Shown here: positions 1-40,578 of the stretch, in pieces | How the letters are laid out: each line of letters begins with the position of its first letter | Numbering within the stretch: the stretch's first letter is position 1 | DNA from: Alphaproteobacteria bacterium | Lineage (GTDB): Bacteria > Pseudomonadota > Alphaproteobacteria > JAJTHO01 > CANGXP01 | Reading direction: 5' to 3' | Assembly: GCA_947457935.1 (NCBI GenBank) | Contig: CANGXP010000014.1 | Span: forward strand, 1-40,578 | DNA: 40,578 bases | Notes under the pieces: model-generated | Database searches by the model: none | What the model saw: only the letters and a program-made list of their open reading frames with translations | Told to the model about the DNA's origin: nothing | Translations under genes and position numbers: made by a program

Positions 1-63
1 ACCGTTATACTCAGGCCAATTCTTTATTTTGTACTTTGACTTCGGCTTATTATTATCATTCAT
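1..63 (-). CDS. IS5-family transposase, N-terminal fragment (cut by window edge)
   Basis: Twenty-one codons are visible from an ATG at 63-61 and the frame stays open to the edge. The peptide contains SKYKIKNWPEYN, which closely resembles the conserved beginning of IS5-family DDE transposases (typically YKIKNWxxYNxxLxxRGSLT). The catalytic DDE residues lie beyond the window. The call rests on this short motif plus the adjacent IS5-like terminal repeat. Confidence 0.7.
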   Translation of the reverse strand, partial: MNDNNKPKSKYKIKNWPEYNG

Positions 64-146
64 GGCACTGATCCGGCTTCTTATTGTTAATTAAGCCTTA
101 TCAGGGATAACACCTCTTGCATAACTCTTATTTGTGCAACAAAGCC
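1..146 (-). mobile_element. IS5-family insertion sequence, partial (one end)
   Basis: The element runs off the left edge. Its outer end at 125-146 reads on the minus strand GGCTTTGTTGCACAAA followed by TAAGAG, which resembles the terminal inverted repeats of IS5-family elements. The start of a transposase gene lies about 60 bp inside this end and points away from it, the normal IS5 arrangement. Only one end is visible, so length, target duplication and integrity cannot be judged. Confidence 0.75.
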
Positions 147-197
147 ATTTCTTCATTTTATCTCCGACTATTTCTAAAATTTTTTAGATGACTGGTT

Positions 198-2207
198 CTA
201 ATTCTGATTTGCCTGCACAAGTTGCACATTCAATAGCCCACAACTTGCGGCACACCACGCATAAGACGGCGGTTGTATGGTGGTGTTAAAATGGGGGAGT
301 GTTTGCAGGCGCAAGCGATACATCTCAACCCCTTCCAGCACACGTTGCACATAGTTGCGTGTCTCGCGAAACGGAATAGACTCCATCCAATCAATCATGG
401 AGATTTCGCCCTTGCGGGGATCACCATAGTGAGCAAGCCATTTTTTCACGCTCCCAGCACCTGCATTATAGGCAGCAGCAACAAGCGGATACGAACCACC
501 AAACTGTTCAATAAGCCGCTGTAAGTGATGACTGCCAACCTGCATGTTATACTGCCCATCCCGCGTCAGGTTAGGCAAATTAAATGGCACACCCATAATC
601 CGCGTTTCCATTTTAGCGGTTTCAGGCATAAGCTGCATTAACCCGCGTGCCCCCACAGGGCTTTGCACAGAAACATTAAACAGGCTTTCTTGACGAATAA
701 TCCCATAAATCAAGGCTGCTTCGGGTGCTTTCACAGTCTTTGGTAACTTTACCATCGGAAATTCAGCATCGGGCAGGGATAAGCCTAAGTTCTTCGCCTT
801 TTTTGCCATGGTAATCGCAAGATCAACCCGCCCAATACTGGTGAGCAACTGTGTTAACCCTGCAACCTCAGATGTATCAGTTACAGACGTAAGCAAGGCG
901 TTTGCATAGATGCCAACAAACCTTTTTTCTCCCAGCGCGTTAAGCTGGACAATAGCGAGTGCGAGCGGGTTATTCACCAACGCGCTATCGCCTGCAGGGG
1001 GCACCGAATTTGCGAGCATGGCAAACGGGTCTGCATTGATTTTTTGCATCGCTAACTGGCCGTAGAACGATGAGTAATATTGCGCGGCATCCGTATAAAG
1101 CTTTGTGGCTATATCTGTTTTTCCCACCGCTTCTGCCGTTTGTGCCAGCCAATACCCGCCTCTAGAACGGCTTATAGGTGTTTGCGAGTTCTTATACACA
1201 TTCAAAAAATGCTGTGCAGCAAGCTTAGGGGCTTTTAGGAAGTTATTCGCAATCCACCCTGCTAAAAATTCTGCTTCTAAATATTCAGCACTGCCAGCAT
1301 TCAGTCTATTGTTCCGTGCAATCGCATAGGCGGTTTTCGCATCCCCCAAGCGTAAGGTTTTCCGTGCTTGAAATTCTACTTCTTTCCACCACGCTTTGGG
1401 TTCTAGTGCGGGTGTTGTGGCGCGAAGCAACGCCGCAATCGCTGTTTTATCATCGCCTTTTAGCCGTGCAAAATTGGCATATTCATAAAGTAAGCCTGTG
1501 TTGGTGTTATAGGGCGCGGGCACACGGGCTGCTGCTGCCGTTGCATTTTTTGCGCGTTTGTTCAGCAACTGCCGTGCATCCGCCAGCGCAATCGCACCCG
1601 CAGGTAAAAATCGCTTCAAACGATACACTTGGGTGTAATCCCCTTCCCATAACAGCATATCTAGCCGTGCGATGTGATTTTCTTTGGTGAGAAAGCCACC
1701 GTAATTCCGCAAGAAATCCACCTCGTTTGAGGCATTAAACATATTCTCAACCCATGTTTTTTGGGCGAGTTGTTGGGCTTCTGTGATTTTTTCATCGGCG
1801 AGCAAAATGCGCAGCCATGCCATTCTTCCCGTTGTTGTTTTTGGGGGATTTTGTGCAAACCATGCCCGCAACGCTTCTTTTGGTGTTGAATCGGTTATCA
1901 GCTTTTCGGCTTTTTCAATCATCCCTTCTTGATGCGGCCATATGGGGTTTTGCGCGAGAAACTGTGTTATATCTGCAAACGTAACGCTACCATCATCATA
2001 ACGCAATCTTCCCCAATGCAGCACCTTTGCCAGCAGCGGATCGGTTGCTTTGGTTGCGAGCTGTTCTGCTTGCGACCATTTGCCTTTATTTGCAAGCGCG
2101 AACGACTGTCTATACACTTGTTTATCAAAGTCAGATAACGCTGTCGCGTTTACAGAAACGCTCGATAAGCACAGTAATAAAAGGAAGGTGCAGAACTTTT
2201 GTATCAT
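198..2207 (-). CDS. slt: Soluble-type lytic murein transglycosylase (Slt70 family)
   Basis: Periplasmic enzyme that cleaves the MurNAc-GlcNAc bond of peptidoglycan and leaves 1,6-anhydro-MurNAc ends. The 669-residue product begins with a signal peptide (MIQKFCTFLLLLCLSSVSVNA). A long helical superhelix region follows. The C-terminal SLT domain has the catalytic Glu at about residue 507 in RQESLF, then GARGLMQLMP and AAYNAGAGSV. The start at 2207 was chosen because it opens directly on the signal peptide; an upstream in-frame start at 2315 would overlap divergent dapA. Length and architecture fit Slt70. It is transcribed away from dapA, and the slt/dapA/smpB neighbourhood is common in alphaproteobacteria. 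It may cooperate with the amidase and PBP1a further along in wall turnover. Confidence 0.92.
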   Translation of the reverse strand: MIQKFCTFLLLLCLSSVSVNATALSDFDKQVYRQSFALANKGKWSQAEQLATKATDPLLAKVLHWGRLRYDDGSVTFADITQFLAQNPIWPHQEGMIEKAEKLITDSTPKEALRAWFAQNPPKTTTGRMAWLRILLADEKITEAQQLAQKTWVENMFNASNEVDFLRNYGGFLTKENHIARLDMLLWEGDYTQVYRLKRFLPAGAIALADARQLLNKRAKNATAAAARVPAPYNTNTGLLYEYANFARLKGDDKTAIAALLRATTPALEPKAWWKEVEFQARKTLRLGDAKTAYAIARNNRLNAGSAEYLEAEFLAGWIANNFLKAPKLAAQHFLNVYKNSQTPISRSRGGYWLAQTAEAVGKTDIATKLYTDAAQYYSSFYGQLAMQKINADPFAMLANSVPPAGDSALVNNPLALAIVQLNALGEKRFVGIYANALLTSVTDTSEVAGLTQLLTSIGRVDLAITMAKKAKNLGLSLPDAEFPMVKLPKTVKAPEAALIYGIIRQESLFNVSVQSPVGARGLMQLMPETAKMETRIMGVPFNLPNLTRDGQYNMQVGSHHLQRLIEQFGGSYPLVAAAYNAGAGSVKKWLAHYGDPRKGEISMIDWMESIPFRETRNYVQRVLEGVEMYRLRLQTLPHFNTTIQPPSYAWCAASCGLLNVQLVQANQN

Positions 2208-2283
2208 GGTGGAGTGTATCTCTTCTTGTTTTATGATAGGATAAACCTTAAATGTAGACTCTTTCAATGTAAATAGGCTTGTT

Positions 2284-3159
2284 ATGCTATATGGTTCACA
2301 CGTTGCGCTTATCACCCCGTTTCAACAAAACGGTGCTGTTGATTGGCACGCCCTCGAAAAACTTGTCGCGTGGCATATAGAACAAGGCACCGATGGGCTT
2401 GTGCCCTGTGGCACAACAGGCGAATCGGCAACGCTTACTGCTGAAGAGCATAACGCTGTCATTGAATTTTGTGTGAAACACGCACACGGTAAAGTAAAAA
2501 TTATCGCGGGAACGGGTTCAAACAGCACCATTGAGGCAATTGAATACTCACAATTTGCGGAAAAAGTGGGTGCTGATGCCGCCCTTGTCATCACCCCTTA
2601 TTACAATAAACCCACACAAAGCGGGCTTTATGCGCATTTTAAAGCCATCCATGATGCAACCAACATTCCAATTATCCTCTATGATGTGCCCAGCAGATGC
2701 TCAGTGCGCCTTGAAGATGAAACGGTGGTGCGGCTTGCAGCGTTGCCCCGCATCATCGGCATTAAGGATGCAACAGGAGATTTAGAACGTCCCCTGCGTC
2801 TCACCCGCGCCTTAGGAGCTGATTTTTTGCAATTATCAGGCGAAGACAGCACCGCTTTAGCCTATAATATTCAGGGCGGGCATGGTTGCATTTCGGTCAG
2901 TGCGAACATTGCCCCAAAGCTGTGTGCGGATTTACAAAATGCGTGGACGGCAGGAAATATAAGAGAGGCGCAACGCTTAAACGCTCTATTATTACCCCTC
3001 CACAAAGCCATGTTTATTGAAACCAGCCCTGCCCCTGCAAAATATGCAGCGTCTTTGCTAGGGCTTTGCGCGGCAGATTTACGCTTGCCGCTTGTGGGTA
3101 TTAGCGATGCAAGCAAAGCAGTTGTGAAACAAGCATTGCATGATGTAGGGCTGTTATAA
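2284..3159 (+). CDS. dapA: 4-hydroxy-tetrahydrodipicolinate synthase
   Basis: Condenses pyruvate with L-aspartate semialdehyde, the first committed step to meso-diaminopimelate and lysine. The 291-residue product is a standard DapA TIM barrel. Visible motifs are PCGTTGES near residue 42, the YYNKPTQ loop carrying the catalytic tyrosine, and the Schiff-base lysine K161 in IGIKDATGD. The gene is divergent from the lytic transglycosylase across about 76 bp. It is followed after two bases by smpB, whose ribosome-binding site lies inside the dapA end, so the two are probably co-transcribed. Confidence 0.97.
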   Translation: MLYGSHVALITPFQQNGAVDWHALEKLVAWHIEQGTDGLVPCGTTGESATLTAEEHNAVIEFCVKHAHGKVKIIAGTGSNSTIEAIEYSQFAEKVGADAALVITPYYNKPTQSGLYAHFKAIHDATNIPIILYDVPSRCSVRLEDETVVRLAALPRIIGIKDATGDLERPLRLTRALGADFLQLSGEDSTALAYNIQGGHGCISVSANIAPKLCADLQNAWTAGNIREAQRLNALLLPLHKAMFIETSPAPAKYAASLLGLCAADLRLPLVGISDASKAVVKQALHDVGLL

Positions 3160-3161
3160 AA

Positions 3162-3626
3162 ATGGGAGAAAAATCCGCCTTTGGTTCGCCGACCATTCAA
3201 AATCGCAAAGCGCGTTTTGATTATCAAGTCGTGGAAACATTTGAAGCAGGCATTATGCTGACGGGGAGCGAAGTTAAATCCATCCGTCTCGGCAGCGTGA
3301 GTATTGGCGAGGCATTCGCCCTTGAGCGCAACGGCGAGCTTTTTCTCACCAACGCCACCATCTCCCCCTATGCAGGCGCGAATAAATTTAATCATTCGCC
3401 CAAGCGGGAACGAAAATTGTTGTTAAAAAGCAAAGAAATCAAAAAAATTATTGGTGAGATAACCCGCTCCCGCCTTACCCTCGTGCCGCTAGAGTTATAT
3501 TTCAACGCACACGGCAAAATTAAGTGCAAAATAGCCTTGGTGATTGGCAAAAAAAGCTACGATAAACGCCAAACAGAAAAAGATCGGGATTGGGCACGAC
3601 AAAAATCGCGATTACTCAAAGAATAG
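3162..3626 (+). CDS. smpB: SsrA-binding protein SmpB
   Basis: RNA-binding partner of tmRNA in trans-translation, needed to rescue stalled ribosomes. The 154-residue product has the family's N-terminal motif (IQNRKARFDY), the conserved TGSEVKSIR segment, and a basic C-terminal tail (KRQTEKDRDWARQ) that occupies the empty mRNA channel. Length is typical. It starts two bases after dapA and uses TAG as its stop codon, which matters for interpreting an in-frame TAG elsewhere in this window. The tmRNA gene itself is not in the window. Confidence 0.97.
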   Translation: MGEKSAFGSPTIQNRKARFDYQVVETFEAGIMLTGSEVKSIRLGSVSIGEAFALERNGELFLTNATISPYAGANKFNHSPKRERKLLLKSKEIKKIIGEITRSRLTLVPLELYFNAHGKIKCKIALVIGKKSYDKRQTEKDRDWARQKSRLLKE

Positions 3627-3704
3627 TTTTTGTTGTTAATAAAATTTTAAAGATTCTCTCCTAGTTTTGGTGTAAGCTCAAACAATAACAAGAGAGAACA
3701 CATC

Positions 3705-4070
3705 ATGGACAGCAAAGAATTTGCCTTTTGGCTCAAAGGCGCGTTAGAAATCGGGGGCAAAGCCTCTTTTACCGATCAGCGCGTTGAACTCATCACTAAG
3801 CGTGCTTCAGATGTGCAAAGCCCTGATGATTTTGTGTTGTTCGTGCGTCGCTTGCTCTATTGGAACACGGCGGAAACTGCTTTCACCAGCCTAAGCCAAG
3901 CAATTGGAAAATATTTCAAAGATCATTTATACGCACACAACCCAACGGCTAACCCTTATGGGTATAATGTAACGCAAAGCAAACCTGCGGGCATCCCCAA
4001 TGGGAATCGGCCTCCGTTGCCTGAGATGAGTGAAGCAACGGATGAGCCGTTACCTGCAGTTACGCATTAA
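3705..4070 (+). CDS. Small conserved hypothetical protein, phage-type
   Basis: A 121-residue protein with a good ribosome-binding site (AAGAGAGAA) ahead of an ATG. The N-terminus, MDSKEFAFWLKGALEIGG, resembles a family of short uncharacterised proteins found in many proteobacteria and phages that begin with an EFxxWLxGxxE motif. The C-terminal 40 residues are rich in Pro, Asn and Gly and probably disordered. No signal peptide or membrane segment is present. It lies 78 bp after smpB on the same strand and could have its own promoter. Function unknown; the family link is from memory of the motif only. Confidence 0.7.
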   Translation: MDSKEFAFWLKGALEIGGKASFTDQRVELITKRASDVQSPDDFVLFVRRLLYWNTAETAFTSLSQAIGKYFKDHLYAHNPTANPYGYNVTQSKPAGIPNGNRPPLPEMSEATDEPLPAVTH

Positions 4071-4106
4071 CGCCCATAACTACCAAGCTGCTTTATTTTA
4101 TTGTTC

Positions 4107-4187
4107 TGGACACCAGCTTTCGCTGGTGATTCGCACCGCAGGCAGTCGTTGTGGGAGTGGCGAATCACCAGCGAAAGCTGGTGTCCA
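4107..4187. repeat. Paired inverted palindromic repeat (28-bp arms)
   Basis: Positions 4107-4134 and 4160-4187 are perfect reverse complements (28/28), separated by 25 bp. Each arm is itself a hairpin, CACCAGC-TTTC-GCTGGTG, which on the minus strand has a GAAA tetraloop. It sits between the convergent ends of the small gene (4070) and ggt (4210), so it may also act as a bidirectional terminator or mRNA stabiliser. The arm layout (GAAT-stem-GAAA-stem-TCCA) matches relatives at 12605 and 15752. Confidence 0.9.
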
Positions 4188-4209
4188 ACCTTTTCTACCT
4201 AGAGAGTTT

Positions 4210-6015
4210 CTAACGCCCCGCCGCCGTGCCTTCCCGCCGTGGATCACTCACGCCCACCAACGTGCCGTTATCTTCAACATAAATCGCGTTCACACCACTC
4301 GTAAGATTGGCTTCAACAACGGTGTGTCCTTTGGCTTTCAGCGCGTTGATAATGGCAGGAGAAAAGCGTTTTTCTTCCAGTTCTAATTCGCCATTTCTGT
4401 CCACAAAGTGCCCTCCAGCAAGGGCTGCCTCCAGTGGCTTTTTCCAGTCCAGCACTTCCACCAATGTTTTGACAACAAACGGCGTGATACGCGCCCCACC
4501 GGGGGAACCGACCACCATTTTGAGATTGCCCTTGCTATCAAACACAAAGGTTGGCGACATAGAACTACGCGGGCGTTTATTCGGCTGCACACGATTGGCA
4601 ATTTTTTTGCCCTTTTCAACAGGCGTAAACGCAAAATCTGTCAACTCATTGTTCAACAAAAATCCGCCCGCAAACAACCGTGAACCGAAGGTATTTTCAA
4701 TACTGGTTGTTAAGGAGACAGCGTTGCCATAGCGATCCACCACGCTGATATGCGAAGTAGAAATAGGTTCAACCTGCGTATAGTCGCCTGCATATTTTTT
4801 GCCAAATGGTTGCCCTGCTGTTGCCGTCCCCAATGTTTTTGCAGGGGAAATCAGTTTCGCACGGCTCGTAACATAGCGTTTATCAAGGAGCGCCGTTTGT
4901 TTATACTGCACAAAAGCAGGGTCAGCGATATAGCGATTTCTGTCTGCATATGCGAGCGCACTTGCTTCTGCAACAAGGTGAATCGCCTCCGCACTATCAG
5001 GTTTTGCTTTGTGAAATGCGGTTTTCTCTAAAATTGCCAGTGTTTGCAGGGTTACAATTCCGCCGCCACTTGAAGGGGGCACGCCGCAAATTTTATACGC
5101 CCGATAGCCGTTGCACACAGGCGATTTTTCCAACGCCGTATACTCAATAAAATCACTAATCGTTAATTTTCCGCGATTAACAGGCGCTTTGTTAACCGCC
5201 GCGAGCATAAGGTCAGTTGTATCACCCTGATAAAATTCTTTCGCACCATTCACGGCAATGCGGTGGATAGTCTCGCCCAATACAGGATTTTTCAGGATAT
5301 GCCCCGCTTGCCACGGCTTACCACTTTTATCATAAAAATAGGCACGCGATGCAGGGATACTTGCTAAATATGGCTCATTTTCTAACTGATAGTGCAGACG
5401 CTCTGAAACAGCAAAGCCCTTGCGTGCAGCGGTTGCCGTGGGGTATAACAAGTCAAACCATTGCGTTCTGCCATATTTTCCATGGGCATCTTCCAACATT
5501 TTTAACAATCCGGGAACCCCTACTGATTTGCCGCCAACAACAGCCGTGAAAAACTCTTGTGCGCGACCTTTTTTATCTAAGAACATTTTTTCAGAGGCAC
5601 TGGCAGGTGCCGTTTCCCGCCCATCAAACGCCACGGTTTGCTTGGTTTTGGCATCATACACCAGCATATAGCCGCCACCGCCAATGCCAGAAGCAAACGG
5701 CTCAACCAGCGTCAACATCACGCTCGCGGCAATCGCTGCATCAACCGCCGTCCCCCCTTTTGCGAGCACCACTTCCCCTGCTTGTGTTGCCAAGGGATGT
5801 GGCGTCACAATCATGTAATTCTTCCCACGAACAGCGGGCTTAGGGTTCCATTTATAATAGCTCTCAGGCTGGATAGATTCCTTGGTGCCCGCAACAGTTT
5901 TACTCTGCGCTGCCACAACAGCAGGCAGTGGCGTAACAGCTACCGTTTGTGTCGTCTGCAAAGGCGCACACGCAACCATTATTGAAAGTGCCAATAAACT
6001 AACAAAACGTTGCAT
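4210..6015 (-). CDS. ggt: Gamma-glutamyltranspeptidase, predicted lipoprotein
   Basis: Cleaves or transfers the gamma-glutamyl group of glutathione and related peptides in the periplasm. The 601-residue precursor should self-cleave before the nucleophile Thr420 in the STSHISVVD motif. Other family signatures are SGIGGGGYM, SSGGGIVTLQ, NNELTDF and the late GSPGGARI motif. The N-terminus MQRFVSLLALSIMVAC ends in a lipobox cysteine, so membrane anchoring is likely. The start at 6015 has AAGGA eight bases upstream; the in-frame ATG at 6042 would overlap nadC. It is the last gene of the ftsE-to-ggt unit, 16 bases after nadC. Confidence 0.95.
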   Translation of the reverse strand: MQRFVSLLALSIMVACAPLQTTQTVAVTPLPAVVAAQSKTVAGTKESIQPESYYKWNPKPAVRGKNYMIVTPHPLATQAGEVVLAKGGTAVDAAIAASVMLTLVEPFASGIGGGGYMLVYDAKTKQTVAFDGRETAPASASEKMFLDKKGRAQEFFTAVVGGKSVGVPGLLKMLEDAHGKYGRTQWFDLLYPTATAARKGFAVSERLHYQLENEPYLASIPASRAYFYDKSGKPWQAGHILKNPVLGETIHRIAVNGAKEFYQGDTTDLMLAAVNKAPVNRGKLTISDFIEYTALEKSPVCNGYRAYKICGVPPSSGGGIVTLQTLAILEKTAFHKAKPDSAEAIHLVAEASALAYADRNRYIADPAFVQYKQTALLDKRYVTSRAKLISPAKTLGTATAGQPFGKKYAGDYTQVEPISTSHISVVDRYGNAVSLTTSIENTFGSRLFAGGFLLNNELTDFAFTPVEKGKKIANRVQPNKRPRSSMSPTFVFDSKGNLKMVVGSPGGARITPFVVKTLVEVLDWKKPLEAALAGGHFVDRNGELELEEKRFSPAIINALKAKGHTVVEANLTSGVNAIYVEDNGTLVGVSDPRREGTAAGR

Positions 6016-6031
6016 GAAGAGTCCTTTTTTT

Positions 6032-6871
6032 CTAAATATCAAGGCTAATATCCACCGCCTTTGCGGAATGCGTCAGTTTCCCTACAGAGATATACTCCAC
6101 CCCTGTTTCCGCAATGCTCGCAATATTTTCAAGTGTTATCCCGCCCGAGGCTTCAAGCGGAATCCGCCCGTGCACCAATTTTACCGCAATGCGTAATTGA
6201 TCAGGCGTCATATTATCCAGCAACAGCCGCGAAATGTTTGGTTGTAAGGCTTGTTCTACTTGCTCAAGAGTGTCGCATTCAATGATAATCGGCAAGCCAT
6301 CCGCATGCAATTTTGCCCGATGAATCGCCTCTTTCATGCTGCCTACAAGCGCAATGTGATTGTCTTTGATAAGAATGGCATCATCCAAACGTAAGCGATG
6401 GTTTTGCGCCCCACCAATGCTTGCCGCGTATTTTGACAGTAACCGCAAATTGGGAATAGTCTTGCGTGTATCCAGCAATTTCACTTTTGTATGCGCGATT
6501 TTTGCCACATATTCCCGTGTTTGTGTTGCAATACCAGACATCAGTTGCAAAAAATTGAGCGCAACGCGCTCTGCCGTAAGAATGCTGCCTGCCTCGCCTT
6601 CGATACTTGCCAATACCTCACCGTTACTGATGGTTGCGCCATCCAAAAAATCGCTGTGCCAGACGAGATTTTTATTCACTTCTAAAAATGTGCGCCTTGC
6701 AACGTCCAACCCTGCCAGCACAAAGTCTTGTTTTGCCACAAGATACGCTGTTGTTTGGTGGTGCGGGGGAATGAGTGCAAACGTCGTTTTATCACCGCTG
6801 CCAATATCTTCCGCAAGGGCGGATTGTATAATAGGAAGCAACCAATCAGCATTAAGTTTTATGGGGGTCAT
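6032..6871 (-). CDS. nadC: Nicotinate-nucleotide pyrophosphorylase (quinolinate phosphoribosyltransferase)
   Basis: Converts quinolinate and PRPP to nicotinate mononucleotide in de novo NAD synthesis. The 279-residue product has the early EDIGSGDKTT motif, the TRKTIPNLR substrate-binding segment, IKDNHI, and the late barrel motif LEASGGITLENI. Length is normal. The start overlaps the nadA stop by one base (TGATG), giving translational coupling to the preceding pathway enzyme. No nadB is visible, so iminoaspartate must come from a gene elsewhere. Confidence 0.96.
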   Translation of the reverse strand: MTPIKLNADWLLPIIQSALAEDIGSGDKTTFALIPPHHQTTAYLVAKQDFVLAGLDVARRTFLEVNKNLVWHSDFLDGATISNGEVLASIEGEAGSILTAERVALNFLQLMSGIATQTREYVAKIAHTKVKLLDTRKTIPNLRLLSKYAASIGGAQNHRLRLDDAILIKDNHIALVGSMKEAIHRAKLHADGLPIIIECDTLEQVEQALQPNISRLLLDNMTPDQLRIAVKLVHGRIPLEASGGITLENIASIAETGVEYISVGKLTHSAKAVDISLDI

Positions 6872-7872
6872 CAGGCGATGTTTTTTAGCGACGCTACAGT
6901 AGATGGCGACATCTCTAACATTCGAGTAAGCGGTTGTAAAGCCCGCACACGCAACGCTTCCTCAATCAAAATTTCTGGCGCTTTATCCCGCAAGGCTAAA
7001 TACAGTTTTTCCATCGTATTCAAGCGCATATACGGACAATCATTGCACGAACAACTGCCCGATGTATCAGGTGCCAGCACGAAAAATTTATTCGGCGCGT
7101 TGCGCTGCATCTGATGCATAATACCGGGTTCAGTTGCCACGATAAATTGTGTTGCACTGGATTCTGAAACGCGGCGCAACAACGAGGACGTAGAGCCGAT
7201 GTGATCCGCGTGTCGCAAGACAGACTCTTCACATTCAGGATGCGCAATTACTTCTGCTTTAGGCATCCGCGTTTTTAATTTCACCAACTCTTGTTCCGAA
7301 AACCGCTCATGCACAATGCACGCGCCATCCCACAGCAGCATTTCTCGCCCTGTTTTTTTTGCAAGATACGCGCCCAAATGCTTATCGGGTGAGAATAAAA
7401 TCGGCTTATCGGCTGGCACTTGCCGAATAATCGCCTCTGCATTGGCAGAGGTGACAATAATATCCGATAACGCCTTCACCTCTGTGGAGCAGTTAATATA
7501 GGTGAGGGCGATGTGGTCAGGGTGTGCTTCGCGAAATGCTTTAAATTTATCAGCGGGGCAGGAAATCTCCAGCGAACATCCCGCATTCATATCAGGCAAC
7601 ACCACTGTTTTTTGCGGGCTTAAGATTTTCGCCACATCCGCCATAAAACGCACACCACAAAAAACAATCATGTCTGCATCCGTTGCCGCAGCCTTACGAG
7701 AAAGCTCGAGAGAGTCGCCAATAAAATCAGCAATATCTTGAATGTCAGCATCTTGATAATAATGCGCCAAAATAATAGCGTTGCGCTCTTTCCGCAGGCG
7801 ATGAATTTCCTCTTCCAGTTGTAAAGGGGAAAGACCAAGCGGCATGGCAGGAGATTGCAAAGAACGAATCAT
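6871..7872 (-). CDS. nadA: Quinolinate synthase A
   Basis: Iron-sulphur enzyme condensing iminoaspartate with dihydroxyacetone phosphate to quinolinate. The 333-residue product has the LAHYYQ motif and three well-placed cysteine regions able to ligate one 4Fe-4S cluster: MNAGCSLE (Cys99), HPECEESV and CNDCPYM. Its length fits the proteobacterial form. It starts nine bases after plsC and is coupled to nadC by a TGATG overlap. No clear ribosome-binding site precedes the ATG at 7872; another ATG nine codons downstream has no better one. Confidence 0.95.
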   Translation of the reverse strand: MIRSLQSPAMPLGLSPLQLEEEIHRLRKERNAIILAHYYQDADIQDIADFIGDSLELSRKAAATDADMIVFCGVRFMADVAKILSPQKTVVLPDMNAGCSLEISCPADKFKAFREAHPDHIALTYINCSTEVKALSDIIVTSANAEAIIRQVPADKPILFSPDKHLGAYLAKKTGREMLLWDGACIVHERFSEQELVKLKTRMPKAEVIAHPECEESVLRHADHIGSTSSLLRRVSESSATQFIVATEPGIMHQMQRNAPNKFFVLAPDTSGSCSCNDCPYMRLNTMEKLYLALRDKAPEILIEEALRVRALQPLTRMLEMSPSTVASLKNIA

Positions 7873-7881
7873 ATAAAAAGA

Positions 7882-8616
7882 TTATGCGTGTTTATCGTGC
7901 TGAAGGGCAGTGGAGGCATTTACGCCATCAATAAATCTATTCTGCAGCGTTTCCATAAACTCGTGGCGGGGAAGTCCCGCGTCAATTTGTTGTTGAATAG
8001 TGATTATAACAATCCCGCGTTGTTTTACAAAGCGGTTTTTTGCCCAAAACTGTCCTGAATTTACAGAAATGGGGATAACGGGCATGTTGCAGTGCATATA
8101 AAGCGCGGCAATCCCTGATTTTAGCGGTACAGTTGTATGCGGCGCAACGCGTGTACCTTCAGGAAAAACAATAATTGAGTGACCATGCTGTACTGCCTGT
8201 TGTGCGCCCGACAGCAGTGTTTTTAAAGACCGCGCGCCGCCTTGCCTATCAAGGGCAATACTGCCAATTTTTCGGCAATACCAACCATAAAAGGGAATGC
8301 TCAGCAGTTCTTTTTTTATCACCGAAACACTGCGCGGCAACAGGCATACAAACGCAATTGCCTCGAAAGCGGACTCATGCCGCGATGCAAAAATAACAGG
8401 CATTTTGATTGTTGTTAAAATGTTATGAGGATCAACGATTTTATACGAAATTCCCGCCGTGTGTCGCAATAGCCACAACACAGCCCCCGACCACGCCTTG
8501 CCATACCCCCACAATTTTTCGCGTGGCAACAGCAACAGCGGAATCATCACCACCCCCATCACAAGGGTTAAGAGGATGAGCGTGATGCTAAACAGGAGAG
8601 AGCGGAGAAGTTGCAT
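7882..8616 (-). CDS. plsC: 1-acyl-sn-glycerol-3-phosphate acyltransferase
   Basis: Acylates lysophosphatidic acid to phosphatidic acid at the inner membrane. The 244-residue product has an N-terminal membrane segment (about residues 5-30), the active-site block SRHESAFEA with the H-X4-acidic pattern (Glu rather than Asp, as in several alphaproteobacterial PlsC proteins), and the FPEGTR substrate motif. The start at 8616 was preferred because it overlaps the upstream stop by one base (TAATG); a start nine codons earlier lies inside the neighbour. Its place behind a ydcF-like gene and ftsEX is a familiar alphaproteobacterial arrangement. Confidence 0.92.
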   Translation of the reverse strand: MQLLRSLLFSITLILLTLVMGVVMIPLLLLPREKLWGYGKAWSGAVLWLLRHTAGISYKIVDPHNILTTIKMPVIFASRHESAFEAIAFVCLLPRSVSVIKKELLSIPFYGWYCRKIGSIALDRQGGARSLKTLLSGAQQAVQHGHSIIVFPEGTRVAPHTTVPLKSGIAALYMHCNMPVIPISVNSGQFWAKNRFVKQRGIVIITIQQQIDAGLPRHEFMETLQNRFIDGVNASTALQHDKHA

Positions 8617-9179
8617 TATTTTATCATATAAGCCACAACCCACTTGCCATATTCCTTAAACAGCACCTTCAGCGTTTTCCAATCTTCCCAACGGTGTTCC
8701 AGCACCACATCCGCTGTTTTAATCGGATGCACAACAATCATGAGTTCGGGCATGTAATGACGAAACTGCAGCAAGCTCCGCCGCAGGTGGTAATCTGCCG
8801 TAACAAGACGGATGGATTTAATCCCTTTTTGCTCTGCCCACTTGGCAGTTTCACGAGCATTACCAACGGTATCTCTGGCTTCATGCTCTAAAATCACGCA
8901 ACAATCGAGAATTTGGGGATTAAGCTTGGAATGCTTAAACAGGGTTTCCTTGGTAACTTTCGGATTCACTCCTGAAATATAAAGATACCTTGCTTTTCCT
9001 TGCTGGAAAATCTCCATCCCTTCCTGAATACGCCCCACACTGCCTGTCAACACCACAATTGCATCGGTCGGGGTATTGTAATTGACTGTTTGCGGCGGCA
9101 TGGTGGAGACGAACCACAAAAACCCGCCCAAAACAGCGATAATCGATAGCAGCGTTATTTTCCACAGCAAATGAAACAT
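8616..9179 (-). CDS. YdcF/ElyC/SanA-family membrane protein (DUF218)
   Basis: A 187-residue protein with one N-terminal membrane helix (about residues 4-24) and a DUF218 domain: AIVVLTGSVGRI, YLYISGVNP, an EHEARDTVGNA segment, and VTADYHLRRS. Members such as ElyC and SanA influence envelope integrity and peptidoglycan precursor flow, but the biochemical activity is unresolved. It lies between gmhB (three bases away) and plsC (one-base overlap). The ftsE-ftsX-ydcF-plsC order is widespread in alphaproteobacteria, which suggests a role linked to division or envelope growth. Confidence 0.88.
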   Translation of the reverse strand: MFHLLWKITLLSIIAVLGGFLWFVSTMPPQTVNYNTPTDAIVVLTGSVGRIQEGMEIFQQGKARYLYISGVNPKVTKETLFKHSKLNPQILDCCVILEHEARDTVGNARETAKWAEQKGIKSIRLVTADYHLRRSLLQFRHYMPELMIVVHPIKTADVVLEHRWEDWKTLKVLFKEYGKWVVAYMIK

Positions 9180-9182
9180 ACT

Positions 9183-9719
9183 CTATTGTAACAGGATATC
9201 AACCACCGCCGCAAGATCATCATATGTTGTATAATTCGTGACGTTTTTTTCTTTTAAGAGAGTTTCGCTTTCCAACCCTTTGCCCGTGCGCACCAGAAAA
9301 GAACGGCAGCCTGCTGTCAGCCCTGCCTCAATATCGCGTGCAGCATCGCCCACCATAACTGTTTCTGTGGGGCTTGCGTTAAACTCTGCCATGGCTTCCA
9401 GCAACATCCCCGCATTGGGTTTGCGGCGCGGGGTATCCACCGCATCAGGACAATAATAAATTTTGTGAAACATCCCGCCCACCAGCGCAACCCGTTGCTG
9501 CAGTGCTTCATGCACACTTAAAACGGCTGATTCGGGCACAATCCCGCGCCCAATACACGCCTGATTGGTCGCCACCACCACTGTTTTTCCTGCGCGAATA
9601 AGCCGCGCTACGGCTTCTGCCGCACCGTCTAACAACACTAATTCTTCAGGCGATTTTACATAATCGTGCCGATCAACATTAAGCACGCCATCACGGTCAA
9701 GAATGACAAGTTTAATCAT
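9183..9719 (-). CDS. gmhB: D-glycero-D-manno-heptose 1,7-bisphosphate phosphatase-like HAD hydrolase
   Basis: A 178-residue HAD phosphatase with motif I DRDGVLN, motif II VATNQ, motif III RKPNAGM and motif IV VGDAARDIEAG. These match the GmhB/HisB-N subfamily, which removes the C7 phosphate during heptose synthesis for LPS. Classical GmhB carries a zinc loop with several Cys/His residues; here that region is short (YYCPDAVDTPRRKP) and has a single Cys, so zinc binding is doubtful. The product could be a loopless GmhB or a related sugar phosphatase. It sits 10 bases after ftsX, interrupting the usual ftsX-ydcF adjacency. Confidence 0.85.
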   Translation of the reverse strand: MIKLVILDRDGVLNVDRHDYVKSPEELVLLDGAAEAVARLIRAGKTVVVATNQACIGRGIVPESAVLSVHEALQQRVALVGGMFHKIYYCPDAVDTPRRKPNAGMLLEAMAEFNASPTETVMVGDAARDIEAGLTAGCRSFLVRTGKGLESETLLKEKNVTNYTTYDDLAAVVDILLQ

Positions 9720-9729
9720 TTTAATATCC

Positions 9730-10638
9730 TTATGTTACAATTTTTGCCAGTCGCCGCAATGCCGTTTGTCTGCTTGCCCACACAGACAATCCAATCAACG
9801 CGCCCGACAGCGCAATGACACACACCGTTTCAAAAAACGGGAAAATGGGGGTCACAAGCCCCGCCAACATCGGCTCATGCCGCCCAAAGAAATACAGTGA
9901 AACCTTCACACTTATCAATAATATCAAACCAATAGAAGTGCCTTTAACCGTAAGCCACAGGGTTGAACGCTCAAATTCTTCGGCAATAAACCTATCGGTT
10001 GCGCCCGTCATATGCAGCGTTGCGATAATCGTTTGATTGAGTGCGAAATTCATCCGCGTTACCAAAGTTATCGCGAGCACCAGCCCCAAAATCAGCAGCA
10101 AACCCAGCGCAATCATCAACACGCGAAAATTTTTCATCAGCGCTGAAACATCACCCAGCCATTGCTCATGCGTATCTAAAGTGACGTGTGGATCAATGGC
10201 ACTCAGGCGTTTTGAAAGCGTTTCGGGGTCAAGCGGTTGGGTTTTATCAAGGCGAATATCAATCAGCATCGGAATGGGCAAATCTTTGCTCAAATCCCCG
10301 CCCAGCCACGGTTTCAGCAATGCTAACGAGGTGTCTTTATCGAGCGGATTAACCGACGTAATCCCGCCCGTCTCCCGCAGCATCTTCAAAACAGCGTCGT
10401 TTTTATCAGGGGTCAACGTCCCATCAATCTGCACCGTCCACGTATATTCCATGGTTGAATGCCACGTCGTCACCAGCCGATACGACAGCATCATGCCAAA
10501 CAACACGAGCAGCACCACAAAAATCAACACGCCCGTAATCCACGGCACAAACCGCGCCAGCAGATGCTCTTCATCCAGAAAAATGGGGGTATTGCGAAAA
10601 ATATCATCCGCATCGCGGCGTTTAAACAGCGTGGACAT
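9730..10638 (-). CDS. ftsX: Cell division protein FtsX
   Basis: Integral membrane partner of the FtsE ATPase; FtsEX transmits cytoplasmic ATP hydrolysis to periplasmic wall hydrolases at the septum. The 302-residue product has a cytoplasmic N-terminus, a first membrane segment near residues 30-55, a periplasmic domain of about 110 residues, and three further membrane segments, the last near residues 260-285. The start at 10638 is six bases after a strong GGAGG and lies inside the end of ftsE; an ATG two codons earlier is too close to that site. An amidase and its likely activator NlpD are also encoded in this window. Confidence 0.93.
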   Translation of the reverse strand: MSTLFKRRDADDIFRNTPIFLDEEHLLARFVPWITGVLIFVVLLVLFGMMLSYRLVTTWHSTMEYTWTVQIDGTLTPDKNDAVLKMLRETGGITSVNPLDKDTSLALLKPWLGGDLSKDLPIPMLIDIRLDKTQPLDPETLSKRLSAIDPHVTLDTHEQWLGDVSALMKNFRVLMIALGLLLILGLVLAITLVTRMNFALNQTIIATLHMTGATDRFIAEEFERSTLWLTVKGTSIGLILLISVKVSLYFFGRHEPMLAGLVTPIFPFFETVCVIALSGALIGLSVWASRQTALRRLAKIVT

Positions 10639-11296
10639 AACCATCCTCCAGCATCAATTGCGGATGAGGAAATCGCTCCACCAAGCCGTCATTATGCGTC
10701 ACCATCAGAATGGTTGTGCCCATTTTGTGCAGCTCTTCAAACAGATACATCAGCTTCATCGCCATTTTATCATCCACGTTTCCCGTGGGTTCATCGGCAA
10801 GTAGCAATTTTGGTTTGGTGATAACGGCGCGGGCAATCGCAAGGCGTTGTTTTTCCCCGCCTGAAAGGGTTACGGGCAGTTGACTTGCTTTGTCACTTAA
10901 CCCCACCCAATCCAGCAATTCTTTCACATCGGCGCGTAATTGTGTGCTTTTCACGCCTGCAACATGGAGCGGCATCGCGACATTTTGCAACGCGGTTAAG
11001 TGCCCGAGCAGTCGAAAATCTTGATACACCACGCCAATATTACGGCGAAATTGCGGCAACCGTGCCCGTGGCAATCGCCGTAAGTCCTCGCCAAACACGA
11101 GGATATGCCCCGCTGTTGGCTCTAAGCCATGATATGCCAGCTTCAACAGCGTTGATTTTCCCGCGCCCGACCGCCCGCGAATATAGGTAAACGTGCCGCG
11201 CTCCAGCGTGAAATTCACCTGATGCATCACCGCACGCCCTTCATCATAGCGCATGGAAACATCACGAAATTCAAGGGCGGGGGCGTTATCGCGCAT
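10622..11296 (-). CDS. ftsE: Cell division ATP-binding protein FtsE
   Basis: ABC-type ATPase of the FtsEX complex. The 224-residue product has Walker A GRSGAGKS at residues 41-48, the Q-loop YQDFRLL, signature LSGGEKQR at 144-151, Walker B LLLADEP at 164-170, and the H-loop histidine in VTHND. It is the first gene of a leftward unit of eight genes whose gaps are 16 bases or fewer or overlap, reaching ggt. It is divergent from bioF with about 65 bp between starts, so its promoter must lie there. Confidence 0.96.
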   Translation of the reverse strand: MRDNAPALEFRDVSMRYDEGRAVMHQVNFTLERGTFTYIRGRSGAGKSTLLKLAYHGLEPTAGHILVFGEDLRRLPRARLPQFRRNIGVVYQDFRLLGHLTALQNVAMPLHVAGVKSTQLRADVKELLDWVGLSDKASQLPVTLSGGEKQRLAIARAVITKPKLLLADEPTGNVDDKMAMKLMYLFEELHKMGTTILMVTHNDGLVERFPHPQLMLEDGYVHAV

Positions 11297-11361
11297 GGTT
11301 CTCTATTTGATTTTTATTGTTCGATACTATACGCATTACCTTTATCACAAGCAATTTTTCT

Positions 11362-12495
11362 ATGCTCTCTGCCTATCACACCCATATCGCCAACCTACCA
11401 CCCGCGCAACGTCGCTCTCTGCCTGTGTTGCACGCAAATACGCTTGATTTTTCTTCTAACGATTATTTAAACCTCAGCCGCCATCCGCTGCTCATCGAAC
11501 GCGCGCAACAATGGCTTTTAAAACATGGCGCGGGCAGCCGTGCGGCAAGATTAGTCGCAGGGAATCACCCCGACTACGAACAGGCGGAAGCCAAACTCGC
11601 AAGCCTTAAACACACAGAATCCGCGCTTATCCTCAGTAGTGGCTATCAAACCAATAACGCTGTGCTCACAGCCTTGCTCAATAAAGATGTTGTAGGGGCA
11701 GAACCACTTGTCTTTGCAGACCAACTCAATCACGCCAGTTTATTAAGCGGTGTTCAACAGTCGGGCGCACGACAATTCCGTTATAAACACAATGATTTAA
11801 AGCACTTAGAAACATTACTTAAAAAATACGCACACACTAAACAACCCCTGTTTGTGGTAACAGAATCGGTGTTCAGCATGGAGGGCGACCGTACAGACCT
11901 CAAAGCCCTCCTCCATCTCAAACAGCAATATGGCTTTTTTCTGTATCTCGATGAAGCCCACGCCAGCGGCGTTTTGGGGCATAACGGCATGGGGCTTGCG
12001 GCCGATTATCCGCAACAAATTGACTGTGTTATGGGCACATTCGGTAAAGCCTTAGGCAGTTTTGGTGCCTACATCGCCTGTGCAAAATCCTTAAAAGACT
12101 ATCTCATTAACCGTTGCGGCGGGTTTATTTACACAACTGCCCTGCCCCCTGCCGTGTGGGGCGCGATTGATGCGGCTCTTGATGTTGTGCCAACACTTTC
12201 ATCCGAACGTGCACACCTTCTGAAACTGGCAGAAACACTGCGTATTGGCTTACACCAACGGGGGTATACAACGGGCAATTCCAGCACACAAATTGTCCCA
12301 ATGATTATCGGTGAAGCCGTAGAAACCCTTGCGCTTGCACGGAATCTACAAGAAAACAGCATCCAAGCCATCGCTATTCGCCCCCCCACCGTGCCGCCGC
12401 ATACCAGCCGCATTCGCCTTGCCCTCAAAGCAAGTCATACAATAGAAGATATAAAAAAACTGCTACAAGCCTTGGATACCGAGCCATGCAAGTAG
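11362..12495 (+). CDS. bioF: 8-amino-7-oxononanoate synthase
   Basis: PLP enzyme joining pimeloyl-ACP and L-alanine, the first step of biotin ring assembly. The 377-residue product shows LDFSSNDYLNL near the N-terminus, GSRAARLVAGNH, the PLP-contacting DEAHASGVLG, and the Schiff-base lysine K229 in GTFGKALG. The start at 11362 aligns with the family; an in-frame start 45 bases upstream only adds an unlike peptide. It is the first gene of a five-gene overlapping cluster. The 65-bp gap to divergent ftsE contains a possible promoter (TTGATT with TATACG 15 bp away), which is weak evidence. Its stop overlaps the next gene by 10 bases. Confidence 0.95.
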   Translation: MLSAYHTHIANLPPAQRRSLPVLHANTLDFSSNDYLNLSRHPLLIERAQQWLLKHGAGSRAARLVAGNHPDYEQAEAKLASLKHTESALILSSGYQTNNAVLTALLNKDVVGAEPLVFADQLNHASLLSGVQQSGARQFRYKHNDLKHLETLLKKYAHTKQPLFVVTESVFSMEGDRTDLKALLHLKQQYGFFLYLDEAHASGVLGHNGMGLAADYPQQIDCVMGTFGKALGSFGAYIACAKSLKDYLINRCGGFIYTTALPPAVWGAIDAALDVVPTLSSERAHLLKLAETLRIGLHQRGYTTGNSSTQIVPMIIGEAVETLALARNLQENSIQAIAIRPPTVPPHTSRIRLALKASHTIEDIKKLLQALDTEPCK

Positions 12496-13130
12496 TATTC
12501 ATCGGCGGTTGGGGGTTTACAGAAACGCATTATCAGCCGTTTTTAAGCGGATTAAAAGAATCTCTTGGTTCGGAATGGCATATACAAGAAAATATGTCGT
12601 GCGTGTCATTCCCATGCAAATGGGAATCCACTCTCCCTTTCTCCTTCATCGGCATTGGGCATTCCCTCGGCGTTGCCTCTCTTCTCAAAAATCATACGAA
12701 AAATCTTAAAGCCCTCATTAACATCAGTGGCTTCCCCTGCTTTGTGAAAACACCTGAGCAGCCTTACGGCATTGCGCCTAAAATCCTTCGCGCCATGCAG
12801 CAGAAATTCGAGACGCATCCTGAACACGTCTTGCAAGATTTTTATAAAAATTGTGGGGTGGCAGATGTGCCGCTTCCTGATGCAAAACACTATCCTTCCT
12901 TTGCAGAAAGCCTTGAAATGCTATGCGATACCACATTTTTTACACCGCCACCCTGCCCCACTCTATCGCTCCACAGTATTGAGGATACTATCGTTTCTAT
13001 TGCAAATACGAAACATTTCGGTACAGAAACAATTGTGTATGAAGGCGCATCCCACGCCCTCCCCCTCACCCATACCGCACAGCTTATCCAAGACATTGTT
13101 GCCTTTCTAATGAGGCAATCATGCCGTTAA
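12486..13130 (+). CDS. Pimeloyl-ACP methyl ester esterase-like alpha/beta hydrolase (BioH/BioG role)
   Basis: A 214-residue alpha/beta hydrolase starting with the GGWGF motif typical of BioH and BioG. A full catalytic triad can be read: Ser60 in GHSLG, Asp167 in SIEDT, His190 in GASHA. Its position between bioF and bioC, overlapping both by 10 bases, indicates that it removes the methyl group placed by BioC, releasing pimeloyl-ACP for BioF. It is shorter than E. coli BioH and not clearly assignable to BioH, BioG or another esterase class, so no symbol is given. Codons 40-49 coincide with a palindromic repeat (see 12605-12630) in the segment just before the nucleophile elbow. Confidence 0.85.
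   Translation: MQVVFIGGWGFTETHYQPFLSGLKESLGSEWHIQENMSCVSFPCKWESTLPFSFIGIGHSLGVASLLKNHTKNLKALINISGFPCFVKTPEQPYGIAPKILRAMQQKFETHPEHVLQDFYKNCGVADVPLPDAKHYPSFAESLEMLCDTTFFTPPPCPTLSLHSIEDTIVSIANTKHFGTETIVYEGASHALPLTHTAQLIQDIVAFLMRQSCR
12605..12630. repeat. GNRA-loop palindromic repeat inside the bioH-like coding sequence
   Basis: ATTCCCAT-GCAA-ATGGGAAT (12608-12627) is a perfect 8-bp stem with a GCAA tetraloop, flanked by GTC and CCA. The layout GTCATTCCC...GGGAATCCA matches a palindrome seen dispersed in many proteobacterial genomes. It is read in frame as VSFPCKWES (residues 40-48) and keeps the esterase open. Relatives in this window lie at 4107-4187 and 15752-15806. Confidence 0.75.
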
Positions 13131-13867
13131 AACAACGCATTGCCTCTAATTTCAGTCGTGCAGCGGCAACCTATAACAGCGTTGCGACCGTACAAGCAGA
13201 AGCCGCAACAGACCTCTTAAACTTTTATCAAATGCACAGTGCTGGGCAGCCGAAAACCATTCTTGAAATCGGCTGTGGTACAGGTATCCTCTCAGAAAAA
13301 TTGCTACATGCCTACCCTAAGGCGACGTATCTCTTCACCGATATTGCCGAAAAAATGCTGCACCAACACCGCGCAACCATGCAGCATAACGGTATGTATG
13401 TTGTAGTAGACGGCGAACACCTGCCCTTCTCCCAAAAATTTGATCTCATCATCAGCAATATGACGTGCCAATGGTTTAGCACTCTATGGCAAAGCCTTGA
13501 AAAGTTGTTGGAAAATCTGAATACAGGCGGAGTATTGTGCGTCAATCTTCTGAGTGATGAAACGTTCCAAGAGTGGCGCACTGCCCTAGAAACAGCGGGC
13601 GCAACCAATGTTGGCTTGCACTACCCCGACGCATCCACCATCCAAAACCATGCATTTTCAGGCTGTACAACAATCCAAAAATGGCAAAAAATACAAGAGC
13701 ACTATCCAACGCGGCAACACTTCACCAACGCGTTGAAAAATCTGGGGGTGCAAGCCGCAAACGCTGTGGTATCAAGGGGGATACTGCGCAAGGCGTTAGC
13801 ACATTTTTCCTCGCAGGAAATCACCATAACCTATTCAATTCATACACTTTTTATACAAAAAAAATGA
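13121..13867 (+). CDS. bioC: Malonyl-ACP O-methyltransferase
   Basis: SAM-dependent enzyme that methylates the free carboxyl of malonyl-ACP so that fatty-acid synthesis can build the pimeloyl chain. The 248-residue product begins IASNFSRAAATYNSVA, the usual BioC start. It carries the SAM motif LEIGCGTG at residues 48-55, FDLIISNMTCQW, and GGVLCVNLLSDETFQEW. It overlaps the esterase gene by 10 bases and bioD by 4 (ATGA). BioC together with the adjacent esterase indicates the BioC-BioH type route to pimelate. Confidence 0.94.
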   Translation: MPLKQRIASNFSRAAATYNSVATVQAEAATDLLNFYQMHSAGQPKTILEIGCGTGILSEKLLHAYPKATYLFTDIAEKMLHQHRATMQHNGMYVVVDGEHLPFSQKFDLIISNMTCQWFSTLWQSLEKLLENLNTGGVLCVNLLSDETFQEWRTALETAGATNVGLHYPDASTIQNHAFSGCTTIQKWQKIQEHYPTRQHFTNALKNLGVQAANAVVSRGILRKALAHFSSQEITITYSIHTLFIQKK

Positions 13868-14469
13868 CTAGCTTTTTTATCACAGGAACAGATACCAACA
13901 TCGGGAAAACCGTCATTGCGGCGGCGTTGGTGTATAAATTCAACGCAACCTACTGGAAACCCATACAAACAGGGGCTGTTGAGGGGACGGATACCGATTT
14001 TGTGCGGAATATTTTAGCATTGCCTGAAAATCGCATCATTTCGCCCGCATACACTTATAATCCGCCGCTTTCGCCGCATTTAGCGGCAGCACTGGAAAAT
14101 AAGGAAATTACCCTCGAAAGGCTTGTTTTTCCTGCCGTTCAGCCGATTATTGTTGAAGGGGCGGGTGGCATCTTTGTTCCCATCAACAACTCCCTGCAAA
14201 TCATTGATTTAATTGAAAAATTTTTATTGCCCGTTATTGTGGTGGCGGGAACGCAACTCGGCACTATCAATCATACGCTGCTCACGCTGTATGCCTTGCA
14301 GAATAAGGGTTTTGCGGTGAAGGGCGTTGTGCTGAATGGCGGGCCGCAATTCGGAATTCGGGCTACAATCGAGCATTTCAGCGGCGTTCAGGTGTTAGGT
14401 GAAATTCCGCGCTACGAATCTCTTGAAACCCGCACAATACAAGCGATTGCGAGTAATATTGATGCATAA
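13864..14469 (+). CDS. bioD: ATP-dependent dethiobiotin synthetase
   Basis: Closes the ureido ring of dethiobiotin from 7,8-diaminopelargonate, CO2 and ATP. The 201-residue product has the P-loop GTDTNIGKT at residues 8-16, WKPIQTG, and VEGAGGIFVPI. The start at 13864 forms an ATGA overlap with bioC; an earlier in-frame ATG lies far inside bioC and adds only unrelated sequence. The stop overlaps bioA by eight bases, giving tight translational coupling. Confidence 0.95.
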   Translation: MTSFFITGTDTNIGKTVIAAALVYKFNATYWKPIQTGAVEGTDTDFVRNILALPENRIISPAYTYNPPLSPHLAAALENKEITLERLVFPAVQPIIVEGAGGIFVPINNSLQIIDLIEKFLLPVIVVAGTQLGTINHTLLTLYALQNKGFAVKGVVLNGGPQFGIRATIEHFSGVQVLGEIPRYESLETRTIQAIASNIDA

Positions 14470-15748
14470 AAATATTTGGCCACCTTTTACCCAAACAGCC
14501 ACTGCCCCTGAACCGCTGCACATAAAATCGGCGAAAGGCGCGGTTTTACACGGTTTGAATGGCAAAAATTATTTGGATTGCATCTCCTCTTGGTGGGTGA
14601 ATGTGCATGGACATTGCCATGAAAAAATCGCTGAAAGCATTGTAAAACAAGCCTCTCAGCTCGATCATGTTTTATTTGCAGGCTGCACGCATGATTCCGC
14701 GCTTTTTTTGGCAAAATCACTCTGTAATCTGCTCCCTGCCTCGCTTTCACGCGTTTTTTATTCTGATAATGGCTCAACCGCTGTGGAAGTTGCGCTTAAA
14801 ATGGCGATCCAATATTTCCAAAATCTCGGAACGCCTGAACGCCGCCATATCCTTGCGTTTCAGGGCGGGTATCATGGAGACACGGTGGGCGCGATGTCTG
14901 TTGGGGCGGAGAGTGGCTTTTTTGAACCGTTTCGAGGCATTTTTTTTCCTGTCCATCACCTCCCCTATCCCGCAACTTGGGATGGTGATGATGCCGTAGA
15001 AGCCAAAGAAACAGCGGCACTCGCGGCTTTAGAACAATACCTCGCTATGCATGGGGCAACAACGGCGGCTTTTATTGTTGAACCACTGGTGCAAGGCGCA
15101 TCGGGGATGCGGTTTTGCAGACCCGAATTTTTGAATAAAGCCCTAAAATTGGTGCGAGAACAAGGTATTCTGCTGGTTTTTGATGAAGTGATGACGGGAT
15201 TCGGCAGGCTGGGGAGTCTCTTTGCGTTTGAGCAACTGGAAGTGCAGCCCGATTTTATCTGCCTTGCCAAGGGGTTAACGGGTGGCTTTTTACCCCTGTC
15301 TGTCACGGTGTGTGACGAAAAAATATTTGAAGCTTTTCAGGGTGATAGCTTTGATAGGGCGTTCGCGCACGGGCATTCTTATACCGCAAACCCGATTGCG
15401 TGCGCGGCAGGTGTGGCAAGCCTCGAGATATTCAGTACTCGCCCCTACGATGCCTATTGGCAAGCGGTGGAAGTGTTCCACAAAGAGCAATTAGCACGCT
15501 TACAAAAAACAGCAGGAAAGCCGCTGAAAACAAGGGCAAGAGGTACGATTGCAGCATTAACGGTGGGAGACGATGAAAATTATAGCACCACGCTTAATCC
15601 TTTTTTAAAAAAGGCTTTTTTAGAAAGAGGGTTGCTAATTCGCCCGCTGGGGAATGTGATTTATCTGATGCCGCCGTATTGCACGACGTTGGAGCAGTTG
15701 GAAGAGATGTATGGGGGGATAGAGGCGGTGGTGCTTGCTTGTAAATGA
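14462..15748 (+). CDS. bioA: Adenosylmethionine-8-amino-7-oxononanoate aminotransferase
   Basis: PLP aminotransferase using SAM as amino donor to make 7,8-diaminopelargonate. The 428-residue product opens with NIWPPFTQ, followed by SSWWVNVHGH, the PLP-phosphate region DNGSTAVEVALKMA, FQGGYHGDT, FDEVMTGFGR, and the Schiff-base lysine K270 in CLAKGLTGG. The start at 14462 overlaps the end of bioD. It is the last biotin gene here; no bioB (biotin synthase) follows. A palindromic repeat begins four bases after the stop. Confidence 0.96.
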   Translation: MHKNIWPPFTQTATAPEPLHIKSAKGAVLHGLNGKNYLDCISSWWVNVHGHCHEKIAESIVKQASQLDHVLFAGCTHDSALFLAKSLCNLLPASLSRVFYSDNGSTAVEVALKMAIQYFQNLGTPERRHILAFQGGYHGDTVGAMSVGAESGFFEPFRGIFFPVHHLPYPATWDGDDAVEAKETAALAALEQYLAMHGATTAAFIVEPLVQGASGMRFCRPEFLNKALKLVREQGILLVFDEVMTGFGRLGSLFAFEQLEVQPDFICLAKGLTGGFLPLSVTVCDEKIFEAFQGDSFDRAFAHGHSYTANPIACAAGVASLEIFSTRPYDAYWQAVEVFHKEQLARLQKTAGKPLKTRARGTIAALTVGDDENYSTTLNPFLKKAFLERGLLIRPLGNVIYLMPPYCTTLEQLEEMYGGIEAVVLACK

Positions 15749-15751
15749 AGA

Positions 15752-15806
15752 CTGGATACCCGCTTCCCGCTGCGCAAGCGCCTGCGCGGCGAGTCGCGGG
15801 TATGAC
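15752..15806. repeat. Palindromic repeat after bioA, expanded-loop form
   Basis: CTGGATACCCGC at 15752-15763 is mirrored by GCGGGTATGAC at 15796-15806. On the minus strand it reads GTCAT-ACCCGC-loop-GCGGGTAT-CCAG, the same outer layout as the palindromes at 4107 and 12605. The 32-base loop is itself GC-rich and self-complementary (TGCGCAAGCG with CGCCTGCGCGGCG). It lies between the convergent ends of bioA and the Bax-inhibitor gene. Confidence 0.75.
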
Positions 15807-15827
15807 ACGACTTTGTAGACGCAAACA

Positions 15828-15857
15828 AAAAAGCCCTCCGTTTCCAGAGGGCTCTTT
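15828..15857. terminator. Rho-independent terminator between convergent genes
   Basis: AGCCCTC (15832-15838) pairs with GAGGGCT (15847-15853) around an 8-base loop. It has an A-run before and CTTTA after, so it can terminate bioA transcription rightwards and, with the A-run read as U on the other strand, the leftward Bax-inhibitor transcript. Confidence 0.85.
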
Positions 15858-15876
15858 ATCTGATTTTAATCAGTGA

Positions 15877-16575
15877 TTAATTACGCTGATTCCCAAAGAA
15901 ACGCAGCAGTTGCAGGAACAACATGATGAAGTTTGCAAACAGGCTGAGTGCGCCATAGAGTGCAAGTTTGTTCTGCATTTCACCCGCTGGCACTTCGTAG
16001 TACACATCACGGAGACGTTGGGTATCATAAGCAATCATACCAATCAACGCGATGGTGAAGATAGCGCTTAACGCAAAGCCAAACGCGCTGCTGCCCACAA
16101 AGATATTAATGACACTGCCGAGCAATACGCCGATCATGCCAATAGCAAGCAAGCTACCTAAGCTAGAGAGATCTTTTTTGGTGGTGTAGCCATAAAGACT
16201 CATCCCGCCGAATACGGCTGCGGTTTGGAAGAAGGCACGGGCAATGCTTTGCGTATCGTAGGGTGCGATAGCAATCGCGGTGAACACGCCCAAACAGGCG
16301 GCATAGCCCCAGAACAGCCCTTGCATGGCTGTGACAGAAAGACGGTTCATGCCAAAGCCTGCCACAAGGCTGATGCCCATTGCGCCGAGTCCGAAAATCA
16401 TCACGTTTGGCGCAAGGCGCGCAAACATGGCCTCATTGGTAAGAACGACGTAGGCAATAATACCGCAGAACGCGAGTGCGCCCGCAACATAATTGTAAAT
16501 ACGGAGCATGTAACTACGCAAGCCTTGATCAATTGTCGCGGCCTGCGCACGATTGATATAATTAGGTTGTACCAT
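15877..16575 (-). CDS. Bax inhibitor-1/YccA family integral membrane protein
   Basis: A 232-residue, almost wholly hydrophobic protein with about seven membrane segments and the conserved BI-1 features: an early LRSYMLRIYNYV segment, GLFWGYAA, and a late IALIGMIAYDTQRLRDVYY containing the acidic residue linked to cation leakage. Bacterial members modulate FtsH proteolysis or ion balance, and the role here is not shown. The start at 16575 follows GAGGATACA, nearly identical to the site ahead of the DUF192 lipoprotein; an ATG 11 codons earlier lacks a binding site. It is transcribed alone, with a repeat element upstream. Confidence 0.92.
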   Translation of the reverse strand: MVQPNYINRAQAATIDQGLRSYMLRIYNYVAGALAFCGIIAYVVLTNEAMFARLAPNVMIFGLGAMGISLVAGFGMNRLSVTAMQGLFWGYAACLGVFTAIAIAPYDTQSIARAFFQTAAVFGGMSLYGYTTKKDLSSLGSLLAIGMIGVLLGSVINIFVGSSAFGFALSAIFTIALIGMIAYDTQRLRDVYYEVPAGEMQNKLALYGALSLFANFIMLFLQLLRFFGNQRN

Positions 16576-16662
16576 TGTATCCTCTATGTGGTTTATGACA
16601 GACAGCACGATGCTATCTGTGATTTTGGTAGTAGTATACTAAATTAGGAGGTTTTTGCAAGT

Positions 16663-16994
16663 CAGGACTTACGCAGTGTTCGTCTTTTTTGCCCTTTCCA
16701 ATAGCGACTAATCTTTTTGCTACGCCCTTTCGGGCTTGTAAAAAGAAAGTCTCAATTGGTTTGCAGGTCAAAAAGCAGTGCTTTTTGCCGCTTCAACTTA
16801 GAAAATTACTCAAAAGCCGCACGTACCCTTTGTACGCTTACGTTTTTTCGTAATTTTCTGCCTTGAACAACGCCGCCTAAACCTTTTTACTGTGCCCTTT
16901 CGGGCTTGTAAAAAGCAAGGCTTGTTGGCTTGCGGTGAAAAAAGCCATGCTTTTCTATCCTCGCTCAAAAAATCCTTCACCTGCGTAAGTCCTG
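16663..16994. mobile_element. MITE-like non-autonomous element with 14-bp terminal inverted repeats
   Basis: CAGGACTTACGCAG at 16663-16676 is exactly inverted at 16981-16994, enclosing 332 bp with no credible gene. The same 14 bases occur at 40431-40444, at the boundary of an IS fragment at the right edge, which could supply the transposase. Inside are two 33-bp direct repeats (16713-16745 and 16883-16915), each a hairpin built on GCCC-TTTC-GGGC, flanking a GTAC-centred palindrome. TGCAAG occurs on both sides (16656-16661 and 16993-16998) but overlaps the terminal repeat, so a target duplication is uncertain. It fills the gap between the Bax-inhibitor gene and engB. Confidence 0.7.
16800..16859. 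repeat. GTAC-centred palindromic repeat (copy 1, within the MITE)
   Basis: AGAAAATTAC (16800-16809) and GTAATTTTCT (16850-16859) are perfect 10-bp inverted arms. The centre is GTACCCTTTGTAC at 16823-16835, preceded by AGCCGCAC. The same centre occurs at 29235-29247, and a variant at 26829-26842. Confidence 0.75.
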
Positions 16995-17016
16995 CAAGGA
17001 TTTCAAGAGCGGAAGT

Positions 17017-17640
17017 CTATAATAGCCCATAAATTGTTTGCCTGAGAGACTTTATCCCGTCTTTTTTATCCGCGCTAGTTGCCAAAATATCAGGGAGTGC
17101 AGCAGGATGCTTTAAAACATCTGTCCCCACTGTTTTAAGGATAGCGGCTAATGCTGTGGCGGATAGTTTATCGGTTTTTGTTAAAACAAGTTGATAGGTG
17201 ACGGCGCACGCATCCAAGAACGCCATAAATTCATGGTCGTTGTCTTTAATACCGTGACGGCTATCAATCAGGACAAAAATGCGGCGCAAGGGTTCACGGT
17301 GTTGGAGGTATTCTTGCATGAGTTCCGTCCACAACCGCACTTTTTGTTTACCCACGGCGGCATAGCCATACCCCGGTAAATCAACAAGATGGAGGCGCGT
17401 GCCAAGAGCAAAGAAGTTTATTTGTTGCGTTCTGCCCGGTGTTTTACTGGTGCGTACCAAACTCTTTTGCCCCACTAACGCATTGAGAAGACTGGATTTC
17501 CCCACGTTTGAGCGTCCTGCAAAAGCAAATTCAGGGATGCTGCTTGGCGGCGGCAATCTGTCTTTCGTCATTGCACCCGCAACAAACACACAAGGGCTGT
17601 GAAAGAATTTTTCTACGTTAGCGGTGTGCGGGGATGACAT
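17017..17640 (-). CDS. engB: Ribosome-biogenesis GTPase EngB (YsxC/YihA)
   Basis: Essential GTPase assisting assembly of the large ribosomal subunit. The 207-residue product has G1 GRSNVGKS at residues 42-49, G2-region SKTPGRTQ, G3 DLPGYG, G4 LTKTD and G5 TSA. The start at 17640 overlaps the yidC stop by one base (TAATG); an in-frame ATG 28 codons upstream would lie inside yidC and adds unlike sequence. It closes the rpmH-rnpA-yidD-yidC-engB unit. Confidence 0.95.
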   Translation of the reverse strand: MSSPHTANVEKFFHSPCVFVAGAMTKDRLPPPSSIPEFAFAGRSNVGKSSLLNALVGQKSLVRTSKTPGRTQQINFFALGTRLHLVDLPGYGYAAVGKQKVRLWTELMQEYLQHREPLRRIFVLIDSRHGIKDNDHEFMAFLDACAVTYQLVLTKTDKLSATALAAILKTVGTDVLKHPAALPDILATSADKKDGIKSLRQTIYGLL

Positions 17641-19343
17641 TATGCTTTTGCTGCTTTTTTCTTCGCCATAATGTGCTTTGTCCACGCTTGTTGCATGATG
17701 GAGGCAACGTTGCTGAATGTCCAATACACTGCCAATCCTGCGGGTAAGGTTGCCGTGATATAGGTAAAGACTATCGGCATAAGGTTAAACATCACCTCTT
17801 GCATTTTGTCCGTTGGTTTGGGGTTCATTTTCTGGCTAATGAACATGGTAATGCCCATGAGCAGTGGCCAAACCCCCACAAGTAAGAAGCTAGGTAACTC
17901 AATGTTAATATAGCCAAATGCGGTGAACATGTTGGCGGGATCTGCAATGGAAAGATCTTTTATCCAGCCAAAAAACGGCGCATGGCGCATCTCAAGCGAG
18001 ATCATCAACACGCGATAGAGTGCGATAAACACAGGAATTTGAATGAGAATAGGTAAACATCCTGCAACAGGGTTGACTTTTTCCCGCTTGTACATCGCGG
18101 CAATTTCTTGGTGCAGCTTCATTTTATCATCGCCACACCTTTCTTTAATTTGCTCCATTTGCGGCTGCAACTCTTTAAGCGCATTCATTGCTTTGTATGA
18201 CTTATGCGCTAAAGGCCCGAGGAGCACGAGGCGCACTAACACGGTGAGGATAACAATCGCCCAGCCAAAATTGCCTGTATATTCATAGAGATAATGAAGC
18301 GCGTAAAATAAAGGCTTGGTAATGAGATAGAGCAAGCCAAAATTCACCGCGCGATCCAGCAACGGAATGTCGAGTTTTTCACTATACGCATCCAGCAATT
18401 CTACTTGTTTTGCCCCTGCGTAAAAGCGGGTTGTAAACGTGAGAGAAGCTTGGGGTTGAATGGTTTGTTTTGCGGCAATAAAATCTGTTTGGTACACAGT
18501 GCCTTCTTGGCGCGGCAACGCTTGTTGGCGGAAATGTGTGTCTGCACCATTTTGCGGAATAATAGCCGTGAGCCAGTATTTATCACTCATGCCCACCCAA
18601 CCTTGCGTGGCTTTATTTTCCACAATGCCTTTTTCTTGCAAATCGGCATAGTCAATCTCTTCAAGGGTTTTATCAAACACGCCCAAAGGCCCTGCATGAA
18701 TGCCGATGTTTTCAGCAACGGGCGAGCCAAGGCGTTGAATGAGTCCGAATGGATGCAAATCAATCGGCTGTTTGGTATTGTTAACAGCGCGGGTTTCCGC
18801 CGTTATCATGTAGCGGTCATCGATGCTGTATTTGATTTCATAGAGCACACCTGCGCCATTATCCCACGTTAAGACAAGGGGGGTTTCAACGGTGAGGCGG
18901 TTGCCTGAGGATGTCCAGACAGTTTCACTGGTAGGTGCAGGGGTTTGTGCATTGGGTGAAAGCCAGCCAAGTTCCGCGAAATAGCCGTGTTCTGTGCCAC
19001 TGGGAGATAATAAGGCAATAGCAGGGCTTTCGGGGTCAATAGTAGTGCGGTATTTTTCGAGGTTTATATCGTCAAAACGCGCGCCTTTGAGGGCGATTGT
19101 ACCTGTGATAGAGGGGGTTTCAATTGCCACACGGGGAGATTTAGTGATTGCCTCTTCCCGCTTTATAGGGGTTACAACAACGGGCGTTGCGGCAACTTGC
19201 AACGGCTCAGTTTTTAAGGCTGCTTGACGTTCTGCTTGCGCACGCATGGCCTCTACGCGGGGTTTTTCATAGAAAAACTGATAGCCAAGGATAATGGCGG
19301 TGGAGATGATAATCGCCAGCAGGAAATTTTTTTGATCGGTCAT
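17640..19343 (-). CDS. yidC: Membrane protein insertase YidC
   Basis: Inserts and folds inner-membrane proteins, alone or with SecYEG. The 567-residue product has the proteobacterial layout: an N-terminal membrane anchor (residues about 6-25), a large periplasmic beta domain (about 55-340), and a C-terminal core of five membrane segments starting near LYYLYEYTGNFGWAI. The hydrophilic-groove arginine lies in the VLVRLVLLG helix. A Lys-rich tail (KKKAAKA) ends the protein and may contact ribosomes. It lies downstream of rpmH, rnpA and yidD, the usual order, and is coupled to engB. Confidence 0.96.
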   Translation of the reverse strand: MTDQKNFLLAIIISTAIILGYQFFYEKPRVEAMRAQAERQAALKTEPLQVAATPVVVTPIKREEAITKSPRVAIETPSITGTIALKGARFDDINLEKYRTTIDPESPAIALLSPSGTEHGYFAELGWLSPNAQTPAPTSETVWTSSGNRLTVETPLVLTWDNGAGVLYEIKYSIDDRYMITAETRAVNNTKQPIDLHPFGLIQRLGSPVAENIGIHAGPLGVFDKTLEEIDYADLQEKGIVENKATQGWVGMSDKYWLTAIIPQNGADTHFRQQALPRQEGTVYQTDFIAAKQTIQPQASLTFTTRFYAGAKQVELLDAYSEKLDIPLLDRAVNFGLLYLITKPLFYALHYLYEYTGNFGWAIVILTVLVRLVLLGPLAHKSYKAMNALKELQPQMEQIKERCGDDKMKLHQEIAAMYKREKVNPVAGCLPILIQIPVFIALYRVLMISLEMRHAPFFGWIKDLSIADPANMFTAFGYINIELPSFLLVGVWPLLMGITMFISQKMNPKPTDKMQEVMFNLMPIVFTYITATLPAGLAVYWTFSNVASIMQQAWTKHIMAKKKAAKA

Positions 19344-19405
19344 GGAAGAGTGTCTCTATTGTTTTGATATTGTCTTAGCAATACACAGCATAAACGCAAT
19401 AGTTA

Positions 19406-19621
19406 TTACGGTACGGGGTCATGCATATCGCGTTTGGAAAAGGGATGACAGCGCAAGAGACGGCGTGTGCCGAGATACATCCCTTTGAATGTGCCGTGCT
19501 TCAGGATGGCTTCTTTCATGTAGTCGGAACAGGTAGGCAAATGACGACAATTATTGCCCAACAAGGGGGACAACACGATTTTATAGAGTTTTATGAGGGC
19601 GAGAAAGAATGCTTGGAACAT
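19406..19621 (-). CDS. yidD: Membrane protein insertion efficiency factor YidD
   Basis: A 71-residue protein of the YidD/DUF37 family, with an amphipathic N-terminus (LALIKLYKIVLSPLLG), the Cys-containing signature NCRHLPTCSDYMKEAI, and RRLLRCHPF. YidD assists YidC-dependent insertion at the inner membrane. It overlaps the end of rnpA by 31 bases, which is normal for this cluster, and precedes yidC by 62 bases. Confidence 0.92.
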   Translation of the reverse strand: MFQAFFLALIKLYKIVLSPLLGNNCRHLPTCSDYMKEAILKHGTFKGMYLGTRRLLRCHPFSKRDMHDPVP

Positions 19622-19983
19622 AAGTACTTTACGCCTCGCTGCAAATCGGTTTGTAAATCGGTGAAATCAGATTTTAGAGCGGCTTTTCGCGCTATAACGG
19701 CATAAGCGGCAAGCGGGTTGCCGTGCAACGATAATGCCTCAGGTAGCAACTGGCGCAACCGCCTTTTAACGCTATTACGCTCCACCGCCCCGCCAATGGT
19801 TTTTGTAACCGTAAAGCCAATGTAAAATTGCTGCGGAATTAACGGCAGGGCAAGCGCACCAAGGGGTATCCCCAACAAAATAATGCGCGGGGTGATGAAC
19901 TTTGTTTCGCTGGCTTGGATTTTTACAAAATGGGCGCGTTTTGTAAGCGTAACAAAATTGTTACCCCCGTGAACAAGACGCAC
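19591..19983 (-). CDS. rnpA: Ribonuclease P protein component
   Basis: Protein subunit that helps RNase P RNA remove tRNA 5' leaders. The product of about 130 residues has the TKRAHFVKIQ start region, the FTVTKTIGGAVERNSVKRRLR block containing the conserved RNA-binding helix, and AVIARKAAL. The initiation codon taken is GTG at 19983, six bases after the rpmH stop, and lacks a strong binding site, so the exact start is uncertain. The 3' end overlaps yidD. The RNA subunit gene is not in this window. Confidence 0.9.
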   Translation of the reverse strand: MRLVHGGNNFVTLTKRAHFVKIQASETKFITPRIILLGIPLGALALPLIPQQFYIGFTVTKTIGGAVERNSVKRRLRQLLPEALSLHGNPLAAYAVIARKAALKSDFTDLQTDLQRGVKYLCSKHSFSPS

Positions 19984-19989
19984 AAAAGG

Positions 19990-20124
19990 CTACGCGCTTA
20001 AACGCTTGCGCCCTTTAGCACGACGACGCGCTAAAATAATACGACCTGCAACAGTTGCCATCCGTGAACGGAAGCCATGCCGTCTTTTACGAACGAGGAC
20101 ACTGGGTTGATAAGTACGTTTCAC
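19990..20124 (-). CDS. rpmH: 50S ribosomal protein L34
   Basis: The 44-residue protein begins (V/M)KRTYQPS and is almost all basic, ending KGRKRLSA; length and sequence are typical of L34. The start codon is GTG at 20124, with GGAG seven bases upstream. A longer reading from an ATG at 20196 would prepend 24 residues foreign to L34. Unusually it follows rne rather than dnaA, with 73 bases between, and leads into rnpA. Confidence 0.95.
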
Positions 20125-20197
20125 GGCGGAACTCCAAGTTATAATAATGCTTTTTATGAGGTTGCAAGAAAATAAGGACTTAATGCTTCTTGTCAAG

Positions 20198-22615
20198 CTA
20201 AATCATAAACTTTGACCACCAACCTTTTTTAGGCTTGTCGGGTGAATCGGTAATCACCGCAACATTCTCAGGCTGTTTTTCTGGTTTTGCTTGCGGAGCG
20301 CGTTGTTTTGGGGCGGAAATTATTTCAATCGCTGGTGGGGGGACAGGTTTTTCTTTCACCACAGGCAACGCAACAGCTTCCTGCATTGGTTCAGCGTCTG
20401 CAACGGGCTTTGCTTTTGTTCTGCCGCGACCACGACGCGGTTTTTCCACCACGCCTGTCTCTAGGATGGCAACACCCTCTGCCAACACCACAGGCAAATC
20501 AACAATCGGCTGTTCTGCGGCGAGGGGGTATACCGCTTCGTCTGTTGTGACATTCTCCCCCTGATTGTTTTCATGGAAACGGTTATCGCTTGCTTCGCCC
20601 TCACGACGACGCCCTCTGCCGCCACGGCGACCGCGACGACCGCGTCCTTTTGACTCACGCGGACTGTCACCGTTCTCGGTCATTTCTTCAGACTGCTCAA
20701 CGATGCCCTCGTTTGCTCCGTCTTGCGTCGTATCAAAATTAGGACGTTCTCTGTCTCTATCACGCCCAAAACGCTCGCGCCCACGACGACGCGCATCCCG
20801 ACCGCCCACTTTATTTTGCCGCTTGGCTTGCTCTTCCTTGTCTGCCAGAATTTTAGCGCGTTCTGCCCAATAGGCTTCATGGCTGGGGGTGGTGAATTCC
20901 GCCCGTTGTTCTTCCGTCAGCGTTTCCACTGTTTCCAAACGATACTCTTGTGCGCCGAGGCTATGGTCTTCTGCAAAAATAATCTGGAAATGATAGCGTT
21001 GTTCGAGACTTTGCAAATCAGCGCGCATGGTATTTAACAGATAAAATGCAATGTTTGTATGCGTATGTACTTTTAAGACGGCGGTGCGATTTTGCATCCC
21101 CTCCACCTCAATAGCGCGGATAATTTGCAACGCTTGTCCTGCAGCAGAACGCACACGCCCTACCCCCGAGCAATGCGTACAGGTTTCGCTGTTTAGTTCT
21201 GTGACAGACGGACGGAGACGTTGCCGTGACATTTCAAGCAACCCAAAATTACTGATGCGCCCGACTTGTAGCCGCGCTCTGTCATGCCTTAAGGCATCTC
21301 GCAACGCTTTTTCCACAACGTGATTGTTGCGGCGGTCTTCCATGTCAATAAAATCGATAACGACCAACCCTGCTAAATCACGCAAGCGCAACTGACGTGC
21401 GAGTTCCTCTGCGGCTTCTAGGTTGGTGCGTAAGGCTGTTTCTTCAATGTTACGCTCGCGGATGGCGCGGCCTGAGTTCACATCGATAGAAACAAGGGCT
21501 TCGGTTTGGTTAATCACCAAATAGCCGCCTGACGGGAGCACCGCCGTAGGCTTGAGAATGCTGTCAATTTGTTCTTCGACATGGTAGCGTTGAAACAACG
21601 GCACGATGGGGTCTTTATATTGCACAATGCGCTTTACATGCGTCGGCATCAGCATCTTCATAAAGTTTTTCGCAACTTTATACCCTGCCTCCCCTTCCAC
21701 AAGAATATCGCCCGTCTCGCTTTGATACATATCCCGCAAGGCACGCTTGATGAGGTTGCCCTCTTCGTAAATCAGCTCTGGTGCATTGGCTTCCAGCGTA
21801 TCTTGGCGAATTTGATCCCACAAGCGTGACAAATATTCATAGTCACGCTTGATTTCAACCTTGTTGCGCTCTGATCCTGCTGTGCGCACAATGATAGAAA
21901 TCCCTTGGGGGATCTCTAAATCTTCCAAGATTTCTTTAATGCGTTTTCTGTCTTTACCATCGCTGATTTTGCGAGAAATGCCGCCTGCGCGGAGAGAATT
22001 TGGCATGAGAACGCAATAACGCCCTGCCAGCGACAGATAGGTTGTAAGCGCTGCGCCCTTATTGCCGCGCTCTTCTTTCGTCACTTGCACCAGCATAATC
22101 TGATGTTTTTTAATAACTTCTTGAATTTTGTAATGCCGTTTCGGGTTAAAACGACGCGGGCGGAAATCACTTTCTTCCTCATTTAAGGAAATGGGAGCGG
22201 GTTTTTCTTCTGCGATAACAGGATTGCCCTCTGCATCTAGCAAAATCTCATCAGGTTGATTTTCAACGGTTTCAGAGAAATTTTTACCGTCTTCCTCGCT
22301 GCCTTCTGTCTCTGCGCTTTCGGCTTCAAAGTCTGCTTCTTGGGCAATCAGGGCTTCTCTGTCCGCAATCGGAATGCGGAAATAATCAGGATGAATTTCT
22401 GAGAATGGCAAGAATCCTTGCTTATTGTTGCCATATTCAACAAACGCTGCTTGCAGCGACGGCTCAACACGCGTTACCTTCGCAAGGTATACGTTGCCTT
22501 TAATATTCTGTTTCGCGGCTATTTCGTAATCAAGTTCAGTAAGCGTATTGCCTTCGATGATGGCTACGCGGGTTTCTTCAGCATGGGTTGCATCGATCAA
22601 CATGGTTGTGGTCAT
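20198..22615 (-). CDS. rne: Ribonuclease E
   Basis: Endoribonuclease central to mRNA decay and rRNA/tRNA maturation. The 805-residue product starts [18 protein letters not shown]. It has an S1 domain split by an acidic insert (about residues 85-150), as in other alphaproteobacterial RNase E proteins. The DNase-I-like catalytic region includes [13 protein letters not shown], and the zinc link is CTHCSG. The C-terminal 250 residues are disordered and Arg/Gly-rich with [13 protein letters not shown], and end [11 protein letters not shown], a GWW peptide conserved in alphaproteobacteria. It is divergent from amiC, and the gene is preceded by a leader of about 320 nt. Confidence 0.96.
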
Positions 22616-22938
22616 TGGGGGGGAACTCCGTTAAATCACGGCGCGAAGAGGCATGTTGCCAAGGGGCGCGTGGGTTGTTTTGATGGGCATCTCTAAAAAT
22701 CTCTTTTCTAGGGCGATTGGCAGCGTCAGAAAATTTATCTGAATCCGCACATACGGAAGAGTATGCTTGCGTTTCAGAGAAAGTTCTTTCCTTGCCACTC
22801 ATCCCGATAAAAGAGTTTTTAAAGACCCCCTGAAAAAGGGTAGAAAACAAAGCACCAGAACGCTGACGCACAGACACGAAAAACGAGGCACTCGCCGTCG
22901 TTGTGCTGTATAATTGTGCAGGGGAAAGGTGCTGAGTA
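22616..22938 (-). other. Predicted long 5' leader of rne
   Basis: From the predicted start near 22938 to the rne ATG there are about 320 nt without a credible gene. A 122-codon open frame runs through it, but its ATG lies inside the predicted -10 box, so it would not be transcribed intact. The leader has self-complementary stretches such as GGGTCTTTAAAAAC near 22810-22830. In E. coli a 361-nt rne leader mediates feedback control by RNase E; a similar role here is inference from length and position. Confidence 0.45.
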
Positions 22939-22944
22939 TGAGCC

Positions 22945-22973
22945 ATTATAATTGTTTAGTTATTTATTGTTGA
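22945..22973 (-). promoter_or_regulatory. Predicted sigma-70 promoter for rne
   Basis: On the minus strand TCAACA (22973-22968) is followed after 17 bases by a perfect TATAAT (22950-22945). This is the best promoter match in the 495-bp rne/amiC divergent region. It predicts transcription starting near 22938. Confidence 0.55.
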
Positions 22974-23109
22974 TTACTTGAAGCAACCAGATCTTTATGG
23001 TAGCGAATTCATCGAACACTCACAACAATAAAATTATTGAGTTCAACGATACGTTGTTTAGACACTGAAAAACATAAAAAACTCTTAAGAAAAATAAAAA
23101 AATAGTCTC

Positions 23110-24258
23110 ATGGTACGATCTTTCTTCCTTTATTCTTGTTTGGCCGTTGTTATTTTACTGTGCGGCTTAGTGCAATCTGCCTTTGCTGTTGACATTTATG
23201 CGGTGCGTGTGGGCGCACATCCTGATAAAACGCGGATTGTGATTGAATTATCAGGTACGCCTTCGTGTAAAATTACACACGCACAAAATCCGCCGCGCAT
23301 TATTTTAGATGTGAAAAACGCAACATGGCAAGGGCAAGCGATTGATTTACCAAGAAAATCAGGCATTATAGCGAATATCCGACAACAGTCGAGTGAAACA
23401 AGTCACCGTATCATTCTTCAAACAAAACAAGCCGCTGCCGTCAGCAAACAATTTTATTTACCCGCAAATGGCGGGGCGAATTCGCGGTATGTTATTGATC
23501 TTGTTTCTAAAGAATCAAAAGCATCATCAGCCGCAACAGAGGAAGTTACTCCCCCTTCGCGCCCGCAAAAAAGAAAATATGTGGTGGTGATTGACCCCGG
23601 TCACGGCGGAAAAGACCCTGGAGCCATTGGCAAAGCAGGCACCTATGAAAAAGATATCACCTTGCGTGTGGGTTTGGAATTGCGTGATGCTTTAGTACGC
23701 ACAGGGCGGTATGAGGTGCATTTAACACGCTCAACAGATGTTTTTATTCCACTGCGTGACCGCACCCGTTTTGCACACAAGAAAAATGCGGCTCTTTTTA
23801 TATCGCTTCATGCGGATTCTGCGCCAAGTCAAATGGCGGATGGACTCTCTGTTTACACGCTGTCTGAAACAGCTTCAGATAAAGAAGCGGCATTGCTTGC
23901 TGCAAAAGAAAATAAGGCAGATTTAATTAGCGGAATAAATTTTCAAGGGGAAAACAAGGAAGTAAGCAGCATTCTTATTGATTTGGTGCAGCGCGAGACA
24001 ATGAATATGTCTGCGCGTTTTGCAACCGAATTGGTGCGGGAATTATCACAACGGGTGGTGGTGCGTGAAAAAACCCATCGCTTTGCAGGATTTATGGTGT
24101 TAAAAGCACCTGATACGCCCGCCGCCTTACTGGAGATGGGCTATATCTCTAACCCTCGTGAAGAATATCAATTACGGCAATCACAATATCGGGCACGCAT
24201 TGTTGCGGGTATTGTTGCTGCAACAAATAGTTTTTTTAACGCAAACACAGTACGCTAA
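23110..24258 (+). CDS. amiC: N-acetylmuramoyl-L-alanine amidase, AMIN-domain type (AmiC-like)
   Basis: Zinc amidase that splits septal peptidoglycan during daughter-cell separation. The 382-residue precursor has a signal peptide (to about FAVDIY), an AMIN domain (about residues 25-130) for septal targeting, and an Amidase_3 domain with zinc ligands in DPGHGG, the YEKD motif and SLHADS, plus the catalytic glutamate in LLEMGYISN. A helix before the last motif probably autoinhibits the enzyme until a LytM activator binds; the NlpD-like protein at 29301 is a candidate. It is followed with no gap by mrcA, a conserved alphaproteobacterial pair. Confidence 0.94.
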   Translation: MVRSFFLYSCLAVVILLCGLVQSAFAVDIYAVRVGAHPDKTRIVIELSGTPSCKITHAQNPPRIILDVKNATWQGQAIDLPRKSGIIANIRQQSSETSHRIILQTKQAAAVSKQFYLPANGGANSRYVIDLVSKESKASSAATEEVTPPSRPQKRKYVVVIDPGHGGKDPGAIGKAGTYEKDITLRVGLELRDALVRTGRYEVHLTRSTDVFIPLRDRTRFAHKKNAALFISLHADSAPSQMADGLSVYTLSETASDKEAALLAAKENKADLISGINFQGENKEVSSILIDLVQRETMNMSARFATELVRELSQRVVVREKTHRFAGFMVLKAPDTPAALLEMGYISNPREEYQLRQSQYRARIVAGIVAATNSFFNANTVR

Positions 24259-26763
24259 ATGGAAAGAATCATCCCCTCTTCCGCGCAAATTGACCGCCCA
24301 AAAAAAAGTTTCTTTGGGCGCGTGTTCCGTTTTTTTGCCTACACGGGCTTAGTAGGATTTTGTTTTGCCCTCATCGTTATTTTATTCGGCTTTTTTAAAT
24401 ATGGGCGTGACTTGCCCGACCACAAACAACTACGCAATTACACCCCCCCTGTCGTCACCCGCCTTCATGCGGGAGATGGGCGTATTTTGGCGGAATACGC
24501 GCAGGAAAAACGCGTGTTTGTGCCGATTGATGCCATCCCCCCGCTTGTTATCCACGCCTTTTTAGCGGCAGAAGATCAGCAGTTTTATAGGCACGGTGGC
24601 GTGAATTTCCTGAGTATTGCTCGCGCTGGATTGGGCAATCTTATCAAAAAGCTAGAGGGGGGAAATCGCAGGCCACAAGGTGCATCCACCATCACACAAC
24701 AGGTTGCGAAGAACTTTTTGCTGACCAATGAAGTGTCTATTGAGCGCAAGATTAAAGAGGCAATCCTCGCGTTTCGGATTGAAAGCGTGTTTAGTAAGCC
24801 GCAAATTCTAGAGCTGTATCTTAATGAGATTTACCTAGGCGAAGGCTCTTACGGTGTGGCGGCCGCTGCCTTGAATTATTTTAATAAATCGCTGGATGAG
24901 TTATTGCCAACAGAAGCCGCCTATCTTGCCGCTCTTCCCAAAGCTCCTAATAATTATAATCCGAAACGTGCCTATAAAGAAGCGGTGGAGCGCCGTAATT
25001 GGGTGTTGCGGGAAATGTATGGGCAGAATTTTATTACCTTTGAACAATTTCAAGTCGCGCAAACAACACCATTAAGCGTGGTGAAGCGCGATGCAACAGA
25101 CTATGTGACAGCCGAATATTTTGCAGAAGAAGTGCGCCGCTGGCTGGGGCAACGCTATGGCGAGAAAGAACTCTACGGCGGTGGGTATTCCGTGCGCACA
25201 ACCCTTGATCCGTTTTTGCAAAAAATTGGCGAGAGCGTGTTTCGTAAAGGATTGATTGACTATGACCAAAAACGGGGCTGGCGCGGGGCGTTGAATACTA
25301 TTAACCCGAGTGATCCCGCTGCACTACAAGCGCTTGCTGCAACGCCCAATCCTAATAAAAATTTAGGCTGGAAGCTGGCCGTGGTGATGCGAGCGGAGGG
25401 CAACAGCGCAACCTTATTGACGCAAGAAGGGCAGGAAGGCTTTCTAGATGCAAAAAGCGTGGCATGGACAAAAAGTAAAACCGTAAGCAGCGTGTTAAAA
25501 CGAGGGGACGTTGTGTTTGTAACACTCCGCCAAGATAAAAACCTCACAAAACCGTTGTATGATTTGCAGCAAGTGCCCCTCGTGAGCGGCGGGCTTATTG
25601 CGCTTGATCCCCACACAGGACGCGTTTTAGCGATGGTAGGCGGCTTTAATTATGAGGGGAGCGAGTTTAACCGCGCAACCCAAGCGAAACGCCAACCAGG
25701 GTCGACGTTCAAGCCGTTTATTTACCTTGCAGGATTAGAAAACGGCTACCAACCAAACAGCATTATTTTAGATGCGCCTATCAGCATCTATCTAGGGGCA
25801 GGGTTGGGCGTTTGGCGCCCCTCAAACTATAAAGATGAGTTTTATGGCCCAACCACCATGCGTGTGGGCTTAGAAAAATCGCGGAACTCGATGACAGTGC
25901 GGATTGCACAAGCCATTGGCATGAAGCCGATTCAAGATGTGGTGCGCCGTTTTGGTATCATGGAAAATATGCCTGCTCGCTACTCTGCTGTATTAGGGGC
26001 GTTAGAAGTGAATTTATTGCAAATGACCAGTGCGTACGCGGTGTTTGTCAATGGCGGTAAAAAAATTACGCCGACACTGATTGATCGCATTCAAGACAGG
26101 ACGGGTAAAAATATCTTAAAACATGATACGCGAGAGTGTCCGCAATGCACGTCTGTTGGCTGGAACAATCAAGAAATGCCGCAAATTCCTGATAATCGCG
26201 CGCAAATAACCGATGCAGGCAGTGCGTATCAAATGGTCTCCATGCTGCAAGGTGTGGTGCGAGCGGGGACAGGAACCTCTATTAGCAAAGCCCTGCCTGA
26301 TGCACCGCTAGCAGGGAAAACAGGCACAACCAATGATAACAAAGATGTGTGGTTTGTCGGCTTCTCGCCTGATTTAGTCGTGGGGTTGTATATGGGGTTT
26401 GATAATCCGCGTAGCTTAGGCAAAAAAATTACAGGGGGTAGCAATGCAGCCCCTGTTTTCCGCGACTTTATGGAGCTTGCGTTAAAGGACAATCCTCCGT
26501 CACCGTTTCGTGTGCCGCCTGATATTCGCCTCATGCGCGTAAGTCATAAAACGGGTCGTCCTGCAGGATATGGCGATAAAGATGTGCTGTTTGAGGCGTT
26601 TAAAAAGCAAAAACTGCAAGAGCCACAGAAAGAAATCTTAAGCGAACAGCCCGTTGTGGAAGAAAATTTTGATACGAATGCCTCTACAAACGAGAATTTT
26701 CCGATGGGTAGTGATGAATCGTTCGCGCCTAAGGATGCGAACATATTAAATGATATTTATTAG
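24259..26763 (+). CDS. mrcA: Penicillin-binding protein 1A (class A, bifunctional)
   Basis: Polymerises and cross-links peptidoglycan. The 834-residue product has a cytoplasmic tail, one membrane anchor (about residues 25-47), a glycosyltransferase domain with AAEDQQFYRHGG and GASTITQQVAKN, an intervening OB-like region, and a transpeptidase domain with the nucleophile Ser482 in STFK, the SRN motif and KTGTT. The C-terminal 60 residues are acidic and low-complexity. The ATG directly abuts the amiC stop. The stop codon is TAG, showing TAG works as a stop here. Confidence 0.96.
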   Translation: MERIIPSSAQIDRPKKSFFGRVFRFFAYTGLVGFCFALIVILFGFFKYGRDLPDHKQLRNYTPPVVTRLHAGDGRILAEYAQEKRVFVPIDAIPPLVIHAFLAAEDQQFYRHGGVNFLSIARAGLGNLIKKLEGGNRRPQGASTITQQVAKNFLLTNEVSIERKIKEAILAFRIESVFSKPQILELYLNEIYLGEGSYGVAAAALNYFNKSLDELLPTEAAYLAALPKAPNNYNPKRAYKEAVERRNWVLREMYGQNFITFEQFQVAQTTPLSVVKRDATDYVTAEYFAEEVRRWLGQRYGEKELYGGGYSVRTTLDPFLQKIGESVFRKGLIDYDQKRGWRGALNTINPSDPAALQALAATPNPNKNLGWKLAVVMRAEGNSATLLTQEGQEGFLDAKSVAWTKSKTVSSVLKRGDVVFVTLRQDKNLTKPLYDLQQVPLVSGGLIALDPHTGRVLAMVGGFNYEGSEFNRATQAKRQPGSTFKPFIYLAGLENGYQPNSIILDAPISIYLGAGLGVWRPSNYKDEFYGPTTMRVGLEKSRNSMTVRIAQAIGMKPIQDVVRRFGIMENMPARYSAVLGALEVNLLQMTSAYAVFVNGGKKITPTLIDRIQDRTGKNILKHDTRECPQCTSVGWNNQEMPQIPDNRAQITDAGSAYQMVSMLQGVVRAGTGTSISKALPDAPLAGKTGTTNDNKDVWFVGFSPDLVVGLYMGFDNPRSLGKKITGGSNAAPVFRDFMELALKDNPPSPFRVPPDIRLMRVSHKTGRPAGYGDKDVLFEAFKKQKLQEPQKEILSEQPVVEENFDTNASTNENFPMGSDESFAPKDANILNDIY

Positions 26764-26799
26764 GTTCTGTTGTGATTTGTCGTCTTTTGGTCTGCAAAT

Positions 26800-26930
26800 G
26801 TCTGATTTTACTGCGCTTCGGTGCGCATGTACCTAAAAGTACACTTGCGCTCCAATGCTCGGAAAACAGCCATATTGGCTGCGCCGCCACTGCGTGGTCG
26901 CTCAAAATACTTAAAATCTGAACAGAATCT
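26800..26930. repeat. GTAC-centred repeat between mrcA and prfB (copy 3, variant)
   Basis: The gap upstream of prfB contains GTACCTAAAAGTAC at 26829-26842 within GC-rich flanks (GTGCGCAT...ACTTGCGC). The outer arms TCTGATTTTA (near 26801) and AAAATCTGA (near 26915) are inverted with one mismatch. It resembles the elements at 16800 and 29191 in its centre and AT-rich arms but has diverged. No gene is seen here; the prfB ribosome-binding site (AGGAG) lies just after it. Confidence 0.5.
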
Positions 26931-26943
26931 AGGAGTTAAAGCA

Positions 26944-28045
26944 ATGCGTGCTGAAATTTTACAAACTATTGAGAAAATAAATTATTCTTTAGGATTGCTA
27001 CGGAGGAGTCTTTGACTGGGAGAAATCTCTTGTCCGTTTAGAAACATTGAATGAACAAGCGGAAAACCCGGGCTTGTGGGATGATCCCGCTGTTGCACAA
27101 AAAGTGTTGCAAGAACGCACCGCCCTTGAAAAATCGCTAATCGCGCAAAAAGAAGCCGAAACAGCGCGGCAGGAGGCGATTGACCTGTTAGAAATGGCAG
27201 AAGCCGAACAAGACACCGCTATGATTGCGGAGGCAGAAGCCACCCTGTTTGCTTTGCAAAAAAACCTTGCACGGCGCGAACTTGAAGCCTTGCTTTCAGG
27301 GGAAGCCGATAAAAACGATTGTTATTTGGCGGTAAATGCGGGGGCGGGTGGTACAGAATCCCAAGACTGGGCAGAAATGGTGCTACGGATGTATATGCGC
27401 TGGGCGGAACGCACAGGCTATGGCTTAGAATTTTTGGAACAAAGTGAGGGAGACGGCGCAGGCATTAAATCCGCCACGCTGAAAATTAACGGACTGAATG
27501 CCTACGGCTGGCTTAAAGCAGAAAGCGGTGTACATCGTTTGGTGCGTATTTCCCCGTTTGATAGCAATGCCAAACGGCACACCAGTTTTTGCTCTGTGTG
27601 GGTATATCCCGTTGTGGATGATAACATCGACATCACGATTGAGGAAAAAGATTTGCGGGTGGATACCTATCGCGCTTCTGGCGCAGGGGGGCAGCACGTC
27701 AACAAAACCGATAGCGCGATTCGCATCACGCATATTCCCACTAATACGGTGGTGCAATGCCAAAGTGATAGATCCCAACACCGTAACCGTGCCGAGGCGT
27801 ATAAAATGCTGAAGGCGCGACTCTATGAGATTGAATTGCAACAGCGCGAGGCAAAACTGCAAGCATTAGAAGATAAGAAAACCGATATTGGTTGGGGACA
27901 TCAAATCCGCTCCTATGTTCTTCATCCCTATCAAATGATTAAAGATTTACGCACAGAGGCAGAAACCAGTAACACCCAAGCGGTGCTCGATGGTGATATT
28001 AATATGTTCTTGGAAGCGTCATTGGCGGCGAAAGTAGGCAATTGA
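26944..28045 (+). CDS. prfB: Peptide chain release factor 2 (expressed by programmed +1 frameshift)
   Basis: Releases the finished chain at UGA and UAA. Codons 1-23 are read from the ATG at 26944 ([20 protein letters not shown]...) to CTT at 27010-27012. An in-frame TGA follows at 27013, and the protein continues in the +1 frame from GAC at 27014 ([12 protein letters not shown]...), giving 366 residues, the same size class as E. coli RF2. The stop-recognition SPF motif ([10 protein letters not shown]) and catalytic GGQ ([11 protein letters not shown]) are both present. The start has AGGAG eight bases upstream. It follows mrcA, as in many alphaproteobacteria. Confidence 0.95.
27002..27016 (+). 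promoter_or_regulatory. RF2 autoregulatory +1 frameshift site
   Basis: GGAGG, three bases, then CTT TGA C: an internal Shine-Dalgarno-like sequence placed exactly as in the classical RF2 site. When RF2 is scarce, slow reading of UGA followed by C lets the ribosome slip +1 on CUU and make more RF2. This is direct sequence evidence combined with a well-established mechanism. Confidence 0.95.
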
Positions 28046-28087
28046 CGAGACTTGTATAATTGCTCGTTTGCCATTATATTCTTTGAT

Positions 28088-28423
28088 ATGAGTAATCCCC
28101 CCCTCCACCTCACGGAAAATGCAGCGCGCCGCGTACAATTCTTGCAGCAACGCAAAAACAATCCTGCGCTGATGTTGCGTTTAATGGTTGATGGCGGCGG
28201 CTGTTCAGGGTTTCAGTACAAATTTAGTTTTGCGGAAACGCCTGCAAGCGACGACCGTATTTTTGAGGAGCATGGTGTAAAACTGTTGGTGGATGAAGCC
28301 TCCCTTGAGTTTTTGCAAGGCGTTGAGATTGATTATGCAGAAGCGATGATCGGCGCGGCGTTTCAGATTAAAAACCCCCTTGCAACATCATCCTGTGGTT
28401 GTGGTAATTCCTTTGCAGTATAA
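28088..28423 (+). CDS. erpA: Iron-sulphur cluster insertion protein ErpA (HesB/IscA family)
   Basis: A-type carrier that delivers Fe-S clusters to target enzymes. The 111-residue product has the three conserved cysteines in GGGCSGFQY and the C-terminal SSCGCG. The start at 28088 matches the family; an in-frame ATG 12 codons upstream adds an unlike peptide. ErpA versus IscA cannot be settled by eye, but the isolated position (no isc or suf genes) favours ErpA. NadA in this window is one plausible client. Its 3' end overlaps xthA. Confidence 0.9.
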   Translation: MSNPPLHLTENAARRVQFLQQRKNNPALMLRLMVDGGGCSGFQYKFSFAETPASDDRIFEEHGVKLLVDEASLEFLQGVEIDYAEAMIGAAFQIKNPLATSSCGCGNSFAV

Positions 28424-29195
28424 AATAGCGAGTTGGAATGTTAATTCTGTAACAGCGCGCCTAGAGCACCTGTTGCAGTGGATGCAAGACTTTCAGCCCG
28501 ATGTGGTCTTGCTGCAAGAATTAAAAGGTGTGGAAGAAACCTTCCCCTTTGCAGCGGTTGAGGCGTTGGGGTATACGGCAGCGGTATATGGTCAAAAAGC
28601 CTATAACGGTGTTGCTATTGTGAGCAAACATCCCCTTACAGCGATTAAAAAAGGCATCCCGAATTTTACCGATGAAAACGCCCGTTATATCGAAGCAGTG
28701 GTTGCAGACAAATTCACCGTTGCCAGCATTTATGTGCCGAATGGACAAGACCTAGACAGCGAAAAATTCACCTATAAAATGGCTTTTTATCAAGGGCTAA
28801 CCGCCTACCTTGCAACCATTCGCACGGCAGAAAAGCCCTATATTTTAGGCGGAGATTTCAACGTGGCGCACCAACCGCTTGACTGTTACGCCCCTGAAAA
28901 ATTTAAAAATCGACTGTTGTGTTCGCAAGCTGAACGTCTTGCGCTCCAACAAATTATCAATCTTGGTTTTACAGATACCTATCGCGTGTTTCATCAAGAT
29001 ACCCGTGCTTTTAGTTGGTGGGATTATCGTGAAGGACGGTTTGACAGAGACGAAGGCTTGCGGATTGATTATCTATTCACAACCCCTGAAGCAACTGATT
29101 TATTGGTAGAAAGTGGGATAGATACATTGCCTAGAGGGTTGCTCAAGCCATCAGATCACACACCTGTTTGGTGTACTATAGTCGTTTCAATTTAA
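28413..29195 (+). CDS. xthA: Exodeoxyribonuclease III
   Basis: Mg-dependent AP endonuclease/3' exonuclease of base-excision repair. The 260-residue product has KIASWNVNSV at the start, the metal-binding Glu in VLLQELKG, the GGDFNVAH motif, LRIDYLFTTP, and the catalytic SDHTPV. No ATG lies at the expected place. TTG at 28413 gives the normal N-terminus (M-QYKIASWN) and overlaps erpA by 11 bases; other non-ATG starts further upstream (28380) are possible. The exact start is therefore uncertain although the gene is clear. Confidence 0.93.
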   Translation: MQYKIASWNVNSVTARLEHLLQWMQDFQPDVVLLQELKGVEETFPFAAVEALGYTAAVYGQKAYNGVAIVSKHPLTAIKKGIPNFTDENARYIEAVVADKFTVASIYVPNGQDLDSEKFTYKMAFYQGLTAYLATIRTAEKPYILGGDFNVAHQPLDCYAPEKFKNRLLCSQAERLALQQIINLGFTDTYRVFHQDTRAFSWWDYREGRFDRDEGLRIDYLFTTPEATDLLVESGIDTLPRGLLKPSDHTPVWCTIVVSI

Positions 29196-29291
29196 AATTC
29201 CCCGTAGCCGAAAACAACTGCAGCCGCGCGAAGTGTACCCTTTGTACATGAGAGACGCTAAGGGAAGTTTGTAGGCATGGGAAATTTTAAA
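29191..29291. repeat. GTAC-centred palindromic repeat between xthA and nlpD (copy 2)
   Basis: TTTAAAATTCCC (29191-29202) and GGGAAATTTTAAA (29279-29291) are inverted arms with one extra base. The centre is GTACCCTTTGTAC at 29235-29247, preceded by AGCCGCGCG, matching copy 1 at 16823. The left arm overlaps the xthA stop codon. It separates two convergent genes and may also terminate transcription. Confidence 0.8.
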
Positions 29292-29300
29292 GCGTAATGA

Positions 29301-30197
29301 CTATAACTGTGTAAGCTGGTTGTGCTCTAAATATTTCATCGGATCTAACGCCTTCTTCCCCTGCCGTACTTCAAAATGTACTTGCGGTGTTTTGACGCTC
29401 CCTGTTGCGCCACTTTCGGCGATAACTTGCCCTTTTTCAACGCGTTCACCGCGCTTTACAAGAATTTTTCTGTTGTGCGCGTAGGCGGTAATCCATCCAT
29501 CACTATGCTTGAGCAAAACAAGATTACCAAACCCGCGAATTTGGTTGCCCGCATATGCAACAACAGCACTTTCTGCAGCCCTTACAGGCGTTCCTTCTGG
29601 TGCGTCAATGTTGATACCATCGTTACGCTGCCCGCCTTCTTGTTCACCAAACGCCTTGATAACCCGCCCTACCACAGGCCACGCAAAACGGCTGTTCGTC
29701 CGCAATGGCGGTGCACCTAAGGGAGCAAGTTTTTCTAGCTGCTGTTGGGTATTAAGGGGTCTTGGGTTGAATTCTTGTCGCTGCATCGTGTTGCTTGCAA
29801 CCATTGATGTTGCGTCATCCTGTGGCATCTTAAGACGCTGCCCCGCCTGAACATCATAAGGAGGCTCTAAATTATTTTGTTGGATGATAGCACGGACATT
29901 CGTTTTATTTTGCCTTGCAATACCATACAGTGTTTCTCCTTGCTTAACCGTATAATAGTCTTTTTTCTGAAATGGAGAAACAGACGGGATGTCAACAAAG
30001 CGTTCTTCTTGAGGGGGAAGTTCTTGTTGAGAGTACGGCGGTATTGTGGATTGCAACGGCTGCACTGCAACGGGGTGCACATAGCTGCCCCGTGGTGCGT
30101 AATCATACCCTGCCTTTGTGCCCATATAAACGGGAGCGGGCGCACTTCCCGAGCAAGCAGCTAAAAAAAACAGCATCATAAATGCGAGAATCTTCAT
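29301..30197 (-). CDS. nlpD: NlpD-like lipoprotein with LysM and degenerate M23 (LytM) domain
   Basis: The 298-residue outer-membrane lipoprotein has a lipobox (FFLAAC), a LysM peptidoglycan-binding domain (about residues 80-126, YYTVKQGETLYGIARQN), a linker, and a C-terminal LytM/M23 domain. The metal-binding positions are altered (RNDGINID where active enzymes have HxGxD), so it should not be a hydrolase but an activator of an amidase, as NlpD is for AmiC in E. coli. The AMIN amidase at 23110 is the likely partner. It overlaps the preceding gene by four bases. Confidence 0.9.
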   Translation of the reverse strand: MKILAFMMLFFLAACSGSAPAPVYMGTKAGYDYAPRGSYVHPVAVQPLQSTIPPYSQQELPPQEERFVDIPSVSPFQKKDYYTVKQGETLYGIARQNKTNVRAIIQQNNLEPPYDVQAGQRLKMPQDDATSMVASNTMQRQEFNPRPLNTQQQLEKLAPLGAPPLRTNSRFAWPVVGRVIKAFGEQEGGQRNDGINIDAPEGTPVRAAESAVVAYAGNQIRGFGNLVLLKHSDGWITAYAHNRKILVKRGERVEKGQVIAESGATGSVKTPQVHFEVRQGKKALDPMKYLEHNQLTQL

Positions 30198-30622
30198 TGT
30201 TTTTCTTTAATTTCAATGGTTAGCTTCTTTTCCCCTGCTTTTGCAAAGGTAAAAAATAAGGAAAAGGAATCTCCTGCTTTTAAACTTTTTTTGGGATTAT
30301 ACAATACAACCTCGTATCCTGCTGAATCTAACTGCAAAACAGAAAAGGGAAGTATTTCTAATTCACGGACTTTCTCGCGTCGTCTTACACCATCGCGTCT
30401 TTGTGACAAACGGCAAATTTTTACTATATTAGCAAGAGGGGTGGCAATTTCTGTAATCGTATCGCCTGTTTTTGTTGGATTAACCACCGTGAACCATACT
30501 GTCATTTTCTCGGCGTTTGTTTGGGTGGGATGTGCCCATCCGTTTTGCACGATAAGGTCTTGCGCTGCAGCAAAAGTTGCTGAACATAAAAAAAATGCCA
30601 TCACAAACAAACGTTTGTACAT
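30194..30622 (-). CDS. PCu(A)C-fold periplasmic protein lacking the copper ligands
   Basis: A 142-residue protein with a signal peptide (MYKRLFVMAFFLCSATFAAA). Its body fits the PCuAC/DUF461 copper-chaperone fold: GWAHPT, VVNPTKTGDTITEIATP, the DGV turn, LQLDSAGYEVVLYN, and LKAGDSFSLFFTFAKAG. The copper-binding His and Met positions are replaced: the H-E segment reads KICR, the MRP region reads RRREKV, and the HxM of the G-x-H-x-M loop reads YEVVL. Copper delivery by the usual site is thus unlikely and the function is unknown. It is coupled on both sides (TAATG with the dehydrogenase, ATGA with nlpD). Confidence 0.75.
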   Translation of the reverse strand: MYKRLFVMAFFLCSATFAAAQDLIVQNGWAHPTQTNAEKMTVWFTVVNPTKTGDTITEIATPLANIVKICRLSQRRDGVRRREKVRELEILPFSVLQLDSAGYEVVLYNPKKSLKAGDSFSLFFTFAKAGEKKLTIEIKEKQ

Positions 30623-32034
30623 TACACCCCCCCCTTATGCGGGTTTAAAGTATTTGTTGGATCTATCAACATCTTCAGCTTTTGCTGTAGAGTAATAACT
30701 TCAGGCGCAACATATTTTAACACTTCAGCGCGTTTAGCAAGCCCAATGCCGTGCTCTGCACTGAATGTACCGCCATACTGATGCACTAAATCATGCACTA
30801 TTTCATTGTATATTGGCATTTTTTCAAGAAAATCGGCTGCCTGCACGCCAATCGGCTGCATTAAATTATAATGAATATTACCATCGCCCAAATGCCCGAA
30901 CGCAACGATGCGTACCCGCGCATTTTTTTGCAGAATTTTTTCTTCAGCGGCGGACATAAAGTTTGCCCACTGAGATAGCGGCAACGCAATATCATGTTTG
31001 ATACTTGCGCCCTCTTCACGCTGCACCCACGGAATTTCTGTGCGGATCTTCCATAATTTCTCGGCATCCTCTTTGTTTGAGGGCACAAGAATATCTGCAA
31101 CTATTTTCTGTTTTAATAAATCTTCACAAAGCGTTGCTGCGAGGTTTGCAACAGGAAACGCCCTGCTGCTTTCTAATTCAGCTAAAACAAGCCACGGATG
31201 GGAAAGCGAAAAGTGCTGATTCTGCAATTCTTTACGGTGCTTTGCAACCAACTGAATAGCGGGTTTGGACAGCAACTCAAACGCACTTAAGATTTCTCCC
31301 AGTGCATTCTTTGTGACCATAAACGCTTCAATAACGTGTTCAATAGACGTACAGGCCAGAACAAATGTCTGTCGTTGCTCAGGAAGAGGAAATAGCTTCA
31401 GGGTCGCTTTTGTAATAATCCCCAACGCGCCTTCTGTACCGATAAAAAGCTGTTTAACGTCGAACCCAATATTATTTTTGCGTGTACTGCTCAGCGTGTT
31501 CACAATATCGCCATTAGGCAACACCGCCTCAATGCCCAGCACCATGTCTCGCGCCATGCCATAGCGTAGCACATTAATGCCGCCTGCATTGGTGGATAGG
31601 ACACCGCCAATTTGACATTTAGCAGCAACGGAAAGTCCCATCGGAAAACAACGATGTTGCACAACAGCCGCGTTTTTAACCTGTTGCAGGGTGCAACCCG
31701 CCTCCACTGTCATCGTATAATCTTTCGCATCCAAAGAGATAATACGGTTCATGCGCTGAAGATTAATCAACACTTCATTATTCGTGGTGGCAACAGTGCC
31801 GCCGACTAATCCTGTATTGCCACCTTGCGGAACGATTTGAATTTTATGCTCAGCACACAATTTTACAACAGCAGAGACTTCTTCTGTTGTGGTTGGTAAA
31901 ATAACAACATTTGCAAGACTTTCAAATCGCCCGCGTTGCTCTTGCAAATACGGCGCACATAGAGCAGGAGAGGTCAGACAATTATCTTCCCCCACTAAAC
32001 GAACAACAGCGTGAAGAAATTCTTGTGTCACCAT
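30622..32034 (-). CDS. FAD-linked 2-hydroxyacid dehydrogenase (D-2-hydroxyglutarate/GlcD-type)
   Basis: A protein of about 470 residues with an N-terminal PCMH-type FAD domain (PQGGNTGLVGGT, the SVAAKCQIGGVLSTNAGG segment, RYGMARDMVLG) and a C-terminal FAD-oxidase domain with GHLGDGNIHYN and FSAEHGIGLAKR. These fit D-2-hydroxyglutarate or D-lactate/glycolate dehydrogenases; substrate cannot be told from sequence alone. The ATG at 32034 was taken; an in-frame TTG four codons earlier is possible. It follows the DUF192 lipoprotein within a few bases. Confidence 0.88.
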   Translation of the reverse strand: MVTQEFLHAVVRLVGEDNCLTSPALCAPYLQEQRGRFESLANVVILPTTTEEVSAVVKLCAEHKIQIVPQGGNTGLVGGTVATTNNEVLINLQRMNRIISLDAKDYTMTVEAGCTLQQVKNAAVVQHRCFPMGLSVAAKCQIGGVLSTNAGGINVLRYGMARDMVLGIEAVLPNGDIVNTLSSTRKNNIGFDVKQLFIGTEGALGIITKATLKLFPLPEQRQTFVLACTSIEHVIEAFMVTKNALGEILSAFELLSKPAIQLVAKHRKELQNQHFSLSHPWLVLAELESSRAFPVANLAATLCEDLLKQKIVADILVPSNKEDAEKLWKIRTEIPWVQREEGASIKHDIALPLSQWANFMSAAEEKILQKNARVRIVAFGHLGDGNIHYNLMQPIGVQAADFLEKMPIYNEIVHDLVHQYGGTFSAEHGIGLAKRAEVLKYVAPEVITLQQKLKMLIDPTNTLNPHKGGV

Positions 32035-32038
32035 CGTA

Positions 32039-32503
32039 TTACTCAACAGGAGGGGCTAAAACGGCTGTTTCAACAACATCCCCAATCGCAAGTCCTAATC
32101 GCTTTGCCGTGCCTGCATTAAATTCAATCACGGCGATAGCAGGGTCTTCACTCTCAATCAGACGTTCTGAAAAAGGCTCGGTATTAGTGATGATGCCTGA
32201 TATTTTATTGTCACTCCCCACAAAAACCATATCAAGGGAAAGAGGGGTGTTTTTCATCCACATGGTTATTTTTTGTGGTTGGGGGTATAAAAAAATCATG
32301 CCTGCATCGGGGGCGAGTGTTTCACGAAACATTAAGCCGCGTGCTTTTTCTTCTTCTGTTTTGGCGACTTCTAAGGATAAGTTATATGTACCCGCTGCAC
32401 CAATAATTTTCACAGGGATTGTTGGAAATTTTGTGCCCTCCTGCTGTTTCTCACACGCAGCTAAGGCAACTAACACAAGCATTATTGTAAATAATTTTTT
32501 CAT
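32039..32503 (-). CDS. DUF192 lipoprotein
   Basis: A 154-residue lipoprotein (lipobox LVALAAC near residue 17) carrying a DUF192 domain: TEEEKARGLMFRE, GMIFLYP, MWMKNTPLSLDMVFV, and the late EFNAGTAKRLGLAIGD. The family is widespread, with no settled function. It has a strong ribosome-binding site (AGAGGA) and is the first gene of a four-gene unit ending in nlpD. A predicted promoter with a palindrome lies 25 bp upstream. Confidence 0.9.
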   Translation of the reverse strand: MKKLFTIMLVLVALAACEKQQEGTKFPTIPVKIIGAAGTYNLSLEVAKTEEEKARGLMFRETLAPDAGMIFLYPQPQKITMWMKNTPLSLDMVFVGSDNKISGIITNTEPFSERLIESEDPAIAVIEFNAGTAKRLGLAIGDVVETAVLAPPVE

Positions 32504-32519
32504 GGTATCCTCTGAACAG

Positions 32520-32555
32520 TCTATAGTACTATAGAACTTTATCTTGTTGCTGCAA
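32520..32555 (-). promoter_or_regulatory. Predicted promoter with 16-bp palindromic operator ahead of the DUF192 gene
   Basis: On the minus strand TTGCAG (32555-32550) precedes TATAGT (32533-32528) by 16 bases, giving a start near 32521 and an 18-nt leader. The -10 box sits within TCTATAGTACTATAGA (32520-32535), a perfect 16-bp palindrome that could bind a dimeric regulator. No regulator gene is adjacent. Confidence 0.5.
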
Positions 32556-32633
32556 CATACAACTTAATACCCTTGAAAACATTAAAAATTATGGATAAAA
32601 GTTGCTTTTTTGTATATTCGTTTATTTGATTGC

Positions 32634-32660
32634 TTGACGAAACGATGGGGAGTTTATACA
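32634..32660 (+). promoter_or_regulatory. Predicted promoter for tRNA-His
   Basis: CTTGACG (-35, from 32633) and TATACA (-10, 32655-32660) are separated by 15 bases. The predicted start near 32667 is about 15 bases before the mature tRNA 5' end. Confidence 0.45.
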
Positions 32661-32681
32661 AAAGCACTCCTTATTGAATAT

Positions 32682-32759
32682 GGCGGGCGTAGCTCAGTTG
32701 GTTAGAGCGCGAGATTGTGGTTCTTGAGGTCGGGGGTTCGAGACCCCTCGCTCGCCCCA
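32682..32759 (+). tRNA. tRNA-His (GTG anticodon), G-1 and CCA encoded
   Basis: A full cloverleaf can be folded. The acceptor stem GCGGGCG (32683-32689) pairs with CGCTCGC, with one G-U pair. There is a D arm GCTC/GAGC, an anticodon stem CGAGA/TCTTG with loop TTGTGGT (anticodon GTG), and a T arm GGGGG/CCCCT with loop TTCGAGA. An extra 5' G (32682) pairs with C73, the histidine identity element, and CCA is encoded (32757-32759). It has its own promoter and borders the accessory region to the right. Confidence 0.97.
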
Positions 32760-33097
32760 TGTTTACTGCGGCTTTCAGCTATTACTGATTTTAGCCGCAT
32801 TGCTCTAGGTAGCAAATAGGTAGCAGTAGAAGCAAAGTCGGTTTTCTTTGCAGTGTTATTTTTTCCACCCCATGCCGTGAAACATTCACTGTTCAATCAC
32901 AGTTTTTGTGTGATTCTACTCCCCTTTTTTATGGACTGTGAAAATTACCCCTATGGGGTGGGGATGGGTTGCATCTTTGAAATAAATGTTGATTATTATT
33001 TTAATTGATATACGGTTTATTTATTAATTTTTTGAGGTTACTCAAATGGCAGAAGAAAGATCTTTTACACTATATAATGCGATGGCGGTTTTGTAAA
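32760..33097. other. Gene-free gap after tRNA-His with hairpin and tandem repeats
   Basis: No credible gene. Present are: a hairpin TGCGGCT (32767-32773)/AGCCGCA (32793-32799) with an inner TCAG/CTGA stem and no T-run; two tandem 11-mers TAGGTAGCAAA and TAGGTAGCAGT (32806-32827); and a 27-base segment (32925-32951) repeated with 22 identities at 36230-36256, followed by the palindrome ACCCCTATGGGGT. The antisense frame through the tRNA is a translation artefact. The layout would suit a degraded attachment region, but no tRNA 3'-end duplicate is visible. Confidence 0.6.
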
Positions 33098-33898
33098 TTA
33101 GTTAAAGTGCGATTTTATGCTGGTATATTTCCTGCGACTAATGGGAATAATATATCCTTGTTTCATAAGGACGTTTCTGTCTGGTGCTTTGCCTATTATT
33201 TTTTCCACATGAATCTTATTTATCCAATAAGAACGATGGGTTTGTAATCCGTCATATAGACCCTTTAATTCTTCCATTGCATTTTGAAGATTATAAAGCT
33301 GTAAGGTTTCGCCTTTAGTGGTGACAATTCTTAAATAATGAAGTTCGGACATCAGGTAGATAATGTCACGACCAAGTTCATGCGGTATTAACGAGAGAAT
33401 GCATGGCTCGGTGCAGGGTGCTGGCTCGGTCTTTTTTTGTTGCGCATCGGCAATGTCATGATGTTGAAAATTAAGCTGCAATATTCGGGGGGCATTGATG
33501 GCAATCCAGGTTAATGTTACTAGACCTACCACCCCCATAGTCTCTTCAAGGCCAAGTAACAGTATTTGTTCTGGTGTTTGAACATTAATCCAATCATCAA
33601 GTCCCATAATATAATCAATGCTAAGACCTATAGGCACAAAGACAAGTGATCCTGTAAATCCTGCTAATCCTGTTTTTAACCAAGGATTTAAATGCTCAAA
33701 AAATGATATTTTTTGCAAAAAGCCATGAGTATAAATAAGCAAAGGCATCAAAATACTGAATTGTATTATCCAGAAAATAAGACTTACCAGAACACTTTCT
33801 CCAGCAAGGGACTCTGGCTCCAGCATAGTAAAGAGCAGGATTAAAAAAACACTGACCCAAAAAAAATAGCGTTTTGATGAGATAGAGTGAAAGTGCAT
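33098..33898 (-). CDS. Membrane-anchored LytTR-type transcription regulator
   Basis: A 266-residue protein. Residues about 10-150 hold four hydrophobic segments (FFWVSVFLILLFTML, LIFWIIQFSILMPLLI, GFTGSLVFVPIGL, GVVGLVTLTWIAI). A linker follows, then a C-terminal LytTR DNA-binding domain (about residues 165-262) with ELHYLRIVTTKGE, MEELKGLYDG, QTHRSYWINKIHVEKI and IPISRRKY. This is the arrangement of membrane-bound LytTR regulators without receiver or kinase domains; the signal is unknown. It is divergent from an outer-membrane protein gene 280 bp away, and the intergenic region carries LytTR-like boxes, so it probably controls that gene and itself. Confidence 0.85.
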   Translation of the reverse strand: MHFHSISSKRYFFWVSVFLILLFTMLEPESLAGESVLVSLIFWIIQFSILMPLLIYTHGFLQKISFFEHLNPWLKTGLAGFTGSLVFVPIGLSIDYIMGLDDWINVQTPEQILLLGLEETMGVVGLVTLTWIAINAPRILQLNFQHHDIADAQQKKTEPAPCTEPCILSLIPHELGRDIIYLMSELHYLRIVTTKGETLQLYNLQNAMEELKGLYDGLQTHRSYWINKIHVEKIIGKAPDRNVLMKQGYIIPISRRKYTSIKSHFN

Positions 33899-34000
33899 GA
33901 ATGTGTACTATATTCTTTGCATATGAAAAATATGCAAGGTTTCGCTTAAAAGTCGCGCAGGTTGTACCTCTCGTAAGAAGCTTATGAGCAGCTCCAATGT

Positions 34001-34066
34001 ACGAGCGGTATAGATAGAGTCTTGATAAAAATAGTGACCGTTCATGTAATTTATTAACCGCTCATG
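34001..34066. promoter_or_regulatory. Putative LytTR binding boxes
   Basis: ACCGTTCATG (34037-34046) and ACCGCTCATG (34057-34066) are direct repeats offset by 20 bp, about two helical turns. The first fits the published LytTR consensus [TA][AC][CA]GTTN[AG][TG] at every position and the second differs at one. An inverted copy (ACCGCTCGT on the minus strand, 34001-34009) lies 36 bp upstream, and a weaker ACCTCTCGT at 33966-33974. They lie 112-177 bp before the outer-membrane gene start. No clear -10/-35 pair could be fixed. Confidence 0.6.
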
Positions 34067-34177
34067 CAGAATTAATGTATCGTTATGTGCACAGTTCGTA
34101 ACATATGCACCTACAGTAGGCGTGTGTCAAAATGATATGTGTCATCTGAATCAACCTAAAAATATGGAGATAAAGAT

Positions 34178-34855
34178 ATGAAGTCGAAGTTTTATAGTTT
34201 TGTGTTGGGTGCTGCTATTTTTTTAAGCGCATCTCCGTCTAAGGCCGAAAACTTAGTAAGCAATGAGGGGAGATTTTTTGGTAAACTTTACAGTGGTAGC
34301 AGTATACTAGGTGACCAGAATCTTTCACAAACAGGTGTTGCAACGGCTGGTGCCACTGGTGATGCTTCTTTTGACACTGGCTGGATGGCTGGAGCTGCGG
34401 TAGGGTATTACTTTACCGATAATATTGCCGCAGAGCTTGCATGGGATTATCGTAGCAATGGGTTAAATAAAGCAAATTTTTCAGATGGGAAAAATTTTAA
34501 TGAAGGCGATTTTGCCTCAAATATCTTCTTCCTAAATGGCTATTACCATTTTAATCCAGTTTTAAATAGCAGATTTCGTCCTTATTTAGGAACAGGTCTT
34601 GGTTTTGTTGAAGAGATTGATATGGATTTAAAATCCAATGGGGTAGAAACATCCTATTCTAATGATGGAGAATTGGCCTATCAATTTATCGCAGGAACGT
34701 CGTATAGTCTGACAAAAAACTGGGATTTAACGGCTGATGTACGCTATATGCGTGTTGATGGGATTACTTTAAAAAATGAAAAAGGTACGGGTGAGCTAAG
34801 GAATGTGGATTACGATCCTGTGTCTTTAACCGTGGGTGCTGTTTACAAATTCTAA
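34178..34855 (+). CDS. Outer-membrane beta-barrel protein (OmpW/OmpA-barrel type)
   Basis: A 225-residue precursor with a signal peptide (cleaved after about SPSKA), alternating hydrophobic beta-strand pattern, GWMAGAAVGYYFTDNIAAELAWDY, RFRPYLGTGLGFVEE, and a terminal phenylalanine (VGAVYKF), the BAM recognition signal. These fit a small eight-stranded barrel of the outer-membrane beta-barrel domain family; no OmpA peptidoglycan-binding domain follows. A GGAG site precedes the ATG. The gene faces the LytTR regulator and has LytTR boxes upstream. A 7-bp hairpin (GAAGATC/GATCTTC, 34892-34907) lies after it. Confidence 0.85.
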   Translation: MKSKFYSFVLGAAIFLSASPSKAENLVSNEGRFFGKLYSGSSILGDQNLSQTGVATAGATGDASFDTGWMAGAAVGYYFTDNIAAELAWDYRSNGLNKANFSDGKNFNEGDFASNIFFLNGYYHFNPVLNSRFRPYLGTGLGFVEEIDMDLKSNGVETSYSNDGELAYQFIAGTSYSLTKNWDLTADVRYMRVDGITLKNEKGTGELRNVDYDPVSLTVGAVYKF

Positions 34856-34917
34856 AAGGGGCTGTCTTAGATAATTGCTCAGTCTCACTAGGAAGATCGT
34901 GATCTTCTGGAGGAGTC

Positions 34918-35520
34918 TTGAACTGCTCCCAAAAATCAAACCACAGATATGGGGATATTAGCTATACCTACAGCGGAACGGGTGCAAACATAGCGGGAAC
35001 GCTAGATGCACCCAACGTGCTGTTGTATAATGCCACAGGCAGCTTAACGCTTGGTATGAACAATGTTCGTCCGACAGCTGCATTTAGTGCGTGTGTTGAC
35101 CTAGCTATTGCAGGTTGTTCGACAAGTAATACAAGTGGCGGTACAGTTACAATCAACAATAGCCGCACCGTCTCAGGCGCTATCAGTATAAACGGCACCA
35201 GCGGGGTTACAATAAATGGCGCTCTCAGCGGCGGAAGCTTCAGCGGCTTTAACTATAACTCAGGCGCTTCAACACTAGCTGTCAACAACACATTAACAGC
35301 AACAGCAGGGGCAATCAGCCTTACACCCAACGGCACATTAACCATTGCAAACAATCTGACCGCTTCGGGCGCGATAACACTGACTGCGGCAACCGCCATT
35401 AACCTGCAAGGCACACACCAAGCGGGTAGCGGGTTTACCATCAGCAACAACGCAACCCTGACCGGTGCCAATGTTCTGCGCAGCACGGGTGCGGCGAGCA
35501 CACTTACTTTCCAATTCTCA
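34918..35520 (+). pseudogene. Fragment of a repetitive adhesin/autotransporter-like gene
   Basis: An open stretch of about 200 codons without a convincing start (TTG at 34918) and without signal peptide. Its content is Gly/Ser/Thr/Asn-rich beta-strand repeats (GTVTINNSRTVSGAISING, GTLTIANNLTASGAITL), as in the passenger or haemagglutinin-repeat regions of large surface proteins. The repeat character stops near 35515 and the next small gene begins on the same DNA. It looks like a leftover piece of a much larger gene. It could instead be a short secreted peptide, but that is less likely. Confidence 0.55.
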
Positions 35521-35545
35521 GAAAAAAGTGTTGTCTGGAATTTTG

Positions 35546-35725
35546 ATGTGCGATGAACTTTTTACTTCAGAACGCGAACAAATTCAAGCGATGTTGGGAA
35601 AAGATGTGATAACCGCCCAAGAAATAGCATGGATAGAAAAGCTTATTAAAAAACTGAGTGATGGCGGATTTTGTAAACGGCATCAGACAGATGCCGTGTT
35701 CGCCTTTTTAGGTGACGGCAAGTAA
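35546..35725 (+). CDS. Small hypothetical protein, 59 residues
   Basis: MCDELFTSEREQIQAMLGKD followed by a helical, charged body (EIAWIEKLIKKLSDGGFCKRHQTDAVFAFL). It reads like a genuine small helical protein with no membrane segment. The ribosome-binding site is weak and an earlier GTG start is possible. It directly follows the adhesin fragment and precedes a strong hairpin. Function unknown. Confidence 0.45.
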   Translation: MCDELFTSEREQIQAMLGKDVITAQEIAWIEKLIKKLSDGGFCKRHQTDAVFAFLGDGK

Positions 35726-35731
35726 AAATAA

Positions 35732-35756
35732 GGGGGGCAATGTTCAACATCCCCCC
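35732..35756 (+). terminator. Strong hairpin after the 59-residue gene
   Basis: GGGGGG (35732-35737) pairs with CCCCCC (from 35751), enclosing ATGT/ACAT with a TCA loop. The following bases are CCCATTCTTT, so the T-run is poor. A transcription terminator is the simplest reading, given its place 7 bases after the stop. Confidence 0.5.
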
Positions 35757-35791
35757 CCCATTCTTTAGGCTTCAAAAAGCTATAAACACCC

Positions 35792-35914
35792 CTATAATTT
35801 TGTCACCATGCGCTTTTGCTCACGCATTGCTTTGCGTATTTCTTTGAGGGATTGCGCCAACATCTCTAAAGTGGCGATTATGTTTTTAATCCCAAAGTTA
35901 AGGAGCGGCATCAT
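35792..35914 (-). CDS. Possible small helical peptide, 40 residues
   Basis: An ATG at 35914 opens a 40-codon frame ending TAG, giving MMPLLNFGIKNIIATLEMLA and then QSLKEIRKAMREQKRMVTKL. The peptide is a continuous amphipathic helix with a basic C-terminus, which is unlike random translation, but no clear ribosome-binding site is seen. It points the same way as the accessory genes to its right. Confidence 0.3.
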   Translation of the reverse strand: MMPLLNFGIKNIIATLEMLAQSLKEIRKAMREQKRMVTKL

Positions 35915-36265
35915 CTTAACCAGCGGCTACATGATTAATTCCTACTAAAATTATAGACTATAACTCATCTTTTACGGCGTGCAAGAATTGCGTTCAGGAA
36001 GCATCGCCCCTTTCCTTTACGGTGGGGAAAACTACCGCCCACGGCGTACCTTGCCCCATAGTGTACGATTAAAATAAAAAAGTGCCTTATCGCTTAGGAA
36101 AATTGCGCTTTAGGGAAGGGGAAAGCAATTTTCTCCAAAGCGGCAAAAAATCCCCTCTGTGGCGTAGAATTTAGCAGTCTCTTTACGGCTTCTGAAAATT
36201 CCCTCTAGGGGGTATGGGTGGGCTTCTCTTTTTTTATAGACTCGGGAAATTACTCCCGTAAGTGT
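35915..36265. other. Gene-free AT/G-run region with small hairpins
   Basis: No credible gene. Features are an imperfect inverted repeat AAAATTGCGCTTT...AAAGCAATTTT near 36108-36154, a CCCTCTAGGG palindrome near 36200, and the 27-base segment at 36230-36256 that repeats 32925-32951 (22/27). It could contain the downstream end, origin or packaging-type signals of the accessory element; nothing decisive is visible. Confidence 0.5.
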
Positions 36266-36478
36266 CTAATTCTTATACAGCCCTCTGAACAACCAACGGA
36301 TGGATAAGCCTAACGCGAAGATGCAAATTGATAAAAAGCAAATAACATAGAAGTCTTGCAGGGCTGGCATGGACGGCACGATGCTTCCAAGCAACAAAGT
36401 TCCCGTAAAAACCACCCACAGCCTAAAGAAAAACTGATTCCAGTTCTTTTTCCCTAAGCGTTCCCAAAAATCAGCCAT
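36266..36478 (-). CDS. Small two-helix membrane protein
   Basis: A 70-residue protein with a basic N-terminus (MADFWERLGKKNWNQFFFRL), two hydrophobic helices (about residues 19-35 and 44-62), and a basic end (RWLFRGLYKN). GGGGG precedes the ATG by five bases. Such proteins in mobile elements may be holin-like or exclusion factors, but nothing specific supports that here. It is the last gene of the leftward accessory set. Confidence 0.55.
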   Translation of the reverse strand: MADFWERLGKKNWNQFFFRLWVVFTGTLLLGSIVPSMPALQDFYVICFLSICIFALGLSIRWLFRGLYKN

Positions 36479-36544
36479 AAAAACCCCCGTAGTCTTTCAT
36501 AAGATTTCATGTACTGCCATTTTGGCTTTTACGGCAACTAAAAA

Positions 36545-36826
36545 TCACCCCCGTGGCGGTGTCATCAAGGTTTGGTAGATAGCGGCGGCGTGGTGTTGAA
36601 TTGCCATCAAATAGGCTTGCGTTGCTGTATCGGGTGTTCTTATGCCTTGCTCCCAATTTGCAACCGATTTAGGGGAAAAGCCAAACGCCCAACCGAACGC
36701 CTTTTGCGTCATGCCTAAACGGTCTCTTAATTCTGCAACGTCTACGGGGACAATATGCCCCTTAACTGCCTTGCGTAACCTACCACCGTAACAATAGCGT
36801 CTGCTTAAAGGGAAAGTAACAGTCAT
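36545..36826 (-). CDS. XRE-family helix-turn-helix regulator (YiaG/HigA-like)
   Basis: A 93-residue protein whose second half is an XRE HTH: LRDRLGMTQKAFGWAFGFSPKSVANWEQGIRTP. The WEQG motif of the recognition helix is typical of antitoxin-like and small phage regulators. The ATG at 36826 has AAGG at good spacing; an in-frame TTG five codons earlier overlaps the preceding stop. No toxin gene is recognisable beside it. Confidence 0.75.
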   Translation of the reverse strand: MTVTFPLSRRYCYGGRLRKAVKGHIVPVDVAELRDRLGMTQKAFGWAFGFSPKSVANWEQGIRTPDTATQAYLMAIQHHAAAIYQTLMTPPRG

Positions 36827-36837
36827 ATAAAAACCTT

Positions 36838-37161
36838 TCAATGATAGACTTTAGAGGGTAAATTGCTTGTGGTGAGAACATCCAGCATGGCTTCAAATGA
36901 TTTTGCCTGTGTCGTCACGGTGGCTTGCACGGGCTTGCCATACGCACGATTGAGTATTTCTTGCGCCGCCGCCAATCTTTCCGCATTTTTCCCATTTCTC
37001 AAAACGTCCAAAAGAACGCCTATTGCTTCGGGGGCGTGTTCTTGCATGAGACGCTGAAACTCAAGCACTTTCTTTGATTTACCAAGTGGATTGCCGCTTA
37101 CACCTTTTGTAAAGCCGCCCTTTCCTGTGGGGTTGGGGATTTTATCGGGTGATTTTCGCAT
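36838..37161 (-). CDS. DUF5681-type phage-associated protein
   Basis: A 107-residue basic protein with a glycine-rich start, GKGGFTKGVSGNPLGKSKK, matching the FxKGxSGNPxGR signature of DUF5681, a domain common in alphaproteobacterial prophages and often beside terminase genes. A helical stretch follows (LLDVLRNGKNAERLAAAQEILNRAYGKP), as in small terminase-like or DNA-binding proteins. It ends 12 bases before the XRE gene start. Function unknown. Confidence 0.65.
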   Translation of the reverse strand: MRKSPDKIPNPTGKGGFTKGVSGNPLGKSKKVLEFQRLMQEHAPEAIGVLLDVLRNGKNAERLAAAQEILNRAYGKPVQATVTTQAKSFEAMLDVLTTSNLPSKVYH

Positions 37162-37208
37162 CGTAGATAGTTCCTTAAACTTGTAAGCAGGTTAGTAGTA
37201 TTTACGGG

Positions 37209-37886
37209 TTATAATTCCCACACCATACACGCCACATCGGGCTTAAACGGGGTACGGGTAAAGGTTTGAGTGGCGTTGTGGGGTGTTCTTAGTTTTGCCG
37301 TGTTCTCACTTAAAGCAATCACGGTATTATGCTGTAGCAACGGCAATAAACCCATACAATCGTATCGCACTGTTGGCACGATACGATGCACCGCAAACAG
37401 GTCATGCGTTTGCCAGCCTAGAGCGGCGGCTTTTGCACCCCATTCATCTAGAAACAGCCCTGTGTTGTTTATAAGTGTTTCCCATGCGTCCCTATCCCCT
37501 TTCTAGTTTGCAGGGCGTGGCATGGTGCAAAGTTTTGCATAGCCCTCTGCCCATAACAGGGGTATATTGCCGTCATGATGAATGAGGGCGAGGCGTTCTT
37601 GAAGTTCCCCTTCCCGTTCTGCCTTAAAGTGTGGGACAATTTGTCGGTTTTTAAGGCGCGGTTGTCCCACGGGTTTTTCACGGAATATTGCTTGCTGTCC
37701 CGTATTTGTCCCGCACCCTGTCCCGCTTAATAGGGCTTTGGATAAGGCGATAATGCTTCTTTGTCCCGTAACTGTCCCGCCGTTTGTCCCATTCATTGAC
37801 AGTGCGGGGGCAACTGTCCCACTGTCCCACGTTATAGGGTTGGGACAAATGGGACAGTTAGGCGTGCTGTGAATATCCTGCATCAT
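37209..37886 (-). pseudogene. Phage-type gene interrupted by an in-frame TAG
   Basis: From the ATG at 37886 a frame runs 127 codons to TAG at 37505-37503, then continues in the same frame, without a start codon until a GTG at 37391, for 97 more codons to TAA at 37211-37209. The two parts read as one protein: AEGYAKLCTMPRP before the stop, and DAWETLINNTGLFLDEWGAK plus AAALGWQTHDLFAVH after it. That layout is familiar from small alphaproteobacterial prophage proteins, whose C-terminus has RFLDRWGxxAAxLGW. TAG is an ordinary stop for smpB, bioF and mrcA here, so a nonsense mutation is the default reading. The start is coupled to the helicase stop (TAATG). Confidence 0.75.
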
Positions 37887-38863
37887 TACAACGCTGCCTC
37901 CCGAATTTTTTGCTGCAGGCGGCTCACTTTTGATTTGCCTATGCCCAACTCCTCTGCAATTTCACGAACGCTGCAACCGTCTTTCGTGAGGGCTGCCACT
38001 TGTTCGAGCGTTCGGTCTGCAAGCTCTTTTGTTGCCCAACCGCCATCTATAAGGGTGGCTTCAAAGGATTTTGCCGCATCGCCAAAAATGCCGCGTGCTT
38101 TTTCAAGATGCACCTCAAACCGTGCCCCTTCACTGCTATTGTAATCCTCAGGGCGTTTGAGCAAAATCACCGTATCGAGAATATCCTCACGGCGTGACGT
38201 GCCGCGTTGCTGCCCGCCTTTGCCCGCATGATGCACCAAAAGAACACTTTTACCCTGCCTACGCAATTCAAGCACCCACTGTTGCACGGGCAACCAGCCA
38301 TCCGCCTCATTCTCCTTGCCTGTACGGCACAAGGTGGACAAGTTATCTATCACGATAAGCTCTGCAGCGGCTAAAAACGGCGCAAGGATTGCCTGCCCCT
38401 CCTTAGTAGCAATATCAGGCAAGCCATATTCTTGACGGTCGGGGGTTATCAGTTGAAAATAATCATCAGCGGGCAGTTCAAGCCCTTGTTGCTGCACCGT
38501 TTGTGCTAAACGCTCTTGCATCGTGCCTGCAGGCATCTCGCCATCAATATAAAGCACCTTGCGGGGTTTATCCGCTTTCCAGTGAAAGACAGTGCCGCCT
38601 GTAGCCACCGCCACCGCAATCGCAAGTGCAGTATGGGTTTTGCCAACGCCGCGATAAGCGTATAGCATAACAAGCCCTTGCGTGGGGATTATCGGCTCTA
38701 GCACAAATTCCCGTGGGGGGATGTGATAGCTTAAAAAATCTGGCAGCGTGTCCACCACAAGGGTTTGCTTTGGGGGGCTATTCTCTATATATGCACCCTT
38801 AGAAAAAGGCGTGGCGTTTTCTACAATCGCCTTGATAAGGGTATCGCTTTCTTGTAAACTCAT
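37886..38863 (-). CDS. RepA-like RecA-fold helicase (AAA_25)
   Basis: A 325-residue ATPase with Walker A YRGVGKTH in the first third, LYIDGEMP, Walker B ELIVIDNLS, VLLVHHAGKGG with the sensor region, and SRREDILDTVI. This is the hexameric RepA/GP4d-type replicative helicase fold of plasmids and prophages. The last 45 residues form a helix-turn-helix (DGCSVREIAEELGIGKSKVSR), probably DNA-binding. It overlaps the primase by four bases (ATGA), making a replication pair. Confidence 0.85.
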   Translation of the reverse strand: MSLQESDTLIKAIVENATPFSKGAYIENSPPKQTLVVDTLPDFLSYHIPPREFVLEPIIPTQGLVMLYAYRGVGKTHTALAIAVAVATGGTVFHWKADKPRKVLYIDGEMPAGTMQERLAQTVQQQGLELPADDYFQLITPDRQEYGLPDIATKEGQAILAPFLAAAELIVIDNLSTLCRTGKENEADGWLPVQQWVLELRRQGKSVLLVHHAGKGGQQRGTSRREDILDTVILLKRPEDYNSSEGARFEVHLEKARGIFGDAAKSFEATLIDGGWATKELADRTLEQVAALTKDGCSVREIAEELGIGKSKVSRLQQKIREAAL

Positions 38864-39813
38864 AATGCTAAATCCTTTTGTTTCAAGGCGTTAAAATCTT
38901 TTTGGTTTTGTGGAGGGGTTGCAATTCTCACCTTGTGCCCCTCCCGTGTTAAACGCTCCGCCGCCGCGAGGGCTGCTTTTTGCCCTGCCTCGTCTCCATC
39001 AGCGGCAATAATTATTTCCTGCACGGTATCAGGGAGCATCACGCCTTTAAGCCCCGCCGTGCCTAGGGTAGCCCACACGGGCAATCCCGTGGCTTGCAAG
39101 AGCGTTAAGCCGTCCTCAAGCCCTTCGCACAAAATCAGGGTCTCCCCCGCCGCCGCCAAGCGAACCGCGCCGTTATTCATGCTCCCCAACGTCAATTTTG
39201 GATTTGTGACGTTGGCTTTTTTGGCTGTTGTTGCGTCTAGGAATATCCTGTGTACGGCTGTTATTGCTCTATCAGGGGTTTGGATTGCTGCCACAAGAGC
39301 AGGAAAGTATTGCTTGCTGTCCTTGTGATACAGGCGCGGGTGAAAACGTAACGAGGGAGGTAAGGGGGTTAAGGTGAGCCCCCGATATTCCTGCAAATAG
39401 CGTTCTGCTAAAGTGCCTGCTAAGGGCTTTGCCTGTTTCCATATCTTTAAGGCGCGTTCTTTGTTCTCATTCACGGAAACAACCGCGCTTGTTGCGTTTT
39501 TAAGGGGTGTTGCGGGTGTGATAGCTAGGTTGGATTGATAATCCCCATTAAGCCACGCACAAGCCCATTTAAGAGATTCTGCAAACGATAGGCTCAACAT
39601 GCCCTGAATGAGCGCAATCACATCACCGCCACCACAACTGCAAAACCATGCTTGGCGTTTATTGTCCCATCGAAACGAGGGGTTGCGGTCGTTGTGGCTA
39701 GGTAGGGGGCAACGGATATGTGCCCCCCGCCCATCCCACGCCACCCCCAACACTGCGAATAACGCGGGAAGTGTTGCGTGCAGTCGCTCTTTTATTACTG
39801 CGGTGTTATGCAT
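38860..39813 (-). CDS. CHC2 zinc-finger/Toprim primase
   Basis: A 317-residue primase with an N-terminal zinc-ribbon (CPLPSHNDRNPSF, then FCSCGGGD) and a C-terminal Toprim domain with the acidic motif ILCEGLEDGLT and the metal-binding IIIAADGDEAG. It should prime replication of the element together with the adjacent helicase. The ATG at 39813 has GAGG at good spacing; an in-frame start eight codons earlier is also possible. It overlaps the upstream HTH gene by eight bases. Confidence 0.85.
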   Translation of the reverse strand: MHNTAVIKERLHATLPALFAVLGVAWDGRGAHIRCPLPSHNDRNPSFRWDNKRQAWFCSCGGGDVIALIQGMLSLSFAESLKWACAWLNGDYQSNLAITPATPLKNATSAVVSVNENKERALKIWKQAKPLAGTLAERYLQEYRGLTLTPLPPSLRFHPRLYHKDSKQYFPALVAAIQTPDRAITAVHRIFLDATTAKKANVTNPKLTLGSMNNGAVRLAAAGETLILCEGLEDGLTLLQATGLPVWATLGTAGLKGVMLPDTVQEIIIAADGDEAGQKAALAAAERLTREGHKVRIATPPQNQKDFNALKQKDLAL

Positions 39814-40138
39814 GGCTGCCCTCACTTTCAGGGGCAAGCCCTAGTAAAACGTACCTTGCAACTCCTTGGTGCATCACGCCGTCATCCGTGACAATATCGG
39901 TCGGAATGGTGAGGATATGGTAGCCACGCACACGCAATTCTTTGACGCGCGGCGCGGGGGACATAATCCCCAACTCTTGCCTCGCCTCAAGGGTTGTAAT
40001 TCCCAAGCCATGCCGCTGCTTTAAGGCATCCAAAATGGTTTGCCTTTGCGCGGTTGCGTTGGTAGAGGTGATTGCACGTTTAGATTTTCTGCCCCCACGG
40101 TTTCCGCCTGTGGGGGTTTTTTCTGTTTCCTTGCTCAT
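39806..40138 (-). CDS. Helix-turn-helix protein of a mobile element
   Basis: A 110-residue protein with a basic, disordered N-terminus (GGNRGGRKSKRAI) and a winged-HTH-like core (QTILDALKQRHGLGITTLEARQELGIMSPAPRVKELR), then GVARYVLLGL. Proteins like this occur in prophage early regions just before primases, perhaps as replication-initiation or regulatory factors. It is overlapped on both sides by its neighbours. Confidence 0.65.
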   Translation of the reverse strand: MSKETEKTPTGGNRGGRKSKRAITSTNATAQRQTILDALKQRHGLGITTLEARQELGIMSPAPRVKELRVRGYHILTIPTDIVTDDGVMHQGVARYVLLGLAPESEGSHA

Positions 40139-40350
40139 GACTGCACCTCGCTAGTGCTAGCGCGGCGGTTTTTAGCAAGCCATGCGTCAAGGTCAGACTT
40201 TAAATAGCGGACGCGCCCGCCGCACTTGATAAAGGGAAGTTCCTTACCCGCCCATCGCCAACGCCTTAAAGTTGGGGGTTGAAGTTTCAAGTAGGCGGCT
40301 GCTTCCCTTTCAAGGAAGACATCCGTAATGGTCTTTGTTTCTGTAAGCAT
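40135..40350 (-). CDS. AlpA/excisionase-like HTH_17 DNA-binding protein
   Basis: A 71-residue protein with the MerR-like fold used by AlpA and excisionases: EREAAAYLKLQPPTLRRWRWAGKE, IKCGGRVRYLKSDLDAWLA. It is the first gene of the leftward accessory operon and may regulate it or direct element excision. Its ribosome-binding site is enclosed in a hairpin (40354-40383). Its stop overlaps the next gene by four bases. Confidence 0.8.
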   Translation of the reverse strand: MLTETKTITDVFLEREAAAYLKLQPPTLRRWRWAGKELPFIKCGGRVRYLKSDLDAWLAKNRRASTSEVQS

Positions 40351-40353
40351 AAA

Positions 40354-40383
40354 AGCTACTCCCTGTTGTTGATTGGAGTAGCT
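40354..40383 (-). promoter_or_regulatory. Hairpin enclosing the ribosome-binding site of the AlpA-like gene
   Basis: AGCTACTCC (40354-40362) and GGAGTAGCT (40375-40383) form a perfect 9-bp stem around a 12-base loop. In the minus-strand transcript the GGGAG ribosome-binding site lies in the 3' arm, ending seven bases before the ATG. It could restrict translation of the first gene of the operon, or the palindrome in DNA could be an operator for the AlpA-like protein. Confidence 0.6.
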
Positions 40384-40430
40384 AAGCGTTTTTTATAAAT
40401 TGGCTCAAACAGCAATTTACAGAAAAATAC

Positions 40431-40578
40431 CAGGACTTACGCAGCTGAGTGATTCACATCACAAGTCTGAGTGGATTATTCAACGCTGAATATACATAGT
40501 CATAGAGTAATTTTTCTTTTAGTTGATAGACGGTAGTTTTGAGGGCATATGCGGCGCGTTTAAGGATAACCCAAGCGA
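40431..40578 (-). mobile_element. Insertion sequence, partial (one end)
   Basis: CAGGACTTACGCAG at 40431-40444 is identical to the terminal repeats of the 332-bp element at 16663-16994. An open frame ending at 40454 runs into this end from beyond the window, as a transposase 3' end would. The family cannot be named from this fragment. It lies about 80 bp upstream of the AlpA-like gene. Confidence 0.6.
40454..40576 (-). CDS. C-terminal fragment of a probable transposase (cut by window edge)
   Basis: Forty codons are visible, with the stop TGA at 40456-40454: AWVILKRAAYALKTTVYQLK and then EKLLYDYVYSALNNPLRLVM. The helical, basic composition and the position 10 bp inside a terminal inverted repeat suit a transposase end, but no family motif is recognisable. 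Confidence 0.5.
   Translation of the reverse strand, partial: AWVILKRAAYALKTTVYQLKEKLLYDYVYSALNNPLRLVM

Follow-up and report, generated by a model that had tools for sequence, protein, structure and literature searches.

A putative membrane-anchored LytTR regulator paired with an OmpW-like barrel gene and a conserved direct-repeat operator

Membrane-bound one-component LytTR regulators are already known, HigX (PMC13384398) and CoxC (PMC11347149) among them. HigX (CCNA_03131) of Caulobacter crescentus, the best studied of the four-helix proteins, has been proposed to be a 'fused LRS', and its reported motif is an inverted repeat, ATGTTASC/GSTACCAT, found with many ChIP peaks (PMC13384398). CoxC of Afipia carboxidovorans has a seven-helix MHYT domain and is a repressor whose three repeats overlap the −35 element (PMC11347149). 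In the LytTR Regulatory Systems (LRS) HdrRM and BrsRM the operators are 9-bp direct repeats with spacers of 11-13 bp, and some 10 bp separate them from the −35 element downstream; these operators activate, and this distance of 10 bp is reported as their strongest bias (PMC6193735). Within the open-licence literature we found neither the pairing of a LytTR regulator of this kind with the barrel family described below nor the operator that accompanies it.

The locus lies in a stretch of 40,578 nucleotides of alphaproteobacterial DNA, which we call the window. The two genes at its center, separated by 279 bp, are:

33098 to 33898, minus strand: regulator gene, 266 amino acids, identified from Pfam PF04397, hydropathy and full-length relatives
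34178 to 34855, plus strand: gene for an OmpW/Opacity-like outer-membrane beta-barrel, 225 amino acids (Pfam PF13505 and PF03922), the presumed target

The LytTR domain of the regulator occupies residues 177-265 and scores 52.7 bits (E 5e-14) against the Pfam profile, well above the curated cut-off of 22.6 bits. Hydropathy peaks at residues 13-31, 37-55, 76-94 and 112-130 correspond to four predicted transmembrane helices, giving a layout of four helices (residues about 13-130), a linker and the C-terminal LytTR domain. The profile match and the hydropathy bear out the initial annotation, which had described a membrane protein with a C-terminal LytTR domain acting without a kinase. Against the Pfam profiles the protein has no domain besides LytTR, with no receiver, kinase or MHYT match, and it is the single LytTR match in the whole 1.83-Mb genome. 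Residues D95, W131 and N135 are invariant across 12 relatives. No cysteine is common to the 12 regulators compared; a thiol redox signal is therefore unlikely, and we reject the cysteine-based form of the redox sensing that had been suggested. Predicted structures from two-sequence alignments have mean pLDDT values of 48 and 28.

Our best reading of the sequence is that this is a one-component inner-membrane LytTR protein of the HigX and CoxC kind, with membrane location and DNA binding predicted. Compared by architecture only, it resembles HigX in having four helices with no periplasmic domain, a linker and a C-terminal LytTR domain in an alphaproteobacterial protein. It shares with CoxC a one-component, membrane-anchored design and a direct-repeat operator, but the MHYT domain of CoxC has no counterpart here. 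HdrRM and BrsRM also have a membrane component of three or four helices. In those systems, however, a soluble regulator and an inhibitory membrane partner are two proteins, whereas here there is a single fused protein, and the gene beside the regulator encodes not a second LRS component but an outer-membrane barrel.

That the facing gene encodes such a barrel, as had been proposed, is borne out by Pfam matches to OMP_b-brl (E 7.6e-15), OmpW (3.7e-13) and Opacity (3.8e-10). The C-terminal residue is Phe, and a profile built from 12 barrels matches the structures of OprG (E 1e-6), AlkL, OmpW and NspA. The barrel shares this profile match with the OmpW, OprG and AlkL barrels, yet identity to them is low. 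It scores 50.3 against Pfam OmpW (cut-off 24) and 37.8 against the NCBIfam OmpW equivalog (cut-off 287), and it lies below the NCBIfam Adr cut-off too; because it falls below both NCBIfam cut-offs it probably belongs to a separate subfamily. Just past the barrel, at 34918-35725 of the window, is a repeat-rich Thr/Ser/Asn-rich reading frame with no clear start. It looks like part of an adhesin or of an autotransporter passenger, and has no Pfam match over cut-off.

Between the two genes lie three candidate LytTR sites:

34037 to 34046, plus strand: LytTR box 1, ACCGTTCATG, which fits the published consensus exactly and scores 9.9 bits with a matrix made without the window
34057 to 34066, plus strand: LytTR box 2, ACCGCTCATG, 9.8 bits in the same independent matrix
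33997 to 34010, minus strand: a lone box in inverted orientation, TACCGCTCGTACAT, directed towards the regulator gene, a possible autoregulation site

Boxes 1 and 2 are spaced by 20 bp, start to start, and the 1.83-Mb genome has a single instance of the two combined. The box is close to CCGTTCGTC of AlgR (PMC4064291); AlgR is a response regulator, while the regulator of the window lacks a receiver domain. We scored the region with a matrix of 24 boxes taken from other genomes only, against a background of 3,000 dinucleotide shuffles. The pair reaches 19.7 bits, a value attained by 0 of 3,000 shuffles (maximum 10.3); the runner-up pair in the window has 10.9 bits. The inverted box, also remarked upon in the initial annotation, is present, but its single-site score of 11.0 bits is equalled by 29 of 3,000 shuffles, so that as a site of autoregulation it is suggestive only. 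We rejected one more consensus-like sequence, ACAGTTCGT at 34091, as a third box, its matrix score being −0.7.

Relatives of the two genes were sought in public genomes, and then in the class, the phylum and one order. A single full-length relative came from the public genomes; it belongs to the single-cell genome SCGC AAA028-D10 (locus L010), where the barrel is 56% and the regulator 45% identical to those of the window and the genes are in tandem. Its taxonomy entry reads unclassified alphaproteobacterium only; we take it to be LD12, freshwater SAR11. Altogether the regulator-barrel pair recurs in 11 other loci (L010, L042, L089, L125, L126, L127, L129, L130, L131, L132 and L133), with barrel identities to the window of 28-56%, and in a twelfth (L135) the regulator is cut by the contig end. 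The expectation of a divergent pair in related genomes was right as to the genes and wrong as to their arrangement: every other pair locus checked is tandem, so among these loci only the window is divergent. The order on the one strand is regulator then barrel in all of them except L010, where it is barrel then regulator. Regulator and barrel distances correlate at 0.95 over the 12 loci; with seven distinct lineages the value is 0.91. As a property of sequence distances this shows co-inheritance, not interaction; shared species history would give the same.

The regulator is missing from three order-mates of the window's genome, and its distribution is therefore patchy. No relatives were found among viral contigs, and the plasmid search gave distant relatives only, the best of them on a Catenovulum plasmid (L056). 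There a four-helix LytTR gene is divergent from a MipA/OmpV barrel, and in L088 another is divergent from a TonB-type receptor; both loci are without the CCGYTCRTG box pair described below. In L045 such a gene is divergent from a small secreted DUF2141-type protein, and in L091 from one assigned to this type by resemblance, possibly a sister system. A LytTR domain 75% identical to that of the window lies at a contig end in L043 (positions 4758-5012) with a stop upstream, adjoining an integrase-like gene and a fragment that resembles a tRNA; it is either truncated, frameshifted or an assembly edge.

The boxes recur together with the genes. In 11 other genomes, at 12 loci, a pair of the form CCGYTCRTG, 20-21 bp apart, precedes the neighboring gene, for example as TCCGTTGGT and ACCATTAGT 20 bp apart upstream in L010, and as TCCGTTCGT and ACCGCTCGT 21 bp apart in L089. 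An alignment of 15 regions gives a box-spacer-box arrangement in which GTGCA is the firmest part and the spacers are 11-12 bp long. The pairs of L131 and L133 differ at one relaxed position and that of L132 has a mismatch; L042 has one half-site only, and in L130 the pair has diverged. Conservation of the boxes next to orthologues had been set beforehand as a check on the proposal, and beside the orthologues they are conserved.

The strict pattern CCGYTCRTG-N10-12-CCGYTCRTG occurs five times in 398 Pseudomonadota genomes, and four of the five occurrences adjoin membrane LytTR genes. Three are at the regulator, in the window, L089 and L090, the last of these having been left out when the pattern was derived. 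The fourth (G686) is next to an MHYT-LytTR gene, providing a link to CoxC; downstream of this gene is an apparent molybdenum-hydroxylase gene cluster, and we read the locus as a CoxC setting. The remaining occurrence (G674) lies within an oxidoreductase gene region. A slightly wider pattern gave one match in 10 of 13 regulator-bearing genomes and none in three, with 9 of the 10 matches beside the regulator; the reversed pattern had no match in these 13 genomes. Second pattern matches are present in G642 (C37) and G660 (C3). A match in G021 lies inside an elongation-factor-like coding sequence and was discarded.

It might be argued that the boxes are chance repeats between unrelated neighbors, because the LytTR consensus is loose: in the window, L010 and L089 regions alike, about 1% of shuffles match the published consensus equally well when it is taken alone. 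Yet the pair is conserved in 12 loci elsewhere, is near-unique genome-wide and was reached by none of the 3,000 shuffles, and the gene pair recurs at barrel identities down to 28%. At the level of sequence this explanation is already contradicted, and we give it almost no credence. The proposal that LytTR boxes are aimed at the barrel gene is supported, and the boxes, at first the least secure element of the initial annotation, are now the most secure.

Another explanation accepts the operator as real but places its main regulation on the regulator gene or on other genes, the barrel being a neighbor by history only. The inverted box of the window does face the regulator gene, and the neighbor need not be a barrel. 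In L090 the box pair lies directly after the stop codon of the regulator and before a PAP2 phosphatase gene, and in L134 the neighbor is by resemblance a PAP2 phosphatase as well. In G884 the operator stands before a LuxR-type gene. Against this, the operator is near-unique per genome, and in the tandem loci the pair sits between regulator and barrel, reading towards the barrel and not upstream of the regulator. We consider this explanation improbable. By eye, L090 has four boxes at positions 3999-4090, forming two pairs with a distance of 21 bp within each; 62 bp lie between the pairs, the second being the more upstream one. The G884 site (L139:1501-1530) is the sole operator match there, 71-100 bp upstream of the LuxR-type gene and on a different contig from the regulator.

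The position of the pair relative to the barrel promoter bears on the direction of control. Averaged over the loci, the fit to TTGACA-N16-18-TATAAT is best, at 5.5 of 12, with the −35 placed to begin 10 bp beyond the second 9-mer; the test used 12 sequences, some of them closely related, and the promoter matches are weak. In the window this offset corresponds to:

34076 to 34104, plus strand: candidate −35 (TGTATC) and −10 (TAACAT) elements, 17 bp apart, at the best common offset of the 12 loci; a weak match

Both the spacers of 11-12 bp and the 10-bp offset agree with the LRS operators. LRS operators control their own operon, whereas the operator here precedes the target gene and not the regulator. 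Because 10 bp separate the pair from the best −35 match downstream, as for the LRS activators, activation is a better reading than repression. The regulator might nevertheless be a repressor that blocks the barrel promoter at the boxes and is released by the signal, as CoxC does at PcoxB. CoxC is itself a membrane-anchored one-component LytTR regulator that represses through direct repeats (PMC11347149), and the barrel promoter here is a predicted one; but the repeats of CoxC overlap the −35, where the pair here lies upstream of the best −35 match. Repression seems to us unlikely.

We therefore favor activation, and think it likely from the sequence that a one-component membrane-anchored LytTR regulator activates essentially the one adjacent barrel gene. 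The regulator would reside permanently in the inner membrane through its four-helix bundle, with the LytTR domain on the cytoplasmic side. The activity of that domain would be altered by a signal acting within the membrane or on it, the helix bundle being the presumed sensor. The boxes, which are separated by two helical turns and lie shortly before the weak −35, would then be occupied by two LytTR domains, and these would bring RNA polymerase to the barrel promoter, so that the regulator would control essentially one envelope gene. The sequence itself shows the domain content, a gene pair that recurs, an operator that recurs and is nearly unique, and where this operator stands with respect to the best promoter match; binding of this protein to the boxes, activation and sensing by the bundle we infer. 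The earlier claim that the regulator controls the surface barrel keeps its domain, its barrel and its boxes, while a redox signal of the cysteine-based kind is not supported. Points against our reading are the weak promoter elements, the half-site of L042, the diverged pair of L130 and the operator elsewhere in G884. The genes bound by HigX lean to the envelope, and the regulator here adjoins an envelope gene. The inverted repeat reported for HigX with its many peaks differs, however, from a direct-repeat pair occurring about once per genome beside its regulator, and this too speaks against our reading.

The initial annotation also placed the module just beyond a tRNA and suggested that it may be mobile. 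The tRNA is there:

32683 to 32759: tRNA-His, at a distance of 338 bp from where the regulator gene ends

The tRNA end is present once only in the window, and no integrase was recognized among the neighboring window proteins profiled. A phage- or plasmid-like block on the minus strand at 36545-40138 of the window, with HTH, terminase-small-subunit-like, AAA/RepA-like helicase, Toprim primase and winged-helix proteins, is probably an integrated element beside the tRNA-His. The module is flanked by tRNA-His on one side and by phage-like replication genes on the other, and in L010 a tyrosine recombinase lies about 2 kb from it. L129, L131 and L135 share flanking genes, on one side or on both (by resemblance acyl-CoA-dehydrogenase-like and/or tRNA-synthetase-like), and the module is therefore not generally mobile. 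For the window itself we treat mobility as a possibility.

We offer one further idea tentatively, as a possibility to which we attach no great confidence. The helix bundle may detect a hydrophobic molecule or lipid of the bilayer and switch on one gene alone, that of an OmpW/AlkL-like pore that admits or handles such molecules, forming a closed sensor-pore loop. The operator would then be portable, with the target swapped in certain genomes (for the PAP2 phosphatase or the LuxR-type gene) and the DNA site kept.

Since the operator recurs with the gene pair in distant bacteria and is nearly the only such site per genome, the module looks like a dedicated one-protein switch. It bears on how a transcription factor that stays in the membrane locates its promoter and controls it, and on what helix bundles with no periplasmic domain sense. 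It supplies a proposal of a direct-repeat operator for alphaproteobacterial four-helix LytTR proteins, and a clean case of one regulator, one operator and usually one outer-membrane gene, in about a dozen natural variants and three gene orders.
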